In this document: positions 1-64,000 of the stretch, one piece after another
Numbering within the stretch: position 1 is the stretch's first letter
Layout: every line of letters starts with the position of its first letter
Assembly: GCA_945876285.1 (NCBI GenBank)
Contig: CAMCNO010000002.1
Location: 62,001-126,000, forward strand
DNA length: 64,000 nt
Direction of reading: 5' to 3'
From: an uncultured Clostridia bacterium
Lineage (GTDB): Bacteria; Bacillota; Clostridia; Oscillospirales; Oscillospiraceae
Made by a program: the position numbers and the translations under genes
The notes under the pieces: model-generated
Databases searched by the model: none
The model's input: only the letters and a program-made list of their open reading frames with translations
What the model was told of the DNA's origin: nothing

Positions 1-132
1 GTCCCCGGCGTGTTCTTCTTCCTCGGTGTCGGCAACACCTCGGAGCTTCACGCGCCGGACTTCTGCTTCGATGATGAGGCGGTTCTGCCGAAAGGCGTGG
101 AATTTTTGAAGAAGCTGCTCGTGATGCTGTAA
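1..132 (+). CDS. M20-family amidohydrolase, C-terminal end (partial)
   Basis: The window opens inside this gene; only the last 43 codons and the TAA stop are present. The fragment reads V-P-G-V-F-F-F-L-G and then L-H-A-P-D-F-C-F-D-D-E, ending in a K-G-V-E-F-L-K-K-L-L helix. This is the usual C-terminal signature of M20D amidohydrolases (hippurate or N-acyl amino acid hydrolase type), where the L-H-x-P motif contributes to the metal-bound active site of these cytoplasmic enzymes. The substrate cannot be told from this fragment. Confidence 0.75.
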   Translation, partial: VPGVFFFLGVGNTSELHAPDFCFDDEAVLPKGVEFLKKLLVML

Positions 133-183
133 GGGACTTCCGCATTTCGGTTGTATTGCCATCTATATCATCTATATAGATAG

Positions 184-210
184 ATGCCGCAACCGGCGGT
201 TGCGGCATTT
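184..210 (+). terminator. Terminator after the amidohydrolase
   Basis: An 11-bp perfect stem (ATGCCGCAACC at 184-194 with GGTTGCGGCAT at 198-208) has a 3-base loop and a short T stretch. The weak T tract lowers confidence in efficient termination. Confidence 0.5.
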
Positions 211-282
211 GACATCTTGAAATGGTGGTCTTTTCCCATCCGGTCTGGTAGTCTATTCCCATCAAGGCAAGGAGGTCTTCCA

Positions 283-978
283 ATGACGCTGGGTGCAAAA
301 ATACAGGCTTTACGTGCAGACGCTGGGATGTCCCAGGAGGACCTGGCAGAGCGGCTGGTGGTCAGCCGCCAGGCTGTCAGCAAGTGGGAGCTGGATAAAA
401 CCGTGCCGGACGTGAAATATATCGTGACGCTGAGCGAGTTGTTTCAAGTGTCTACAGACTACCTGCTGAAAGATAGCCCCCACCATACCGCACCGCCTCA
501 GGCACAGACTCCGCCCCCTCCTCCGCCTCCCGTCTCCCAGGAATCCCTCTGCCCTCTAACCGCGCCGAAGTCCCCAGACCGTTCCTGCTTGCTTTTGGAT
601 GCAAGCCTCTGCTTGTTCGTGCTGCTGATCCTCCTGTATCTGGCTGACGGTTGCTTCATGCTTTCTTTATTTACGACCCGTTGGCCGCTGTTGGTGGTTC
701 TGCTGGGAACTCCGGTGATACTATTGGCCAGCTTGGAACTTTTTTCCTCCGGCACTTCCCTTCGGCGGTTCCGCCGGGGCGTAGCCGGATTCTGTATGCT
801 GTGGGGTTTTTCCCTGGCGCTGCTATGCGGTTTTTCAGATGTTTTTTTCGTGTTGATCAGTCAGGTAGGCGGTATCGGCAGTCTGATTCTCTCGCTGCTG
901 CTCATAGCTTTGTTTCTGCCTCTTTGGTATGCTGGCCAACACTTGGCAAACTATTTCATCAAACGACGCAAACCATAA
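283..978 (+). CDS. XRE-family regulator with C-terminal membrane domain
   Basis: This 231-residue protein starts at ATG 283 behind AAGGAGG (269-275); the reading frame is open further upstream but has no ribosome site there. Residues 1-62 form a Cro/CI-type helix-turn-helix (S-Q-E-D-L-A-E-R-L, then S-R-Q-A-V-S-K-W-E), the pattern of regulators that sense cell-envelope or membrane state. A proline-rich linker near residues 68-88 with seven consecutive prolines follows. The C-terminal half has about four hydrophobic segments. The DNA-binding and membrane parts are therefore fused, whereas two other loci in this window encode them as separate genes. The target is unknown, and its own promoter is the obvious candidate. 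Confidence 0.8.
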   Translation: MTLGAKIQALRADAGMSQEDLAERLVVSRQAVSKWELDKTVPDVKYIVTLSELFQVSTDYLLKDSPHHTAPPQAQTPPPPPPPVSQESLCPLTAPKSPDRSCLLLDASLCLFVLLILLYLADGCFMLSLFTTRWPLLVVLLGTPVILLASLELFSSGTSLRRFRRGVAGFCMLWGFSLALLCGFSDVFFVLISQVGGIGSLILSLLLIALFLPLWYAGQHLANYFIKRRKP

Positions 979-980
979 AA

Positions 981-1013
981 AATACGCTGTGCACGGCGCA
1001 CAGCGTATTTTTT
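981..1013. terminator. Bidirectional terminator
   Basis: A 12-bp perfect stem (981-992 with 998-1009) has a 5-base loop. A T run follows on the plus strand and an A run precedes it, so it can serve both the XRE gene and the converging aminotransferase gene. Confidence 0.85.
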
Positions 1014-1020
1014 GTCCCAT

Positions 1021-2157
1021 TTACAGGGTCTTGATGAACTTCTCGATCCGGTCCAGGCCCTCTTTCAGGTCGGCGTCGGAGTAACAGTAGCTCAGGCGCA
1101 TGTAGCCCTCGCAGTCGAAGTAGCAGCCGGGGATCAGGCCCACCAGGCCCTCCTTCAGCATTTTCTCACAGAAGGTCAGGGAGTCCATCCCGAACTTCTT
1201 AATGTTGATGAACATGTAGAAGGCGCCCTCCGGCTCCTGGACCTCCAGGCCCATGTCAGTGAGCCGCTTATACACATAGTCCCGGCGCTTGCGGAAAATC
1301 TCCACCATGCCGCTGGTGTCGCTCTCCAGAGCCGCTACGCAGGCCGGCTGAACAAAGGAGGGTGCGGAGACCACCATGTACTGGTGGAAGATCTGCATCC
1401 GGTCCCGGATGGGAGCGTCCGCCAGGCAGTAGCCCAGGCGCCAGCCGGTCATGGCATAAGGCTTGGAGAAGCTGTTGATGACAATGATGCGATCCCGCAT
1501 GTCCTGATACTCGGAGAAGCTGTGGTAGTCCTCCGTGTAGACCAGGGTGCGGTACACATCGTCGCACAGGACGAAGATAGGCTTATCCACCAGGATATCG
1601 TGGATGGCGTCCAGGGTCTCCTTGGTGTAGATACAGCCGGTGGGGTTGTTGGGGGAGGTCAGAATGATGGCCTTGGTCTTTTCATTGATGGCGGCCTTCA
1701 GAGCCTCCGGGTCCACTTGGAAGTGGTTGTCCTCGGTGGGCAGATTCACCGGCACGCCCCGGCACAGCCGAGTGATGGAGGCATACAGGCTGAAGGAGGG
1801 GGTGGGGATGATGACCTCGTCGCCGGGATTCAGCACGGTGGCAAGCGCGATATGCAGGCTCTCGGTGGCGCCGATGGTCAGGATGATCTCCTCGGGGTCA
1901 TAGTGCAGGCCGTGTTCCCTCTCCTCAAATTCGGAGATGGCCTTCAGCATATAGGGATAGCCGTTGCCGGGAGGATAGTGGGTGTCATTGGCGTCCAGGG
2001 CGGCCTTGGCGGCCTCCTTCACCACGTCCGGGGTATTCAGATCCGGCTCACCGATGGTCAGGGCACAGGCGCCGGGGGTATCCCGCACCAGGAAGGTAAA
2101 CCGGCGGATACCGGACAGTTCCTCGCCGAGCACGGCGTTATTCAGCTTCAATTCCAT
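1021..2157 (-). CDS. PLP-dependent class I/II aminotransferase
   Basis: The 378-residue protein is a fold type I aminotransferase of the aspartate aminotransferase superfamily. The PLP-binding lysine lies in the motif S-F-S-K-P-Y-A-M-T-G-W-R-L-G-Y. The S-P-N-N-P-T-G motif and the C-D-D-V-Y-R motif (PLP ring aspartate) are also present. The start at 2157 is chosen because AGGAG lies about 10 bases upstream and homology begins at M-E-L-K-L; the open frame reaches 2232 without a ribosome site. It is cytosolic and single-gene, between terminators on both sides. The amino-group donor and acceptor cannot be assigned from sequence alone; aspartate, aromatic or alanine-type activity is possible. Confidence 0.88.
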   Translation of the reverse strand: MELKLNNAVLGEELSGIRRFTFLVRDTPGACALTIGEPDLNTPDVVKEAAKAALDANDTHYPPGNGYPYMLKAISEFEEREHGLHYDPEEIILTIGATESLHIALATVLNPGDEVIIPTPSFSLYASITRLCRGVPVNLPTEDNHFQVDPEALKAAINEKTKAIILTSPNNPTGCIYTKETLDAIHDILVDKPIFVLCDDVYRTLVYTEDYHSFSEYQDMRDRIIVINSFSKPYAMTGWRLGYCLADAPIRDRMQIFHQYMVVSAPSFVQPACVAALESDTSGMVEIFRKRRDYVYKRLTDMGLEVQEPEGAFYMFINIKKFGMDSLTFCEKMLKEGLVGLIPGCYFDCEGYMRLSYCYSDADLKEGLDRIEKFIKTL

Positions 2158-2230
2158 GCGTCTCACGCTCCTAAGTTTGAATAAAGTCAGTATAGGCGTG
2201 AAAAAAGCGGATGTCAATGCGGATTTTTCC

Positions 2231-2269
2231 AAAAAAGGCTGTCCCTCCCCGTAGGAAAGGACAGCCTTT
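2231..2269 (-). terminator. Terminator of the membrane-protein gene
   Basis: An 11-bp perfect stem (2234-2244 with 2259-2269), read on the minus strand, is followed by a six-base T run (plus-strand A run at 2231-2236). Confidence 0.85.
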
Positions 2270-2279
2270 CAGCATTGAT

Positions 2280-4094
2280 TTAAGCGTTGGATACCAGCTC
2301 CGCCAGCTCCTCCGGCGGTGTCTCTCCCTCAAACCAGAAGGTGGTGGCGGGAACGATGCCGTTGGCCGGGAAGGACGCCGTCTCCAGCACGTAGCCGTAC
2401 CAGATACGGTCACCCTTGTCCAGCAGGATCGCCCGGGGCGTATCCGCGGCGTTGAAGTCCAGGTAGCCGGGGCTGCGCTCCATGCGGACGTAATAGTGGG
2501 TGTTGCCGTCGATAACCGCGGTGCGGATCTCGGCGATGACGCCGCTCTCCACCTTCTGTTCGCCGGAGATGGAACTGTCACCCGCACCGATGAGGCCCGC
2601 GTGGGCCAGCGCCTGGCGGTAGGCCGCCTCGCACTCCGCCACGGTGCCTCCGGTCTCCACCAGCTGATACTGCTGGACGTTGACCATGGCGTACATTTTC
2701 ACCAGGCCGTCCTCGCCCTTCAGGGACATGAAGTATGTGGGCTGGTCCGCAATGTTCAGCAGCAGCGGGAAGGTGGCCACATAGCGCATCTGCTGCACCT
2801 GGCTCTGGGCGGAGTCCATAGCGGAGGTCTCCGTGGCGCCGGCACAAGGATAGAAGTGGGTCTCCTTGGTCCGCTGATTGGAGAGAATGAATCCGATGTT
2901 GGACTGGTCAGAAGTAACGGAGGTGACGCCGGTGTACATATACACGTCGTCGTTGATGGCGATATAATTCCAGCCGGAGGTGGTCAGCGTCACATCCCGC
3001 TGGCCGAACAGGGAGTTCAGGAAGCCGTTGTGGTACATGCCGTAATAGTCGTACTGGTCCATGATGATGTCGGAGGAATACACCCGGTCCACCCAGCTGG
3101 GGACCTCCTGGTAGTATTCGCTCTCACCGGTGATGGCGTTCACCAGCACGGCGCCCTCCACATCGGTGCCGCCGAAGAGGCCGATGGTCTTGACGATGCG
3201 GGAGCAAACCCAGTAGGGGATGCCGTCCTCGTCGATCTCAAAGACCGGCGCATCAAACATCATGGTGGGGTACTGGAACCGCAGGTGGCGATACAGGTTC
3301 CGACCGAAGTGCTCCGCCACGGTGTATTTCATACCCTCGTTCAGCCGAACCACCTCAGCCTCCTGGGTCACCATGTCGATGACGATATAGGCCGGCAGGC
3401 CGTCGGAGCGGTTGGTGAACCACTTGATCAGGTCGCCGTAGGCCAGGGAGGTCACCCGCACGGGCCGGCCCTGGTAGTTGATCTGGGTGTAGGTGGGCAA
3501 TATCTCGAACTGAGACACCATGTCCGCCAGCTCGCCCAGCTTCCGGCTGCCCAGACGGGCGGCCGAGTCGGCGTCCAGCATGGGGATCTGGTCGTAGCTG
3601 ATCTCCTCCACCTCGGCGGCAAAGTCGCCGGTCTCGATGGGCAGCAGCTTGCTGTAGCTGGAGGCCCGCAGCACCACCCAGGAGCTGATGGCGCCGATGG
3701 CGATGGCGGCGATGAGGGCGATGAACGCCAGGAAGGGGATGGTGCACTGCTTCTTGACGAAGCGGACATAGCCCTTGACGCCCTCCCCCTGAAAGCCGGA
3801 GGTCACCACGGCGCAGACACAGTACACCGCACACAGCAGGAATACGAACACGTAGAATTCCTCAGCGTGCAGGTTGATAGCCGGCAGCTCCACATAGAAG
3901 TACACCAGGCCGAACACCAGCGTCACCGCCAGGTTGATAAGCGTCCGGGTAAAGGCGTTGCCGATGGGTTTCCGGGGCTTGCGCTCCTTCTTGGGGTGGG
4001 GCGGCGTATAGCCAGCGTTCCCCTGGCCGTCCGCGCCGTTGAAGCCGCCGAAATCCCCAGGATTGAAGCCGCCGAAATTAAATGAAAACGGCAT
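2280..4094 (-). CDS. Large membrane protein of unknown function
   Basis: The gene encodes 604 residues. An N-terminal low-complexity segment (residues 1-30, rich in F, G, N and D) and a basic K-K-E-R-K-P-R-K patch precede three strongly hydrophobic helices between residues 46 and 150. The remaining roughly 450 residues lack further membrane segments and are rich in beta-type sequence, which suggests a large extracytoplasmic domain. I recognise no enzymatic motif. The start at 4094 has AAGGGGG eight bases upstream. It lies downstream of clpC on the same strand but a hairpin (4228-4261) separates them, so co-transcription is uncertain. Probably a conserved Clostridia membrane protein; function unassigned. 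Confidence 0.8.
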   Translation of the reverse strand: MPFSFNFGGFNPGDFGGFNGADGQGNAGYTPPHPKKERKPRKPIGNAFTRTLINLAVTLVFGLVYFYVELPAINLHAEEFYVFVFLLCAVYCVCAVVTSGFQGEGVKGYVRFVKKQCTIPFLAFIALIAAIAIGAISSWVVLRASSYSKLLPIETGDFAAEVEEISYDQIPMLDADSAARLGSRKLGELADMVSQFEILPTYTQINYQGRPVRVTSLAYGDLIKWFTNRSDGLPAYIVIDMVTQEAEVVRLNEGMKYTVAEHFGRNLYRHLRFQYPTMMFDAPVFEIDEDGIPYWVCSRIVKTIGLFGGTDVEGAVLVNAITGESEYYQEVPSWVDRVYSSDIIMDQYDYYGMYHNGFLNSLFGQRDVTLTTSGWNYIAINDDVYMYTGVTSVTSDQSNIGFILSNQRTKETHFYPCAGATETSAMDSAQSQVQQMRYVATFPLLLNIADQPTYFMSLKGEDGLVKMYAMVNVQQYQLVETGGTVAECEAAYRQALAHAGLIGAGDSSISGEQKVESGVIAEIRTAVIDGNTHYYVRMERSPGYLDFNAADTPRAILLDKGDRIWYGYVLETASFPANGIVPATTFWFEGETPPEELAELVSNA

Positions 4095-4227
4095 GAAATA
4101 TGCCCCCTTCTTCAGATGGTCTTTTTATTTGTTAAAATTCAAATTAACGATGATATTTATGATACACGAAAAGTATGAACAAATCAAGTTTCCCCCATGC
4201 GGCAGGGAATCGATCTGCCGCGGCCCG

Positions 4228-4261
4228 ACGAAAATGGCCGTCCATACCGGGCGGCCATTTT
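4228..4261 (-). terminator. Terminator of the ctsR-mcsA-clpC operon
   Basis: A 10-bp inverted repeat (4231-4240 with 4252-4261) has an 11-base loop. The T tract on the minus strand is short (ATTTTCG), so readthrough into the downstream membrane-protein gene is possible. Confidence 0.55.
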
Positions 4262-4273
4262 CACGCAGAGTAT

Positions 4274-6730
<2,457 letters not shown>

Positions 6731-6762
6731 GTTCGTCTGCCTCCCTTTTGGGAAATCTTTCG

Positions 6763-7260
6763 TTATTTCTGTTCCTTGTGTTCGGCCTCCAGCTTGCGGA
6801 TCTCATCCCGCAGCTCGGCGGCCCGCTCAAAGTTCTCCTGGTGAACGGCCTTCTTCATCTCCATTTTCAGAGCGTTCAGCTGCCGCATATAGGCGAAGCG
6901 GCTCTGCTCCTCCTTACCCACCAGGTCGTCCGTCTTCTGCTCCTGCTGGGCGGGCGCCGCCTGCTGCGCGGGAGCCGCCCGCAGGGCGGGCATATCGGCG
7001 AAGAAATCGTCGAAGGGGTCCTCCAGCATCCGGCCCATCAGGCTGGGTACGGGAGTGAAGAAATCGTCAAAGAAGCTGCTGCCGAAGAGGCTGTTTCCGA
7101 AGAAGTTCTGCATCATCCGCTGACTGTGGGCGGCGATCTTCTGGGTGTAGCCCAGCTTCTCGGCGCACTCGGTGCAAAGATGCTTTTCGGTGACCTTGCC
7201 GTTGATGTTGCTCTGATAAACAAAGGTGACTTCATTCTTGCCACAATTCTCGCATTTCAT
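6763..7260 (-). CDS. mcsA: McsA-like zinc-finger/UVR protein
   Basis: The 165-residue protein begins with two C-x-x-C pairs (C-E-N-C and C-T-E-C, the first close to the N-terminus) expected to bind zinc, and ends with a UVR/coiled-coil segment (E-N-F-E-R-A-A-E-L-R-D-E-I-R-K-L). This is the McsA architecture. In Bacillus, McsA activates the arginine kinase McsB and modulates CtsR. The ATG at 7260 is preferred over the GTG at 7269 because GGAGGG sits eight bases upstream of it. It lies between ctsR and clpC. No mcsB follows, so this McsA either works without the kinase or acts directly on CtsR or ClpC. Confidence 0.88.
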   Translation of the reverse strand: MKCENCGKNEVTFVYQSNINGKVTEKHLCTECAEKLGYTQKIAAHSQRMMQNFFGNSLFGSSFFDDFFTPVPSLMGRMLEDPFDDFFADMPALRAAPAQQAAPAQQEQKTDDLVGKEEQSRFAYMRQLNALKMEMKKAVHQENFERAAELRDEIRKLEAEHKEQK

Positions 7261-7320
7261 AAATAACACCCTCCAATATATAGAAAAAATTTTGTAAACT
7301 GGTTTTGCGCGGTTCCGCTC

Positions 7321-7773
7321 TTACACCTGCAAGATCAAAACCTGCTTCATAATATCCGCCCGGACACTGTCCCGGCTCTCCCGGGGCACGGCCCCAAGCG
7401 CCTTGTCGCCCACGGCGGCCAGCAGTGCCTGACCCACATCCTCACTCAGCGCCCCGGTGTGCACCAGGTTGCTGAGGATGGCCCTGGCCGACGGCAGATC
7501 CACCCGGTCGCCCAGGGAGTTGATAACGTGCATCATCAGCGTCTGCCGGTCCACCCGGACCCGGGTGATGCGGATGTATCCGTTGCCGCCCCGGCGGCTC
7601 TCCACGATATAGCCCCGCTCCGGGGAAAAGCGGGTACTCATCACGTAATTGATCTGGCTGGGCACGCAGTTGAAGCGCTGGGCCAGGTCGCTGCGCTGGA
7701 CCTCCAGCACACCGTTCTCCGCCTCGTCCAAGCCCTCCTGGAGGAAGCTGGCGATCAAATCCGAAATACCCAC
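7321..7773 (-). CDS. ctsR: Class III heat-shock repressor CtsR
   Basis: The 150-residue repressor starts at GTG 7773; no other in-frame start exists before the upstream stop, and AAGGA lies about 11 bases upstream. The N-terminal winged helix (S-D-L-I-A-S-F-L-Q-E through N-Y-V-M-S-T-R-F) is typical. The wing reads R-R-G-G-N-G-Y-I-R-I; in characterised Bacillus-type CtsR this glycine-rich wing is the thermosensor, and here one glycine is asparagine. The C-terminal half is the dimer/modulator domain. It heads the operon and is preceded by two exact-spacing CtsR boxes, so it is autoregulated. Confidence 0.96.
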   Translation of the reverse strand: MGISDLIASFLQEGLDEAENGVLEVQRSDLAQRFNCVPSQINYVMSTRFSPERGYIVESRRGGNGYIRITRVRVDRQTLMMHVINSLGDRVDLPSARAILSNLVHTGALSEDVGQALLAAVGDKALGAVPRESRDSVRADIMKQVLILQV

Positions 7774-7810
7774 TTGTTGACCATTCCTTTCTGACGAATG
7801 TCATTATCTA

Positions 7811-7901
7811 TTTGACTTTGACTTTCTTTAACCTTTATTCTGACGTTAGTATAGCACTGTGCGCTCAAATGTCAATACCCTATCTTTGACTTTCTTTGAC
7901 C
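7811..7901 (-). promoter_or_regulatory. ctsR promoter with two flanking CtsR boxes
   Basis: On the minus strand a sigma-A promoter reads TTGACA (7870-7875), 16 bases, TATACT (7848-7853). A perfect CtsR heptad repeat, GGTCAAA-N3-AGTCAAA, lies just upstream of the -35 at 7885-7901. A second, GGTTAAA-N3-AGTCAAA with one mismatch, lies just downstream of the start site at 7817-7833, with an extra half-site at 7811-7817. The repressor could therefore clamp the promoter from both sides. Confidence 0.9.
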
Positions 7902-7964
7902 TTTTTGAAAACAAATTGTGAACGTCATTTTTCTCATCTCCGCCAAATTTTTAACGGGAGACGC

Positions 7965-7992
7965 TTGCTTTTTCAAAATTGTATGGTAAAAT
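7965..7992 (+). promoter_or_regulatory. Promoter of the ferredoxin gene
   Basis: TTGCTT (7965-7970), 16 bases, TAAAAT (7987-7992), followed by GGAGG before the ferredoxin start. It is divergent from the ctsR promoter. Confidence 0.6.
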
Positions 7993-8023
7993 GAGAATCA
8001 CAAATCTTATGGAGGTGCTTCCC

Positions 8024-8197
8024 ATGGCTTACAAGATCACTTCTGCCTGCGTGAGCTGCGGCTCCTGCGCGGACGTTTGCCCCGCCGGTGCTATCAGCCA
8101 GGGTGATGACCAGTACGTCATCGACGCTGCCGCCTGCCTGGACTGCGGTTCTTGCAGCGACACCTGCCCCAACGGCGCCATCGTCCCCGAGGACTAA
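8024..8197 (+). CDS. Small 2[4Fe-4S] ferredoxin
   Basis: This 57-residue electron carrier has two classic clostridial cluster motifs, C-V-S-C-G-S-C-A-D-V-C-P and C-L-D-C-G-S-C-S-D-T-C-P, separated by about 18 residues. Each supplies three cysteines to one cubane and one to the other. The length matches clostridial 2[4Fe-4S] ferredoxins that shuttle electrons between pyruvate:ferredoxin oxidoreductase, hydrogenases and flavin bifurcating enzymes. The start at 8024 is set by GGAGG 12 bases upstream. It has its own promoter and a strong terminator, so it is monocistronic. Confidence 0.96.
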   Translation: MAYKITSACVSCGSCADVCPAGAISQGDDQYVIDAAACLDCGSCSDTCPNGAIVPED

Positions 8198-8214
8198 TTT
8201 CAAAGGGATACATA

Positions 8215-8247
8215 AAAGTCCCGCAGGCCATGCCTGCGGGACTTTTT
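8215..8247 (+). terminator. Terminator of the ferredoxin gene
   Basis: A 14-bp perfect stem (8215-8228 with 8232-8245), tiny loop, followed by a T run. Confidence 0.93.
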
Positions 8248-8344
8248 GTGCAAGCCGGGATGTCAAACTTCCCCTGTACAACCACTTTTTTCTATGCTAA
8301 AATATGAATTCTGAAATTCATAACACAAGATGAGGTGCTGAAGC

Positions 8345-8953
8345 ATGAGTGAAGAAATGCGTACCTTTGGCTATCTCTGTCCCAAGTGCGGCAAGCCCGT
8401 CATGGGCACCCGCTCCATTTTCGCCCTGGAGGCCGCCGACGCGGAGATCATCTGCGACTGCGGCGAAAGCGTCCTGCAGACGGAGTTTGACGGCGAGAAG
8501 TATAAGGTATATGTCCCCTGCGGCATCTGCGGCGATACCCACATGGCCGTCTGTCCCCCGGAGCGGGTCCTGAAGGGCGCCACGGCGCTAGGCTGCGCCA
8601 AGACAAAGCAGTTCTGCTGCTTTATCGGTGACGAGGGCACGGTGGAGAAAAACCTCCGGGAGCTGGTCATTCTGGCCGAAAAGGAAAAGCAGCAGAAGGA
8701 CAGCGAGGACCCGGAAGCTTTCGTGGACAACGTCATTATGTATGAGGTCCTCTCTGAGCTGAAGGACATCGCCGCCCGGGAGAGAGGCATCACCTGCGCC
8801 TGCGGCAGCAGCCGCTACGGCATGGAGATCCGCCGCTCCGCCGTGGACCTGGTATGCCGGGACTGCGGCGCCAAGCTGCGCATCCCCGCCGCCACGGATC
8901 AGGATCTGGACGACCTGTGCTGCCACATGAAGCTGGTCATTCCCGGAAAATAA
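8345..8953 (+). CDS. Cysteine-rich zinc-ribbon-like protein of unknown function
   Basis: The 202-residue soluble protein contains repeated cysteine pairs: C-P-K-C near residue 12, C-D-C near 38, C-G-I-C near 60, C-A-C-G near 152 and C-R-D-C near 173. These resemble several zinc ribbons or knuckles. The middle (residues 95-140) is a charged helical stretch. There is no signal peptide or membrane segment. The start at 8345 has GAGGTG nine bases upstream. The CDF metal transporter gene follows 19 bases later on the same strand, so the two are probably co-transcribed. A role in metal handling or nucleic acid binding is possible but not shown. Confidence 0.75.
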   Translation: MSEEMRTFGYLCPKCGKPVMGTRSIFALEAADAEIICDCGESVLQTEFDGEKYKVYVPCGICGDTHMAVCPPERVLKGATALGCAKTKQFCCFIGDEGTVEKNLRELVILAEKEKQQKDSEDPEAFVDNVIMYEVLSELKDIAARERGITCACGSSRYGMEIRRSAVDLVCRDCGAKLRIPAATDQDLDDLCCHMKLVIPGK

Positions 8954-8972
8954 CAGAAAGAAGGTTCCCTGT

Positions 8973-10136
8973 ATGATCTCACTTTTGGCCCGGCTGTTCC
9001 TGAAACCGGAGGGCCGGGACGAGGCCGCCCTCCGCAAGGGATACGGCATCCTCTGCGGTGCAGTGGGCATCGGCCTCAATATTCTCCTGTTTGCCGGGAA
9101 GTTTTTTGCAGGAACCATCGCCGGCTCCATCGCCATCACCGCCGACGCCTTCAACAACCTGTCCGACGCCGGAAGCTCCTTCGTCACCCTGCTGGGCTTT
9201 CAGCTGGCGGGACAGAAGCCGGACTCCGACCACCCCTTCGGCCACGGCCGCATCGAGTACCTGTCAGGCCTGGCGGTGTCCATGCTCATCATCCTGATGG
9301 GCTTTGAGCTGGCAAAGTCCTCCCTGGATAAAATCCTGCACCCCGCTCCGGTGGACTCCAGCTGGTTAGTAATTGCCATTCTGTGCGTGTCTATCTGCGT
9401 GAAGCTGTATATGGCCTTCTACAACCGCTCCCTGGGGAAAAAGCTGAACGCCCCCGCCATGCTGGCCACCGCCGCCGACTCCCTCAGCGACAGCATCGCC
9501 ACCACCGCTGTGCTCATCGCTACCCTGGTGGGCCGTTTCTCCGGCCTGATGATCGACGGCTGGTGCGGTATCCTGGTGGCAGCTTTCATCCTCTGGTCCG
9601 GCTTCAATGCCGCCAAGGATACGGTCAATCCCCTGCTGGGCACGCCGCCCACTCACGAATTTGTGGATCAAATCAAGAATCTGGTCATGGCCCACCCCGC
9701 CATCATCGGCATCCACGACCTCATTGTCCACGACTACGGCCCCGGCCGGGTGATGATCTCCCTCCACGCGGAGGTCTCCGCCTCAGGAAACGTGCTGGAC
9801 CTCCACGACGAGATCGACAACGTGGAGTCGGAGCTGCGGGAAAAGCTGGGCTGCGAGGCGGTCATCCACATGGACCCCATCGTCACCGACGACGGCGTCA
9901 CCAGGGAGACCCGGGAGCGGGTGGCGGCGCTGGTCCACTGCATCGACGATGAGATCAACATCCACGACTTCCGCATGGTGGCGGGGCCGTCCCACACCAA
10001 CGTCATTTTTGATGCGGTGGTGCCCTACGGCTTTCGTCTCACCGACAGCGAGGTGGAGGAAAAAATCAAGACCGCCGTCCGCACCCTGGACGGAAATTAC
10101 TTCGCCGTGGTGAAGGTGGAGCGGTCCTATACATAA
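8973..10136 (+). CDS. Cation diffusion facilitator (CDF) metal efflux transporter
   Basis: The 387-residue protein has six membrane helices in the first roughly 210 residues and a cytoplasmic ZT-dimer domain after that. Helix 2 carries the metal-site pattern A-D-A-F-N-N-L-S-D and helix 5 carries A-D-S-L-S-D, with H-P-F-G-H-G-R between helices 2 and 3, as in the CDF/FieF family. These exchange cytoplasmic Zn2+, Fe2+, Mn2+ or Cd2+ for protons. The C-terminal domain is longer than in FieF and may hold a second regulatory subdomain. It follows the Cys-rich gene closely and ends at a strong terminator. The metal specificity is not predictable here. Confidence 0.93.
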   Translation: MISLLARLFLKPEGRDEAALRKGYGILCGAVGIGLNILLFAGKFFAGTIAGSIAITADAFNNLSDAGSSFVTLLGFQLAGQKPDSDHPFGHGRIEYLSGLAVSMLIILMGFELAKSSLDKILHPAPVDSSWLVIAILCVSICVKLYMAFYNRSLGKKLNAPAMLATAADSLSDSIATTAVLIATLVGRFSGLMIDGWCGILVAAFILWSGFNAAKDTVNPLLGTPPTHEFVDQIKNLVMAHPAIIGIHDLIVHDYGPGRVMISLHAEVSASGNVLDLHDEIDNVESELREKLGCEAVIHMDPIVTDDGVTRETRERVAALVHCIDDEINIHDFRMVAGPSHTNVIFDAVVPYGFRLTDSEVEEKIKTAVRTLDGNYFAVVKVERSYT

Positions 10137-10138
10137 CA

Positions 10139-10184
10139 AAAACCGCGTCCGGAGTCCCATCAAGAGGCCCGGACGCGGTTTTTC
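10139..10184. terminator. Terminator after the CDF transporter
   Basis: A 14-bp stem (10139-10152 with 10169-10182) and a T run; the A-rich 5' side lets it also serve the converging GNAT gene. Confidence 0.88.
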
Positions 10185-10202
10185 GTTTTCAAAGCGTTCG
10201 TT

Positions 10203-10685
10203 TCAGAAGGTGAGCCGCATTTCGTACCACACCACGCCGCCGTGGGTGGACTGGGAGACGCCCTCGTTCACGAAGCCCAGCTTTCCGTAATAGTGCAGGA
10301 GCTTTTCCTTGCAGGTGAGGACGCAGCCCTTCCGGCCCTGGGCCTTCGCGTCATCGATGACCTGCCGGAGCACCTGCTCCGCCAGGCCCTGGCGGCGGTA
10401 TGCAGGCAGGGTGTTGACCCCGAAAATCATCTGCCAGGCGCCGTTTTCATTGTGAAACCCTGCGTCGGCGTACATCTCGTCCCGGAGATGGGGCTCGTCG
10501 GTAACCAGGCCGTTGACAAAGCTGACGAGGGTGCCGTTGTCCTCCATCAGCCAGAAATGGTTGGGATACACTGCCAGCCGTTTGGCAAAATCAGCCTCCG
10601 TGGCGGCTTCGGCGGCAGGAAAACAGGCAGCCTCCACCGCCGTCACGGCGGGCAGGTCCGCCAAAACAGCGGTACGGATATGCAT
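10203..10685 (-). CDS. GNAT-family N-acetyltransferase
   Basis: The 160-residue protein has the GNAT fold order, including the acetyl-CoA motif A (V-N-T-L-P-A-Y-R-R-Q-G-L-A-E) and the C-terminal Y-Y-x-K-L-G-F motif. The pattern of a short acceptor region with E-P-H-L-R-D-E-M resembles arylalkylamine or diamine acetyltransferase-like members. It is a single gene between two terminators. AAGGAG lies nine bases before the ATG. The substrate is unknown. Confidence 0.88.
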   Translation of the reverse strand: MHIRTAVLADLPAVTAVEAACFPAAEAATEADFAKRLAVYPNHFWLMEDNGTLVSFVNGLVTDEPHLRDEMYADAGFHNENGAWQMIFGVNTLPAYRRQGLAEQVLRQVIDDAKAQGRKGCVLTCKEKLLHYYGKLGFVNEGVSQSTHGGVVWYEMRLTF

Positions 10686-10831
10686 GGGACATAACTCCTT
10701 ATTTCAAGTATTGGTAAGCCGCCAGCAACCGGGCGGAGGCATCGGTCATGTTTTCAAATCAGCAGAGCTGGCCGGCGGCAAAACAGTCCTGTTTGTTCTT
10801 CGCTTTATAGTAAGCGGATCGTCAAATTTTG

Positions 10832-10863
10832 TCAAGAAAGAGCGGGAGCCAAACGGCTCCCGC
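10832..10863 (-). terminator. Terminator of cysE-cysS
   Basis: A 9-bp GC-rich stem (10842-10850 with 10855-10863), read on the minus strand, is followed by a T-rich stretch (TCTTTCTTG). Confidence 0.75.
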
Positions 10864-10871
10864 TTCCATTT

Positions 10872-12320
10872 TTATACTCTCTTCCAGCTCGCGCCGCCCT
10901 TGGTGTCGATGATCTCGACGCCCTGGGCTTTCAGCTCGTCACGGATACGGTCGGCCTCGGCAAAGTTCTTGGCCTTCTTGGCCTCATACCGCTGCATGAC
11001 CAGCGCGTCGATGGCGGGGTCGCCCTCGCCGGTAACGGTATATTCCCCGCCCGCAGCCTGGGCCGTCTTTGTCTTGGCGTCCTCCGCCCGTTTGGCGGCG
11101 GCCTTTTCCAGCAGGTTCAGGCTCAGCACCTGGTCGAAGTCCCCGATGAGCGCCAGCTTGGTGGCGTCGTTGGTCTTTGCTTTCAGCACGTCGAAGATGG
11201 CCGTCACGCCCATGGAGGTGTTCAGGTCGTTGCCCATGGTCTGGAGGAACTTGTTCTTATATTCGTCAAACGCAGCCTGGTCCACCTCGCCCTCGGGCTT
11301 CAGGGCCGCGATGCGGGCGATGAGCTTGTTATAGGCCGCCACAGCGTTGTCCAGGTTCTCCCAGGTAAACACCAGGGCCTTGCGGTAATGGCTCTGGAGG
11401 CAGAAATAGCGGTAGGCCAAGGGATCGTAGCCCTTCTCCTCCAGCAGGGAGACCGTCAGGAACTCGCCCTTGGACTTGGACATCTTGCCGTCGGAGGTGT
11501 TCAGGTGGTGGACATGGAACCACTGCTGGCACCAGGGATGGCCCAGGTAGCTCTCGGACTGGGCGATCTCATTGGTGTGGTGGGGGAAGGCGTTGTCCAC
11601 GCCGCCGCAGTGCAGATCCAGATACTCGCCGTTGTACTTCAGGGAGATGCCGGAGCACTCGATGTGCCAGCCGGGATAGCCCACGCCCCAGGGGGAATCC
11701 CACTTCAGGGCCTGGTCCTCAAACTTGGACTTGGTGAACCAGAGGACGAAGTCGTTCTTGTTGCGCTTGTTGGTGTCCTCCTCCACGCCCTCCCGGACGC
11801 CCACGGCCAGGTCCTCCTCGTCGTGGTCGTTGAACACATAGTAGTGGCTCAATTTGGAGGTGTCAAAATACACGTTGCCGCCGGCGAAATAGGCGTAGCC
11901 GGTGTCCTCCAGGTGCTTGACAATCTTGATGAAGTCGTCGATGAGGCCGGTGGCAGGCTGGACCACGTCGGGCCGCTTGATGTTCAGCTTCCGGCAGTCC
12001 TCGAAGAAGGCGTCGGTGTAGAACTGGGCGATCTCCAGCACGGTCTTGTGCTCCCGCTTGGCGCCCTTGAGCATCTTATCCTCGCCTTCGTCGGCGTCGG
12101 AGGTCAGGTGGCCCACGTCGGTGATGTTCATGACGCGGTTCACACTGTACCCGGCGTAGCGCAGGTACTTCTCCAGCACGTCCTCCATGATATAGCTGCG
12201 GAGGTTGCCGATATGGGCAAAGTGATACACCGTGGGGCCGCAGGTATACATCTCCACATGGCCGGGGGTATGGGTCTTGAATTCTTCTTTCTTATGGGTC
12301 GCTGAATTGTACAGATACAT
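10872..12320 (-). CDS. cysS: Cysteinyl-tRNA synthetase
   Basis: The 482-residue class I synthetase charges tRNA-Cys. The zinc-site cysteine is C27 in Y-T-C-G-P-T-V-Y, followed by the H-I-G-N version of the HIGH motif (36-39). The K-M-S-K-S loop is near residue 270, with further zinc ligands in the W-H-I-E-C-S motif. The C-terminal anticodon-binding domain is followed by a short A/E/K-rich insertion, so the protein is slightly longer than the usual 460-470. It starts one base after cysE stops, so both genes are translated from the T-box-controlled transcript. Confidence 0.98.
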   Translation of the reverse strand: MYLYNSATHKKEEFKTHTPGHVEMYTCGPTVYHFAHIGNLRSYIMEDVLEKYLRYAGYSVNRVMNITDVGHLTSDADEGEDKMLKGAKREHKTVLEIAQFYTDAFFEDCRKLNIKRPDVVQPATGLIDDFIKIVKHLEDTGYAYFAGGNVYFDTSKLSHYYVFNDHDEEDLAVGVREGVEEDTNKRNKNDFVLWFTKSKFEDQALKWDSPWGVGYPGWHIECSGISLKYNGEYLDLHCGGVDNAFPHHTNEIAQSESYLGHPWCQQWFHVHHLNTSDGKMSKSKGEFLTVSLLEEKGYDPLAYRYFCLQSHYRKALVFTWENLDNAVAAYNKLIARIAALKPEGEVDQAAFDEYKNKFLQTMGNDLNTSMGVTAIFDVLKAKTNDATKLALIGDFDQVLSLNLLEKAAAKRAEDAKTKTAQAAGGEYTVTGEGDPAIDALVMQRYEAKKAKNFAEADRIRDELKAQGVEIIDTKGGASWKRV

Positions 12321-12321
12321 T

Positions 12322-12996
12322 TCAGGCCGTCTCCTTCCGTTTATTCGGTTCTTTCAGTTTCTGCAGCTCGTTTTCAAGCGCCTCAATGCGCTGAGCCATC
12401 GCCATCAGTTCATCCACCACGGGGTCGGCCACATGGATCTGGTCCACGTCGTCGGCGTAGTAGACGGGCTTGCCGTTCACCCGCACCACCCGGGCGGGTA
12501 CGCCTACAGCGGTACAGCCGGGGGGCACCTCTCCCAGCACCACAGCGCCTGCCGCGATGCGGGCGTTGTCTCCCACGGTGAAGGGGCCCAGCACCTTGGC
12601 GCCGGAGCCCACCAGCACGTTGTTGCCAAGGGTGGGATGGCGTTTTCCCTTATCCTTGCCTGTGCCGCCCAGGGTCACGCCCTGATACAGCAGGCAGTCG
12701 TCGCCGATCTCGGCGGTCTCGCCGATGATGATGCCCATGCCGTGGTCGATGACCAGCCGGTGGCCGATGGTGGCGCCGGGATGGATCTCGATGCCGGTCC
12801 AGAAGCGGTTCCACTGGGAGACGCACCGGGCCAGGAAAAAGTGGTGGCGGACGTACAGCCAGTGGGCCAGTCGGTGGTAGATGACGGCGTGGACGCCGGG
12901 GTAGAGGAGAAAGATCTCCAGCTTGCTGCGGGCCGCGGGGTCGCGGCGCTGGTAGGCAGCCAGCAGGCCGCCTAGTCGGGTCACTCGTTTTGCCAT
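12322..12996 (-). CDS. cysE: Serine O-acetyltransferase
   Basis: The 224-residue protein makes O-acetyl-L-serine from serine and acetyl-CoA, the committed step of cysteine synthesis. The N-terminal helical SAT domain ([16 protein letters not shown]) leads into left-handed beta-helix hexapeptide repeats with [13 protein letters not shown] and [13 protein letters not shown] 12996 has AAGGAG eight bases upstream; the open frame extends into the T-box leader, so longer starts are not credible. The C-terminal tail is a coiled-coil-like extension. CysE is feedback-inhibited by cysteine in other species. Confidence 0.97.
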
Positions 12997-13022
12997 AAAA
13001 ATTGCTCCTTGTGTCGGCCGGG

Positions 13023-13257
13023 AGTAAAACAAAATCGCCTCCCGTACCAAAGTACGAGAGGCGACGAATCGCGGTTCCACTCTCATTTATCACTCAAGGG
13101 GCCCATAACGGGGGCCAGGCGGAGGGCTTCTGCATCCCCCGCGCTCCCGGACGCACTTCACAGCCCCCGCCGCAGGCGCGCTTGCAGCCGGTGACGCGCC
13201 CTCTCTGTTCTTTAGGTGAACTGTTACTCTTTCCGTTCATCACGCTATTGGATTTAC
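13023..13257 (-). promoter_or_regulatory. Cysteine T-box riboswitch leader
   Basis: Read on the minus strand, the leader contains the T-box sequence AGAGTGGAACCGCG (plus 13070-13083) that pairs with the uncharged tRNA acceptor end. An intrinsic terminator follows: a 13-bp stem at 13035-13047 with 13052-13064, one G-U pair, then TTTTGTTTT. The specifier is probably the TGC (Cys) in GTGAAGTGCG at plus 13153-13155. It fits the cysE-cysS operon: uncharged tRNA-Cys should stabilise the antiterminator and switch the genes on. Confidence 0.93.
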
Positions 13258-13263
13258 CATAGT

Positions 13264-13292
13264 ATAGTAGCAGGATTTCTCCGGGGTGTCAA
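13264..13292 (-). promoter_or_regulatory. Promoter of cysE-cysS
   Basis: TTGACA (plus 13287-13292), 17 bases, TACTAT (plus 13264-13269). The predicted start near 13257 gives a leader of about 260 bases before cysE. Confidence 0.85.
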
Positions 13293-13308
13293 TAGATTTT
13301 TCCGCCGC

Positions 13309-14304
13309 TCAATCCTCCGCCGGCCAGAGGATGTCCTTGGCGACGGGGGTGTAGAACATCCGGCGTACCGCCTCGCGGTCCCGGGTCTGTCCCAGGATCC
13401 ACATCAGCTTGGCTGTGACGGCCTCGGTGGTCATGTCGTAGGCCTCCAGCACACCCAGGTCGTTTTTCAGCGCGTGACCCACATGGTAGACCCCCAGGTC
13501 GCTGCCCTCGTTGGCCACCTGGGTGGTGAGGACCACGGTCCGCCCATTGTCCATCCAGTATCGGACGCAGTCGTAAAAGCCGCCGGCCTCCGGCAGGCCG
13601 CCCACGCCGAAGCTCTCGATGATGAGGGCGTCGTTCCGCTCCAGCAAAAAGTCCGCCTGGGCACGGTCCGCGCCGGGCACCAGCTTCATCAGCGCCACCT
13701 TCGTATCCAGCGTATCATAGAAAACGGGCGCTTTTCCGCATTCCTGGCGGATATACCGCAGCAGCACGCCGTCCCGCAGGATGCCCAGGTTGGGATAGTT
13801 GATGCTGGAGAACGCCTGAAAGCTCTTGGAGCGGGTCTTTCGGGCACGGGTGCCGGGGATCACCTGGTTGTTGAATACGATGGAAACGCCGGGCATATCC
13901 TCCGCCGCGCAGCGGAAGGCGTCGGTCAGATTGATTTTGGAATCCGTGGAGTCAAAGCCGATGGGCTTCTGCGCCCCCGTAAGGACGATGGGCTTGGGGC
14001 TTCCCTGGATCAGATAGCTGAGGCCCGCCGCCGTGTAGGCCATGGTGTCCGTGCCGTGGGTCAGGACGAAGCCGTCGTACCCGTCATAGTGCTCCCGGAT
14101 GCAGCGCACCATCTTCAGCCAGTGCGCGGGCGTGATGTTGGTGCTGTCCAGGCTCAGAAGCTGCACACAGTCCACCTCGCAGATATCCGAGATGGCGGGA
14201 ATGTGCGATAGAAGCTGCTCCGTGGTCAGCTCCGGCGCCAGTCCGCTGTCCGATACCTCGGACGCGATGGTGCCGCCGGTGCCGATCAATAAGATTTTTT
14301 TCAT
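13309..14304 (-). CDS. L-asparaginase
   Basis: The 331-residue enzyme hydrolyses asparagine to aspartate and ammonia. The first catalytic threonine is in G-T-G-G-T-I-A-S-E near the N-terminus and the second in T-H-G-T-D-T-M-A-Y, with the catalytic lysine in the L-T-G-A-Q-K-P-I-G segment. There is no signal peptide, so it is cytoplasmic (type I-like). The start at 14304 is at the conserved M-K-K-I-L-L-I-G-T-G; the frame is open upstream into the preceding gene. It is the last gene of a five-gene operon, four bases after the SbcD-like gene. Confidence 0.93.
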   Translation of the reverse strand: MKKILLIGTGGTIASEVSDSGLAPELTTEQLLSHIPAISDICEVDCVQLLSLDSTNITPAHWLKMVRCIREHYDGYDGFVLTHGTDTMAYTAAGLSYLIQGSPKPIVLTGAQKPIGFDSTDSKINLTDAFRCAAEDMPGVSIVFNNQVIPGTRARKTRSKSFQAFSSINYPNLGILRDGVLLRYIRQECGKAPVFYDTLDTKVALMKLVPGADRAQADFLLERNDALIIESFGVGGLPEAGGFYDCVRYWMDNGRTVVLTTQVANEGSDLGVYHVGHALKNDLGVLEAYDMTTEAVTAKLMWILGQTRDREAVRRMFYTPVAKDILWPAED

Positions 14305-14308
14305 ATTC

Positions 14309-15406
14309 TTACCCCAAATCCCGGTGATCCAGCGCCGCCAGGCCAAACCGGGCGGCACGGGTGACGGTCTCACGCTCCTCCTCGCTTCCGGCTGCGTCCC
14401 ATTTGGCCCGCAGCTCCCGTAGGAACAGGCCCCGCAGGGAATCCTCCCCCGCCCGGGCCCAGATATCCGCCGCCATCCGGGTGTGGTCCCGGATGTCCAG
14501 GGCGTAGAACCGCTCCGCCAGAGCCTCCCGCAGCGCGGCGGCGTCCACGCCGCCCTCTCCGGTCTCCCCGGTGAGCAGGATGCGGTACAGGTCCTTTTCC
14601 GTCTCCGCCGGGAGGGCTTCCTCCACGGCCTGCCGGGGGTCTTTGCCGGTCACATCCACTTCCAGTATCTCATACCGCCGCAGGGCGAAGGGCACGAAGG
14701 TCAGGTCCACAGTGCCATCTTCCGACAGCGTGCCCTGATAAAAGCCTTTCTCCCCCAGCTCGTCAAAGCCACGGCCCTCCAGACAGCCCGGCCAGGCGCA
14801 GACGGTTTTGCCGAAGGTCAGCGGCTCGGTCCGCTTGTGAATGTGGCCCAAGGCCAGATACGCAAGGCCGCTGGCGGCGATCTCCTCCCGGCGGATAGGG
14901 CCATACCGGGCCTCGGCAGGCTCCAGCTCCCCGTGAAGGAGGCCGATATGGAGCTTGCCGTCCGCCGGGGCGGTGAAGCCCGTCAGCAGGCCCGCGGCCT
15001 GCTCCGGCGCGGTAAAGGCGGCGCCGTGGACGGTCACGCCCAGCTCCGGTACCTCCGCCGCCGTCATCCGGTTTTCCCGGAACACCGTCACGTTTTCCGG
15101 CCACTCCACCGTCTGCCAGGGGCTGTTACCGGTGACGCAGTCGTGGTTGCCGGGGGCGATGAATACCCGGGCTTCCATACTCCCCAGGGCCTGGGCCAGC
15201 TGCTCTCCGGTCTCCCGGAAAGCGCTGTCGCTGTCGAACAGGTCTCCTGCCAGCAGCACCAGTTGGACGCCCTCCCGGTTCACATAGTCCGCCAGGCGGA
15301 ACAGCGTCTCCCGGCACTCCCGCCGCCGGGCGGCTGCCTGCCGGGCGGGCAGGGCGCCGAAGGCGCTGTCCAAATGAAAATCAGCGGCGTGGATAAATTT
15401 GAGCAT
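14309..15406 (-). CDS. SbcD/YhaO-like metallophosphoesterase (DNA exonuclease family)
   Basis: The 365-residue protein has calcineurin-like metal motifs in order: H-A-A-D-F-H-L-D, A-G-D-L-F-D, P-G-N-H-D, G-L-L-H-G-E and L-G-H-I-H. This arrangement matches the Mre11/SbcD/YhaO nuclease subunit. Such nucleases normally pair with a large SMC-like ATPase (SbcC or YhaN). No such gene is next to it; the neighbours are a YbaK-like protein and asparaginase. GGAGGAGGG precedes ATG 15406, which is favoured over a longer open frame. Role in DNA end repair is inferred by family only. Confidence 0.88.
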   Translation of the reverse strand: MLKFIHAADFHLDSAFGALPARQAAARRRECRETLFRLADYVNREGVQLVLLAGDLFDSDSAFRETGEQLAQALGSMEARVFIAPGNHDCVTGNSPWQTVEWPENVTVFRENRMTAAEVPELGVTVHGAAFTAPEQAAGLLTGFTAPADGKLHIGLLHGELEPAEARYGPIRREEIAASGLAYLALGHIHKRTEPLTFGKTVCAWPGCLEGRGFDELGEKGFYQGTLSEDGTVDLTFVPFALRRYEILEVDVTGKDPRQAVEEALPAETEKDLYRILLTGETGEGGVDAAALREALAERFYALDIRDHTRMAADIWARAGEDSLRGLFLRELRAKWDAAGSEEERETVTRAARFGLAALDHRDLG

Positions 15407-15407
15407 A

Positions 15408-15893
15408 TCAGCCCTCCTCCGGCCTCCAAGCCTTGCAGACGTCGACCCATTCCACAAAGTTAGAGGAATACTTCTCCAGCTCGTCACAAGTCATCTCCAC
15501 GGCGCTGTTGTCGCTGCCGGCCGCCGGGAACACCGTCTCGAAGCGCTTCAGGGACACGTCCAGGTACACCTTCACATTTTCCGGCAGAGCAAAGGGACAC
15601 ACGCCGCCCACATCGTGGCCGATGAGGGTATGTGCCTCCTCGTGGGTCAGCATCTTGGCCTTCGTGTGGAACTGAGCCTTATAGCGGCTGTTGTCCACCT
15701 TGGCGTCACCCGCCACCACGATGATGATAGGCTGGTCGTCCACCTTGAAGCTCAGGCTCTTGGCGATGCGGGCGCCCTCCACGCCCACGGCGATGGCCGC
15801 CAGATCAACGGTGGCGGAGGACACCTCAAACTCCCGGATGCGGTCCGCGATGCCAAAGGTTTCAAAATAAGCGCGTACTTTCTGGATAGACAT
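15408..15893 (-). CDS. YbaK/EbsC-family aminoacyl-tRNA deacylase-like protein
   Basis: The 161-residue protein is a single YbaK-type domain, with the conserved A-K-S-L-S-F-K-V-D-D lysine segment and the G-G-V-C-P-F-A-L region. Family members clear mischarged aminoacyl-tRNAs, such as Cys-tRNA-Pro or Ala-tRNA-Pro, in the cytoplasm. It overlaps the ribosome site of the SbcD-like gene that starts one base later. It is distinct from the second YbaK paralog at 57390-57875. The specificity is unknown. Confidence 0.88.
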   Translation of the reverse strand: MSIQKVRAYFETFGIADRIREFEVSSATVDLAAIAVGVEGARIAKSLSFKVDDQPIIIVVAGDAKVDNSRYKAQFHTKAKMLTHEEAHTLIGHDVGGVCPFALPENVKVYLDVSLKRFETVFPAAGSDNSAVEMTCDELEKYSSNFVEWVDVCKAWRPEEG

Positions 15894-15929
15894 GGTCGAT
15901 TTCCTCTCTTTATCTGTTATGTGATATGG

Positions 15930-16703
15930 TCAACGAAGCTCCACCCGCTCCACGGCAGTGCAGAGGCCTGTGTCGCTGTCCAGGGTAAACACGGCGCCCT
16001 GCAGCTTGCAGGGGCCCTCCGCCGGGCGGTAGCGGCCCGGCAGGCCGCCCAAAAAGCCCTCCACCGACTGCCAAGGCTCGATGCCCAGCACGGATTCGAT
16101 AGGGCCGGTCATGCCCAGGTCGGTGAGATAGCCCGTACCCTTGGGATACACCCGCTCATCGGCAGTGGGGACATGAGTGTGGGTGCCCCACAGGGCCGAC
16201 ACCCGGCCGTCCAGGTAGTAACCCAGAGCCAGCTTTTCGCTGGTGGCCTCCGCGTGGAAGTCCACCAGGGTGAAGTCCGCCTCGCCTTTTGCCAGCAGGG
16301 CGTCCGCCGTGGTGAAGGGGTCGTTTGCTTTCCAGTCCAGGCCGCAGCGGCCAATGAGGTTCATCACCCGCACCCGGACGGCGCCCAGATCGAAAATCTC
16401 GCAGCCGTGGCCCGGCGCCCGGCCCGTATAGTTGGCGGGGCGCAGCAGCCAGGGAACGTCGTCCAGCAGCTCCCGGAGCTGCATTTTCCCGAAGGTATGG
16501 TTGCCCAGAGTGACGGCGTCGGCCCCGGCGTCATAAATACGCCACGCCTGCTCCGGCGTCACGCCCACGCCGGAGGCGTTTTCGCCGTTGACTACGGTGA
16601 AGGCGATGTTTTTCAGCTTTTGCAGGGGGCGCAGGTTCTTTTCCAGGTGCCGCAGGCCCGGCTCCCCCACCACGTCGCCCACCGCCAGAATGTGATACAG
16701 CAT
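15930..16703 (-). CDS. YmdB-like metallophosphoesterase (TIGR00282 family)
   Basis: The 257-residue protein starts with A-V-G-D-V-V-G-E-P-G and contains V-V-N-G-E-N-A-S, T-L-G-N-H-T-F-G and F-H-A-E-A-T-S-E-K, the metal-binding motifs of the YmdB phosphodiesterase family. Bacillus YmdB hydrolyses 2',3'-cyclic nucleotides and influences biofilm/motility decisions. ATG 16703 has AGGAGG-type pairing upstream and lies 10 bases after the HAD gene. The W-G-T-H-T-H-V-P-T motif completes the active site. Length is close to the family average of about 260. Confidence 0.92.
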   Translation of the reverse strand: MLYHILAVGDVVGEPGLRHLEKNLRPLQKLKNIAFTVVNGENASGVGVTPEQAWRIYDAGADAVTLGNHTFGKMQLRELLDDVPWLLRPANYTGRAPGHGCEIFDLGAVRVRVMNLIGRCGLDWKANDPFTTADALLAKGEADFTLVDFHAEATSEKLALGYYLDGRVSALWGTHTHVPTADERVYPKGTGYLTDLGMTGPIESVLGIEPWQSVEGFLGGLPGRYRPAEGPCKLQGAVFTLDSDTGLCTAVERVELR

Positions 16704-16713
16704 AGGCTCCTCC

Positions 16714-17343
16714 TTATTCCAGGCCCAACAGGGCGTCCAGCTCGGAAAGGTCCCGGATGCGGTAGTCCGCCGCCGTCTCCGGAAGCGCCGGGTCCACCAA
16801 GCAGGCGTGGATGCCCGCATTCTTCGCCGCCAGCACATCCAGCTCCCGGTCCCCTACCGCCAGGGTCCGGGCTTTGTCCAGGCCGTGGGTCTCGATAATA
16901 TGCAGGTTTCCCGCCGGGGCGGGCTTCCGGGCGTAGGTGGTCCCGGCGGACACCACATCGGTGAAATACTTCGTCAAATCCGCTCCCGCCAGATAGTCAT
17001 GGACGGAGCCGCTGCGGTGGGTAAAGACAAAATTCCGGCCTCCCGCCGCCTGGAATCGCTCCAGAATGGAACGGACATGGGGGAAGGGATGGGCCTCTGG
17101 CTGGCCGTGCTCCGTGACCCAGGCCCGGTAAATCTTGTCGACCTCCTGGGCCGCCATGCCCGCCTGTTCCCCGCACCATGTCAGCACCGTCTCCCGGGAG
17201 ACCGTGAACCGGGCCAGCAGGTCTTCCATGGATGCGTGGACACCAAGACCCTCCATCACCGCTTGCAGGTCCCGGCACATGGCCGGGTAGGTATCGAACA
17301 GGGTACCGTCAAAATCCCAGATGATATTATCGTAACGCATCAT
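16714..17343 (-). CDS. HAD-family hydrolase, phosphoglycolate phosphatase-like
   Basis: The 209-residue protein carries the HAD nucleophile motif W-D-F-D-G-T-L-F-D-T near the N-terminus, motif II threonine in F-V-F-T-H-R-S, and motif IV G-D-R-E-L-D. A helical cap sits between them, as in subfamily I phosphatases. Two ATGs are adjacent (17343 and 17340); AAGGAG is five or eight bases upstream, so 17340 is equally likely to be used. It heads the operon that continues through the YmdB-like, YbaK-like, SbcD-like and asparaginase genes. The substrate is unknown. Confidence 0.9.
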   Translation of the reverse strand: MMRYDNIIWDFDGTLFDTYPAMCRDLQAVMEGLGVHASMEDLLARFTVSRETVLTWCGEQAGMAAQEVDKIYRAWVTEHGQPEAHPFPHVRSILERFQAAGGRNFVFTHRSGSVHDYLAGADLTKYFTDVVSAGTTYARKPAPAGNLHIIETHGLDKARTLAVGDRELDVLAAKNAGIHACLVDPALPETAADYRIRDLSELDALLGLE

Positions 17344-17499
17344 TCGTACTCCTTTTCTGATTCCGTATTAGTATAGCAAAGAAGCGCCTCTTTGAAAAGA
17401 AATTCCCGGAATTTTTGCTTGTCCTGTTGCGCCCGCCCCGTTTTCTGCTTATAATAACATTATCATCAATAAGAAATGCTAATTTCAGGAGGGATCCTC

Positions 17500-18387
17500 A
17501 TGGCAGTCAAGCTGGAACTGTACCGGGTGTTCAAGGAGGTTGCCGAGACCGGCAACATCTCCGTGGCCGCCAAGAACCTGTATATTTCCCAATCAGCGGT
17601 GAGCCAGTCCATCAAACAGCTGGAGACGGCCCTCCAGGCCCGGCTGTTCGCCCGGAGCCCCCGGGGCGTCAGCCTCACCAGCGAGGGGCAGATGCTCTAC
17701 CAGTACGTCCGCAGCGCCCTGGGCCTGCTGGCGACGGGTGAGGACAAGCTGTCCCAGGCCCAGCAGCTGCTGCTGGGCACCCTCGTCATCGGCGCCAGCG
17801 ACACGGTGACGTCTCAGTTCCTGGTGCCCTACCTGGATGAGTTCCACCGCCTCCACCCCGGCATCCGGCTGAAGATCGTCAGCGGCCGCAGTGCTAAGGT
17901 GCTGAGTATGCTGAAATCCGGCGCCGTGGACATCGCTTTCGCCTCCTCCCCCGCCGACAGCGCGGTGGAGTCCTGGCCCTGTTTTGCCACCCACTCCGCC
18001 TTTGTGGCGGGCAGCGGGTACGACTGCGACTTTGAACACATCTACACCCGGCAGGAGATCGCGGACTTCCCCCTTATCCTGCTGGAGCGGAAGGCCAGCA
18101 GCCGGGTGTTCCTGGAGCAGGAATTCTTGAAACACGGCGTCACCCTGTCCCCGGAGATCGAGCTCTCTTCCCGGAGCCTGCTGGTATCCCTGGCCCGCAT
18201 CGGTCTGGGCGTGGCGGGCGTGACGTTGGAATTTGTCCAGAAGGCTCTGGAGGCCGGAGACATTCGTTTACTGAAAACCGATTTTACCATTCCCGCCCGC
18301 AGTGTGGATATGTGTACGCTCCGGGACGTGACCCCCACCGCCGCGGCCACCGCCTTCATGGAGATGGTACGGCAGGGAATTCAGTGA
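17500..18387 (+). CDS. LysR-family transcriptional regulator
   Basis: The 295-residue regulator has the N-terminal winged helix (Y-R-V-F-K-E-V-A-E-T-G-N-I-S-V-A-A-K-N-L, then S-Q-S-A-V-S-Q-S-I-K-Q-L-E) and a substrate-binding co-inducer domain from about residue 90. AGGAGGG lies six bases before ATG 17500. The TRIC-type channel gene follows after 12 bases, so they probably form an operon, and the divergent HAD operon starts 156 bases away. Regulated genes and ligand are unknown; the usual LysR target would be the divergent operon or itself. Confidence 0.93.
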   Translation: MAVKLELYRVFKEVAETGNISVAAKNLYISQSAVSQSIKQLETALQARLFARSPRGVSLTSEGQMLYQYVRSALGLLATGEDKLSQAQQLLLGTLVIGASDTVTSQFLVPYLDEFHRLHPGIRLKIVSGRSAKVLSMLKSGAVDIAFASSPADSAVESWPCFATHSAFVAGSGYDCDFEHIYTRQEIADFPLILLERKASSRVFLEQEFLKHGVTLSPEIELSSRSLLVSLARIGLGVAGVTLEFVQKALEAGDIRLLKTDFTIPARSVDMCTLRDVTPTAAATAFMEMVRQGIQ

Positions 18388-18399
18388 GGGATCAGACCT

Positions 18400-19032
18400 A
18401 TGGAATCAGTCATCATTCTGGCCCTGGAGCTGATCGGCACCCTGGCTTTCGCGGTGTCCGGCGCCATGACGGGCCTGAAAAAGAATATGGATATCTTCGG
18501 CGTCTGCATCCTGGGCCTCACCACCGCCGTGGGCGGCGGCGTCATCCGGGACCTCATCCTGGGCAATACCCCTCCCGCGACCTTTCAGGACCCCATCTAT
18601 GCCACGGTGGCGGTGCTCACCTCCCTGGTGCTGTTCCTGCCCCGGGTGCGACGGCTTTTGATGTGGGACCAGGCTTTATTTGATCTGGTGCTGTTCCTGA
18701 TGGACACAGCGGGACTGGGCATCTTCACCGTGGTGGGCATCCGCACAGCCTATGCCCACGTCCCCCAGGCCACGGTATTCCTGCTGGTGTTCGTGGGCGT
18801 TATCACCGGTGTAGGCGGCGGTCTTCTGCGGGACATGATGGCCGGGGACACGCCGTATATCTTCGTCAAGCATATCTATGCCAGCGCGTCGCTGGTAGGA
18901 GCGCTGCTCTGCGGACTGCTGTGGCACTACGCGGGAGAGATTCCCTCCATGCTCCTGGGCGGCGGAGCCGTCATCCTCATCCGCTGCCTTTCCGCCCATT
19001 TCCGCTGGAATCTTCCCCGGGCGCACGACTAA
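18400..19032 (+). CDS. TRIC-type (UPF0126) cation channel family protein
   Basis: The 210-residue protein has about seven hydrophobic helices arranged as two repeats, each with the diagnostic motif: G-G-G-V-I-R-D in the first half and G-G-G-L-L-R-D in the second. This is the YadS/YicG/TRIC fold, homologous to trimeric intracellular cation channels; in some bacteria such proteins have been linked to amino acid transport. It is in the cytoplasmic membrane. It follows the LysR gene by 12 bases and ends at tandem hairpins. Confidence 0.93.
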   Translation: MESVIILALELIGTLAFAVSGAMTGLKKNMDIFGVCILGLTTAVGGGVIRDLILGNTPPATFQDPIYATVAVLTSLVLFLPRVRRLLMWDQALFDLVLFLMDTAGLGIFTVVGIRTAYAHVPQATVFLLVFVGVITGVGGGLLRDMMAGDTPYIFVKHIYASASLVGALLCGLLWHYAGEIPSMLLGGGAVILIRCLSAHFRWNLPRAHD

Positions 19033-19039
19033 GCACTCC

Positions 19040-19085
19040 GGCCCCGCCATCCGGCGGGGCCGATTTCACGCAATTTTTGCGTGAA
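19040..19085 (+). terminator. Tandem terminator hairpins
   Basis: A 9-bp GC stem (19040-19048 with 19053-19061) is followed by a second 9-bp stem (19065-19073 with 19077-19085) and TTTT downstream. Confidence 0.75.
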
Positions 19086-19152
19086 CAATTTTCCAGAACA
19101 TCTAGTTCTCCCCACTATTTTTGTTTTTTTCTACAATTTTCTCCTCAAAGCA

Positions 19153-19181
19153 TTGAAATAACTTGTCATATATTGTAAAAT
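19153..19181 (+). promoter_or_regulatory. Promoter of ptb
   Basis: TTGAAA (19153-19158), 17 bases, TAAAAT (19176-19181). The leader to the ptb start is about 90 bases and can form a hairpin around 19204-19228 plus a CTTCG/CGAAG pairing next to the GAGGAGAG ribosome site. Confidence 0.7.
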
Positions 19182-19279
19182 CCTATATCGTGCAGGAGAA
19201 GGGGCCGGTGGATGGGAGAGTCCTCCGCCCTTCGAGATAAAACCTGAATGACATATAACGAAGAGGAGAGCGTATCACC

Positions 19280-20191
19280 ATGGAACTGAAGAATTTTGAT
19301 CAGATCGTGGAACGTGCCAAGCAGTCCTTCCGCAAGCAGCGCGTGGTCATTGCCGGAGCGGACTCTGAAAACATTCTGCTGGGTGCCTTTGAGGCCCAGG
19401 ATGCCGGCTTTGCCACCCCGGTGCTGGTGGGTGAGGCTGAAAAAATCGAGCCCATGCTGGAGCGGCTGGGCCTGAAGGACAAGACTTACCGCCTGGTTGC
19501 CACCCAGCCCGGCGAGGATGTGATCCAGACGGCTGTGGACATCGTGCGCCGTGGCGAGGGCGACGTGCTGATGCGCGGCAACACCCAGACCCGTGACTTC
19601 CTGATGGCCCTGCTGGACAAGAAGAATGAGCTGCGGACCGACAAGCGCCTGGTCCAGATCGACCTTGTCAGTATGCCTGAGTACCCCAAGCTCATTGCCA
19701 TCGGTGACGTCACCGTCACCATTGAGCCCAATGTCCAGCAGAAGAAGCAGATCATCCGCAGCATGGCGGAGACGCTGGAGGCCGTCGGCTATGACAAGCC
19801 CAACATCGCCCTGCTCTCCATGGTGGAAGAGGTCAACTACCACATGAAGGACACCATGGAGGCACAGCAGCTGGTCCGTTCCCACGCGGACACTCCCATC
19901 GCCAACTGCAACCTGGTGGGCCCCATCGCCTACGACCTGATCCTGTCCAAGGAGGCCGCCCGGCTGAAGGGCTATGACCAGCCCCTGTGCGGCGAGTTCG
20001 ACGGCATCGTGGCTCCCAGCCTGCTGGCGGGCAACCTGATCGTCAAGGGCTGGCAGATGCACGCCAAGGCCAAGACCTGCGGCGTGGTGGTTGGCGCCAA
20101 GGTGCCTGTGGCCCTGACCTCCCGCAGTGACAGCAAGGAAGTCTCCTTCCTGTCCCTGGCCTTCTGCGCGGCGCTGGACGGCAAGGCATAA
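19280..20191 (+). CDS. ptb: Phosphate butyryltransferase (phosphate acetyl/butyryltransferase family)
   Basis: The 303-residue protein converts butyryl-CoA and phosphate to butyryl phosphate, the first step of the kinase route to butyrate. Length and motifs (V-L-M-R-G-N-T-Q-T-R-D-F, G-P-I-A-Y-D-L and C-G-E-F-D-G-I-V-A-P-S-L-L-A-G) fit the Ptb branch better than Pta, though substrate range (acetyl, branched acyl) cannot be settled by eye. Unlike classical clostridial ptb-buk operons, no butyrate kinase gene follows; a strong terminator lies 14 bases after the stop. The start at 19280 is preceded by GAGGAGAG. Confidence 0.9.
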   Translation: MELKNFDQIVERAKQSFRKQRVVIAGADSENILLGAFEAQDAGFATPVLVGEAEKIEPMLERLGLKDKTYRLVATQPGEDVIQTAVDIVRRGEGDVLMRGNTQTRDFLMALLDKKNELRTDKRLVQIDLVSMPEYPKLIAIGDVTVTIEPNVQQKKQIIRSMAETLEAVGYDKPNIALLSMVEEVNYHMKDTMEAQQLVRSHADTPIANCNLVGPIAYDLILSKEAARLKGYDQPLCGEFDGIVAPSLLAGNLIVKGWQMHAKAKTCGVVVGAKVPVALTSRSDSKEVSFLSLAFCAALDGKA

Positions 20192-20204
20192 GAGATACAT
20201 AGAA

Positions 20205-20236
20205 AGAGCGGTGCAGCAATTCTGCACCGCTTTTTT
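20205..20236 (+). terminator. Terminator of ptb
   Basis: A 10-bp perfect stem (20207-20216 with 20222-20231) with a 5-base loop and a six-base T run. Confidence 0.93.
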
Positions 20237-20240
20237 GCGT

Positions 20241-20564
20241 TCACAAGTCGTTGATCTGCATCTTATCCAGCTCGCTCCGCTTGCGGAACTTCTCCCGGCA
20301 GGCGAAATAGATGACCAGAAAAAACGCCGTGGGGATGTTCCCCAAAATCAGGCACGCCAGAATCGGCCCCCAGGGAATGGTGCCGTTGTAGGCCACGGCG
20401 CTGAATGCCATCACCAGGGAATAGAGGAACGCCAAAATCGGCAGGATCAGCCCCGGCCACTTGCCCTCCCGTCTGGAGAGAAAAATCTGCAAAAGGACGC
20501 TGCCTGCTACAAAAACAAGCAGAAAGATCAATAACACGATAGTGGTCTTAGTTGCAATTTCCAT
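20241..20564 (-). CDS. Small three-helix membrane protein
   Basis: The 107-residue protein has three hydrophobic segments (about residues 8-28, 38-58 and 66-88) and a basic C-terminal tail (C-R-E-K-F-R-K-R). It begins one base after the DUF2089 gene stops, so the two are translationally coupled. I recognise no family; the pairing suggests it is the membrane partner or target of the regulator. Confidence 0.75.
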   Translation of the reverse strand: MEIATKTTIVLLIFLLVFVAGSVLLQIFLSRREGKWPGLILPILAFLYSLVMAFSAVAYNGTIPWGPILACLILGNIPTAFFLVIYFACREKFRKRSELDKMQINDL

Positions 20565-20565
20565 C

Positions 20566-20856
20566 TCACTTCGCCTCCTTCGTCTTTCGGTATTCCGTGA
20601 TGAGTATTTTTGCGGTGTCGAAGTCCAGTTTATCGTCCACCGCCAGCCGCTTCACCAGGGACACATAGGGATCCGCCTCCGCCGTTTCGGTCAGCTTGAT
20701 TTTTTGGATGAGGCGGTCCAGCCGCAGCCGCACTGTGGGATAGCTGACACCGTACACCGACGCCACTTCCTTCAGCGACCCGGAGGCCAGGATGAATTTT
20801 TTGATGAAAGCCAGATCCTCGTCCTCCATCTCCGCCATCCACACCGGGATCGTCAT
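20566..20856 (-). CDS. DUF2089-type regulatory protein
   Basis: The 96-residue protein matches the DUF2089 pattern: F-I-K-K-F-I-L-A-S-G-S-L-K-E-V-A followed by a sigma-like helix-turn-helix Y-G-V-S-Y-P-T-V-R-L-R-L-D-R-L-I. Such proteins are thought to bind DNA and often precede small membrane proteins. ATG 20856 is chosen over ATG 20874 because the latter falls at the predicted transcription start (the -10 is at 20881-20886). The promoter carries a perfect 11-bp inverted repeat, which suggests autoregulation. Confidence 0.82.
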   Translation of the reverse strand: MTIPVWMAEMEDEDLAFIKKFILASGSLKEVASVYGVSYPTVRLRLDRLIQKIKLTETAEADPYVSLVKRLAVDDKLDFDTAKILITEYRKTKEAK

Positions 20857-20868
20857 AGCATCACGCCC

Positions 20869-20934
20869 TTTCATAAAATGAATATAAACTTTAATTTTAT
20901 GAAAGTCAAGTTAAATTTTATTTTAAATAAAATT
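20869..20934 (-). promoter_or_regulatory. DUF2089 promoter with two inverted repeats
   Basis: On the minus strand TTGACT (plus 20904-20909), 17 bases, TATATT (plus 20881-20886). A perfect 11-bp inverted repeat, arms 20869-20879 and 20894-20904, straddles the -10 and touches the -35. A second perfect 10-bp dyad with one central base lies upstream at 20914-20934. Both are likely operators. Confidence 0.72.
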
Positions 20935-20962
20935 ACCCGTGTCCCATCAGACACGGGTAATT
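20931..20962 (-). terminator. Terminator of the greA-dus operon
   Basis: A 13-bp perfect stem (20931-20943 with 20950-20962), loop of six, with TTTTATTT following on the minus strand. Confidence 0.85.
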
Positions 20963-20965
20963 TTT

Positions 20966-21931
20966 TCATATCAAATCTCCCTCGCAGTGGTCCCGCAGGG
21001 GCAGCTCCGCGAAGATGGCAGCCTCGGCGGCCTCGTACTCTCCCGGATTTTTAAAGCGGCGCATTTTCTTGTTCAGCTTCTCCGCATTTTCAAACAGGTG
21101 GATGAGGTAGAACCAGACCTCCCGCATCCGCTGGGCTGCCGGGCCTACCTGGCCGTAAAACGCCTGATACGCCTGAAACAGGTCCTGGGTAAAGGCCTGC
21201 AGCTCCTCCCGGGTGGCGGCGGGGCCGCCCCGGAGCTTGCGAAGCAGGGCCGGGTCCGCCACGGCGCCGCGGCCGATCATGGCGGCGTCCAGAGTCGGGA
21301 ACCGCTCTTCCATGGCCCGCACTTCCTCCGCCGTCCGCAGGTCGCCGTTATAGCACACCGGATTGCGGCTGTTTTCCAAAGCCTGGGCAAATGCGTCCAG
21401 ATGCACGGGGCCCCGGTATTTTTCCGTCCGCACCCGGGCGTGGATGGTGAGGCACGTGATAGGATACTGGTTATAAATTTCCAGCAGGCGGCTGAACTCC
21501 TCCGGGTCAGAGACCCCCAGCCGGGTCTTGACGGAGACAGGCATTTGTATCCTGGCAAACACCTCGTCGAAGAACCGCTCCAGCTCCTCCGGCTTTGCCA
21601 GGAAGCCCGCGCCCTTGCCCTTGGCCGTCACGGTGCCAGAGGGACAGCCCAGGTTCAAATTCACCTCGGTGTAGCCCATGTCCCCTACCACCTCCGCCGC
21701 CCAGAGGAAATCCTCCGCCCGGCAGGTCATCACCTGGGGCACCGAAGGCAGGCCGCCGTTGTGCGCGGGGGCGATCTCCCGCCGGTCCCGATCCGTCAGG
21801 ATATGGTGGGGCGTGGGAGAGAAAAAGGGGATAAAATACCGGTCCACGCCGCCGAAATGGGCGGCCCACACCTTGCGGAACACCACTTTAGTAATGCCGT
21901 CCAGCGGGGCGAAATCGTACCGCCGGATCAT
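20966..21931 (-). CDS. dus: tRNA-dihydrouridine synthase
   Basis: The 321-residue flavoprotein reduces uridines in the tRNA D-loop. It has the TIM-barrel start F-A-P-L-D-G-I-T, the N-L-N-L-G-C-P-S-G motif with the catalytic cysteine, the phosphate/FMN segment S-V-K-T-R-L-G-V and the later I-G-R-G-A-V-A-D-P motif. The ATG at 21931 overlaps the stop of the ArsC-like gene by four bases (ATGA), indicating translational coupling. It is the last gene of the greA operon. Which uridine it modifies is not predictable. Confidence 0.93.
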   Translation of the reverse strand: MIRRYDFAPLDGITKVVFRKVWAAHFGGVDRYFIPFFSPTPHHILTDRDRREIAPAHNGGLPSVPQVMTCRAEDFLWAAEVVGDMGYTEVNLNLGCPSGTVTAKGKGAGFLAKPEELERFFDEVFARIQMPVSVKTRLGVSDPEEFSRLLEIYNQYPITCLTIHARVRTEKYRGPVHLDAFAQALENSRNPVCYNGDLRTAEEVRAMEERFPTLDAAMIGRGAVADPALLRKLRGGPAATREELQAFTQDLFQAYQAFYGQVGPAAQRMREVWFYLIHLFENAEKLNKKMRRFKNPGEYEAAEAAIFAELPLRDHCEGDLI

Positions 21932-22278
21932 TTCAGATTTTCTTCCCACTCCGCCTGGCGGAAGCCCGTCAGCACGAAGTCATTCCCCACCAGGATGGGG
22001 CGCTTCACCAGCATCCCGTCGGTGGCCAGCAGGGCGAACTGCTCCTCCTCGGTCATGGTGGGCAGCTTGTCCTTTAAATTCAGGGCCTTATACTGCAGGC
22101 CGCTGGTGTTGAAAAACTTCTTCAGAGGCAGGCCGCTGGCCCGGTGCCAGGCTTTCAGCTCCTCAACGGTGGGATTGTCCAGCTTGATGTCCCGCAGGGT
22201 GTAGGCTACGCCCTGGGTGTCCAGCCAGGCCTTCGCCTTCTGGCAGGTAGTGCATTTTGGATAGCAGAGAAATAACAT
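21928..22278 (-). CDS. ArsC/Spx/YffB-family thioredoxin-like protein
   Basis: The 116-residue protein has the N-terminal C-T-T-C-Q-K-A-K-A-W-L redox motif (C-x-x-C, Spx-like rather than the single-cysteine ArsC form) and the later K-R-P-I-L-V segment of the ArsC family. It could be an arsenate reductase-like enzyme or a redox-sensing RNA polymerase partner of the Spx type; the RNA polymerase-contact region cannot be judged by eye. It sits between a radical SAM gene and dus, overlapping dus by four bases. Confidence 0.85.
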   Translation of the reverse strand: MLFLCYPKCTTCQKAKAWLDTQGVAYTLRDIKLDNPTVEELKAWHRASGLPLKKFFNTSGLQYKALNLKDKLPTMTEEEQFALLATDGMLVKRPILVGNDFVLTGFRQAEWEENLK

Positions 22279-22291
22279 ATCGGTTCCTCCC

Positions 22292-23164
22292 TTATGAAAA
22301 TAAACTGATCTGTTCCCCGGCCTGACGGTCCTCAAATTCCATCAGCCAGGCCATAGCTTTTTCTGCACCGCAGACGATATGCCGGGCCGCGCATTCCTCC
22401 CGGAGAATTGCCGCCAGACGGCGGGCGTTGGGGCTGGAGCACTCATAACGCTCTCCAAAGGTGCGGATGTACCGCTCCTTCATGCCGGGGAAGTGCTTGT
22501 CAAGCTGCGCGTAAAAATACTGCCGGTCGCCGTCCCGCAGGGTGACGCCCATGCCGAAGTTGACGATGACCTCCACCCCCGCATCAAAGCAGTAGTCCAG
22601 CAGGCCCCGGAGGTTTTCCTCCGTATCGTTGATAAACGGCAGGATGGGGCACAGCCACACGCCGGTGTGGATGCCATTTTCATGCATGGTTTTCAGCATC
22701 TCGAACCGCCGCCGGGTGGTGCAGACATTGGGCTCCAGGATGCGGCACAGGTCCTCGTCATAGGTAGTGAAGGTGGTGCAGATCACCGCTTTCGTCTTTT
22801 CGTTGATGCGTTTCAGCAGGTCCAGATCCCGCAGGGCCAAGTCCGACTTCGTCAGCACCGACACGCCGAAGCCGCAGCGGTCGATGACCTCCAGGCAGCG
22901 GCGGGTGAGCTGTGTTTCCTTTTCCAGCGGCAGATAGGGGTCGCACATGGAGCCGGTGCCGATCATGCAGCGGCGGCGCTTTCGGCGGAGGGCGTCCTCC
23001 AGCAGTTCCGGGGCGTTGGCCTTGACCGCCACATCCTCAAAGGCGTGGTCCATCTGGTAGCAGGTGCTGCGGGAGTCGCAGTAGATGCACCCGTGAGTAC
23101 AACCCCGGTAGACATTGATCCCGTTTTGGGCGGAGAGGATGGATTTCGCTTTGATCTCATGCAT
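22292..23164 (-). CDS. Radical SAM protein, spore-photoproduct-lyase-like family
   Basis: The 290-residue protein has the radical SAM cluster motif C-T-H-G-C-I-Y-C-D (C-x3-C-x2-C) near residue 28, preceded by N-V-Y-R-G, as in the SPL/Rv2578c-like group. This binds a [4Fe-4S] cluster and cleaves S-adenosylmethionine. The rest follows a partial TIM barrel with T-K-S-D-L. It is shorter than true spore photoproduct lyase (about 340 residues), so a role in DNA photodamage repair is not assured. It lies in the greA operon. Confidence 0.88.
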   Translation of the reverse strand: MHEIKAKSILSAQNGINVYRGCTHGCIYCDSRSTCYQMDHAFEDVAVKANAPELLEDALRRKRRRCMIGTGSMCDPYLPLEKETQLTRRCLEVIDRCGFGVSVLTKSDLALRDLDLLKRINEKTKAVICTTFTTYDEDLCRILEPNVCTTRRRFEMLKTMHENGIHTGVWLCPILPFINDTEENLRGLLDYCFDAGVEVIVNFGMGVTLRDGDRQYFYAQLDKHFPGMKERYIRTFGERYECSSPNARRLAAILREECAARHIVCGAEKAMAWLMEFEDRQAGEQISLFS

Positions 23165-23190
23165 ATTCCCGCCCCCTTTCCGCCAGAGTG

Positions 23191-23694
23191 TCAATAGGCG
23201 CTGATATCCAGACTCTCGTCGTCGAAGCCCTTTTCAATGGCCTTGATTTCCATGAAATACTTGCGGGTAGGGTCAATCTCCACCTGGACCCGCTCTCCCA
23301 CCTTATGGCCCATCAGGGCCTTGCCCACCGGGGACTCCTTGCTGATGAGGCCCTTCAGGGCGTCCTGCCGCAGCGTGGTGACGAGCTGGATGGTCATTTC
23401 CTTCTTCACCATCTCGTTGAACACGGTCACCTTATCGAACAGGCCCACCGTGTCGTCCTGGCCTTTGACCTCGATGACCTTGGCGGTGCGGATCATCCGC
23501 TCCAGGTAGCGGATGCGGCTCTCGTTGCGGTTCTTGGCCTGCTTGGCGCACTTATATTCGAAGTTCTCGCTGAGATCGCCGAAAGCCCGGGCGGTCTGCA
23601 CCTCCTCGATCAGCTGGGGACGCAGTACCCGCACCCGGTGGTCGATCTCCTCCTGCATCTTCTTGATATCGACTTCCGTCAATTCGTCGTACAT
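23191..23694 (-). CDS. greA: Transcription elongation factor GreA/GreB family
   Basis: The 167-residue protein has an N-terminal antiparallel coiled coil (E-V-Q-T-A-R-A-F-G-D-L-S-E-N-F-E-Y, whose acidic tip enters the RNA polymerase channel) and a C-terminal FKBP-like domain with S-P-V-G-K-A-L-M-G-H-K-V-G. It stimulates cleavage of backtracked RNA. It is about ten residues longer than usual GreA. ATG 23694 follows GAGGTG. It heads an operon with the SPL-like, ArsC-like and dus genes. Confidence 0.95.
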   Translation of the reverse strand: MYDELTEVDIKKMQEEIDHRVRVLRPQLIEEVQTARAFGDLSENFEYKCAKQAKNRNESRIRYLERMIRTAKVIEVKGQDDTVGLFDKVTVFNEMVKKEMTIQLVTTLRQDALKGLISKESPVGKALMGHKVGERVQVEIDPTRKYFMEIKAIEKGFDDESLDISAY

Positions 23695-23802
23695 GAAAAA
23701 CACCTCATGCGTTTGGATTTTCCCCTATGATACCACAAACCCGCCGCCGGGTACAGTCTTTTGTTCCCCGGAAACCCCTGCCTCCCCTGGCAGACATTGC
23801 AT

Positions 23803-23831
23803 TTGCAAAATAGTTACAAAATGGTTACAAT
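23803..23831 (+). promoter_or_regulatory. Promoter of the Cys-rich peptide gene
   Basis: TTGCAA (23803-23808), 17 bases, TACAAT (23826-23831). GTTACAA is repeated at 23813-23819 and 23824-23830. Confidence 0.7.
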
Positions 23832-23874
23832 CGTACCATCCTTGCAAGGGAAATCCAAAAAGGAGGCTACATTC

Positions 23875-23949
23875 ATGTTCTGTTTCAGCAACTTTGATTG
23901 CAGCGCCCTGCTGCAGATGCTCTGCCAGTGCTTCGGCCTGGGCTGCTGA
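23875..23949 (+). CDS. 24-residue cysteine-rich microprotein
   Basis: ATG 23875 follows AAAAAGGAGG with ideal spacing, behind a good promoter, and the frame ends at TGA 23947-23949. The peptide has five cysteines (positions 3, 9, 17, 19 and 24), three phenylalanines and a hydrophobic A-L-L-Q-M-L centre, with no basic residues. A terminator starts nine bases after the stop, and the LysM-CAP gene follows. It could be an independent small secreted or membrane-associated peptide. It could also be a leader peptide whose Cys codons control read-through into the next gene. Confidence 0.65.
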   Translation: MFCFSNFDCSALLQMLCQCFGLGC

Positions 23950-23957
23950 GTTTTCTC

Positions 23958-23990
23958 CGGAGGGCCCCGGTTGTCCGGGGCTCTCCGTTT
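23958..23990 (+). terminator. Terminator or attenuator after the microprotein
   Basis: A 13-bp stem (23958-23970 with 23975-23987, one G-U pair) with a 4-base loop and TTT. It lies between the microprotein and the LysM-CAP gene. Confidence 0.8.
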
Positions 23991-24021
23991 CCCTTTCCGC
24001 CCCCCGACCAAGGAGGTACTG

Positions 24022-24627
24022 ATGAAACCATTCCGCACTCTGCTTTTGACCGCGGCCCTCACCGGGGCTCTGCTAACCCCCGCCCATGCCGCCAATCTTT
24101 CTCACACTGTTGCGAAAGGCGACACCATGTGGAAGATCGCCTCGAAATACCAGGTGGGCACCAGCGAGATCATCCAGGCCAACCCGCAGGTCAGTAATCC
24201 CGACCTCATCTACCCCGGCCAGGTGCTGAGCATCCCGCAGCTTCACGAAACGGTGGCCAGCTTTGAGGCCGAGGTCGTCCAGCTGGTGAACGACATCCGG
24301 CGGCAGAATGGGCTGAAGCCCCTGATAGAAAACTGGGAGCTCTCCCGGGTAGCCCGGTATAAGTCCCAGGATATGCTGGATAACCGCTACTTCGCCCATA
24401 ACAGCCCCACTTACGGCACGCCGTTCCAGATGATGAAAGCCTTCGGCCTGTCCTACCGGACCGCCGGAGAGAACATCGCCAAGGGCTATGCCACACCCCA
24501 GGCCGTGGTCAACGGCTGGATGAACTCCAGCGGACACCGGGCCAACATCCTGAACGCCAGCTACACGCAGATCGGCGTGGGCTACGTGGCCCAGGGAAAC
24601 TACTGGACGCAAATGTTCATTGGGTGA
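24022..24627 (+). CDS. Secreted LysM and CAP/SCP-domain protein
   Basis: The 201-residue protein begins with a signal peptide (basic K-P-F-R, hydrophobic L-L-L-T-A-A-L core, cleavage near A-H-A at residue 23). A LysM domain (H-T-V-A-K-G-D-T-M-W-K-I-A through P-G-Q-V-L-S-I-P) for peptidoglycan binding follows, then a CAP domain with H-N-S-P and S-G-H-R-A-N-I-L. The architecture matches the YkwD/SafA-like group found on cell surface or spore coat. AAGGAGG precedes ATG 24022. It may read through from the microprotein promoter, because no other promoter is evident. Confidence 0.92.
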   Translation: MKPFRTLLLTAALTGALLTPAHAANLSHTVAKGDTMWKIASKYQVGTSEIIQANPQVSNPDLIYPGQVLSIPQLHETVASFEAEVVQLVNDIRRQNGLKPLIENWELSRVARYKSQDMLDNRYFAHNSPTYGTPFQMMKAFGLSYRTAGENIAKGYATPQAVVNGWMNSSGHRANILNASYTQIGVGYVAQGNYWTQMFIG

Positions 24628-24809
24628 TGCGGTCATATCACGTATTCTTAAAGCATCAAGAGGGCTTGCACGGTAGGTAACAGAGTATGAAGATTTATGT
24701 GTACGCGGCGGATGATGACGCGATCAACGCTGTGGTAATGGATGGGGATGGGGTCATCAACGTTGTCTCCGGGTTTGAAGATGAAGGCATGAGCGCGCCC
24801 TGACTTTTG

Positions 24810-24848
24810 AAAAAAAGTCGGAGCAAGCGATATAGAGCTTGCTCCGAC
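24810..24848 (-). terminator. Terminator of tRNA-Leu(UAG)
   Basis: A 12-bp perfect stem (24817-24828 with 24837-24848) followed on the minus strand by a seven-base T run. Confidence 0.9.
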
Positions 24849-24849
24849 G

Positions 24850-24934
24850 TGGTGCGCCTGAAGGGACTCGAACCCACACGCATTGCTGCACGAGAACCTA
24901 AATCTCGCATGTCTACCAATTCCATCACAGGCGC
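24850..24934 (-). tRNA. tRNA-Leu (anticodon UAG)
   Basis: The 85-base gene folds with acceptor stem GCGCCTG/CAGGCGC, a long variable arm typical of tRNA-Leu, and anticodon loop TTTAGGT giving UAG (codon CUA). T-loop TTCGAGT is canonical and CCA is encoded. It stands alone with its own terminator. The stretch 24628-24809 next to it holds only a weak 38-codon frame and no clear feature. Confidence 0.97.
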
Positions 24935-25101
24935 TTATTTCGTTTTCGTGGGAAGCGGGCGCCGGACGGAGAAGTGCATCTGCCTTCCGCTATGCCCACA
25001 TGAGGTTTTTAGTATAGCACATCCGCGGCTCTTGAACAATAGTCAATTCTGCGTTACAATGAAAAATCATCTCTCAATTTCACGAAACGAGGACTTCTGC
25101 C

Positions 25102-25947
25102 ATGTCTACGCCCCGGGTCGCCGCTATCCACGATATGTCCGGCTTCGGCCGGTGCTCTTTGACTGTCGCTATCCCCATTCTGTCCGCCATGGGCATCCAG
25201 TGCTGCCCCCTGCCCACCGCGTTCCTCTCCACCCACACCGGCGGGTTCGAGGGCTTTACCTTTCTGGACATGACCGACGAGCTGCCGAAGGTGGCCGCCC
25301 ACTGGAAGTCCCTTGGGCTGGGCTTTCAGGCGGTTTACAGCGGCTTTCTGGGTAGTGAGCGGCAAATCGTCATTGTGGAGGAATTCCTCCGGGATTTCCG
25401 GGGCGCGGATACCATCGTAGTCATCGACCCGGTGATGGGTGACCATGGGGCGGTCTACCAGACCTACACCCCCGCCATGTGCGCCGGGATGGCACGGCTG
25501 GCGGAGCTGGCGGACGTCATAACCCCCAATCTGACGGAGGCCGCGCTGCTGCTGGACATTCCCTATGGGGAACTGCCGGTTGGCGAGGCGGGCTTCCGGG
25601 AAATCGTGGAGCGGCTGAGCCTGGACGGGCGGCGCTCCGTGGTGCTCACCGGGGCCTCCACTGCCCCGGAGCTGACCGGGGCCATGTGCTTTGACGCCAG
25701 AACCGGGTGGACTAAGGCGGTACAGACCCGGCGGGTGCCCCAGGAGTTCCACGGCACCGGGGACGTATTCGCCAGCGTCCTCACCGGAGCGCTGGTCCAG
25801 GGTGCTTCCCTGCCCGATGCTGCCCGGCAGGCGGTGGATTTCGTCCGGGCCTGTGCGGAGCGAACGGCCAGGGCAGGCATCCCCATGCGGGAGGGCGTGG
25901 AATTTGAGCCTCTGCTGGGATTACTGACTCCGCCTGTTGATGAATAA
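25102..25947 (+). CDS. Pyridoxamine/pyridoxal kinase (PdxK/PdxY-like)
   Basis: The 281-residue ribokinase-fold enzyme phosphorylates pyridoxamine or pyridoxal to supply PLP. It has the early H-D-M-S-G-F-G-R-C-S-L-T motif, the D-P-V-M-G-D phosphate site and the catalytic H-G-T-G-D-V-F-A-S motif, in which the aspartate is the base. It is cytosolic and single-gene. A weak ribosome site (ACGAGGA) precedes ATG 25102. It could alternatively accept hydroxymethylpyrimidine, though the PdxY-like motifs argue against this. Confidence 0.9.
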   Translation: MSTPRVAAIHDMSGFGRCSLTVAIPILSAMGIQCCPLPTAFLSTHTGGFEGFTFLDMTDELPKVAAHWKSLGLGFQAVYSGFLGSERQIVIVEEFLRDFRGADTIVVIDPVMGDHGAVYQTYTPAMCAGMARLAELADVITPNLTEAALLLDIPYGELPVGEAGFREIVERLSLDGRRSVVLTGASTAPELTGAMCFDARTGWTKAVQTRRVPQEFHGTGDVFASVLTGALVQGASLPDAARQAVDFVRACAERTARAGIPMREGVEFEPLLGLLTPPVDE

Positions 25948-25990
25948 AAAACGTGCTCCGGGCCTTTTGGCCCGGGGCACATTTTCATTT
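25945..25990. terminator. Bidirectional terminator
   Basis: A 12-bp stem (25953-25964 with 25969-25980, one G-U pair) with a TTTT loop, A-rich on one side and T-rich on the other. It separates pyridoxamine kinase from the converging small gene. Confidence 0.85.
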
Positions 25991-26152
25991 CATCAGGCTT
26001 TCCACGTAGGCCTGCATCTCCTGCTTGGAGCGGACGGCGTGGGTGCCGTCGATGATGGCCTTCTGTTCCTCCTCCGACAGGGCGGAAAAACGGGCCATAG
26101 CCTCCGGGTGCTGGGCCAGGGCCATGCCGAAGCCCAGGGGCAAATCTTCCAT
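25985..26152 (-). CDS. Small conserved-looking protein (55 aa), function unknown
   Basis: The 55-residue protein starts at ATG 26152; GAGG is at good spacing there and too close for ATG 26158. It contains L-G-F-G-M-A-L-A-Q-H-P-E-A-M and S-K-Q-E-M-Q-A-Y-V-E-S-L-M, an amphipathic helical design without signal peptide. I recall similar short proteins in gut Clostridia but cannot assign a function. It follows the 26239-26796 gene in the same direction. Confidence 0.7.
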   Translation of the reverse strand: MEDLPLGFGMALAQHPEAMARFSALSEEEQKAIIDGTHAVRSKQEMQAYVESLMK

Positions 26153-26238
26153 CTTCATCACCTCGGGCTTAGTGTGCGCCGGGGCGGAGCGATCCATACA
26201 CGAAAAGCGGCCCTGTGGAAACAGACCGGAAGCCAACC

Positions 26239-26796
26239 TCAGATCCGTCCTTGCGGAAACAGCAGAACACGGCTGACCGTGCCGTCCTCGCTCCGCCATA
26301 CCAGGACATAGGAACCCTGCACCAGGTCGTCCGGCGTGACGATCTGCCGGGTCAGGTAAGGGACCAGGACGGCTTTATCCGTCACGGTCAGTTCCTCGCC
26401 GCCGGTGGTCACCAGACTCACATGGGACAGGGACGGACGGACAGAGGAGGTCACCTGCTGCCGCACCTTTGCGATTTGACAATACCGGGGTACGCTATAG
26501 TCTGCCGGGATGTTGGCCATCACTACCTCGGCGGTGGCGTGAGGCGGCAGGCTCAGCGTCATGGCAGGGCCGACCCAGGCGCAGACCGTCTCGCCGTCCC
26601 GCAGCTTTCGGTCCAGGGGCAGGCCGGAAACGGCGTCCACCACCGGCGTGGTCTCTGTCAAGTGGAGAATGATCTTATGATAAGGGTCGTTTTCATCGGA
26701 GTTTTTCAGCAAGATGGCGCCGTTTTCCAACCGGGTGACGACGCCCCCTACCCGGACAGGAGCCAGACAGGGCATACCGAAGTTCTGCTTGTTCAT
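26239..26796 (-). CDS. Conserved protein of unknown function, beta-rich
   Basis: The 185-residue protein has no signal peptide or membrane helix. It is rich in beta-type repeats (V-R-V-G-G-V-V-T-R-L-E-N-G-A-I-L-L) and has W-V-G-P-A-M-T-L-S-L-P-P-H-A-T-A-E-V. A similar module, to my recollection, occurs next to stalk or copper-amine-oxidase-N-like domains in secreted clostridial proteins, where it is preceded by a signal peptide; here it stands alone. AAGGATGG precedes ATG 26796. Function unknown. Confidence 0.6.
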   Translation of the reverse strand: MNKQNFGMPCLAPVRVGGVVTRLENGAILLKNSDENDPYHKIILHLTETTPVVDAVSGLPLDRKLRDGETVCAWVGPAMTLSLPPHATAEVVMANIPADYSVPRYCQIAKVRQQVTSSVRPSLSHVSLVTTGGEELTVTDKAVLVPYLTRQIVTPDDLVQGSYVLVWRSEDGTVSRVLLFPQGRI

Positions 26797-26864
26797 AGTG
26801 CTTCCATCCTTTCAAGACGATTTACTTCATAGACGCTGCGGACCGGAACATGGTTCCCGGTTTC

Positions 26865-26895
26865 AAAAAAGCCCCGGAAAAATTTCCGGGGCTTT
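26865..26895 (-). terminator. Terminator of typA
   Basis: A 13-bp perfect stem (26868-26880 with 26883-26895), very small loop, followed by a T run on the minus strand. Confidence 0.9.
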
Positions 26896-26906
26896 CGCGG
26901 GAAAAT

Positions 26907-28730
<1,824 letters not shown>

Positions 28731-28788
28731 ATTGGAACGTCCCTTCCTTTATCAGCTCAGCTTAACTGAAATTCACATACAGTTTGGT

Positions 28789-28817
28789 ATTATAGTCCGA
28801 TTTTCTCCGTATTTCAA
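28789..28817 (-). promoter_or_regulatory. Promoter of typA
   Basis: On the minus strand TTGAAA (plus 28812-28817), 17 bases, TATAAT (plus 28789-28794). Confidence 0.85.
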
Positions 28818-28942
28818 TGGAAAAATCCACATTTTTTCAAAAATAGCGGTCTTTTTCTCCGGCAAAAGCAACAGCCAGCAAGGTCGTACCTTTTTCCACA
28901 AAGAAACCTCGTTTTTCGCGGGCGGTTTTGTCCCTTCCGCCG

Positions 28943-28972
28943 TTGATTCTCCAAACGCCGGAGGACTATAAT
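28943..28972 (+). promoter_or_regulatory. Promoter of the SerA-like gene
   Basis: TTGATT (28943-28948), 18 bases, TATAAT (28967-28972), 90 bases before the start codon. In the 331-base gap 28731-29061 I see this promoter, the divergent typA promoter and nothing else. Confidence 0.75.
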
Positions 28973-29061
28973 GAAACCGCTGTGACGGAAGCGGCGCCAG
29001 CGCCGCACGTTCCGCCGCAAGTACCGTGGTCCGCTGGGACCACCAATGGAGGCATTTCGCC

Positions 29062-30228
29062 ATGTATCACATCAAGACATTCAACAAAATTTCTCCCGTG
29101 GGCCTGAACAAGTTCGACGCCGAACACTACGTGGTCTCTGACAACGAGACCAACGAGGACGGCATCCTGGTCCGCTCCGCCAAGCTGCTGGACTACCAGT
29201 TTCCCGACAACCTGCTGGCTATTTCCCGGGCAGGCGTAGGCGTGAACAACATCCCCATTGACCGCTGCTCTGAGGCCGGTATTGCCGTGTTCTCCACCCC
29301 CGGCGCCAACGCCAACGCCGTGAAGGAGCTTGTGCTGTGCGCCATGCTGATGGGCTCCCGTGACATCAATGGCGCCATTGGCTGGGTCCGGGACCAGGTA
29401 GCCTCCGGCGTGGACGTGACCACTGTGGTGGAAAAGGGCAAGTCCGCCTTCGTGGGCCCCGAGCTTTACAAGAAGTCCCTGGGCGTCATCGGTCTGGGAG
29501 CCATCGGCTCCCTGGTCGCCAACATTGCCCTGTCCATGGGTATGGACGTGTACGGCTACGACCCCTACCTGTCCGTGGACGCCGCCCTGCGGCTGGACCG
29601 CCACATCCATGTGGTGAAGGACGTGGGTGAGCTGTACAAGCGGGCCGACTACATCACCATCCACATCCATTTCACGGATAAAACCAAGGGTATGATCGAC
29701 GAGAAGGCCATCGCCAACATGAAGCGGGGCGTCCGGTTCATCAACCTGGCCCGGGGCGAGATCGTGGACGACGACGCCATGCTGGCCGCTCTGGACACTG
29801 GCTGGGTGGCGACCTACATCACCGACTTCCCCAACAACCGGCTGGTTCAGCACCCCCATGTGGTGGCGATGCCCCATCTGGGTGCCTCTACCCCGGAGAG
29901 TGAGCAGAACTGCGCCGCTATGGCGGTGGACGAGCTGCGGGATTACCTGGAAAACGGCAACATCCGCAACTCCGTGAACCTGCCTGCCGTCAGCATGGAG
30001 CGCAGCGGTGTCATGCGGATGTGCATCATCCACAAGAACGTGCCCGCCATGCTGGCCAACATCACCACTCTGCTCTCCAAGGACGGGGTGAACGTGGAAA
30101 ACCTGAGCAACAAATCCAAGGGCGAGCTGGCCTATACCATGGTGGACCTGGGCACCAGGGTGGACCACGCCGTGATTGAAGATGTGCGGAACCTGGCGAA
30201 TGTCATCCGGGTTCGGGTCATCGAGTGA
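29062..30228 (+). CDS. serA: D-3-phosphoglycerate dehydrogenase-like 2-hydroxyacid dehydrogenase
   Basis: The 388-residue protein has the NAD-binding G-L-G-A-I-G-S motif, a catalytic R-A-G-V-G-V-N-N-I-P region, A-R-G-E-I-V-D-D (E in place of the common G-G) and the catalytic histidine in P-H-L-G-A-S-T. A C-terminal ACT-like domain (N-V-P-A-M-L-A-N-I-T-T-L-L) suggests allosteric serine control. It would oxidise 3-phosphoglycerate in serine synthesis. Neither serC nor serB is adjacent. ATG 29062 has TGGAGG upstream. Confidence 0.88.
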   Translation: MYHIKTFNKISPVGLNKFDAEHYVVSDNETNEDGILVRSAKLLDYQFPDNLLAISRAGVGVNNIPIDRCSEAGIAVFSTPGANANAVKELVLCAMLMGSRDINGAIGWVRDQVASGVDVTTVVEKGKSAFVGPELYKKSLGVIGLGAIGSLVANIALSMGMDVYGYDPYLSVDAALRLDRHIHVVKDVGELYKRADYITIHIHFTDKTKGMIDEKAIANMKRGVRFINLARGEIVDDDAMLAALDTGWVATYITDFPNNRLVQHPHVVAMPHLGASTPESEQNCAAMAVDELRDYLENGNIRNSVNLPAVSMERSGVMRMCIIHKNVPAMLANITTLLSKDGVNVENLSNKSKGELAYTMVDLGTRVDHAVIEDVRNLANVIRVRVIE

Positions 30229-30239
30229 GTTTTGTCTCT

Positions 30240-30275
30240 GGCCGCCGCGGCGAATTGCCGCGGCGGCCTTGTTTT
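30240..30275 (+). terminator. Terminator of the SerA-like gene
   Basis: A 12-bp GC-rich perfect stem (30240-30251 with 30257-30268) with TTGTTTT after it. Confidence 0.9.
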
Positions 30276-30278
30276 GGA

Positions 30279-30307
30279 TTGACAGCCGGGGGCGAAACGG
30301 GTACAAT
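30279..30307 (+). promoter_or_regulatory. Promoter of tRNA-Arg(CCU)
   Basis: TTGACA (30279-30284), 17 bases, TACAAT (30302-30307), about 35 bases before the tRNA. Confidence 0.85.
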
Positions 30308-30341
30308 AACATCTGTGTCCGGCAGATGCCGGATGAGTTTT

Positions 30342-30418
30342 GCCCCCGTAGCTCAGTTGTATAGAGCGACCGCCTCCTAAGCGGTAGGCCACCAGTTAGA
30401 GTCTGGTCGGGGGTGCCA
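30342..30418 (+). tRNA. tRNA-Arg (anticodon CCU) with altered elbow pair
   Basis: The 77-base gene has acceptor GCCCCCG/CGGGGGT (G1-U72), anticodon stem ACCGC/GCGGT with loop CTCCTAA giving CCU (codon AGG), and encoded CCA. The D-loop reads AGTTGTATA where AGTTGGATA is usual, and the T-loop reads TTAGAGT instead of TTCGANT. Thus G19 is U and C56 is A, a covarying change that keeps a Watson-Crick pair in the tertiary elbow. All stems are intact, and it has its own promoter and terminator, so it looks functional. Confidence 0.93.
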
Positions 30419-30424
30419 AAAAAG

Positions 30425-30455
30425 CAGGGTGCGCTTTTGCGCACCCTGTTTTTTA
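30425..30455. terminator. Bidirectional terminator of tRNA-Arg and the YjdF-like gene
   Basis: A 10-bp perfect stem (30425-30434 with 30439-30448), loop TTTT, six-base T run downstream and A run upstream. Confidence 0.9.
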
Positions 30456-31361
30456 TATCTTTTCTTCGTCGGAGGGTTCCTCTGGGCCAGTGCCATTCTC
30501 CTCTGCACTTTCCTCCCGGGCCTGCTTGAGATAGTCCGTCTCCTCCGTCTTTTTGCTGGGGACGAAGCTCTGGGCCGCCGTGCGCTTCTCGCCCTTGCTG
30601 CGGGCGTAGAAGAAACCAGCGACGGAGAACACCACCGCACCGATGAAGTTCACGAACAGATCCTTCATGGTGTCGATGATGCCGATGTCCAGATAGCCGC
30701 CCAGCCCCAGGCTCTCGCCATTGATGACCACGTCCTGGATGCCCTTGATGGCCACCACCTTATTGGTGCGGGTAGGGTCCAGTGCCACGGTGTAGACGGC
30801 GTTGATGACGGTGTCCTTCTGCATATCTGTATGGAAGAAGAAATCCATGCCGAACTCAAAGAATTCCCACAGCACGCCGATGGTCATGGAGAAGCAAAAG
30901 GCCACCAGGGCCAGAAAGAAGGGCGACAGGTCGAAAGTCAGCCGCTCATCGTCGTTGAGCAGCAAGACCATGGAGAAGCCCACGGCGGCGGCCAGGAAGC
31001 CGTTGAGGGTATGGAGCATGGTGTCCCAGTTAGGGACGTTCACATAGAAGGCGTTCACCTCGCCCAAAATCTCCGCCGCAAAGATAAAGCACAGGATCGT
31101 AATCTCCAGCGGAGGCGGCAGCTCGATATGCAGCTTCACCTGAAGCCAGCTGGGGACATACAGCAGCACGATGGTCAGGATGCAGAAGAACGCACCCTCA
31201 TAGTTATGCAGGAAGAGCTGGCGTACCAGCGCCACCAGCACCAGAATCCGCAAGGCATAGAACACGATAAAGGAGCTTCTGTGTTCCCGAAGTTCCTTTT
31301 CCATGGCTTTGCGGAAGAGCTGCTTTTCCCGCTTCTTTTCCTGCTTTGTCAGCTTTTTCAA
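30453..31361 (-). CDS. Membrane protein, YjdF/DUF2238-like
   Basis: The 302-residue protein has about seven hydrophobic segments and the W-D-T-M-L-H-T-L-N-G-F-L motif typical of the YjdF/DUF2238 family, plus L-W-E-F-F-E-F-G-M-D. The N-terminus (K-K-L-T-K-Q-E-K-K-R-E-K) is basic and the C-terminus acidic and E-rich. The reading frame begins with TTG 31361 behind GGGGGAG; the first ATG is at 31304, so a shorter start cannot be excluded. Function unknown. Confidence 0.75.
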   Translation of the reverse strand: MKKLTKQEKKREKQLFRKAMEKELREHRSSFIVFYALRILVLVALVRQLFLHNYEGAFFCILTIVLLYVPSWLQVKLHIELPPPLEITILCFIFAAEILGEVNAFYVNVPNWDTMLHTLNGFLAAAVGFSMVLLLNDDERLTFDLSPFFLALVAFCFSMTIGVLWEFFEFGMDFFFHTDMQKDTVINAVYTVALDPTRTNKVVAIKGIQDVVINGESLGLGGYLDIGIIDTMKDLFVNFIGAVVFSVAGFFYARSKGEKRTAAQSFVPSKKTEETDYLKQAREESAEENGTGPEEPSDEEKI

Positions 31362-31430
31362 GTTGTCTCCCCCTCTGGCCCTCTACACACTTTCCCTTAT
31401 TATATCAGCTTTCCGCAAAAATGCAAAAAC

Positions 31431-31464
31431 TAAAAAATACCGCCCGAAGCGGCTGCTTCGGGCG
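31431..31464 (-). terminator. Terminator of the ECF S-component gene
   Basis: An 11-bp perfect stem (31440-31450 with 31454-31464), 3-base loop, followed by TATTTTTTA on the minus strand. Confidence 0.9.
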
Positions 31465-31478
31465 GCAGGTATCACAAC

Positions 31479-32009
31479 TCAGCGGGCGGAGAACTTATCC
31501 CAGAATTTCAGCAGGCCGGCCTTGAAGCACAGCAGCATGGATACCACCGCGCCGAAGGACGCCTGGAAGACCTGGAAGGGGAATTTCAGCATGGCGGCCT
31601 CCGGCGTGGCATACACAAAGGCGCGGCCGATGGAGTAGCCCACCACGTTGATGACCACGCCCAGGATGACGCCCGCCAGAGCGCCCCGGCTGCGGCGATC
31701 CGCGAACAGCTTATGGGCGCACAGGGATACCACGACCGCCTGGAGGCCATGGGTCAGCAGGGAGACGAACATGGGGGCGGGATAGAAGAAAAAGTCGCCC
31801 AGGAAGGCGCCCACGCCGCCCACGATGAAGGCTCCCAGAGGATCCAGCAGGATGGCGGCAGTACAGATGACAGCGTCGTTCAGGTAGAGATGGCCGCCGG
31901 GGACAGGGATACTGAAAGAACTCATGGCAATATTCAAAGCCATCAGCATGGCGGTGACAGTGAGCCACTTCACAGGGCGGACCTTGCGCAAATCGGTTGC
32001 GGCAGACAT
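31479..32009 (-). CDS. ECF transporter S component (vitamin-binding subunit)
   Basis: The 176-residue protein has six hydrophobic segments and the ECF S-component pattern: A-M-L-M-A-L-N-I-A-M near the start and I-P-V-P-G-G-H-L-Y-L-N-D-A in a ligand-binding loop. Such proteins bind a vitamin and dock to a shared ECF module (EcfA, EcfA', EcfT), none of which is in the window. The sequence resembles pyridoxine- or hydroxymethylpyrimidine-type S components; ligand unproven. No riboswitch that I recognise lies in the 105 bases upstream. Confidence 0.85.
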   Translation of the reverse strand: MSAATDLRKVRPVKWLTVTAMLMALNIAMSSFSIPVPGGHLYLNDAVICTAAILLDPLGAFIVGGVGAFLGDFFFYPAPMFVSLLTHGLQAVVVSLCAHKLFADRRSRGALAGVILGVVINVVGYSIGRAFVYATPEAAMLKFPFQVFQASFGAVVSMLLCFKAGLLKFWDKFSAR

Positions 32010-32114
32010 ATGAAAACTCCTTCTTTCGTTGGTTTTTCCATATTTTAGCCTTAGTGTGGCTTTATCGAAAGTATCAAAATATAAAAATTTTATAAGGTCA
32101 GATGATGAGTCCTT

Positions 32115-32870
32115 TTACTTCCGCTTACCCAGGCGGATGCACTCCAGGCAATAGGACACCTGCAGCAGCAGCCACAGCAGGCACACCGTGAAAACAGGCA
32201 TCAGTAGGTCGAAATCGAAAGCGTAGCTCAGCAGCAGAAGGACTCCCCACAGAATGGGGCAGGCAGTGCTCACCACGTTAAACGCCTTGTAGGCTGCCTG
32301 GCCGATCTGCTTTTGCTCTGCTTCATCGCAGCTCTCAAACCACTTCTTCTTAAACTTCACATCGTAGACGCTGCCCTTTTTCTCCGGGTTCATCCGCCGG
32401 GTCAGGTCCACAACTTTCTGCTGTGCGAAAACCAGGGCGAACGCGGAGACGATGAAGAAAAGGACGCTCCACAGCGCCGTCATATTATGGCCGGACTGGG
32501 CTACAGCGAAGAAGAACATATCCAGCACGAACTGGGAGGCGGTCAGCAGCAGGGCCCAGTTCAGCTTTTCATCCGCCCGGTCCATGATATCGTCGTCCTC
32601 GCCGTCCCAGCCCGTGAACAGGGCCTTGGCGCTGCGAAACAACCACAGAATCAGCCCCAGGGACACCACTGAGGTAGCCAGCAGCGCCCAGGGCGCGGCC
32701 GCGGTCAGGCCATCGGCAACAGCCGTGGCGATGACCTCGGAAATGTTATCGTGACCGATCCAGCCGGCGGCGAAGCCCAGGACGCCGCCAAAAATCGCGG
32801 CTACGAACAAAATCAGCAGATACTTGGGCAGGGCCTTGCGGTTATCCTTTTTCACAGTGTTATTCTCCAT
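32115..32870 (-). CDS. DUF3169-like membrane protein
   Basis: The 251-residue protein has about six hydrophobic segments and D-D-D-I-M-D-R-A-D-E-K-L-N between helices 2 and 3, as in the DUF3169 family usually encoded next to a small XRE regulator. ATG 32870 is chosen since AGGAGG is nine bases upstream; ATG 32879 would touch the ribosome site. It overlaps the regulator gene by 11 bases, so translation is coupled. The role is unknown; by analogy it may respond to membrane-active compounds. Confidence 0.78.
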   Translation of the reverse strand: MENNTVKKDNRKALPKYLLILFVAAIFGGVLGFAAGWIGHDNISEVIATAVADGLTAAAPWALLATSVVSLGLILWLFRSAKALFTGWDGEDDDIMDRADEKLNWALLLTASQFVLDMFFFAVAQSGHNMTALWSVLFFIVSAFALVFAQQKVVDLTRRMNPEKKGSVYDVKFKKKWFESCDEAEQKQIGQAAYKAFNVVSTACPILWGVLLLLSYAFDFDLLMPVFTVCLLWLLLQVSYCLECIRLGKRK

Positions 32871-33078
32871 CGTTTCCATCCTCCTCATAGGAAAAAATAT
32901 CCTCCACCGACACATTGCAGATTTTTGCGATCTTTAAGGCCAGGGTCACAGAGGGCGAATAGTCTCCCCGTTCAATCTGGCTGATGGTCTGGCGGGACAC
33001 CCCTGCAAGGGCGCCCATCTCCTGCTGGTTCACTCCCAGCCGGGCCCGGTACTCTTTTAAGCGGTTATACAGCGGCAT
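32860..33078 (-). CDS. Small XRE/Cro-type regulator
   Basis: The 72-residue protein is almost only a helix-turn-helix: Y-R-A-R-L-G-V-N-Q-Q-E-M-G-A-L-A-G then S-R-Q-T-I-S-Q-I-E-R-G-D-Y, followed by a short V-S-V-E-D-I-F tail. This is the YozG/HTH_3 type that pairs with membrane proteins. GGAG lies eight bases before ATG 33078. The promoter carries three TGACAA-N6-TTGTCA palindromes, so it is very likely autoregulated together with the DUF3169 gene. Confidence 0.92.
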   Translation of the reverse strand: MPLYNRLKEYRARLGVNQQEMGALAGVSRQTISQIERGDYSPSVTLALKIAKICNVSVEDIFSYEEDGNDGE

Positions 33079-33095
33079 AGGCCGGTCTCCTTTCC

Positions 33096-33168
33096 TGACA
33101 ACTTTCTTCGTCAAGTTGACAACTTTATTTGTCAAATAGAACATAGCACTGACAAGGATAGTTGTCAA
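33096..33168 (-). promoter_or_regulatory. Promoter with three TGACAA-N6-TTGTCA operators
   Basis: The promoter on the minus strand is TTGACA (plus 33163-33168), 17 bases, TATGTT (plus 33140-33145). Three 18-bp palindromes start at 33096 (one mismatch), 33117 and 33150, i.e. 21 and 33 bases apart, which is close to two and three helical turns. The third overlaps the -35; the others lie over and downstream of the start site. Confidence 0.85.
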
Positions 33169-33178
33169 TACCCAAATC

Positions 33179-33212
33179 AAAAAATCTCCGGGAAAATTTC
33201 CCGGAGATTTTC
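33179..33212 (-). terminator. Terminator of the M29-gammaCA-AI-2E operon
   Basis: A perfect palindromic stem of about 15 bp across 33181-33211 with TTTTTTGA on the minus strand. Confidence 0.88.
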
Positions 33213-33216
33213 AAGG

Positions 33217-34386
33217 TCATTTTTTCAGGGGCGGAGGCGGGTCCCGCCATTTGGAGGCAGGCACCTGTTTCTCCGCCAGACGGCCTTTCACGAAATCGCG
33301 GAACAGGGCGTACAGCACAGAGCAGAGAGGGATGAAGAACAGCATGCCCGCAACGCCCATCAGCTTGCCGCCCAGGGTGACGGCGGCCAGCACCCAGATG
33401 GAGGGCAGGCCCACGGAGGAGCCCACCACATGGGGGTAGATGAGGTTGCCCTCGATCTGCTGGAGCACCAGGAACAAAATGACGAACACCAGCGCTTTCC
33501 AGGGGTCCGTGACGGCGATGAGCAGCGCGCCCACGCCGCAGCCGATGAACGCGCCCACGATGGGGATGAGAGCCGTCAGGGCAATGAGAACGCCCACCAG
33601 AACGGCGTAGGGCAGGCGGAAAATGGTCATGGCCACCACGAACAGGGTGCCCAGGATGACCGCCTCCGTACACTGGCCGGAGAGGAAGCTGGAGAAAGTT
33701 CGGTTCGCCAGGCGCAGGATTTCCAGCGTCCGGTCCGCCTTTTTCTGAGGCAGGAGACCGTAGAGCACCTGGCGGCCCTGGCGGGCCAGCTTTTCCTTTT
33801 GCAGCAGGATGTAGAACGAGAAAATCAGCCCGATGACAAAGGTGCTGACACCGCTGACCACGCCCCCGATGAACCCGCCGCCGGAGGACAGCAGACTGCC
33901 GCCCCAGGACTGGGCCAGTTGGATGGCCTTCTGGGAAAGGCTCTTCCAGTCGATGTTCAGCTCATTCACGAAGCCCTCGATCTGGGGCAGGTACTGCTCC
34001 AGACCCAGCAGCCAGTCGTACAGCCGGTCAAAGGCGGCGGGAGCCTGGCTGGCGATGGACTTGACCGCGTCCCTGACGCCGGGGCCGATGACGCCGCCTG
34101 CCAGCGCCAGCACGCCGATGACCGCCACCAGCGTCAGCACCAGGGCCAGGGGGCGGCGCACCCCTGCGCCGCGTTTGGCGTGCGGATACAGGTGCCGTTC
34201 AATGGCCCGCATGGGCACATTCAGGATGAAAGCGATGGCAGCTCCCAGCAGGAAGGGCGCCAGAATGCCCAGCAGCCAGCCGCAGGCCGCCGCCACTGCC
34301 GGAAGGTTCTGCAGGGCGCAGTAGAACGCCACGCCGCCGCAGACCACCAGAAGCAGGTATTTTACTGTCTGTTTGTTCCACTCCAT
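33217..34386 (-). CDS. AI-2E family (PerM/YhhQ-like) transporter
   Basis: The 389-residue protein has about eight hydrophobic helices: four in the N-terminal third and four after residue 200, with the family motif region G-A-F-I-G-C-G-V-G-A-L-L-I-A and P-H-V-V-G-S-S-V-G-L-P. Members include the AI-2 exporter TqsA and also sodium/proton antiporters, so the substrate is uncertain. It begins four bases after the gamma-carbonic-anhydrase gene. Confidence 0.9.
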   Translation of the reverse strand: MEWNKQTVKYLLLVVCGGVAFYCALQNLPAVAAACGWLLGILAPFLLGAAIAFILNVPMRAIERHLYPHAKRGAGVRRPLALVLTLVAVIGVLALAGGVIGPGVRDAVKSIASQAPAAFDRLYDWLLGLEQYLPQIEGFVNELNIDWKSLSQKAIQLAQSWGGSLLSSGGGFIGGVVSGVSTFVIGLIFSFYILLQKEKLARQGRQVLYGLLPQKKADRTLEILRLANRTFSSFLSGQCTEAVILGTLFVVAMTIFRLPYAVLVGVLIALTALIPIVGAFIGCGVGALLIAVTDPWKALVFVILFLVLQQIEGNLIYPHVVGSSVGLPSIWVLAAVTLGGKLMGVAGMLFFIPLCSVLYALFRDFVKGRLAEKQVPASKWRDPPPPLKK

Positions 34387-34390
34387 AAGC

Positions 34391-34873
34391 TCAGCCTTTG
34401 CGGTACAGCTCCGCCGCGTGGAGGTAGCCCCGGGCGGATTCCCGGTTGCCCTCGATCTCCGCCTCCGTCAGGGGGCGGACCACCTTGGCGGGGCTGCCCA
34501 AGATCATGGAGCCGGCGGGGGCGTCCATCTTGCCGGTGACCAGAGCCCCGGCGCCTACGATGCAGTTGTCGCCGATTTTGGCGCCATTCAGCACCACCGC
34601 GCCCATGCCGATGAGGACGTTGTTCCCCACGGTGCAGCCGTGGACGATGGCGTTGTGTCCGATGGTGCAGCCACGGCCCACCACCGTCTCCTCATGCATG
34701 ACGGCGCCGTCCTGGATGTTGGTGTCCTCCCCCACGGTGATGGCGCCCTCGTCGCCCCGGAGGACGGCGTTATACCACACGCTGACGCCCTTGGCCAGGG
34801 TGACGTCTCCCGCCACCCGGGCGCCGTCGCAAATCAGGACGTTTTCATCGGTCTCTCTCAGCTTGTATGCCAT
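34391..34873 (-). CDS. Gamma-carbonic anhydrase-like hexapeptide-repeat protein
   Basis: The 160-residue protein is a left-handed beta-helix with R-G-D-E-G-A-I-T-V-G, the N-I-Q-D-G-A-V-M-H segment and the I-G-H-N-A-I-V-H-G-C metal site, which match gamma-class carbonic anhydrase/YrdA proteins. The histidines at H-E-E, G-H-N and V-H-G would ligate zinc or iron. CO2 hydration is likely but many YrdA relatives are inactive. It lies 17 bases after the M29 gene. Confidence 0.9.
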   Translation of the reverse strand: MAYKLRETDENVLICDGARVAGDVTLAKGVSVWYNAVLRGDEGAITVGEDTNIQDGAVMHEETVVGRGCTIGHNAIVHGCTVGNNVLIGMGAVVLNGAKIGDNCIVGAGALVTGKMDAPAGSMILGSPAKVVRPLTEAEIEGNRESARGYLHAAELYRKG

Positions 34874-34890
34874 GGTTTTCTCTCTCCTTT

Positions 34891-36123
34891 TCAGATATCC
34901 GGCGCGAAGTTGCCGTTCACGAATACGGGGACTTCCTTCCCGTCGTGGGTAGTGCCCACGATGGAGAGGTCCGGCGTGCCCACCATGAAGTCCACATGGG
35001 TGATGGAGTCGTTCAGGCCCCGGGCCTTCAGCTCGTCTTTTGTCATCTGCTGGCCGCCCTTCAGGCAGGGATATGCCTCTCCGAAGGCAATGTGGCAGGC
35101 GGCATTTTCGTCGAACAACGTGTTGTAGAACAAAATCTTCTGGTTGGAGATGGGGCTGTCGTAGGGGACCAGGGCCACCTCGCCGAAGTAGCTGGCGCCC
35201 TCGTCCACGGAGATGGCGGCCCTCAAGGCCTCCTCGCCCTTTTCCGCGTGGGCCTCCACAATCTTGCCATCCTTCACCACGAAGTGGAACTTGTCGATGA
35301 TGGTGCCGTCGTTCACCAGAGGCATGGCGGAGTACACCACGCCGTTGACGCCGGTTTTCAGGGGCGAGGTAAACAGCTCCTCCGTGGGAATGTTGGCGAT
35401 ATACTCCTGGCCGGACAACGTGACGTCGTTGCCCGCCTCCCAGATGTGGCCCTCGGGCAGCTCCACCGTCAGGTCGGTGCCGAGAGCGTTGGTATAGTGC
35501 AGGGACTTGAAGTTCAGGGCGTTCATCTTCTCCATCCGCTCGTGGATGGTGGCGAGGTGGGTCTCCCACTTCTCCACCGCCTTGCCGTCACCGCTGATGC
35601 GGACAGCCTTGAAGATGGCGTCCCACAGCTTCGCCATGGCCTCGTCCTCACTGTCCTCCGGGAACACGGTCCTGGCCCAGCTGGGGATGGGAATGGAGGC
35701 GATGCACCAGGGGAAGCCGCTGCACATCTGCAGGCGGTCAAAGTCTTTTAACGCCTTGCCGCTGGCCTGCTGAGCACGGACGATGCGCCTGGAGTCCACG
35801 CCCTTGAAATTTTCCGGGTCGGAGGCGGAGATGGCGAGGTACGCCGCGCCCTCCAGAGCGTAGTCGTTGAAGAAGTGGCGGCGCCACAGGGCCACCTCGT
35901 CGAAAATGGCATCGTCGGCCTGGAGGTACTTCATCCGGGCCATGGCGTCATCGTGCCAGTTCATGACGACCTCTTTACAGCCGACGTCGTAGGCCTCCTG
36001 GGCGCACATCCGGGCAAAGTAGGCGCACTCCACCGGGGAGGAGATCACCAGCCGCTGGCCCTTCTGGACATTCAGGCCCACCCGCACCAGAAGGCTGGCA
36101 TATTCCCGCAGTTTTTCATCCAT
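34891..36123 (-). CDS. M29-family aminopeptidase
   Basis: The 410-residue protein starts M-D-E-K-L-R-E-Y-A-S-L and shows the M29 (AmpS/AmpT-like) features: an N-terminal helical/alpha-beta half and a C-terminal metal-binding half with E-A-G-N-D-V-T-L-S-G, D-E-G-A-S-Y-F-G-E-V-A-L-V and H-I-A-F-G-E-A-Y. It removes N-terminal residues using two metal ions. It is cytosolic. It heads the operon with the carbonic anhydrase and AI-2E genes. Confidence 0.94.
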   Translation of the reverse strand: MDEKLREYASLLVRVGLNVQKGQRLVISSPVECAYFARMCAQEAYDVGCKEVVMNWHDDAMARMKYLQADDAIFDEVALWRRHFFNDYALEGAAYLAISASDPENFKGVDSRRIVRAQQASGKALKDFDRLQMCSGFPWCIASIPIPSWARTVFPEDSEDEAMAKLWDAIFKAVRISGDGKAVEKWETHLATIHERMEKMNALNFKSLHYTNALGTDLTVELPEGHIWEAGNDVTLSGQEYIANIPTEELFTSPLKTGVNGVVYSAMPLVNDGTIIDKFHFVVKDGKIVEAHAEKGEEALRAAISVDEGASYFGEVALVPYDSPISNQKILFYNTLFDENAACHIAFGEAYPCLKGGQQMTKDELKARGLNDSITHVDFMVGTPDLSIVGTTHDGKEVPVFVNGNFAPDI

Positions 36124-36234
36124 GAAATTTTCATCCTTTCACAGTGTTTTCTCTAATATGTGCTATTTTAGAGCATCTTACCTCCAAAGTAAAGAAAAGG
36201 ACGGCGAATCCTGGAAATTTCACGGTTTGTACAC

Positions 36235-36266
36235 AAAAAGCCGGAGAGGGCCCTCTCCGGCTTTTT
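36235..36266 (-). terminator. Terminator of the BrkB-like gene
   Basis: A perfect 32-bp palindrome (36235-36266) whose flanks provide T runs in both directions. It ends the gene starting at 37139. Confidence 0.9.
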
Positions 36267-36278
36267 GCAATATTCGAT

Positions 36279-37139
36279 TCAGGGTGTTTCCGCTTTTTCC
36301 AGTTTGTCCTTGCGGAGGCTCATCAGCGTGCCGTTCAGTTCCGCGCCCATGATGAGAGCCATGGCGCTCATATTCAGCCAGATCAGCAGGACGATGACCG
36401 TACCGATGGAGCCGTACAGCAGAGAGTAATGGGCGATATGCTCCACGTACCAGGCGTACAGCCAGCTCAGGCACAGCCAACCCGCCAGGGCCGCCAGAGT
36501 GCCCGGCCAGATGTTTCGCCAGGGCTGGCGGCTGTCCTGGGCCAGGGCATACAGGAAGAACAGGGCAAAGTACCCCACCACCGCCGCCACGGGGAAGCGC
36601 AGCCGCGCCCACAGCTCCGCAATGACGGCGGGAAGACCGAAGTTTGCCACGCAGTATGCCAGGATGCGGTCACTGACCGACATCAGCACCAGGGTCAAAG
36701 CGATGGCCGCAATGAGCAGCACCGTATACAGCAGCGTCTTGAGCACCTGGCCCACGCCGTGAGCCGGGCCAAGGTGATAAGCCGTCCGCACGGAGCGCAT
36801 GAGGGCGTTGGTGGCCCGCATGGGGAAATAGATGGAGAACACCAGGCCGAACACCATCAGCTGGGGGCTGGGTTGGCTTCCCACATAGGTGAGGTAGACC
36901 TCCGCAAAATCCACCACCTCCACCGGGAGAAACTCGGCCAGAGCCGCCAGGATACCCGCCACATCCAGGTGCAGCATACCCAGCAGGGCGCTGATAAAAA
37001 TGAGGAAGGGAAACAGCATGAACAGCAGGTAAAAGGCCAGCGCCGCGCTCTGCGCTCCCACATTATGCCGCAGAAAGCGCCGGGCCAACAGATAGCCGGC
37101 GCGGAAAAACGGATTTTTCGGAGGAGAAAACTGCTTCAT
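36279..37139 (-). CDS. YihY/BrkB-family membrane protein
   Basis: The 286-residue protein has six hydrophobic helices and the family hallmarks: G-A-Q-S-A-A-L-A-F-Y-L-L-F at the first helix and Y-G-S-I-G-T-V-I-V-L-L-I-W-L-N near the end. Such proteins are inner-membrane proteins of unknown biochemical role. ATG 37139 follows GGAGG. It is a separate transcription unit ending at the palindrome at 36235. Confidence 0.92.
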   Translation of the reverse strand: MKQFSPPKNPFFRAGYLLARRFLRHNVGAQSAALAFYLLFMLFPFLIFISALLGMLHLDVAGILAALAEFLPVEVVDFAEVYLTYVGSQPSPQLMVFGLVFSIYFPMRATNALMRSVRTAYHLGPAHGVGQVLKTLLYTVLLIAAIALTLVLMSVSDRILAYCVANFGLPAVIAELWARLRFPVAAVVGYFALFFLYALAQDSRQPWRNIWPGTLAALAGWLCLSWLYAWYVEHIAHYSLLYGSIGTVIVLLIWLNMSAMALIMGAELNGTLMSLRKDKLEKAETP

Positions 37140-37164
37140 CGGACGGACCTCCTGTTTTTCCCGA

Positions 37165-37500
37165 TTACTCCCATTTTGCCCAGATATCAGGGCAGTAACC
37201 CACCGTCGCCTCTTTGCCGTTGCGGACGATGGGTGTCTGGAACAGCTCCGGATGCTCCAGCAGCTTTTCCTCCTGGGCGTCCGGGGTGATAAAGGCCATG
37301 AACAGGTCCTCGTAGGCCCGGCATTTCGTGTTCACCAGGGCTTCAAACCCAACTTTCTGCTTGACGGACTGGTACTCCCGGGGGGATAATCCCTTTGAGG
37401 GAACGTCGATATACTGGTACTTGATGCGGCGCTCCTTGAACCAGCGTTCCGCCTTCTTCGTATCAAAGGATTTGGAGGAGCCGAAGATCTGGATATTCAT
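37165..37500 (-). CDS. ArsC-family protein lacking the catalytic cysteine
   Basis: The 111-residue protein has the ArsC/Spx fold pattern F-D-T-K-K-A-E-R-W-F-K-E-R and the L-F-Q-T-P-I-V-R-N-G-K segment with the trans-proline region. At the active-site position the sequence is G-S-S-K-S-F, with Ser11 where relatives I recall carry a cysteine (K-C-F-D-T-K-K-A). A cysteine-dependent arsenate reductase mechanism is therefore unlikely. It precedes the BrkB gene by 25 bases and sits at the edge of the AT-rich patch. Confidence 0.82.
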   Translation of the reverse strand: MNIQIFGSSKSFDTKKAERWFKERRIKYQYIDVPSKGLSPREYQSVKQKVGFEALVNTKCRAYEDLFMAFITPDAQEEKLLEHPELFQTPIVRNGKEATVGYCPDIWAKWE

Positions 37501-37582
37501 GATTAGTCCTCATTTTCTAAAGAATAATATTCTTGAAATATATTTTTTGATAGACTTTGAGATGCTTCGAAGTAAACATTGC

Positions 37583-38302
37583 TCAATGGATTACTTCTTC
37601 TACTTGATTAACAGGCTCAACAACTATTGATGAAGATAGTATTTCACGGTTGGTTTCCAATCCATTAACATAAGTAATATTTGCAGTCACTTCGGCAGTG
37701 CCACAGATACCCGGTTGAACGATACGGCTGTAATCAAATACCGTATGTTCTTTTTCGTTATTCAAATAGACCACTTCGTAAGGAATCTCTTCTTCATATG
37801 TACGTTGTTCAGTTGTCACAACAGATATGAAAGGGATGGCGCGGGCAATCACTATTGTCTCTCCAGCCTTTAACTGATTAATGTTTTTTCCCGGATTCAT
37901 TGACAGAAGCTCTCTACTTGTTAGTCCATGCTTTTCCGCGACATCTGCCCAAGTATCGCCCATGCGAAACGTATATTGTTTTTCTTCTGCCCTGTTTTTT
38001 GTTAACTTCGATGCGATTTGTTCAGCAGTGGATGTCATTAATTGTTCCTTCAGGAATTTTTCTTTTTGAATTTTTACGTCTTCCAAAAACTCGCATGATT
38101 GTGTATTGGGGGTTATATAGGGTTCTTTGATGTCTTCCAAAAGTTCTAAAAGTTGATCTTGATCTTTTAAAGAACCAACCAAGATAGCATCTACATAGAC
38201 TGAATAGCCCCAAGTACAGGGAAATATCACGATGTATAACGTCTCAGCAGCTATGATGATGCAAAGTATTGCAACAACAAATCCGAAAAACCATTTTTTC
38301 AT
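37583..38302 (-). CDS. Membrane-anchored LysM-G5 protein
   Basis: The 239-residue protein starts at ATG 38302. An N-terminal hydrophobic anchor or signal (residues 3-29) is followed by a helical region, a LysM domain (Y-T-F-R-M-G-D-T-W-A-D-V-A through L-K-A-G-E-T-I-V) and a G5-like domain (V-T-T-E-Q-R-T-Y-E-E-E-I-P-Y through N-G-L-E-T-N-R-E-I). In related clostridial proteins these precede an M23 metallopeptidase, which is missing here. The gene is AT-rich (near 40% GC by eye), unlike its neighbours, which suggests transfer or recent recombination. Confidence 0.82.
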   Translation of the reverse strand: MKKWFFGFVVAILCIIIAAETLYIVIFPCTWGYSVYVDAILVGSLKDQDQLLELLEDIKEPYITPNTQSCEFLEDVKIQKEKFLKEQLMTSTAEQIASKLTKNRAEEKQYTFRMGDTWADVAEKHGLTSRELLSMNPGKNINQLKAGETIVIARAIPFISVVTTEQRTYEEEIPYEVVYLNNEKEHTVFDYSRIVQPGICGTAEVTANITYVNGLETNREILSSSIVVEPVNQVEEVIH

Positions 38303-38401
38303 ATTGACCTCCACAGCAGTGTACATCCTTCAGAAATCAAAGAATCGTTTGCAACCGGGATAGGATAATCGTCCCCATTTTCAAAAATTGGAGGAATTCA
38401 T

Positions 38402-39133
38402 ATGTTGAAAGCTGAAACCCTTGAAAAAATCGAGCATTTGCGTCAAATGGTGAACGAAAGCAGAAATATTGTGGCATTTACTGGAGCCGGGTGTAGTACA
38501 GAGTCCGGCATCCCGGATTTCCGCAGCACCGACGGACTGTACCACCAGGAATGGAAGTATCCGCCTGAGACGATTTTAAGCCATACGTTCTACGAAAGCA
38601 ACCCCGAAGAGTTTTTCCGCTTCTACCGGGCCAAGCTGCTGGCCCCCGACGCCAAGCCCAACGCCGCCCACTACAAGCTGGCGGAGTGGGAACAGGCCGG
38701 AAAGCTGAAGGCCGTCATCACCCAGAACATCGACGGGCTCCACCAGGCCGCCGGAAGCCGCCGGGTGCTGGAGCTCCACGGCAGCGTCCACCGGAACTAC
38801 TGCGAAAAGTGCGGGAAATTCCACGACTTCGATTTCATGCTCCACAGCAGCGGCATCCCCCGGTGCGAATGCGGCGGCATCGTCAAGCCCGACGTGGTGC
38901 TGTATGAGGAGGGGCTGGACCAGAGGACCCTGAATGATTCCGTCCGGGCCATCGCAGAGGCGGACCTGCTCATCATCGGCGGCACCTCCCTCAACGTCTA
39001 CCCCGCCGCCGGGCTCATCAACTACTACCGGGGCAACAAGCTGGTGCTCATTAACAAATCCGCCGTGGCCCGGGACCTGGCCGCCGGGCTGGTCATCACA
39101 GACCCTATCGGGGAAGTGCTGGGCCAGTTGTGA
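38402..39133 (+). CDS. NAD-dependent sirtuin deacylase
   Basis: The 243-residue Sir2-family enzyme removes acyl groups from lysines using NAD+. It has [15 protein letters not shown] (residues 28-42), T-Q-N-I-D-G-L-H and the catalytic histidine in E-L-H-G-S. A C-E-K-C and C-E-C-G zinc site and the [11 protein letters not shown] motif follow. GGAGG precedes ATG 38402. The first roughly 190 bases use AT-rich codons (TTG, AAA, TTA, AGT) while the rest uses CTG/GCC-type codons, so the gene looks mosaic. Citrate synthase follows but has its own promoter. Confidence 0.95.
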
Positions 39134-39164
39134 ATCTTTGTACAAAACGGCAAATGTACGTCTC

Positions 39165-39202
39165 AAAACGACGCTTTCCGCTGGTGGGAAGCGTCGTTTT
39201 TT
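39165..39202 (+). terminator. Terminator of the sirtuin gene
   Basis: A 15-bp stem (39165-39179 with 39186-39200), 6-base loop and a T run. Confidence 0.92.
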
Positions 39203-39287
39203 ACAAAGGTCCGCCCTTTGTTTGCAAGAGCATGTCTATATCATGCAAAAATCCTGAAAAATTTCTTGATATTTATAGCTTTTTCCA

Positions 39288-39316
39288 TTGAAAATGAAAG
39301 CACATCGTGTTAGTAT
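39288..39316 (+). promoter_or_regulatory. Promoter of citrate synthase
   Basis: TTGAAA (39288-39293), 17 bases, TAGTAT (39311-39316). Confidence 0.75.
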
Positions 39317-39355
39317 TGCATCATCACCTGTTTAAAGCGGAGAGGAGACCCTGCC

Positions 39356-40747
39356 ATGATCTGGAAAGAGAACCGGGAGAACGCCTACTGTGAGATCACC
39401 CCTGCCATCCTTGCGCTGAAGGAGCAGTGGGAGAAGAAGAATTACATCGACCCCCGCCTTTACAAGGAGTACAACGTGAAGCGGGGCCTGCGCGATGAGG
39501 ACGGCCGGGGCGTGCTGAGCGGCCTGACCCGCGTGGCGGAGATCCAGTCCTACAACGTGGTCACTGACGCCGCTGACCGGGAGTACATCACCCCTGCCGA
39601 CGGTATCCTCTACTACCGGGGCATCGACTGCCGGGAGATCGTCAAGGGCTCAGCCCAGCGGGGCCGGTTCGCCTTTGAAGAGGCCGCCTACCTGCTGCTG
39701 TTCGGCGAGCTGCCCACGCAGGAGCAGCTCCAGGACTTCTGCGTCCAGCTGGCGTCCTACCGCACCCTGCCCTCCAACTTCTTCCGGGACGTCATTATGA
39801 AGGCGCCCTCCCGGGATCTGATGAACACCATGCAGCGGGCCATTCTGACGCTGTTCTGCTACGACGACAAGCCCAACGACATCGGTCTGGAGAACGTGCT
39901 GCGCCAGTGTCTGCAGCTCACCGCCAACATGCCGGTGCTGGCCATCTACGCCTATCAGGCCTGGCGGTACAGCCTGCCCGGAGAGAGCCTGTTCATCCAT
40001 ATGCCAAAGCCCGAGCTTTCCACCGCAGAAAACTTCCTGCGGCTGCTGCGGGAGGATCGCAGCTACTCGGAGCTGGAGGCCCGGACCCTGGACGTGGCGC
40101 TGGTGCTCCACGCCGACCACGGCGGCGGCAACAACTCCACCTTCACCAACCACGTCGTCACCTCCTCCGGCACGGATACCTACTCCGCCATCGCTGCGGC
40201 CATGGCCTCTTTGAAGGGTCCCCGCCACGGCGGCGCCAACAGCAAGGTCATGGAGATGATGGACGACATCAAGACCCATGTAAAGGACTGGAACGACCAG
40301 GGCTGCGTGGCAGATTATCTGACCAAAATTCTGGATAAGGACGCTTTCGACCGCAGCGGCCTCATCTACGGTCTGGGTCACGCCGTTTACACCCGCTCCG
40401 ACCCCCGGTGCGAGGTGTTCCGGGACTACGTCCACCGGCTGGCCGCCGAAAAGGGCCGGGACCGGGAGCTGGCGCTATACTCCAACGTGGAAAAGGTGGG
40501 CAAGGAGCTGCTGATGGAACGGCGGCATAAGGACGCCCTCTCCACCAACATCGATTTTTACAGCGGCTTCGTCTATGAGATGCTGGGCCTGCCTATGGAG
40601 CTGTATACGCCCCTGTTCGCCGTGGCCCGTATCGCAGGCTGGAGCGCCCACCGCATGGAGGAGCTGACTGCCGGCGGCAAGCTGATCCGTCCCCGGTACG
40701 AATGTGTGGAGGAGCACCGCTCCTATACACCTATGGAACAGCGGTAA
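39356..40747 (+). CDS. gltA: Citrate (or methylcitrate) synthase
   Basis: The 463-residue enzyme condenses acetyl-CoA (or propionyl-CoA) with oxaloacetate. It has the substrate/active histidine motifs H-A-D-H-G-G-G-N-N-S-T-F and G-P-R-H-G-G-A-N, and the Y-G-L-G-H-A-V-Y motif. The N-terminus carries an extension of about 60 residues typical of clostridial citrate synthases. No other TCA-cycle genes are near. Whether it prefers acetyl- or propionyl-CoA is unresolved. GAGAGGAGA precedes ATG 39356. Confidence 0.92.
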   Translation: MIWKENRENAYCEITPAILALKEQWEKKNYIDPRLYKEYNVKRGLRDEDGRGVLSGLTRVAEIQSYNVVTDAADREYITPADGILYYRGIDCREIVKGSAQRGRFAFEEAAYLLLFGELPTQEQLQDFCVQLASYRTLPSNFFRDVIMKAPSRDLMNTMQRAILTLFCYDDKPNDIGLENVLRQCLQLTANMPVLAIYAYQAWRYSLPGESLFIHMPKPELSTAENFLRLLREDRSYSELEARTLDVALVLHADHGGGNNSTFTNHVVTSSGTDTYSAIAAAMASLKGPRHGGANSKVMEMMDDIKTHVKDWNDQGCVADYLTKILDKDAFDRSGLIYGLGHAVYTRSDPRCEVFRDYVHRLAAEKGRDRELALYSNVEKVGKELLMERRHKDALSTNIDFYSGFVYEMLGLPMELYTPLFAVARIAGWSAHRMEELTAGGKLIRPRYECVEEHRSYTPMEQR

Positions 40748-40760
40748 GATTTGACGGAAT

Positions 40761-40792
40761 TCCCGGACAGGCGACCCTGTCCGGGATTTTTC
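40761..40792 (+). terminator. Terminator of citrate synthase
   Basis: An 11-bp perfect stem (40761-40771 with 40776-40786) with a 4-base loop and TTTTTC. Confidence 0.9.
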
Positions 40793-40812
40793 GAAAAAAC
40801 TCAAATTGGGTG

Positions 40813-40841
40813 TTGACAACCGGAAAAGTTCTGGCTATAAT
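40813..40841 (+). promoter_or_regulatory. Promoter of the tRNA-Leu cluster
   Basis: TTGACA (40813-40818), 17 bases, TATAAT (40836-40841); consensus at both boxes, 34 bases before the first tRNA. Confidence 0.92.
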
Positions 40842-40875
40842 AATCAAGCAGTCTTTTCCGGGGGCAAGCAAATTT

Positions 40876-40961
40876 GCGGCTGTGCTGGAACTGGTAGACA
40901 GGCCAGCTTGAGGTGCTGGTGTCGTATCGACGTGTGGGTTCAAGTCCCGTCAGCCGCACCA
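40876..40961 (+). tRNA. tRNA-Leu (anticodon GAG)
   Basis: The 86-base gene has acceptor GCGGCTG/CAGCCGC, long variable arm, anticodon loop TTGAGGT giving GAG (codons CUC/CUU), and an encoded CCA. It heads the three-gene leucine cluster. Confidence 0.97.
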
Positions 40962-40990
40962 TTTACCTTCTTTGTTCCCATCTATCATGC

Positions 40991-41078
40991 GCGCGAGTGG
41001 TGGAATTGGCAGACTCGCTAGATTCAGGTTCTAGTGTCCTTTACGGACGTGCGGGTTCAAGTCCCGCCTCGCGCACCA
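40991..41078 (+). tRNA. tRNA-Leu (anticodon CAG), copy 1
   Basis: The 88-base gene has acceptor GCGCGAG/CTCGCGC, long variable arm, anticodon loop TTCAGGT giving CAG (codon CUG), canonical TTCAAGT T-loop and encoded CCA. CUG is by far the dominant Leu codon in this genome segment, which fits a duplicated gene. Confidence 0.97.
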
Positions 41079-41141
41079 TAATCCCTTTGGAATTTGCGTT
41101 CCAGAGGGGTCCCCACAGGGGTTTGAATTTCATATTGATAC

Positions 41142-41229
41142 GCGCGAGTGGTGGAATTGGCAGACTCGCTAGATTCAGGTTCTAGTGTCCTTTACGGACG
41201 TGCGGGTTCAAGTCCCGCCTCGCGCACCA
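41142..41229 (+). tRNA. tRNA-Leu (anticodon CAG), copy 2
   Basis: Identical over all 88 bases to the copy at 40991-41078, separated by a 63-base spacer. The spacer can form a stem (CCCTTTGGAA with TTCCAGAGGG, one G-U pair) that may guide processing. Confidence 0.97.
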
Positions 41230-41230
41230 A

Positions 41231-41266
41231 AAAAGAAAGACATCCAATGGATGTCTTTCTTTTTTA
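41231..41266 (+). terminator. Terminator of the tRNA-Leu cluster
   Basis: A 9-bp or longer stem (41237-41245 with 41249-41257), 3-base loop and a long T run. Confidence 0.88.
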
Positions 41267-41412
41267 GCTCGTGGGGGTGTGAAGAACCCGTCCTTTGCCG
41301 GGGACCCCGCGCGAACCCAGCGAAGCGGTTCGCGTGGGAAAAGGAGACGCAGCGGAGTGAGAGAGCTTTTGCCGTCAGGCGGAAGCGAGGGATACGCAGC
41401 CTGCGGCGACGC

Positions 41413-41431
41413 AGTCCCGCCTCGCGCACCA
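41413..41431 (+). pseudogene. tRNA-Leu 3'-end remnant
   Basis: The 19 bases AGTCCCGCCTCGCGCACCA exactly repeat the 3' end of the tRNA-Leu(CAG) genes, 183 bases beyond the end of copy 2, and are again followed by an A run and a terminator. The rest of the tRNA is absent. This could be an attachment-site duplicate left by an excised integrative element, or a scar of unequal recombination of the tandem tRNAs. The 41267-41412 segment between them codes for nothing recognisable. Confidence 0.7.
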
Positions 41432-41433
41432 AA

Positions 41434-41462
41434 AAAAAGACAGGCTTTTGCCTGTCTTTTTT
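41434..41462 (+). terminator. Terminator after the tRNA remnant
   Basis: A 10-bp stem with the loop TTTT and a T run, immediately after the remnant. It resembles the terminator of the intact cluster in position and A/T pattern. Confidence 0.85.
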
Positions 41463-41506
41463 GTATGTGTTCCTCTTTTCTCCGCCAATATAGCGGCTCA
41501 CTGGAT

Positions 41507-41535
41507 TTGACATCTGTCCGCTTCCCGGTTATAAT
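41507..41535 (+). promoter_or_regulatory. Promoter of the LysR gene at 41569
   Basis: TTGACA (41507-41512), 17 bases, TATAAT (41530-41535): consensus boxes. Confidence 0.9.
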
Positions 41536-41568
41536 GAAAACCGATAACCAACGCAGGAGGCAATCGCC

Positions 41569-42531
41569 ATGACCTTTCAGCAGTTGACCTATGTGGTGGA
41601 GATTTTCAAGTGCGGGTCCATCAACAAGGCCGCCCACAAGCTGGTGCTGTCCCAGTCCGGCATCTCCACCGCCGTGCGGGAGCTGGAGGAGGAGCTGGGC
41701 ATCCAGTTTTTCGTCCGCAGCAACCGGGGCGTGGAGTTCACCCCCGAGGGGGAGGAATTTCTGAGCTACGCCATCTCCCTGCTGGAGCAGAAGCGGCGCA
41801 TCGAACAGCTCTATGGCGAGGGGCGGAACGATGCCGCGCCGGTCCGTTTCTCCGTGTCCACCCAGCGCTATCCCTTTACCGAGGACGCCTTTCTGCGGCT
41901 GCTGCGGGACGGGACGGACAGCCGCTACCGCTATGCCATCAAGGAGACGGGCATGGATGCCGTCATCGAGGATGTGTATGAACGGCGGTCCGACATCGGC
42001 GTCATCTTCCTGACGGATGTGACGGAGAAAATGATCCGCCGCCTGCTGGAGGCCCGGGACCTGGAATTCCACGAGGTCGCTGCTGTGCCCCCCTGCATTT
42101 ACGTCCGTAAGGGCCATCCCCTGGCGGGACGGGACGCGGTGCGGGAGGACGACCTGGAGGGGTTCCCCTATGTGTCCTTCGAGCACGCCCAGGGCGTGGC
42201 GGCGGACCTGTCTGAGGAATACCAGATGATGTCCATGAAGCGGCCCGACCGCTGCATCACCGTCAATGACCGGGCCACCATGATGAACATTCTCTCCCGG
42301 ACCGATGCCTTTACCACCGGCAGCGGCCTTCTGGTGGAGAGCTTCATCAGTCAGGCGGTGGTGACAGTACCCCTGGCGGACCAGGCCAGCTTCCGCATCG
42401 GCTGGATCGTGCCCCAGGGCGGAAAACTATCCCCCCTGGCAGAACATTTTATCGGACTGCTGGAGCAGTCCGTGGCGGATTCCATCCGCTTTACACAAGA
42501 ACTCCACCGCTCCCTGACACAAAAAGCGTAA
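41569..42531 (+). CDS. LysR-family transcriptional regulator
   Basis: The 320-residue regulator has the N-terminal helix-turn-helix (T-F-Q-Q-L-T-Y-V-V-E-I-F-K-C-G-S-I-N-K-A, then S-Q-S-G-I-S-T-A-V-R-E-L-E) and an effector domain from about residue 90. CAGGAGG precedes ATG 41569. It converges on nhaC, separated by a shared terminator, so it is not an obvious local regulator of it. Ligand and targets are unknown. Confidence 0.94.
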   Translation: MTFQQLTYVVEIFKCGSINKAAHKLVLSQSGISTAVRELEEELGIQFFVRSNRGVEFTPEGEEFLSYAISLLEQKRRIEQLYGEGRNDAAPVRFSVSTQRYPFTEDAFLRLLRDGTDSRYRYAIKETGMDAVIEDVYERRSDIGVIFLTDVTEKMIRRLLEARDLEFHEVAAVPPCIYVRKGHPLAGRDAVREDDLEGFPYVSFEHAQGVAADLSEEYQMMSMKRPDRCITVNDRATMMNILSRTDAFTTGSGLLVESFISQAVVTVPLADQASFRIGWIVPQGGKLSPLAEHFIGLLEQSVADSIRFTQELHRSLTQKA

Positions 42532-42533
42532 CG

Positions 42534-42561
42534 AAAAGCGCCGGCTTCCCGGCGCTTTTTC
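42534..42561. terminator. Shared terminator of LysR and nhaC
   Basis: An 11-bp stem (42534-42544 with 42549-42559) with A run and T run on either side. Confidence 0.9.
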
Positions 42562-43971
42562 TTATTCGCTCTTTTCCAGACGGGCCTTTTTCTCCGCAAC
42601 GCCGGACTCCGCCACGTCGTACTCCCAGTTCCAGGGGTCCTTGCGGCAGGTGCAGTCCGCGTAGGGCACGAAGATGGACAGCAGCCCGAAGGCCGCCAGC
42701 ACCCAGCAATACCACATGTAGGGCACGATCTCCACAGGGCTCATGGCGATGCCGTAAGTGGTGGTGGTCAGGGCCGCCGCCATCAGCAGCTGGGCGCCGT
42801 AGGGGATGATGCCCTGGAACACACAGGAGAACACGTCCAGCAGGGACGCCGTCCGGCGGGGATCCACCTTGTACTCCCGGCTGATGTCCCGGGCCACGTT
42901 GCCGCAGAGGATGATGGCCACGGTGTTGTTGGCGGTGGCGCAGTCCGCCAGGGACACCAGCGCCGCCATACCCACCTGGGCGGACTTGTTGCCCCGCATC
43001 ATGCCCCGCAGCTTTTCAATGAGCCAGACGATGCCGCCGTGATGGGCGATCAACTCCGACAATCCGCCGCAGAACAGGGCCAGGAAGAACACCTCGCTCA
43101 TGCCGGTAAAGCCGTTCCAGATGGCCTGGGCATAGGTGAAGACCGTCAGGTCCCCGCAGGCCATGCCGATGATGCCGGCAGCAAAGATGCCGATGGTCAG
43201 GGTCAGGAACACGTTGATGCCGATGATGGCAAGAACCAGCACCAGCACATAGGGCAGCACCTTCATCAGTTCAAAGGTGCGGGGCTCCATGGCGGCCGCG
43301 GTCTCGGGCCGGGCACACACCAGCAGGATCACCAGGGTCACAAGGGCAGCAGGCAGGGCGATGAAGAAGTTGACCCGGAACTTGTCCCGCATCTCGCAGC
43401 CCTGGGTCTTGGTGGCGGCGATGGTGGTGTCGGAGATCATGGACAGGTTGTCGCCGAACATGGCGCCGCCGGCGCAGGCGCCCAGCATCATGGGCACGCT
43501 GAGGCCGCTCTCGGCAGCCAGGCCCACGGCGATGGGCACCAGAGATGTGATGGTGCCTACAGAGGTGCCGGTGGCGGTACCCAGGAAGGCGGAGATGACG
43601 AAAACGCCGGCAGTCAGCAGCTCCACGGGGACCAGGGACAATCCCAGGTTCACGGTGGCGTCCACGCCGCCCATGGTCTTGGCGACCGTGGAGAAGGCGC
43701 CCGCCAGAATGTAGATCATCAGCATGGTCAGCACGTTCTCATTGGCGGCGCCCCGGGCAAAGACAGCAAACTTCTGGTCGATGCTCTCCCGACCCATGCA
43801 GAAGGCCGCCAGAACGGCGATGAACATGGCGGTGACGGAGGGGAACTGGTAGAAGGCCATTTCCTCCCCCTTGGCCTGCAGATACAGGCCCGCTCCCAGA
43901 TAGATGGCGATGAAGATCAAAAATGGCAACAGGGCAAGGCCGCTGCCCCGCTTTTTCAGATCATGTGGCAT
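42562..43971 (-). CDS. nhaC: NhaC-family Na+/H+ antiporter
   Basis: The 469-residue protein has 11-12 hydrophobic segments and the NhaC pattern: G-T-A-T-G-T-S-V-G-T-I-T-S-L, G-A-M/A-F-G-D-N-L-S-M-I-S-D-T-T, and D-C-A-T-A-N-N-T-V-A-I-I near the second half. These antiporters exchange Na+ (or organic acids in the related NhaC-like malate/lactate group) for protons. It is single-gene with a divergent neighbour, mscS. The start at 43971 follows GAGGAGG. Confidence 0.9.
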   Translation of the reverse strand: MPHDLKKRGSGLALLPFLIFIAIYLGAGLYLQAKGEEMAFYQFPSVTAMFIAVLAAFCMGRESIDQKFAVFARGAANENVLTMLMIYILAGAFSTVAKTMGGVDATVNLGLSLVPVELLTAGVFVISAFLGTATGTSVGTITSLVPIAVGLAAESGLSVPMMLGACAGGAMFGDNLSMISDTTIAATKTQGCEMRDKFRVNFFIALPAALVTLVILLVCARPETAAAMEPRTFELMKVLPYVLVLVLAIIGINVFLTLTIGIFAAGIIGMACGDLTVFTYAQAIWNGFTGMSEVFFLALFCGGLSELIAHHGGIVWLIEKLRGMMRGNKSAQVGMAALVSLADCATANNTVAIILCGNVARDISREYKVDPRRTASLLDVFSCVFQGIIPYGAQLLMAAALTTTTYGIAMSPVEIVPYMWYCWVLAAFGLLSIFVPYADCTCRKDPWNWEYDVAESGVAEKKARLEKSE

Positions 43972-44013
43972 GGGTATATGTCCTCCTCATGTTTTCTTGA
44001 CAGTGTACTTTGT

Positions 44014-44043
44014 ATTATAACAGTGTCCGCCAGGGAAAGGCAA
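44014..44043 (-). promoter_or_regulatory. Promoter of nhaC
   Basis: On the minus strand TTGCCT (plus 44038-44043), 18 bases, TATAAT (plus 44014-44019). An ACAGTGT direct repeat flanks the -10. Confidence 0.6.
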
Positions 44044-44061
44044 CCTATTTTTCCGGAAACA

Positions 44062-44090
44062 TTGACTTTTCCGCGGTTTTCCGCTATGAT
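44062..44090 (+). promoter_or_regulatory. Promoter of mscS-metY-metA
   Basis: TTGACT (44062-44067), 17 bases, TATGAT (44085-44090), 40 bases before mscS. Confidence 0.8.
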
Positions 44091-44129
44091 TTTTACATTA
44101 TGCTAACGCAAATCAAGGAGGAACATACT

Positions 44130-44951
44130 ATGTCCGCTCTCGATCTGAAAGCTCTGCTCGGCACTTCCTTCGCGGGGATGACCCTGGGAAAGATCCTCTC
44201 CGCGCTCCTGACCCTTATCGTCTGCCTCATCGTCATCAAAGCCGTTCTGAAGCTCACCACCCGTCTGCTGTCCCGGTCCAAACTGGACGTCCGCGTCCAG
44301 AAATACATTCAAACCGGCATTAAGCTGGTGCTCTACATCATCGCCGCCGTCATTGTGGCGGAAAGTCTGGATGTGAACATGACCTCCCTGGTGGCGCTTT
44401 TGTCCGTCGGCTCCCTGGGCATCACCCTGGCCGCCGAGGATATTCTGGGCAACGTGGCCGGCGGCCTGGTGATCCTGTCCGCCCACCCCTTCTCTATGGG
44501 CGATTTCATTGAGGTGAACGGCACCTCCGGCACTGTTCAGGAGATCTCCCTGAACCACACCAAGCTGATGACCCCCGACGGCCTGCTGGTGATGCTGCCC
44601 AACAAGGAGCTGTCCGGCTCCAAGGTCATCAACTACACCGTTCTGGGCCGCCGCCGCGTGACCCAGAAGGTCACCGCCTCCTACGACGCTCCCACCGAGG
44701 ACGTGAAGGCCGCCTGCCGGGACGCTCTGGCAAATACCCCGAAAATCCTGGACGACCCCGCCTCCGCCGTTTATCTCTCCAACTACGGTGAGAGCTCTAT
44801 TGAATACACGGTGTTCTGCTGGTGCTCCGCCGCCGACTACTGGGATGTCTACTTCGGTCTGGGTGAGAACCTGCGGAGCGCTTTCGCCGCCCACGGCGTG
44901 GAGATGACCTACGACCACCTGAACGTCCATATCGTTGAAAACCGGGGCTGA
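44130..44951 (+). CDS. mscS: Small-conductance mechanosensitive channel, MscS family
   Basis: The 273-residue channel releases solutes on hypo-osmotic shock. Three hydrophobic helices (about residues 15-38, 60-80 and 85-110) include the pore helix with alternating G/A (L-L-S-V-G-S-L-G-I-T-L-A-A). The MscS beta domain follows with G-D-F-I-E-V-N-G-T-S-G-T-V, and an alpha/beta C-terminal domain ends it. Length is close to E. coli MscS. ATG 44130 follows AAGGAGG. It is only 25 bases before metY, so the methionine genes probably share its transcript. Confidence 0.95.
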   Translation: MSALDLKALLGTSFAGMTLGKILSALLTLIVCLIVIKAVLKLTTRLLSRSKLDVRVQKYIQTGIKLVLYIIAAVIVAESLDVNMTSLVALLSVGSLGITLAAEDILGNVAGGLVILSAHPFSMGDFIEVNGTSGTVQEISLNHTKLMTPDGLLVMLPNKELSGSKVINYTVLGRRRVTQKVTASYDAPTEDVKAACRDALANTPKILDDPASAVYLSNYGESSIEYTVFCWCSAADYWDVYFGLGENLRSAFAAHGVEMTYDHLNVHIVENRG

Positions 44952-44976
44952 ACCCCGCTGAAAGGAACTGATATAC

Positions 44977-46260
44977 ATGAGCAACTATCGCCCGGAAACC
45001 ATCTGCGTACAGGGCGGGTATACCCCCGGCAACGGTGAGCCCCGGCAAATTCCCATCGTCCAGTCCACCACCTTTAAATACGCCACCAGCGAGGACATGG
45101 GCAAGCTGTTCGACCTGGAGGCCAGCGGCTATTTCTACTCCCGCCTCCAGAATCCCACCTGCGACTATGTGGCCGCCAAGATCTGCGCCCTGGAGGGCGG
45201 CACTGCGGCCATGCTGACCTCCTCCGGCCAGGCGGCCAACTTCTTCGCCCTGTTCAACATCGCCTCCTGCGGTGACCACATCGTGGCCTCCTCCAGCATT
45301 TACGGCGGCACCTTCAACCTCATCTCCGTCACCATGGCGAAGATGGGCGTGGAGACCACTTTCGTGGCGCCGGACTGCTCTGAGGAGGAGCTGAACGATG
45401 CCTTCCGTCCCAACACCAAGTGCGTGTTTGGCGAGACCATCGCCAACCCCGCTCTGACGGTGCTGGACATTGAGAAGTTCGCCCGGGCCGCCCACAGCCA
45501 CGGCGTGCCCCTCATCGTGGACAACACCTTCGCCACCCCCGTGGGCTGCCGGCCCTTTGCGTGGGGTGCCGACATTGTCACTCACTCCACCACCAAGTAC
45601 ATGGACGGCCACGGCGCTGCCGTGGGCGGCGCCATCGTGGACTCCGGCAAGTTCGACTGGATGGCCCACGCGGACAAGTTCCCCGGCCTCTGCACCCCCG
45701 ACGACAGCTACCACGGCATCACCTACGCCGAGAAGTTCGGCAAGGAGGGCGCGTTCATCACGAAATGCACCGCCCAGCTCATGCGGGACTTTGGCTCCAC
45801 CCCCTCCCCCCAGAGCGCCTTCTACCTGAATCTGGGGCTGGAAAGCCTCCACGTCCGCATGGCCCGCCACTGTGAGAACGGTCAGGCCGTGGCGGAGTTC
45901 CTGGCCTCCCACCCCAAGGTGGAGGTCGTCCACTACTGCGGCCTGCCCAGGGACCCCTATCATGAGGTGGCCAAAAAGTACCTCCCCAACGGCTCCTGCG
46001 GCGTGGTGTCCTTTGAGCTCAAGGGCGGCCGTCCCGCCGCCGAGGTTTTCATGAAGCACTTGAAGCTGGCAGCCATCGAGACCCATGTGGCCGACGCCCG
46101 GACCTGCTGCCTGAACCCTGCCACCTCCACCCACCGCCAGATGACCGAGGAACAGCTCAAGGCCGCCGGCGTCCCCGCCGGGCTGGTCCGTATGAGCTGC
46201 GGCCTGGAGAGCAAGGAGGACCTCATCGAGGATATTGCCCAAGCACTGGAGGCTATCTGA
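44977..46260 (+). CDS. metY: O-acetylhomoserine sulfhydrylase (Cys/Met PLP enzyme)
   Basis: The 427-residue enzyme makes homocysteine from O-acetylhomoserine and sulfide. It has S-R-L-Q-N-P-T, the G-T-A-A-M-L-T-S-S-G-Q-A-A segment, the T-F-A-T-P motif and the PLP lysine in H-S-T-T-K-Y-M-D-G-H-G. Length and C-terminal region fit MetY better than the shorter cystathionine enzymes, although cystathionine gamma-synthase activity cannot be excluded. It is followed by metA, matching the direct sulfhydrylation route. The last codons lie inside a strong inverted repeat. Confidence 0.9.
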   Translation: MSNYRPETICVQGGYTPGNGEPRQIPIVQSTTFKYATSEDMGKLFDLEASGYFYSRLQNPTCDYVAAKICALEGGTAAMLTSSGQAANFFALFNIASCGDHIVASSSIYGGTFNLISVTMAKMGVETTFVAPDCSEEELNDAFRPNTKCVFGETIANPALTVLDIEKFARAAHSHGVPLIVDNTFATPVGCRPFAWGADIVTHSTTKYMDGHGAAVGGAIVDSGKFDWMAHADKFPGLCTPDDSYHGITYAEKFGKEGAFITKCTAQLMRDFGSTPSPQSAFYLNLGLESLHVRMARHCENGQAVAEFLASHPKVEVVHYCGLPRDPYHEVAKKYLPNGSCGVVSFELKGGRPAAEVFMKHLKLAAIETHVADARTCCLNPATSTHRQMTEEQLKAAGVPAGLVRMSCGLESKEDLIEDIAQALEAI

Positions 46261-46403
46261 TGTGAAATCTCACATCAGATAGCCAATGATGCCCATCCGC
46301 TCGCCGTTTACACGTCAACTGCGGATGATGGCAAAAATCCCCCATTTCTCCGGGGGGAGCATCATTCATTTCTATTGATACCGTTTGCACGGCGAAATGG
46401 AGG
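46251..46403 (+). promoter_or_regulatory. Candidate structured RNA in the metY-metA gap
   Basis: A perfect 15-bp hairpin (46251-46265 with 46270-46284) overlaps the metY stop. Next, an 8-bp stem (46285-46292 with 46359-46366) encloses two hairpins: CATCCGC/GCGGATG (46294-46300, 46321-46327) with a 20-base loop, and CCCCC/GGGGG (46339-46343, 46352-46356). Seven bases of that loop (TCGCCGT, 46301-46307) are perfectly complementary to ACGGCGA at 46389-46395, four bases before the GGAGG ribosome site of metA (46399-46403). A pseudoknot there could gate translation. I do not recognise a known riboswitch. Confidence 0.55.
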
Positions 46404-46414
46404 ATTTTTAAGCC

Positions 46415-47353
46415 ATGCCTATCAAGATTCCCAACCAACTGCCCGCCACGGAGACGCTGTCCCGGGAGAACATCTTCGTCATGACGGAGACCCGCGCCAT
46501 CACCCAGGACATCCGCCCCCTGCAAATTTTGCTGCTGAACCTGATGCCCACCAAGGTGGACACCGAGACCCAGTTGGCCCGGGTGCTGGGCAACACGCCC
46601 CTCCAGATCGAGCTGGAGCTCATTGCCCCGTCGGACCATGTGTCCAAGAACACCTCTCAGGCCCACATGCTGGCCTTTTACAAGTCCTTTTCCGAGGTGA
46701 AGGACCGCACCTTCGACGGCCTCGTCATCACCGGCGCGCCGGTGGAGCTGATGGACTTTGAGGAGGTGGACTACTGGCCGGAGCTGTGCGAGATCATGGA
46801 GTGGAGCAAGACCCACGTCCACTCCACCCTGCACATCTGCTGGGGCGCTCAGGCGGGGCTGTACTACCACTACGGCATTCCCAAGCGGGTGCTGGATCAC
46901 AAGCTGTTCGGCGTGTTTCAGCATACGGTGGAGGATCCCAACTACATCCTCTTCCGCGGCTTTGACGACACCTTCTGGGTCCCCCACTCCCGGAATACCA
47001 CCGTGGACCGGGCCGATATTGAGGCCGTGCCGGAATTGAAGGTTTTAGCCGCCTCCCCGGAGGCTGGCGTCTATGCCGTCAAGACCGACCAGGGCCGTCA
47101 GGTATTCCTGATGGGCCACGCGGAGTACGACCGGGACACCCTGCGCAAGGAATATATGCGGGACCTGGCCGCCGGGGTGGACATCCAGATTCCCCAGCAC
47201 TACTTCCCCGGCGACGACCCCAGCAAGCGGCCCGTGATGAATTGGCGGAGCTGCGCCCACCTGCTGTACGCCAACTGGCTGAACTACTGCGTGTACCAGA
47301 CCTCTCCCTACGACATCCGGGATATCGAAAAGGGCGTCCGCACCGACGACTGA
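46415..47353 (+). CDS. metA: Homoserine O-acetyltransferase (MetA family)
   Basis: The 312-residue enzyme acylates homoserine to start methionine synthesis. The nucleophile is Cys142 in H-I-C-W-G-A-Q, with the glutamate/histidine region M-G-H-A-E-Y-D. Residue 111 is Glu in T-G-A-P-V-E-L-M; in characterised MetA proteins Glu111 selects acetyl-CoA and Gly111 succinyl-CoA, so O-acetylhomoserine is the expected product. This agrees with the upstream metY. GGAGG lies 11 bases before ATG 46415. Confidence 0.96.
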   Translation: MPIKIPNQLPATETLSRENIFVMTETRAITQDIRPLQILLLNLMPTKVDTETQLARVLGNTPLQIELELIAPSDHVSKNTSQAHMLAFYKSFSEVKDRTFDGLVITGAPVELMDFEEVDYWPELCEIMEWSKTHVHSTLHICWGAQAGLYYHYGIPKRVLDHKLFGVFQHTVEDPNYILFRGFDDTFWVPHSRNTTVDRADIEAVPELKVLAASPEAGVYAVKTDQGRQVFLMGHAEYDRDTLRKEYMRDLAAGVDIQIPQHYFPGDDPSKRPVMNWRSCAHLLYANWLNYCVYQTSPYDIRDIEKGVRTDD

Positions 47354-47363
47354 TTTTATTCTT

Positions 47364-47400
47364 CCGCCGCAGGCATTGCCTGCGGCGGGATTTCTGTTTT
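47364..47400 (+). terminator. Terminator of mscS-metY-metA
   Basis: An 11-bp GC-rich stem (47364-47374 with 47378-47388) with a T-rich tail (GATTTCTGTTTT). Confidence 0.82.
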
Positions 47401-47420
47401 GCGCAGCAGAAAAATAACCC

Positions 47421-47451
47421 TTGACTCTCACACAGTGGCAGGCTGTATGAT
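47421..47451 (+). promoter_or_regulatory. MerR-type promoter with 19-base spacer
   Basis: TTGACT (47421-47426) and TATGAT (47446-47451) are 19 bases apart, the stretched spacing that MerR-family activators correct by DNA distortion. An imperfect dyad covers the spacer. The downstream regulator probably controls its own promoter. Confidence 0.75.
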
Positions 47452-47490
47452 GAAGCTGAGCTCAAAATCGCATATATGCGGAGGTTTTCC

Positions 47491-48306
47491 ATGCTAAAAA
47501 TCGGAGAATTTTCAAAACTGTCCAGGATCAGCATTCGTATGCTTCGCCACTACGACGAAATTGGTCTCCTGATGCCGGAAAATACAGACCCTTTTACCGG
47601 CTACCGATACTACAGCGAAGCCCAGCTTTTCACAGCGGGCCGGATCAACGCCCTGAAGGACATGGGCTTCAAGCTCTGCGACGCGGCAGAGCTGCTGAGG
47701 TGCTGGGAGGATCGGGAGACGCTGGAACAGCGTCTCCTGACCCAACGGGACACAGCCCTCCTCCAGGCGGAGGAGGCGGCACGGCGACTGCGGTTCCTGG
47801 ATACAGCCTTGGAACGGCTGAGAAAGGACAAACCTATGAAGTATGATGTAACCGTCAAGACCATTCCAGAGCGACAGGTGGCCAGTGTCCGGCAGATCAT
47901 TCCCGGCTATCATCTGGAAGGCAATCTGTGGAGTATCTTGTTGAAGGAAACCGCCCAGATGCACATTCAGGATGGCGATCCGGTGCTTTGCTCCGCCACC
48001 TTCCACGACCGGGAGCATAAGGAGTCCGACGTGGACGTGGAGATTCAGAAAACCGTGCGGGGAAGCTACCCCGACACGGAACATGTGAAGTTCAGGACCA
48101 TGCCGCAGGTCAAAGTGGCCTCTACTGTCTGCAGGGGCAGCTATGATCAGATCAACGAGGCCACTGCTGCCGTAGTATCCTGGGTGAATGCCAACGGCTA
48201 CCATTTTAACGGCCCCGCCTTCTTCATCTATCACGTCAGCCCCCACGAGACACAGAATCCCGAGGAGTTTGTCACCGAACTCTGCTACCCGGTGAGAAAG
48301 CAATAA
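47491..48306 (+). CDS. MerR-family regulator with GyrI-like effector domain
   Basis: The 271-residue regulator has the MerR winged helix (K-I-G-E-F-S-K-L-S-R-I-S-I-R-M-L-R-H-Y-D-E-I-G-L-L) and a dimerisation coiled coil around residues 80-110. A C-terminal GyrI-like/BmrR-type ligand-binding domain runs from about residue 118 (Y-D-V-T-V-K-T-I-P-E-R-Q-V-A). Such proteins sense lipophilic cations or drugs. ATG 47491 is used because GCGGAGG is six bases upstream; ATG 47476 has none. Target genes beyond itself are not visible. Confidence 0.92.
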   Translation: MLKIGEFSKLSRISIRMLRHYDEIGLLMPENTDPFTGYRYYSEAQLFTAGRINALKDMGFKLCDAAELLRCWEDRETLEQRLLTQRDTALLQAEEAARRLRFLDTALERLRKDKPMKYDVTVKTIPERQVASVRQIIPGYHLEGNLWSILLKETAQMHIQDGDPVLCSATFHDREHKESDVDVEIQKTVRGSYPDTEHVKFRTMPQVKVASTVCRGSYDQINEATAAVVSWVNANGYHFNGPAFFIYHVSPHETQNPEEFVTELCYPVRKQ

Positions 48307-48319
48307 CCGTCATAATCCG

Positions 48320-48353
48320 TCAGGGACTGCCTCCGTCCGGAGGCAGTCCCTGA
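48320..48353. terminator. Hairpin between converging merR and udp genes
   Basis: A perfect 15-bp stem (48320-48334 with 48339-48353) with a 4-base loop but no clear T run on either side. It probably separates the two units or stabilises the transcripts. Confidence 0.6.
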
Positions 48354-48389
48354 TCGTATGTTGTTATGGAGTTATACAGTGGTTTCCGA

Positions 48390-49163
48390 TTATTTTCCCG
48401 CACTCCGGTCCGTCTCAATCAGCAGCTTCAGAGCCTCCACGGCCACACGGACAGCAGCCGAGGTGTCCTCGCTCATCTTCTGGTCCAGGCCAGCGGCCTC
48501 CCGCTCCTGGTTCCAGATAACATGGAAACAAGAGCCGCAGCGGCAGCCCAAAGCCGCCGCCACCACAAACAGTGCGGCGGACTCCATCTCGCTGGCCTTG
48601 ACGCCCAGCCGCTTCCAGCTCTCCCACTTGGCCTGCAGCTCATAATAGACCGGGGATTTCTCCGGGCTGTGCTGACCGTAAAAACTGTCCTTGCATTGAA
48701 CGACACCTGTATGTAAGGGCAAGCCCAGGTTCCGGGTGGCCTGAGCCAAACAGTTGGTGACCCCCAAATCCGGCACCGCGGGATACTCAATGGGGGCGTA
48801 TTCCAGGCTGGTATGCTCATAGCGGATGGCGCCGGTGGCCACCACGATATCCCCGGACTGGACGTTCAGGTCGATGCCGCCGCAGGTTCCGGTGCGGAGG
48901 AAGGTATCCGCACCGCAGGCGTGGAGCTCCTCCATGGCGATGGAGGCCGAGGGGCCGCCGATGCCGGTGGAGCAGGCCGTCACTTTTTCTCCCATCAGAT
49001 AGCCCGTCCAGACATTGAACTCCCGGTTGCAGGCCACCTGCTTCGCGTCGTCAAACAGGGCGGCGATGGCCGGGACCCGGCCCGGATCGCCCGGCAGGAT
49101 GCAGTAGCGGCCCACATCGCCGGGGGCGCAGTGGATGTGGAATTGCTTCTCCAGTTTTTGCAT
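48390..49163 (-). CDS. udp: Nucleoside phosphorylase (uridine phosphorylase-like)
   Basis: The 257-residue enzyme belongs to the PNP/UDP family. It has I-L-P-G-D-P-G-R for phosphate binding, [10 protein letters not shown] and R-T-G-T-C-G-G-I for phosphate/ribose, and the base-recognition motif S-E-M-E-S-A-A-L-F. It phosphorolyses uridine (or a related nucleoside) to base and ribose-1-phosphate. ATG 49163 has GAGG at good spacing; the GTG at 49172 does not. It is the last gene of the era operon. Confidence 0.9.
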
Positions 49164-49180
49164 AACAGCCACCTCACTTT

Positions 49181-49666
49181 TTAAGATCCCGGCGTTTCCG
49201 CCAGGTTTTTCAGGGTATATCCCGTCAGGCGGTAGACCGTCCAGTCGGACATGGGCTCCGCCCCCAGGGAACGGTAAAAATCAATGCTGGGCTCGTTCCA
49301 GTCCAGGCACCACCACTCCATGCGGCCGCAGCCCCGCTCAAGAGCGATGGACACCAGCTTTTGCAGGATGGCTTTGCCATAGCCCTTTCCCCGGCAGTCT
49401 GGGCGGACATACAGGTCCTCCAAATACAGCCCGGAACGGCCCAGGAATGTGGAGAAATTATGGAAAAACAAGGCGAAGCCCACTTCCCTTCCGTTTTCCA
49501 GGGCAAAAAGAACTTCAGCGTTCTTCTTTTGAAAGAGCTGGTCCGCCAGGGTGGCCTCGTCCGCCACCACCTGATCCAGCATGTGCTCATAGTCCGCCAG
49601 CTCCTTGATAAAATTCAAAATCAAAGGGGTATCCTGCTCCACCGCGAAGCGGAAGGTCACCGCCAT
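49181..49666 (-). CDS. GNAT acetyltransferase, SSAT/diamine-like
   Basis: The 161-residue protein has motif A ([17 protein letters not shown]) and the preceding G-L-Y-L-E-D strand, as in spermidine/spermine or thialysine N-acetyltransferases. The N-terminal Y-E-H-M-L-D-Q-V region also fits the SSAT-like branch. Polyamine acetylation is plausible but unproven. Its ribosome site GAGG overlaps the stop codon region of mutS2, so the two are coupled. Confidence 0.9.
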
Positions 49667-49676
49667 CGCAATCACC

Positions 49677-52070
49677 TCATTTCAGCGTCACGACGGTCAC
49701 GCCGCTCTCGCCTTCGCCGTAAACGCCCAGGCGGAAGGTCTTCACCGCCTTGTTCCGGCGCAGGATATCATGGACGGCTTTCCGCAATGCGCCGGTGCCC
49801 TTGCCGTGGATGATGGTGACGGTGTCCAGACGGCCCATGACGGCGGCAGAGAGGAAGTTCTCCACCACGCTCTCAGCCTCCAGCGTCTCCATGCCACGGA
49901 TGTCCAGCTCCCGGCTGGCGGAAGAGCGGAGTGCCCGGTCCGCGTTCTGGCGGATGGACACCGTGGGCTTTTTCTTCTGGGCCGCCCGCTCATCGTCCTC
50001 AATCAGCCGCACCTCGTCGGCCTTGGCCTTCATTTTCAGTACGCCGGCCTTGAGCTGCAGGGTGCCGTCGCTGCCCACGGAAACCACCTCCGCGTTCTGG
50101 CGGACGCCGGGAATTTCCACCAGGTCTCCCGCCCGGATAGGACGGCTGGGCTTGGGGATGGGCTCCTGCCGGGCGTCGCGCTTGGATACAGCGTCCTCCG
50201 CCTCGTTCAGCTTGCGCCGCAGCTCCGCCCGGGCCTCATTGGCGTTCATCGTCCGCTCGGCCTTGGCCTGCTGCTTCCGCATCTCCGCCAGCTCCGCGAA
50301 CACTTCATCGGCGGCGGCCCGTGCGTCCCGCAGGATGCGCTTGGCCTCCGCCTCGCCCCGGCCACGGGCGTTCTCCTTGGCCCGTTCCATCTGCTCCCGG
50401 AATTCCCGGGCCTTACGGGCATCCTCCTCCCGCTGGCGGTACAGGCGGTCCGCCTCCAGTTCCCGCTTTTCCAGCGCCTGGCGCTTGGCCTCCAGCTGGG
50501 TGAGGACATCCTCGAAGCGGACGCTCTCACCGCTCATCTGGGCCTTGGCACTTTCAATGACGGCGTCCGGCAGGCCCAGCCGCTTGGAGATGGCAAAGGC
50601 GTTGGACTTGCCGGGGATGCCGATGAGGAGCCGGTAGGTGGGGCTGAGGGTGTCCACGTCGAACTCACAGGAGGCGTTCTCCACTCCGGCGGTGGTCATG
50701 GCAAAGGTTTTCAGCTCCGCGTAATGGGTGGTGGCCGCCACTTTGGCTCCCATCTGCCGGACGTGCTGGATGACGGAGATAGCCAGCGCCGCGCCCTCCA
50801 CCGGGTCGGTGCCGGCGCCCAGCTCGTCAAAGAGAATCAGACTGTGGCGGTCTGCTTCCTCCAGAATTGCCACGATATTGGTCATATGTGCCGAGAAAGT
50901 GGACAAATTCTGTTCGATGCTCTGCTCATCGCCGATGTCCGCCAGCACCCGGCCGTAGACGGAGACGGCACTGCGGTCCGCCGCCGGGATGTGGAGGCCG
51001 CACTGGGCCATCAGAGTCAGCAGGCCCAACGTCTTCAGGGAGACGGTCTTGCCGCCGGTGTTGGGGCCGGTGATGACCAGAGTGTCGAAGGTATCACCCA
51101 GCTCAATGTCGATGGGCACCGCCTTCTTGGCGTCCAGCAGCGGATGCCGGGCCTTGCGGAGGTGGATGGCGCCGTCCCGCCGGACCTCCGGCCGGATGGC
51201 GTCCATTTTATAGGAGAGCTGGCCCCGGGCAAAAATCAGGTCCAGGTGGACCAGGGCGTCGTAATCCCACTGGATGTCCTCCCGGTGGGCCGCCGCTTCC
51301 GCGGACAGCTCCGCCAGGATGCGCTCGATCTCCTTCTGCTCCTTGGCCTCCAGCTCGATATACTCATTGTTGGCCTGGACGACGCCGATGGGCTCAATGA
51401 ACAGCGTGGCACCGGTGGAGGAAATGTCATGGACCAGGCCCGGCATATCGCCCTTGTGCTCCGCTTTCACCGGCACCACGAAGCGGCCGTCCCGCTGGGT
51501 GATGATGGTCTCCTGCAAAATCTTGCTGTAACTGGGGGAGGAGATGATCTTCTGCAATATCTGGCGGCTTTTTGCCTGGGCCGCCCGCATATGGCGGCGG
51601 ATGTCCGCCAGTTCGGGAGAGGCAGCGTCGGCGATGGTGTCCTCGTCCACGATGCAGCGGTTGATCTTCTCCTCTAAAAAGCGGTTACCGTGGAGGGAGA
51701 GAAACAGGTGGTCGATAGCCGTTTTTTCTGTGGCCTCGTCATTAAAATACTCCCGTGCCCGGCGGGCGGTGGTCAGCACCCCCGCGATGGTCAGCAGCTC
51801 CCGGGTGTTCAGGCTGCCGCCCCGGTCCGCCCGGTCCAGGGCCTCCGCCACCGGCTTGACGCCGGAGAAGGACGGGCTGCCATGGAGGCCGATCATCTGC
51901 CGGGCGGCGTCGGTCTGATCCAGCAGCCGTAGGACCTCCTCTGTCTCCGTCTCCGGGCGCAGCCGGAGGGCGCGCTCCTTGGCCTCGGCGCTGACGGCCT
52001 GGTCGGACAGCCTTTGCAGCACTCGGGGCAGCTCCAGAGTGCGGATGGATTTGTCAAATAATTCGCTCAT
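49677..52070 (-). CDS. mutS2: Endonuclease MutS2
   Basis: The 797-residue protein has the MutS core/clamp and the ABC-type ATPase with Walker A G-P-N-T-G-G-K-T and D-E-L-G-A-G-T-D, but no mismatch-recognition domain. A long coiled coil (about residues 520-640) leads to a C-terminal Smr domain (I-H-G-K-G-T-G-A-L-R), the nuclease. MutS2 suppresses recombination and splits collided ribosomes. ATG 52070 follows GAGGAACG. It follows recO by 47 bases. Confidence 0.97.
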   Translation of the reverse strand: MSELFDKSIRTLELPRVLQRLSDQAVSAEAKERALRLRPETETEEVLRLLDQTDAARQMIGLHGSPSFSGVKPVAEALDRADRGGSLNTRELLTIAGVLTTARRAREYFNDEATEKTAIDHLFLSLHGNRFLEEKINRCIVDEDTIADAASPELADIRRHMRAAQAKSRQILQKIISSPSYSKILQETIITQRDGRFVVPVKAEHKGDMPGLVHDISSTGATLFIEPIGVVQANNEYIELEAKEQKEIERILAELSAEAAAHREDIQWDYDALVHLDLIFARGQLSYKMDAIRPEVRRDGAIHLRKARHPLLDAKKAVPIDIELGDTFDTLVITGPNTGGKTVSLKTLGLLTLMAQCGLHIPAADRSAVSVYGRVLADIGDEQSIEQNLSTFSAHMTNIVAILEEADRHSLILFDELGAGTDPVEGAALAISVIQHVRQMGAKVAATTHYAELKTFAMTTAGVENASCEFDVDTLSPTYRLLIGIPGKSNAFAISKRLGLPDAVIESAKAQMSGESVRFEDVLTQLEAKRQALEKRELEADRLYRQREEDARKAREFREQMERAKENARGRGEAEAKRILRDARAAADEVFAELAEMRKQQAKAERTMNANEARAELRRKLNEAEDAVSKRDARQEPIPKPSRPIRAGDLVEIPGVRQNAEVVSVGSDGTLQLKAGVLKMKAKADEVRLIEDDERAAQKKKPTVSIRQNADRALRSSASRELDIRGMETLEAESVVENFLSAAVMGRLDTVTIIHGKGTGALRKAVHDILRRNKAVKTFRLGVYGEGESGVTVVTLK

Positions 52071-52117
52071 ATTCGTTCCTCTTTGTATAATCCACTTCAA
52101 ATTATACAGAATACATC

Positions 52118-52894
52118 CTAATTTGGCGGTATTTCAGTCGTTAGCAGGCTCTTATAGAAGTCCAGGGAACGGAAGCCCCGCTCCAGCTGGGCGGCGGCAA
52201 AAGCCTCGGCGGCAGCGGAGAGCCGCCGGAGGGCATCGCCGCCCAACGTAAAGGAATAGAGCCGCTTGGGGTCTCCGTACACGATATGCCGCAGAGCCGC
52301 CAGAGAGCCCTGGCACAGGGGCATGGACAAGGCGCTTTCCTTCACGCCGCAGGCCCCGCACCGCAGGACGCCCTGGACCACATCCAGCATGGGGCGCTCG
52401 GGGTCGGGACAGCCGCAGTAGGCGCAGCCGTCTGCCAAAGGCTCATACCCTGCCAGACACAGGAGTTTTATTTCAAAGGCCGGTTTCACCAGGGCCGGGG
52501 GCTTGTGCAGCGCGGAGAGGGCATACAGGCCGTTCAGCAGGTGGCGCAGCAGCTCCGGCGCCGGGGTGTTCTCCGTGGTGACGGCCTCCGTCAGCTCCGC
52601 AAGATAGAAGCCCAGGGACAGGGCCTCCAGGTCACTCCGCAGGCCGGAGAACAGCTCCAGGGTGGAGCCTTCATTGGCATAGTACCAGTCGCCCTTTTGA
52701 TAGAGCGTCCACTCGGACCAGACCAGGGACTGGGCGCAGGCGGCGTACTTGCAGCTCTTCCGCCGGGCGCCCCGGGCGATCACGGAGATTTTTCCCTGGT
52801 CCTGAGTCAGAAGCGTCAAAATCTTATCCGCTTCCTTCGTCTCCGTCTCCCGGAGCACGACGCCCTTTGTCACAATGTACGGCGTTCCCGCCAT
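52118..52894 (-). CDS. recO: DNA repair protein RecO
   Basis: The 258-residue protein has the N-terminal OB fold (K-G-V-V-L-R-E-T-E-T-K-E-A-D-K-I-L-T-L-L) and a zinc finger formed by C-A-Y-C-G-C and C-G-A-C-G in the C-terminal half. RecO loads RecA onto SSB-coated DNA with RecR. ATG 52894 follows GGTGG; longer starts in the open frame would run into yqzL. It sits in the era-yqzL-recO order seen in Bacillus. Confidence 0.94.
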   Translation of the reverse strand: MAGTPYIVTKGVVLRETETKEADKILTLLTQDQGKISVIARGARRKSCKYAACAQSLVWSEWTLYQKGDWYYANEGSTLELFSGLRSDLEALSLGFYLAELTEAVTTENTPAPELLRHLLNGLYALSALHKPPALVKPAFEIKLLCLAGYEPLADGCAYCGCPDPERPMLDVVQGVLRCGACGVKESALSMPLCQGSLAALRHIVYGDPKRLYSFTLGGDALRRLSAAAEAFAAAQLERGFRSLDFYKSLLTTEIPPN

Positions 52895-52932
52895 GCGCTC
52901 ACCACCTATGTACGGGGCCACGGCCCCGTGTC

Positions 52933-53043
52933 TTACAGGATTGGAGGCAGTTGTTCTCCTCCGTCCTCCAGCTTCCGGTAGAGCATATAGGCCAGCGGCT
53001 CCCCGGTCATGCAGAATAACTCCCAAAACGGTTCGGACTCCAT
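52933..53043 (-). CDS. YqzL-like small protein
   Basis: The 36-residue protein starts at ATG 53043 with AAAGGAGG eight bases upstream and ends at TAA 52935-52933. It reads M-E-S-E-P-F-W-E-L-F-C-M-T-G-E and then Y-M-L-Y-R-K-L-E, fitting the F-W-x-x-F-x-x-T-G then Y-L-x-Y pattern of YqzL, which in Bacillus also lies between era and recO. It is easily missed by gene finders because of its size. Function unknown. Confidence 0.8.
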   Translation of the reverse strand: MESEPFWELFCMTGEPLAYMLYRKLEDGGEQLPPIL

Positions 53044-53103
53044 GTCGCAGACCTCCTTTACGGATAGTCTGCGAAAAAAGTCGAATCTTTATCGCTGGAA
53101 AAA

Positions 53104-54003
53104 TCAGTCGTCGTTGTAGCCGAAAGACCGCACGTAATTAACGTTGTCTCTCCAGTTTTCCTTGACCTTGACCCAGGTCTCCAGGTACACCTTGGTGCCC
53201 ATGAACTTTTCGATATCATGGCGGGCCATGGTGCTGATCTTTTTCAGCATGGCCCCCTGCTTGCCGATGATGATGCCTTTATGGCTGGCCCTTTCGCAGT
53301 AGATGGTGGCGTCTACGTCGATGACGCCGGAATCCCGCTCGGAGAACTTGGTGATCTCCACGGCAGTGCCGTGGGGGATCTCCTTATCCAGGCACAGCAG
53401 CAGCTTCTCCCGGACGATCTCTCCCACCACCTGCCGCTCCGGCTGGTCGCTGGTCTGGCCGTCAGGGAACAGCTGGGGACCCTCGCTGGCGTACTTCCGC
53501 AGCTCGCGCATCAAATCATCCAGTCCGCTGCCGCTGTGGGCGGAGATGGGAATGATGGCATCGAAGCCGTCCCAGGCCTCGTTATAGGCGGCGATGACAG
53601 GCAGCAGTGCGGCAGGCTCCACGGTATCAATTTTATTGATGCAGAGGATGGCGGGCAGGCGCTCCTCTTTGATGCGCTCGATCAGAGCCAGCTCCGGACC
53701 GCCCACATGGGCGATGGGCTCCACCAGCAGCAGGGCGCAGTCCACGTCGGAGAGGCTGGAAGTGACGACCTTCACCATATAATCGCCCAAGGCGGACTTG
53801 GGCTTGTGGAGGCCGGGGGTGTCCAGCAGGATATACTGGGTGTCCTCCCGGTTCACCACGCCGTAGATGCGGTTCCGGGTGGTCTGGGCCTTGTTGGAGA
53901 CGATGGCGACCTTTTCGCCCACCAGGGCGTTGGTCAGGCTGGATTTGCCCACGTTGGGACGGCCGCAGACGGTGATCATAGCAACGTTTTTGATGTCAGA
54001 CAT
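53104..54003 (-). CDS. era: GTPase Era
   Basis: The 299-residue GTPase assists 30S ribosome maturation. G1 is G-R-P-N-V-G-K-S-S-L, G3 is D-T-P-G, G4 is N-K-I-D, and a C-terminal KH domain (K-G-I-I-I-G-K-Q-G-A-M-L-K-K-I) binds the 16S rRNA 3' end. Length is typical. It begins the operon that continues to yqzL, recO, mutS2, GNAT and udp. Confidence 0.97.
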   Translation of the reverse strand: MSDIKNVAMITVCGRPNVGKSSLTNALVGEKVAIVSNKAQTTRNRIYGVVNREDTQYILLDTPGLHKPKSALGDYMVKVVTSSLSDVDCALLLVEPIAHVGGPELALIERIKEERLPAILCINKIDTVEPAALLPVIAAYNEAWDGFDAIIPISAHSGSGLDDLMRELRKYASEGPQLFPDGQTSDQPERQVVGEIVREKLLLCLDKEIPHGTAVEITKFSERDSGVIDVDATIYCERASHKGIIIGKQGAMLKKISTMARHDIEKFMGTKVYLETWVKVKENWRDNVNYVRSFGYNDD

Positions 54004-54528
54004 AGGTGATCCTCAACTTTCTTTTGTTAAGCAATAGATTGGATGTCCCCCTTCGGGGAACGGGGGAATACCCGGCTTCGCCGGGTGGGGATACTGCACC
54101 CCCCATTTCCTTTTCGACGACGCCGAAAAAGAAACGGGCCGTGCACGGTCCAAAGGAAAAGGCGTTCATGCGCAAAGCCGGCACCTTTGGCGCCTTTTTG
54201 CGCAAAACAGGAGTCGTCGTGGCCGGTGCCCACGTCATTTGATAGTCTCCTACCGGATGCGCTATCCCCCTGGGGAACAAAGATGGTGCTTCTCCGCATT
54301 TGATAGCGTGGGTGCGGCTTTCGCCACCGTCTCCGGGTGAGGTTTCCAAAGGGGAGGGGCCGCGGCCCCTCCTCTTTGTGTCGTTTCAAGGGGGGGGAAT
54401 CGAAATCCCCCCGGGTTTCTCTTTGGGGGGCGTGGGGGACACTTCTCTTTTCAAAAGAGAAATGTCCCCTTCTCCCCCGTCCCGGTGGGGGGTACCGGGT
54501 CACACGACAGAGAATCCCAGCCTCTGCG
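54004..54528. other. Hairpin-rich intergenic region between uvrA and era
   Basis: No convincing gene lies in these 525 bases; the open frames across it lack ribosome sites and have no recognisable domains. The region contains several inverted repeats. They include GTCCCC/GGGGAAC near 54045, CCCGGCTTCGCCGGG near 54070, a 20-bp perfect palindrome at 54353-54372, and a long hairpin with arms GGGGACA (54435-54441) and TGTCCCC (54463-54469). It resembles a mosaic of small repeat elements, and may terminate uvrA. Confidence 0.6.
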
Positions 54529-57354
54529 TCACTTCAGCATTTTTTTCAGATACTGACCCGTGTAGCTTTCCGGGCAGGCAGCTACGGTCTCCGGAGTTCC
54601 AGTGCAGACGATGGTGCCGCCGCCGTCGCCGCCCTCGGGGCCCAGGTCGATGAGCCAATCGGCGCACTTGATGACATCCAGGTTGTGCTCGATGACCACC
54701 ACCGTATTGCCGGCGTCCACCAGCCGCTGGAGCACCTCCAGGAGCTTGCGCACGTCGTCGGTGTGGAGGCCCGTCGTCGGCTCGTCCAGGATATAGATGG
54801 TCCTGCCGGTGGCCTGCTTGGAAAGCTCCGTCGCCAGCTTCACCCGCTGGGCCTCGCCGCCGGACAGCTCCGTGGAGGGCTGGCCCAGCTTCACATAGCC
54901 CAGGCCCACGTCCTGGAGCGTCTGCAGCTTTTTGCGGATCTTCGGCAGGGCGGAGAAGAACTCCAGGGCCTCGTCCACGGTCATGTCCAGCACTTCCGCG
55001 ATGTTTTTGCCCTTGTAGTGGACCTCCAGGGTCTCCCGGTTGTACCGCTTGCCCTTGCAGACCTCGCAGGGGACGAAGATGTCCGGCAGGAAGTGCATCT
55101 CGATTTTCAGCACGCCGTCGCCGGAGCAGGCCTCGCACCGTCCGCCCCGGACGTTGAAGCTGAACCGCCCCGGGCCGTAGCCCCGGCTCTTGGCCTCCTG
55201 GGTGGAGGAAAACAGGTCCCGGATGTCGTTGAACAGCCCCGTATAGGTGGCGGGGTTGGACCGGGGCGTGCGGCCGATGGGGCTCTGGTCGATGTTGACC
55301 ACCTTGTCCAGGTACTCGATGCCCTCAATGGCGTCGCACTTGCCGGGGTGGACCTTCATGCGCATGAGGTCCGCACCCAGCCGCTTGAACAATATCTCAT
55401 TCACCAGAGAGGATTTGCCGCTGCCGGACACGCCGGTAACGGCGGTGAAGGTGCCCAGGGGGAAATCCACGTCCACATGGCGGAGGTTGTTCTCCGCCGC
55501 ACCTACGACCCGCAGGAATTTTCCGTTACCGGGGCGGCGCTCTGTGGGAACGGGGATTTTCTTCTTGCCGGAGAGGTACTGGCCGGTCAGGGAGTTGGGG
55601 TTGGCCATGACCTCCTCCGGCGTACCGGCGGCCACCACCTGGCCGCCGTGGATGCCAGCGCCGGGGCCGATGTCGATGAGATAATCGGCGGCACGCATGG
55701 TATCCTCGTCGTGCTCCACCACCAGGAGAGTATTGCCCATATCCCGCAGCTCGCAGAGGGTGGCAAGGAGCTTGTCGTTATCCCGCTGGTGCAATCCGAT
55801 GGAGGGTTCGTCCAGGATATAGAGGACGCCCATCAGAGAGGAGCCGATTTGCGTTGCCAGGCGGATGCGCTGGCTCTCGCCGCCGGAGAGGGTCCCGGCG
55901 GCACGGCTCAGCGTCAGGTAGCCCAGGCCCACGGACTTCAAAAAGCCCAAACGGGAACGAATTTCCTTCAAAATACGGTCAGCAATGAGATGCTGCTGGT
56001 TCGTCAGCTCCAGCTTCTCCACCCAGTCCAACTCATCTACCACCGACAACGTGGTGAAGTCGTGGATATTCTGATTCCCCACGGTGACGGCCAGGGACTC
56101 CTTTTTCAGACGCATCCCCCTGCACTCCGGGCAGGGGCATTCCGCCATCATCTCTTCCAGCTCCCGCTTGCTGGCATCGGACTGGGTCTCCTCATAGCGG
56201 CGGCGGACGTTGTTGCAGATGCCTTCGAAGGGCTGGTACAGCACACCCTTGCCCCGGGGCTGGTCGTAGTGCAGCTCCAGCTTTTCCCCGCCGGTGCCGT
56301 AGAGGATGACGTTTTTCACCTCGTCGGACAGGTCCTTCCACGGCTCCATCAAAGAGAAGTGGTACTTTTTGGCCAGGGCGTCGAAGTACATCCGGGAAAT
56401 GCCGTCGGAGCGGATATTGCCCCAGCCGCTGGCCTGAATAGCGCCGTCCAGAATGCTGAGCTTTTCGTCCGGCACCACCAGGGCCGGGTCTACCTTCAAC
56501 TGGCTGCCCAGACCCGTGCAGGCGGGGCAGGCGCCGAAGGGGTTGTTGAAGGAGAACATCCGGGGCGTCAGCTCCTCGATGGAGATGCCGCAGTCCTCGC
56601 AGGCATAATTCTGGGAGAACACCAGGTCCTTTTCCTCCCGTAGGAGGTTGATGACGACCAGCCCGCCGGAGAGGGCCGCGGCGGTCTCCACGGAGTCCGT
56701 CAGCCGCTGCTGGAGACCCTCCCGGATGATGAGGCGGTCCACGATGACCTCGATGTTGTGCTTTTTGTTCTTCTCCAGCTTGATCTCCTCGTCCAGGTCG
56801 TACAGGCTACCGTCAGCCCGGACGCGGACGTAGCCGGAGCGCTTGGCGTCCTCGAACACCTTGGTGTGCTCGCCCTTCTTGCCCCGGATGACAGGGGCCA
56901 TCACCTGAATACGGGTGCCCTCGGGGAGGGCAAGCACCTGGTCGATGATCTGGTCGATGGTCTGCTGTTTGATCTCCTTGCCGCACTTGGGGCAGTGGGG
57001 GGTGCCCACCCGGGCCCACAGCAGGCGGAGGTAGTCGTAAATTTCAGTGACGGTGCCCACGGTGGACCGGGGGTTCTTGCTGGTGGTCTTCTGGTCAATG
57101 GAAATGGCGGGGGAAAGGCCCTCGATATAGTCCACGTCCGGCTTGTCCATCTGGCCCAGGAACATCCGGGCGTAGGAGCTGAGGCTCTCCACATAGCGGC
57201 GCTGGCCCTCGGCGTAGATGGTATCAAACGCCAGAGAGGACTTGCCGGAGCCGGAGAGGCCCGTCATCACCACCAGCTTGTCCCGGGGGATGGTGACGTC
57301 GATATTTTTCAGATTGTTGGCGCGGGCGCCCTTGACAATGATCTTATCCTGCAT
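54529..57354 (-). CDS. uvrA: Excinuclease ABC subunit A
   Basis: The 941-residue DNA damage sensor has two ABC ATPase halves: Walker A G-L-S-G-S-G-K-S near residue 30 and G-V-S-G-S-G-K-S near residue 630, each with L-S-G-G-E signatures. The zinc finger (C-E-A-C-S-G-D-G and C-E-V-C) lies in the second half. It forms UvrA2B with uvrB encoded upstream in the same operon. uvrC is not in the window. It starts 35 bases after ybaK. Confidence 0.98.
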
Positions 57355-57389
57355 CGGTGAATGGTTCTCCTTTTTGCAAACTGTGGAGC

Positions 57390-57875
57390 TTACTCCACAA
57401 CAATGTCCGCCGCTGTCGCTCCCAACAGGTCCAGCAGCGCCTGGGGCGGCACCTCCACCTGGGCGCCGATCTTTCCGGCGGAGACGCAGATGGTGTCGAA
57501 CAGCACCACCGTCTCATGAAACACTGTGGGGAACTGCTTTTTCATGCCCACTGGGCTGCAGCCGCCGTGGACATACCCAGTGAGAGGCAGCAGCTCCTTT
57601 TGATGGATCATGGCGATGGACTTCTCCCCCACCGCTTTGGCGGCTTTTTTCAAGTCCAGGTTTTCCGCAACAGGGACATCAAATACATAATAGCTCCCGC
57701 TGGCGCCCTTTGTCACCAGGGTTTTGAACACCTGCTCCACGTCCTGCCCCAGATAGCTTGCCACGCTGACGCCATCGATGGGGCCGTCCGCCGGGTAGGT
57801 ATGGGGCGTATAGGGGATGCCATGCTGCTCCAGCACCCGCATCACATTCGTCTTTTCCTCTTTTTTCTTTGCCAT
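57390..57875 (-). CDS. ybaK: Cys-tRNA(Pro) deacylase YbaK-like
   Basis: The 161-residue protein is a stand-alone YbaK-type editing domain, with [15 protein letters not shown] and the [11 protein letters not shown] motif. It hydrolyses Cys-tRNA-Pro in known cases. It is a second paralog, more canonical than the one at 15408-15893. It begins four bases after the EamA gene. Confidence 0.92.
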
Positions 57876-57879
57876 GCTT

Positions 57880-58770
57880 TCACCTCAAAATCGCAACGCC
57901 CGCCAGCACGCAGATGATGCCGATGACAGTAGCGGTGTTGACCGGCTCGCCAAAGGCCAGGATGCCCGCCAGGGCGGCCACCACCGGCTCCAGGCTTGCC
58001 ATGATGGAGGCCTGTCCCGGTTCCACCCGGCTCAGGCCCTTCGTATAAAAGATGTAGGGCAGAACGGTGGAGAATACCACCAGTCCCGCCGCCGTCAGCC
58101 ACAGCTCCGGCTTTTCCAGCGCCGGGCCCAAGGTTTTGGAGCCGGGAACCAGCACCAGAGACGCAGGCCCTGCGAACAGGAACGTCCAGACTGTGACGGT
58201 CATAGAGCTGTAATGGGCCAGAGCGTAGGGGGCAAAGATGCTGTACAGCGCATAGAAGAATCCGGCCCCCAGGCCCAGCAGGATACCGCCCAGAGTGACA
58301 GTCAGGCCGCCGGAAAACACCCCGCATACCAGGGCACAGCCCACCAGCGTCAGCAGCAGGGCCAGCAGCTTCTTTTTCGTCACCGGAGCTTTCCACAAAA
58401 GGGCGGATAGAACCACCACAAAGGACGGGGCGGTGTACAGCAGAATGGACGCCACCGCCAAAGAGCAGAGCTTCTGGCAGGTGAAGTAGCACATCGTAAA
58501 CAGCACCACACTGATAACACCGGTGCCGAAGAAGTATTTCAGGTGCTCCCGCTTTACCCGGAACACGGAGCAGTCTTTGACGGCGAAGATGAGCGCCAGC
58601 AGCACCATGCCGCCGAAGTTCCGCACCACTACGATGTCCGTGGGGGAAAAGCCGCCCGCCATCAATCGGCGGTTCCACAGTCCGATAATGCCCCACAGGG
58701 CCGCTGCCAGCAGGATACTGGCATACGCCCCTGCCGGGGCTTTTTTCTGCGTTTCTGTTATCTCACTCAC
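57880..58770 (-). CDS. EamA/DMT-superfamily transporter
   Basis: The 296-residue protein has ten hydrophobic helices in two EamA repeats, with A-A-L-W-G-I-I-G-L-W-N and the later E-P-V-V-A-A-L-A-G-I-L-A-F-G-E-P signature. It probably exports metabolites such as amino acids. It starts with GTG 58770, which overlaps the end of the mmcQ-like gene, and is embedded in a DNA repair operon without an obvious link to it. Confidence 0.9.
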   Translation of the reverse strand: MSEITETQKKAPAGAYASILLAAALWGIIGLWNRRLMAGGFSPTDIVVVRNFGGMVLLALIFAVKDCSVFRVKREHLKYFFGTGVISVVLFTMCYFTCQKLCSLAVASILLYTAPSFVVVLSALLWKAPVTKKKLLALLLTLVGCALVCGVFSGGLTVTLGGILLGLGAGFFYALYSIFAPYALAHYSSMTVTVWTFLFAGPASLVLVPGSKTLGPALEKPELWLTAAGLVVFSTVLPYIFYTKGLSRVEPGQASIMASLEPVVAALAGILAFGEPVNTATVIGIICVLAGVAILR

Positions 58771-59143
58771 AGCTTTTGATCTCTCTTTGCACGTATTTGG
58801 GCAGCTTTTCCAGCACCAGACGATGGGAGTCGGCGCACAACTCCCGCAGCAGATCGTCCGGCAGCTCTCCGTCTAAAAAGCAGGCGATCCAGGTGCGCTT
58901 GTCGGAATAGAAACCCGGCAGGATGTCCGGGTAAGACGCCCGGAGCAGTTCAGACCGGGCCGGGTCACATTTCAGGTTGATAAGGTCGTGGCCGCCGTAG
59001 GTCTTGTGCTCCGGGCCGGGAGAACAGACGGCGGCGAACAGCTTGCCCCGGAGCATATAGCGGAACCAGCCCCACTCGGGCTTGTAGTCCTTCTCCGCAC
59101 CAGGCAGAGACAGGAGGTATGCATCCAGCCATTCGTACCGCAT
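58763..59143 (-). CDS. MmcQ/YjbR-family protein
   Basis: The 126-residue protein has the MmcQ/YjbR fold: K-D-Y-K-P-E-W-G-W-F-R-Y near the start, K-L-F-A-A-V, and the N-L-K-C-D-P segment. Family members bind double-stranded DNA with a CyaY-like fold. Its ATG overlaps the uvrB stop by one base, so it is coupled to uvrB. Confidence 0.92.
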   Translation of the reverse strand: MRYEWLDAYLLSLPGAEKDYKPEWGWFRYMLRGKLFAAVCSPGPEHKTYGGHDLINLKCDPARSELLRASYPDILPGFYSDKRTWIACFLDGELPDDLLRELCADSHRLVLEKLPKYVQREIKSCE

Positions 59144-61110
59144 TACTTCTCTCCTCTCAGTTCGATGATGCGGTCACGCAGCACCGCCGCATACTCGAAT
59201 TCCAGCATCTTGGACGCCTCTTTCATTTCTTTCTCCAGCTTGGCGATTTCGGCGGCACGCTCCTGGTCGGTCAGCTTGCGCTTCCTGCCCTTGTCGGTGT
59301 CGCCCTCCGCGGTCTTGGAAATCTCCAGCACCTCCCGGACGCCCTTGATGATGGTCTTGGGGACGATGCCATGTTCCTTGTTGAAGTTGTCCTGAATCGT
59401 GCGGCGGCGCTCCGTCTCGTCGATGGCCGCCCGCATGGAGGGCGTGACCTCATCGGCATACATAATCACCAAGCCCTCAGCGTTCCGGGCGGCGCGGCCG
59501 ATGGTCTGAATGAGGGAGGTCTCGGAGCGGAGGAAGCCCTCCTTGTCCGCGTCCAGGATGGCGACAAGGGAGACCTCCGGCAGATCCAGACCCTCCCGCA
59601 GGAGGTTGATGCCCACCAGAACGTCAAATTCGCCCAGCCGCAGATCCCGGATGATCTCCATCCGTTCGATGGTCTGCACGTCGGAGTGCATATACCGCAC
59701 CCGGATACCGGCGTTTTTGAAAAACTCCGTCAGATCCTCCGCCATCTTCTTGGTGAGCGTCGTCACCAGCACCCGCTCGTTCTTTTCGGCGCGCGCTCTG
59801 ATCTCGTCCATCAGGTCGTCGATCTGTCCCGTGACGGGCCGGACCTCCACCTTGGGGTCCAGCAGGCCGGTGGGGCGGATGACCTGCTCCACCACCTGGT
59901 CCGCCCGCTCCCGCTCATAGGGGCCGGGGGTGGCGGAGACGAACACTGCCTGGCCGATACGCTCCTCAAATTCCTCAAATTTCAGGGGGCGGTTATCGTA
60001 GGCACAGGGCAGGCGGAAACCGTAATGCACCAAGCTGTCCTTCCGGGCGTGGTCGCCGTTGTACATAGCCCGCACCTGGGGCAGTGTCACATGGCTCTCG
60101 TCCACGAACAGCAGAAAATCGTCGGGGAAGAAGTCCAGCAGGGTCATGGGAGCCGACCCGGCGGGGCGCTCAGATATAATGCGGGAGTAGTTCTCGATGC
60201 CGGAGCAGTAGCCCAGCTCCGCCATCATCTCCATGTCGTATTCCGTGCGCTGGCGGATGCGCTGGGCCTCCACCAGCTGGTCGTTTTCGGTAAAGACCTT
60301 GACCTGTTCTTCCATCTCTTTGCGAATTTCCCCGATGGCCCGGTCCATCTTGTCCTTGGTGGTGACGTAATGGCTGGCGGGGTAGATGGCAATGTGGTTC
60401 AGCACCCGGTTCACGGAGCCGGTGATGGGGTTGAAATCGGAAATGCGGTCGATCTCGTCCCCGAAGAACTCCACCCGAATGGCATGGTCCTTGTAATAGG
60501 CAGGGTACAGCTCCACGGTGTCGCCCCGGACCCGGAACATGTTCCGCTCGAAAGCAATGTCGTTCCGCTCATAGCGAATCTCCACCAGACGGCGCAGCAG
60601 CTCGTCCCGCTCCCATTCCGCCCCCACCCGGAGGGACACCACCAGCTTGGCGAAGTCATCCGGCTCGCCCAGGCCGTAGATGCAGGAGACAGAGGACACC
60701 ACGATGACGTCCCGCCGCTCCAGCAGGGCGCAGGTGGCGCTGAGCCGCAGGCGGTCGATCTCCTCGTTGGTGGAGGCATCCTTGGCGATATAGGTGTCGG
60801 TGTGGGGGATATAGGCCTCGGGCTGGTAGTAGTCGTAATAGGAAACAAAATACTCCACAGCGTTGTTGGGGAAAAACTCCTTGAACTCCGCGCAGAGCTG
60901 GGCCGCCAGGGTCTTGTTGTGGGCCAGCACCAACGTGGGACGCTGAACCTGCTCAATGACCTTGGCCATGGTGAAGGTCTTGCCGGAACCGGTGACGCCC
61001 AGCAGCACCTGCTCCTTCAACCCGTTCTCGATGCCCTCCGCCAGGGCGGCGATGGCCTCCGGCTGGTCACCACTGGGCTTATATTCAGATACAACTTCAA
61101 ATTTCGGCAT
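59143..61110 (-). CDS. uvrB: Excinuclease ABC subunit B
   Basis: The 655-residue helicase-like damage verifier has Walker A G-V-T-G-S-G-K-T (38-45), the beta-hairpin region [16 protein letters not shown]-like motif V-D-E-S-H and the C-terminal UVR domain for UvrC contact. ATG 61110 follows GGAG at six bases; a longer start lacks this. It is 11 bases after radC. Confidence 0.98.
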
Positions 61111-61121
61111 ATGGTTCTCCA

Positions 61122-61799
61122 TCAATTCGCAATATAACCCGAGTCGGCCATGGATACGAAATCTCCGTCGGCCACGATGATGTGGTCCGTCAGTGCCACG
61201 CCAACAACGGCCAAGGCCGTCTTCGCCCGGTCCGTGGCGGCGTAGTCATCCCGGGAGGGCAGAGCTACGCCGCTGGGGTGGTTGTGGGCCAGAACGACAG
61301 AGCTGGCGCCGGTGAGCAGGGCGTTTTCCACCAGGCGGCGGATGTCCAGGTCCGCCGATGCCACACCGCCCTCCCCCAGCTTCTTGCAGGCCAGGAGCTT
61401 GCCCTTGCGGTCCAGGCAGAGCTGGTAGACCACCTCGTTCTTCTCCCCCGCAAACCGCTCCAGCAGGTAGGCACCCACCCGCTCCACGGAGCTGAGCACC
61501 GTTTCCTGCTCCGCGTCGGACAGCCTGGCCTTGCGGTAGAGCTGGGGCGCCAGCTTCAGCAAAATCGCGGCGCTCTCCCCGACGCCCTCCACCTTTTTCA
61601 GGTCCTCCACCGGGGCGGTGAGGACGGCGGACAGGGAGCCGTACCGCTCCATCAGGGCGTGGGCGATGGGGTTGGTGTCCTTCCGGGGAATGGCGTAGTA
61701 CAGCAGCAGCTCCAGGGCCTCGTGGTCCGCGAAGGCGTCCAGGCCGCTCTTCAAAAAGCGCTGCCGCATCTTCTCTCTGTGTCCGTCATGGATACCCAC
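61122..61799 (-). CDS. radC: RadC-family JAB/MPN domain protein
   Basis: The 225-residue protein has a helix-hairpin-helix region ([12 protein letters not shown]) and the JAB/MPN metalloprotease motif [15 protein letters not shown]. The start is GTG 61799 ([11 protein letters not shown]) because GGAGGG lies upstream and the next ATG would cut the conserved N-terminus. RadC's role in repair is disputed. It heads the repair operon under a promoter at 61849-61878. Confidence 0.93.
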
Positions 61800-61848
61800 C
61801 GGGAACTCCCTCCTCCGGCCTGGGGCCGCGTGATTTTCGGAATATTGT

Positions 61849-61878
61849 ATTATATCACGGGACCGCACTCTCCCACAA
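61849..61878 (-). promoter_or_regulatory. Promoter of the radC-uvrB-uvrA operon
   Basis: TTGTGG (plus 61873-61878), 18 bases, TATAAT (plus 61849-61854). I see no GAAC-N4-GTTC LexA box here. Confidence 0.65.
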
Positions 61879-62014
61879 GGTATTTTTCCAATTCCAGTTT
61901 GCTTTTATGATACCATCCCCCAATCCGAAATGCAGCATTTGTTCTATATTTTTATTTCAAATATCAGCACCTACCCAGACTGTTTCTCCACTGCCGAAAA
62001 TCCGGCTCCACGGG

Positions 62015-62043
62015 TTGACACGATGAAAAATTTGGCATAATAT
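62015..62043 (+). promoter_or_regulatory. Promoter of mgtE
   Basis: TTGACA (62015-62020), 17 bases, TAATAT (62038-62043), just before the M-box. The rest of the radC-mgtE gap (61879-62014) shows no feature apart from a 13-base palindrome AAATGCAGCATTT at 61928-61940. Confidence 0.88.
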
Positions 62044-62068
62044 AAATACAAAGAAACGGAAAACTACA

Positions 62069-62217
62069 TACGTCCGGTAGGTAAGGCTACCACAAGGATA
62101 CGGGTTGCTGCCGCGAAGTGATGGAGACATCACAAGATGGTTTGAACAGGCGATATCGAACACGAAGGTATCATCTAACGCAACTACACTGCCTTGTGAT
62201 GCTAAAGCTTGAACGGT
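62069..62217 (+). promoter_or_regulatory. M-box (ykoK) magnesium riboswitch
   Basis: The leader of mgtE shows the M-box landmarks in order: GGTAGGTAAGGCTACC, GGATACGGGTTGCTGCC, ACAGG, CGAACACGAAGGTATCATC, GCAACTACACTGCCTTGTGATG and GCTAAAGCTTGAACG. This is the Mg2+-sensing aptamer that, when Mg2+ is high, lets the terminator form. A GGAAAACGGC/GCCGTTTTCC stem (62220-62241) lies between aptamer and terminator. Confidence 0.9.
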
Positions 62218-62251
62218 CGGGAAAACGGCGCGCCGTTTTCCGGCAAGGAAG

Positions 62252-62299
62252 GGTTCTCCATTCGTACCGGACGGGACGATTGGAGAGCTTTGTTTTTTG
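62252..62299 (+). terminator. M-box-controlled terminator of mgtE
   Basis: TCTCCATTCGT and ACGATTGGAGA (about 62255-62265 and 62276-62286) form an 11-bp stem with one mismatch, followed by GCTTTGTTTTTTG, upstream of the mgtE start. Confidence 0.8.
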
Positions 62300-62327
62300 A
62301 TTATGTCAGGAAAGGAGGTCCCGCACT

Positions 62328-63713
62328 GTGTTTGAACTGGAAAATGAACGGACGGAGCTGTTGGAGCAAATCGAGGAGATGATCCAGCGAAAACGGTATG
62401 CCCCGCTGCGGGACCTGCTGCTGCCCCTGGAGGCGGCGGACATCGCCTCCCTCTTCGGAGAGTTGGACGAGGAGCGTCTGCCCCTGGTATTCCGCCTGCT
62501 GCCCAAGGAGCTGGCGGCGGAGGTATTCGTGGAGCTGGACTCCGACGAACAGGAAATGCTGATCCGGGGCTTTTCCAACACTGAGCTGAAAGAGGTGCTG
62601 GACGAGCTGTATCTGGACGATACCGTGGATATCGTGGAGGAAATGCCCGCCAATGTGGTCAAACGCATTCTGAAGCACTCCGACCCTGAGACCCGGAAGA
62701 GCATCAACGAGATTTTAAAATATCCCGACGACTCCACCGGCAGCATCATGACCACGGAGTTCGTGGATTTAAAGGAGACCATGACGGTGGAGGACGCCTT
62801 CAAGCGCATCCGCCGCACCGGCCCCGATAAAGAGACCATCAACCTCTGCTACGTCATTGATGACCACCGTCACCTCATCGGCCTGCTGTCCATCCGGACG
62901 CTGCTGCTGGCGGAGGACGACGACGTCATCGGCGATATCATGGAGCGGAACTTCATCTCCGTCCAGACCCTGGACGACCAGGAGACCACCGCCCAAGCCC
63001 TGAGCAAGTACGACTTCCTGGCCCTGCCGGTGGTGGACACGGAAAACCGCCTGGTGGGCATCGTCACCGTCGACGACGCCATGGACGTTATCGAGGAGGA
63101 GACCACCGAGGATATCGAGCTGATGGCGGCTATGCTGCCCTCCGACAAGCCCTACCTCAAGACCGGCGTGTTCGAGACCTGGAAGGCCCGCACACCCTGG
63201 CTGATGATTCTGATGCTCTCCGCCACCTTTACCGGCATCATCCTCACCCACTTTGAGGACGCCCTCATGTCCTGCGCCATTCTGACCTCCTTCGTGCCCA
63301 TGCTGTCCGGTACCGGTGGCAACAGCGGTACCCAGGCCTCCACCGCCATCATCCGTGCCCTGTCTCTGGGGGAGGTGCGGTTCTCCGATTCCCTCCAGGT
63401 GCTGTGGAAGGAGTTCCGGGTGTCCATCTGCTGCGGTCTCTGCCTGGCCGCCGCCAACTTCGGCAAAATGATGCTGATTGACCGCTGGCTGATGCACAAC
63501 CCCGCTGTGACGCCCATGGTGGCGCTGGTGGTCTGCGCCACGCTGATTGGCACGGTGGTCTGCGCCAAGCTGGTGGGCTGCACCTTGCCCATTCTGGCGG
63601 AAAAGGTGGGGTTTGACCCCGCGGTGATGGCTTCACCTTTTATCTCCACCATTGTGGACTCCCTGTCCCTGCTCATCTACTTCCGGTTCGCCACGCTGCT
63701 GCTTGGTATCTGA
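62328..63713 (+). CDS. mgtE: Magnesium transporter MgtE
   Basis: The 461-residue Mg2+ channel has an N-terminal superhelical MgtE_N domain, two CBS domains (about residues 145-265) forming the Mg2+ sensor, and five C-terminal membrane helices with G-T-G-G-N-S-G-T-Q-A at the pore. It starts at GTG 62328 behind AAAGGAGG. Expression is set by the M-box upstream, while the CBS domains gate the protein, so there are two layers of Mg2+ feedback. Confidence 0.97.
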   Translation: MFELENERTELLEQIEEMIQRKRYAPLRDLLLPLEAADIASLFGELDEERLPLVFRLLPKELAAEVFVELDSDEQEMLIRGFSNTELKEVLDELYLDDTVDIVEEMPANVVKRILKHSDPETRKSINEILKYPDDSTGSIMTTEFVDLKETMTVEDAFKRIRRTGPDKETINLCYVIDDHRHLIGLLSIRTLLLAEDDDVIGDIMERNFISVQTLDDQETTAQALSKYDFLALPVVDTENRLVGIVTVDDAMDVIEEETTEDIELMAAMLPSDKPYLKTGVFETWKARTPWLMILMLSATFTGIILTHFEDALMSCAILTSFVPMLSGTGGNSGTQASTAIIRALSLGEVRFSDSLQVLWKEFRVSICCGLCLAAANFGKMMLIDRWLMHNPAVTPMVALVVCATLIGTVVCAKLVGCTLPILAEKVGFDPAVMASPFISTIVDSLSLLIYFRFATLLLGI

Positions 63714-63726
63714 ACCATATTTTTTC

Positions 63727-63760
63727 AAAAACGGAGCTGCCCGCGCAGCTCCGTTTTTTT
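63727..63760 (+). terminator. Terminator of mgtE
   Basis: A 13-bp stem (63728-63740 with 63745-63757), 4-base loop, seven-base T run. Confidence 0.93.
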
Positions 63761-63835
63761 GCATAGTTTTGTCGGCGCGGCGTACACTACCTACCGGCGA
63801 AAGCCAAAATTCTTTCAACCGGGAGGTCTTTGACC

Positions 63836-64000
63836 ATGATGAAGGACTACACCAACAGCGGCTGCGACTGCACCCCTAACCAGAGCATCAAGTGCACCGT
63901 GAACAACTGCGCCCACCACTGCCAGGATTCCAACTACTGCGGCCTGGACGCCATCCAGGTCGGCACCCACGAAACCAACCCCACTGAGATCAAATGCACC
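63836..64000 (+). CDS. DUF1540 cysteine-rich protein (partial, cut by window end)
   Basis: The first 55 codons read C-D-C-T-P-N-Q-S-I-K-C-T-V-N-N-C-A-H-H-C, then C-G-L-D-A-I-Q-V-G and E-I-K-C-T. This is the DUF1540 pattern, small Cys-rich proteins often present in one or two copies and thought to bind metal. GGGAGG lies nine bases before ATG 63836. The downstream part, including any second repeat, lies outside the window. Function unknown. Confidence 0.88.
   Translation, partial: MMKDYTNSGCDCTPNQSIKCTVNNCAHHCQDSNYCGLDAIQVGTHETNPTEIKCT

Follow-up and report, generated by a model that had tools for sequence, protein, structure and literature searches.

A dispersed hairpin element of Oscillospiraceae at the metA start codon, with a probable RNA switch over the ribosome-binding site

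Main finding

Comparison with related loci shows that the gap between a metY-like and a metA-like gene of an uncultured Clostridia bacterium (Oscillospiraceae) is one copy of an inserted element of ~150 nt, and that this element brings its own Shine-Dalgarno (SD) sequence to metA. The gap lies in a 64,000 nt stretch of contig CAMCNO010000002.1, called the window in this work, whose numbering is used for all coordinates. It is probable that a mobile-like hairpin element of Oscillospiraceae landed here at the metA start codon and installed an RNA switch able to mask the ribosome-binding site (RBS). The element is apparently undescribed and stands before dozens of unrelated genes in gut Oscillospiraceae; a search of an open-access library, mostly through titles and abstract openings, returned no description recognised as such an element. 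The parts of the window copy are given in Table 1, and genomes and loci used for comparison carry G and L numbers, respectively.

Empty and occupied sites place the insertion at the metA start codon, with an SD supplied by the element. In the mRNA the C-rich strand 46333-46348 can pair either with this SD (helix P4, predicted to turn translation off) or with a local partner (hairpin P2, SD free). According to the proposed mechanism P2 would form first in transcription, admitting ribosomes, with P4 as the more stable masked state, and the balance of the two may set or regulate metA translation apart from the metY ribosomes. The hairpin P1 could be the part recognised by whatever spreads the element, and the downstream genes would not be selected by function.

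Table 1. Features of the metY-metA region in the window
Feature	Position	Strand	Basis and remarks
metY-like gene	44977..46260	+	Open reading frame (ORF); name as in the original prediction
P0 hairpin	46251..46284	+	Arms 46251-46265 / 46270-46284, 15 bp, perfect
Inserted stretch	46261..46414	+	Missing at element-free metA loci; borders +/- few bases
P1, conserved core hairpin common to all sub-types	46291..46332	+	Covariation in alignment A4
P1 helices	46291-46293/46330-46332; 46294-46300/46321-46327; inner P1c 46303-46307/46312-46316		One mismatch in P1c of the window copy
Anti-SD strand, used by P4 (with 46394-46409) and by P2	46333..46348	+	Fold, inverted repeats, covariation
P2, competing local hairpin	46339..46357	+	46339-46343 with G residues of 46352-46357; energy control
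P3 hairpin, between both P4 strands	46381..46392	+	Helix 6 of A4, 92% of cells paired
Element-borne SD region, P4 3' strand	46394..46409	+	Core GGAGG 46399-46403; not at element-free loci
metA-like gene (homoserine O-acyltransferase)	46415..47353	+	ORF; plasmid homologues annotated metA

Occupied and empty sites at metA

A metA match was present in 59 other genomes of the same genus, of which 30 loci were read (L004-L006, L113-L139). The full element was found at one of them, L004, whose protein is 98% identical; two more (L005, L115) carry apparent remnants, consisting of a P0-like stretch and an SD, and the element is absent from the remaining 27. At L113 (98%) the metY end '...GGAGGAAATCTGAT' directly abuts the metA ATG. 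The window has the element after the native '...GGAGGCTATCTGATG', which places the start codon of metA ~150 nt further on, behind the new SD. The native metY end was deduced from the element-free loci L113, L114, L129 and L132. The last codons of the metY-like gene (GAG GCT ATC TGA) lie within and adjoining the left arm of P0, which is thus largely the native metY end, and the right arm is an inverted copy of that arm. In the genome of the window itself the model search detected only this one copy. Plasmid matches obtained by BLAST with the window region begin at or beside the metA gene, none of them inside the element, and the search of phages gave no match.

Copy number and distribution

BLASTN of the insert against 400 genomes of the family matched 77 genomes at E <=0.1, and ten places in eight genomes reached E 2.1e-4. 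Only these eight, which include other genera and six genomes that are neither the window genome nor its sibling, were taken further. A covariance model made from 11 copies found 105 places in them at E 0.01, namely at least 84 in G072, 9 in G367, 4 in G210, 3 in G155, 2 in G005 and 1 each in G000, G421 and G073. The figure for G072 (genome size 2.3 Mb) is a lower bound, since 150 candidates were scored, and the 105 places include at least 11 of a -10-like, non-RBS type in G072 and several matches to P1 only. Under stricter filters and with all sub-types included, 22 of the 86 genomes of the window genus matched at E 1e-6; a separate search of genus g73 gave matches in 4 of 5 genomes.

A pattern for the P1 core, which misses the window's own variant copy, matched in 143 of 300 family genomes; its reversed control gave 0-5 matches per genome in many genomes, so that single matches mean little and high counts alone were used. 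Ten family genomes have at least 10 matches (reversed control 0-3 in these ten): G093 (90), G371 (37), G072 (32), G029 (29), G361 (18), G058 (17), G184 (14), G249 (11), G120 (10) and G181 (10). In a sample of the phylum 103 of 398 genomes matched and, among the matches listed, few outside the family could form the hairpin, as judged by eye. Tandem copies are present at L170, L204, L212, L222, L231 and L237. From these comparisons the element has the properties of a small dispersed repeat, being multi-copy, shorter than 200 bp and represented by occupied and empty sites in relatives.

Position at translation starts and downstream genes

After exclusion of one hit on the reverse strand, 104 of the 105 copies were examined for their position. 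An SD-like tail is present in 83, and in 70 of these an ORF starts within 14 nt (65 ATG, 5 GTG), whereas this holds for 4030 of 20000 positions drawn at random from these loci. The other 13 SD-tailed copies have no nearby ORF start under the 14-nt rule. Among the 55 copies with a recognisable P0, an SD-like word occurs in the 15 nt before P0 in 34 (some of them tandem copies, where the upstream SD belongs to the preceding copy), as compared to 7/55 and 10/49 in control windows further upstream. These words just before P0 indicate that P0 begins about at the site of the original start codon.

Pfam domains were searched in 40 of the 70 candidate downstream proteins of the other copies, five of which had no match. 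The families recovered include an AraC-type regulator, HIT, threonyl-tRNA synthetase, CoA transferase, Cu/Zn superoxide dismutase, dihydroorotate dehydrogenase, Mur ligase, a ribosome GTPase, PfkB, DegV, gyrase B, UvrD, RapZ, triosephosphate isomerase, a glycine transporter (two orthologue-like cases), ABC proteins and others. One pyridoxal phosphate enzyme could be cysteine synthase and nothing else hints at sulfur metabolism. The 40 scanned proteins come from unrelated families, without the association to one single pathway by which metabolite riboswitches are recognised.

Conserved fold of the element

Minimum-energy folding of 46251-46420 gave a z score of -7.1 relative to shuffled sequences, with a contribution of the perfect P0 hairpin. 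In the minimum-energy fold 46333-46348 (AAAAATCCCCCATTTC) pairs with 46394-46409 (GAAATGGAGGATTTTT) and covers the metA SD; both strands are parts of a 20-nt repeat pair (46333-46352/46390-46409, 90% complementary) unreported in the original prediction, which had proposed a pseudoknotted regulatory RNA at this place.

Copies were compared in an alignment (A4) of 79 rows. Besides the window it contains 78 of the 104 copies, the rest being excluded as members of the -10 family (11), as matches to P1 only (six), as partial (eight) or as the duplicate of the window's own copy. Since 65 of the 79 rows are paralogues of G072 in two main subfamilies, the covariation counts given here are inflated and do not represent independent events. 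P1, P4 and P3 together are paired in 94.9% of cells; 17 of 28 pairs have changed on both sides (8.1 +/- 1.3 when shuffled, 8-10 when slid), and covariation is 0.253 against 0.104 in shuffled and up to 0.071 in slid controls. P1 is the most conserved part, with 97.3% and 95.5% of cells paired and two-sided changes in 9 of its 14 counted pairs. On the set of 11 copies, 9 of 29 pairs of the family fold changed on both sides as compared to 5.2 after shuffling. A structured RNA with the anatomy of translational control, as had been predicted, is real and conserved in the 79 copies.

When the 3' domain was folded to minimum energy, the anti-SD strand was the partner of the SD in 72 of the 79 copies; in 5 the SD had another partner and in 2 it was free. 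Freeing the SD costs a median of 9.8 kcal/mol over the 79 copies; with P4 so stable, the gene should be off most of the time unless kinetics or some factor intervenes. If the SD is constrained to stay unpaired, its anti-SD strand folds with the neighbouring P2 arm instead. In 46 of the 79 copies this SD-free state exceeds 95% of the shuffles of the middle segment in stability; the other 33 fall short of this level. In L270 and in the L231 copy at 939 P4 is kept and P2 is, by eye, seemingly lost. The logic of P4 is preserved with differing SD sequences in L171 (GACCTTCCTGCGC/GCGCAGGAAGGTC), L409 (AAGAACCTCCTTGCGC/GCGCAAGGAGGTTCTT) and L345 (TTATGACCATGCCTTTT/GAAAGGCATGGTCATAA) and also in L283, L299 and L408; P2 is visible by eye in L171, L283, L299 and L408. 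The element also precedes glycine-transporter genes in two species (L212 in G072, L270 in G367), where the two strands of P4 differ in concert, AATCC/GGATT versus AAGCC/GGCTT. Across copies, P4 is supported by covariation and P2 by the energy control, and by comparison the element would offer two alternative helices over the SD in a riboswitch-like manner.

The flank-matching hairpin P0

The left arm of P0 is host sequence, in the window the end of metY. A second case is the junction, in G371, of two genes which we take to be hpt and ftsH, where the left arm is made of the last codons and the stop of the upstream gene. Sixteen of 18 searched genomes of that genus were readable at this junction: the complete element occurs in G371 only and a remnant in G477, the genes are joined minus the element in 12, and in two none was seen in the stretch read, with the gap partly covered. 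Most matches between different sites within the G371 genus span just ~48 nt, which is the P1 core. A rough automatic rule, which sometimes picks a hairpin other than P0, was applied to 30 copies having a nearby upstream ORF end and a hairpin of at least 8 bp; in 20 of them the left arm shares at least 6 nt with the end of that ORF.

One gene junction, presumably pyrK-pyrD, carries the element in two genera (L144, L408), the downstream gene of L144 being pyrD by Pfam. P0, P1 and P4 are kept there with different sequences; in P0 the left arm is formed by upstream-gene codons (EEIVW and EEILW), and the right arm shows the corresponding differences. A 'start-stop' leader ORF (GTG-TGA) was considered as a functional feature and rejected, the letters in L146 being the last codons of the upstream gene, and those in L144 and L408 likewise upstream codons.

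At the borders of the element no simple direct target-site duplication was seen by eye, and an inverted copy of the left flank is found instead. This copy may arise in the act of insertion, or selection may have retained and improved it. Hairpins that match the host flank, set around an invariant core, suggest a mechanism of insertion or repair for which we recognised no described counterpart.

Other 3' sub-types of the P1 core

The P1 core is also found before hairpins that end in a -10-like TGGTATAAT or near variants (nine copies of G072 by eye, others elsewhere) and before terminator-like hairpins with an A-tract and a T-tract, both readings resting on consensus. The automatic count of sub-types mis-sorts some SD copies as -10-like, as ATTATG resembles TATAAT, and for this reason its hairpin arms were used and its totals were not. 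Taken together, the sub-types suggest a mobile core formed by P1, with the SD domain as just one among several 3' modules.

In L256-L264 (G072), L295, L308 and L342 the 3' hairpin ends in the extended -10-like TGGTATAAT or a near variant, and the element seemingly starts just after a native TATAAT. In L294, L296, L298, L300, L316, L407, L414 and L416 the core is accompanied by a 3' hairpin AAAACTTCATGC..GCATGAAGTTTT which resembles a bidirectional terminator, and several of the terminator-like copies come after gene-end hairpins or T-tracts. One of these, L407, is located in the annotated Vescimonas fastidiosa replicon NZ_AP023416.1, the sole plasmid-search match for this sub-type. A high-copy sub-type of G093 (L329, L333, L337, L353) has the 5' repeat 'CCGCTCGAAAAGTCTTATCC..', and several of its copies are at contig ends, as if breaking assemblies.

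A broader proposal, which we put forward tentatively and regard as possible at best, is that these are tiny mobile elements settling at expression signals (SD, -10, terminators) and restoring the signal in question at their distal end, which would spare the host gene. The inverted copy of the host flank would be made beside the constant ~48-nt core on insertion, templated by the flank, and the SD type would add P2, which would keep the restored SD from being masked for good. The RNA switch proposed at metA would for its part show how a single repeat family can bring the same RBS-masking structure to dozens of genes without a common function, and so offer gut bacteria new translational control in ready-made form.

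The closest competitor of the RNA switch is an inert selfish repeat, whose structure would serve spread at the DNA level only, with SD masking as a tolerated side effect. The unrelated gene set, the many copies, the losses leaving remnants (L005, L115) and the related sub-types at non-RBS sites fit such a repeat, which overlaps our preferred explanation, and the degrees of confidence attached to the readings, overlapping in part, are not meant to be added up. We consider it rather unlikely: the position of the SD is exact, P2 makes sense only in RNA and recurs by eye with other SD sequences (L171, L283, L299, L408), and the matching changes at the old site shared by L144 and L408 are more than a purely selfish repeat needs.

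Relationship to known repeats and riboswitches

The pneumococcal BOX, RUP and SPRITE repeats (PMC3049150) and MITE-like small repeats (PMC2229807) are short, multi-copy, hairpin-forming, intergenic and apparently non-autonomous, BOX being co-transcribed with its neighbours. The present element resembles them in these general traits. It differs from the descriptions in those sources by its exact start-codon positions, its own SD and anti-SD and its flank-matching hairpin; moreover, the pairing of terminal inverted repeats with a transposase which they propose was not found for the element, PF01797 being the one domain searched (PMC3049150, PMC2229807). With the GTAG- or CGTC-tagged REP elements it has in common a palindromic core and many dispersed copies, but in the A4 consensus the base of P1 bears, by eye, neither a GTAG nor a CGTC tag; in the main text of the REP paper 'Firmicutes' and 'Clostridi-' have 0 occurrences (PMC3733652). 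The mobile or repeat motif MRSC-65-2 resembles the element in reaching dozens of copies per genome, but its UYCCGG repeat, as given in its description, was not seen by eye in the P1 consensus (PMC11109978).

The IS200/RAYT domain PF01797 was found in four of ten carrier genomes (G000, G210, G072, G120) and not in the other six (G093, G371, G029, G361, G058, G249), some of which are incomplete assemblies. Mobilisation by IS200/RAYT was consequently rejected as a general answer and, with neither the tags in the A4 consensus nor a RAYT in all ten carriers, the element was not assigned to the REP/RAYT group.

Translational riboswitches possess two exclusive helices with one common strand, anti-SD and anti-anti-SD, which hide or free the SD. 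The element resembles them in having two exclusive helices over the SD with one strand in common, and differs from them in that it has no visible aptamer linked to the switch and no common pathway, and in its varying SD sequences. As the original prediction had noted, the cores of SAM-I, SAM-II, cobalamin and THF riboswitches are not apparent. Covariance models gave no match at Rfam gathering score to the region in the window scan (families including SAM, SAH, cobalamin, THF and T-box), just three sub-threshold matches at E up to 10 in 801 bases around the site (microRNA, snoRNA and lncRNA families) and 0 matches in 15 further loci.

A true riboswitch or protein-binding leader, in which P1 would be an aptamer for a ligand or protein shifting the P2/P4 balance and the regulon would have spread to many genes, appears unlikely to us. 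P1 is indeed the most conserved part, P2/P4 resembles an expression platform, tandem copies exist, and the paired arms show coordinated differences at a junction that two genera have in common (L144, L408). However, P1 has no base in common with P2 or P4, so that there is no obvious route from binding to switch, the same P1 stands before -10-like and terminator-like hairpins, the downstream genes are unrelated and Rfam gave no match.

Pairings of the original prediction

The pairings from which a pseudoknot had been proposed do exist in the sequence. Both the first hairpin and the C5/G5 hairpin are present, as is the perfect 7-base complement 46301-46307/46389-46395, and the 8-bp closing stem 46285-46292/46359-46366 is a 100% inverted repeat, although unused in the minimum-energy fold, a method which cannot predict pseudoknots. 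What had been read as a 20-base loop of the first hairpin holds the conserved inner helix P1c. The sibling L141 has an unchanged pseudoknot and, of the 8 closing-stem pairs, retains 7, two of them as G-U, the remaining one being a mismatch (by eye).

Across homologues the closing stem and the pseudoknot find little support. In A4 the closing stem is paired in 73.6% of cells (37-72% in slid controls), with a covariation of 0.097 (slid 0.045-0.075), a value attained in 3 of 500 shuffles; only 4 of the 79 rows have letters at its two outer pairs. For the pseudoknot the corresponding values are 67.6% (slid 23-67.0%) and 0.127 (slid up to 0.096), matched by 81 of 500 shuffles, and its three central pairs are broken in 49-51 of the 79 copies. 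In cells paired both beat 500/500 letter shuffles, but as a family structure they are barely or no better than slid controls.

A metA-specific, methionine-sensing riboswitch is likewise unsupported, since the element is missing from 27 of the 30 other same-genus metA leaders read and its homologues occur ahead of unrelated genes, the diversity of which makes such a function unlikely. A pseudoknotted metA riboswitch for SAM, methionine or homocysteine is accordingly very improbable, despite its place between metY and metA, the perfect complement in the window and L141 and the success of both stems against letter shuffles, given a pseudoknot that does no better than slid controls in cells paired and is broken at its centre in most copies, a closing stem hardly above those controls, and an element that most of the metA leaders read do not have and that occurs ahead of unrelated genes.

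Other features of the window

An M-box (ykoK leader) magnesium riboswitch is found at 62066-62224 (+), scoring 96 bits against a gathering score of 44. Three consecutive tRNA genes lie at 40876-41226 (+), of which the last two are equal in score and length and may be recent duplicates.
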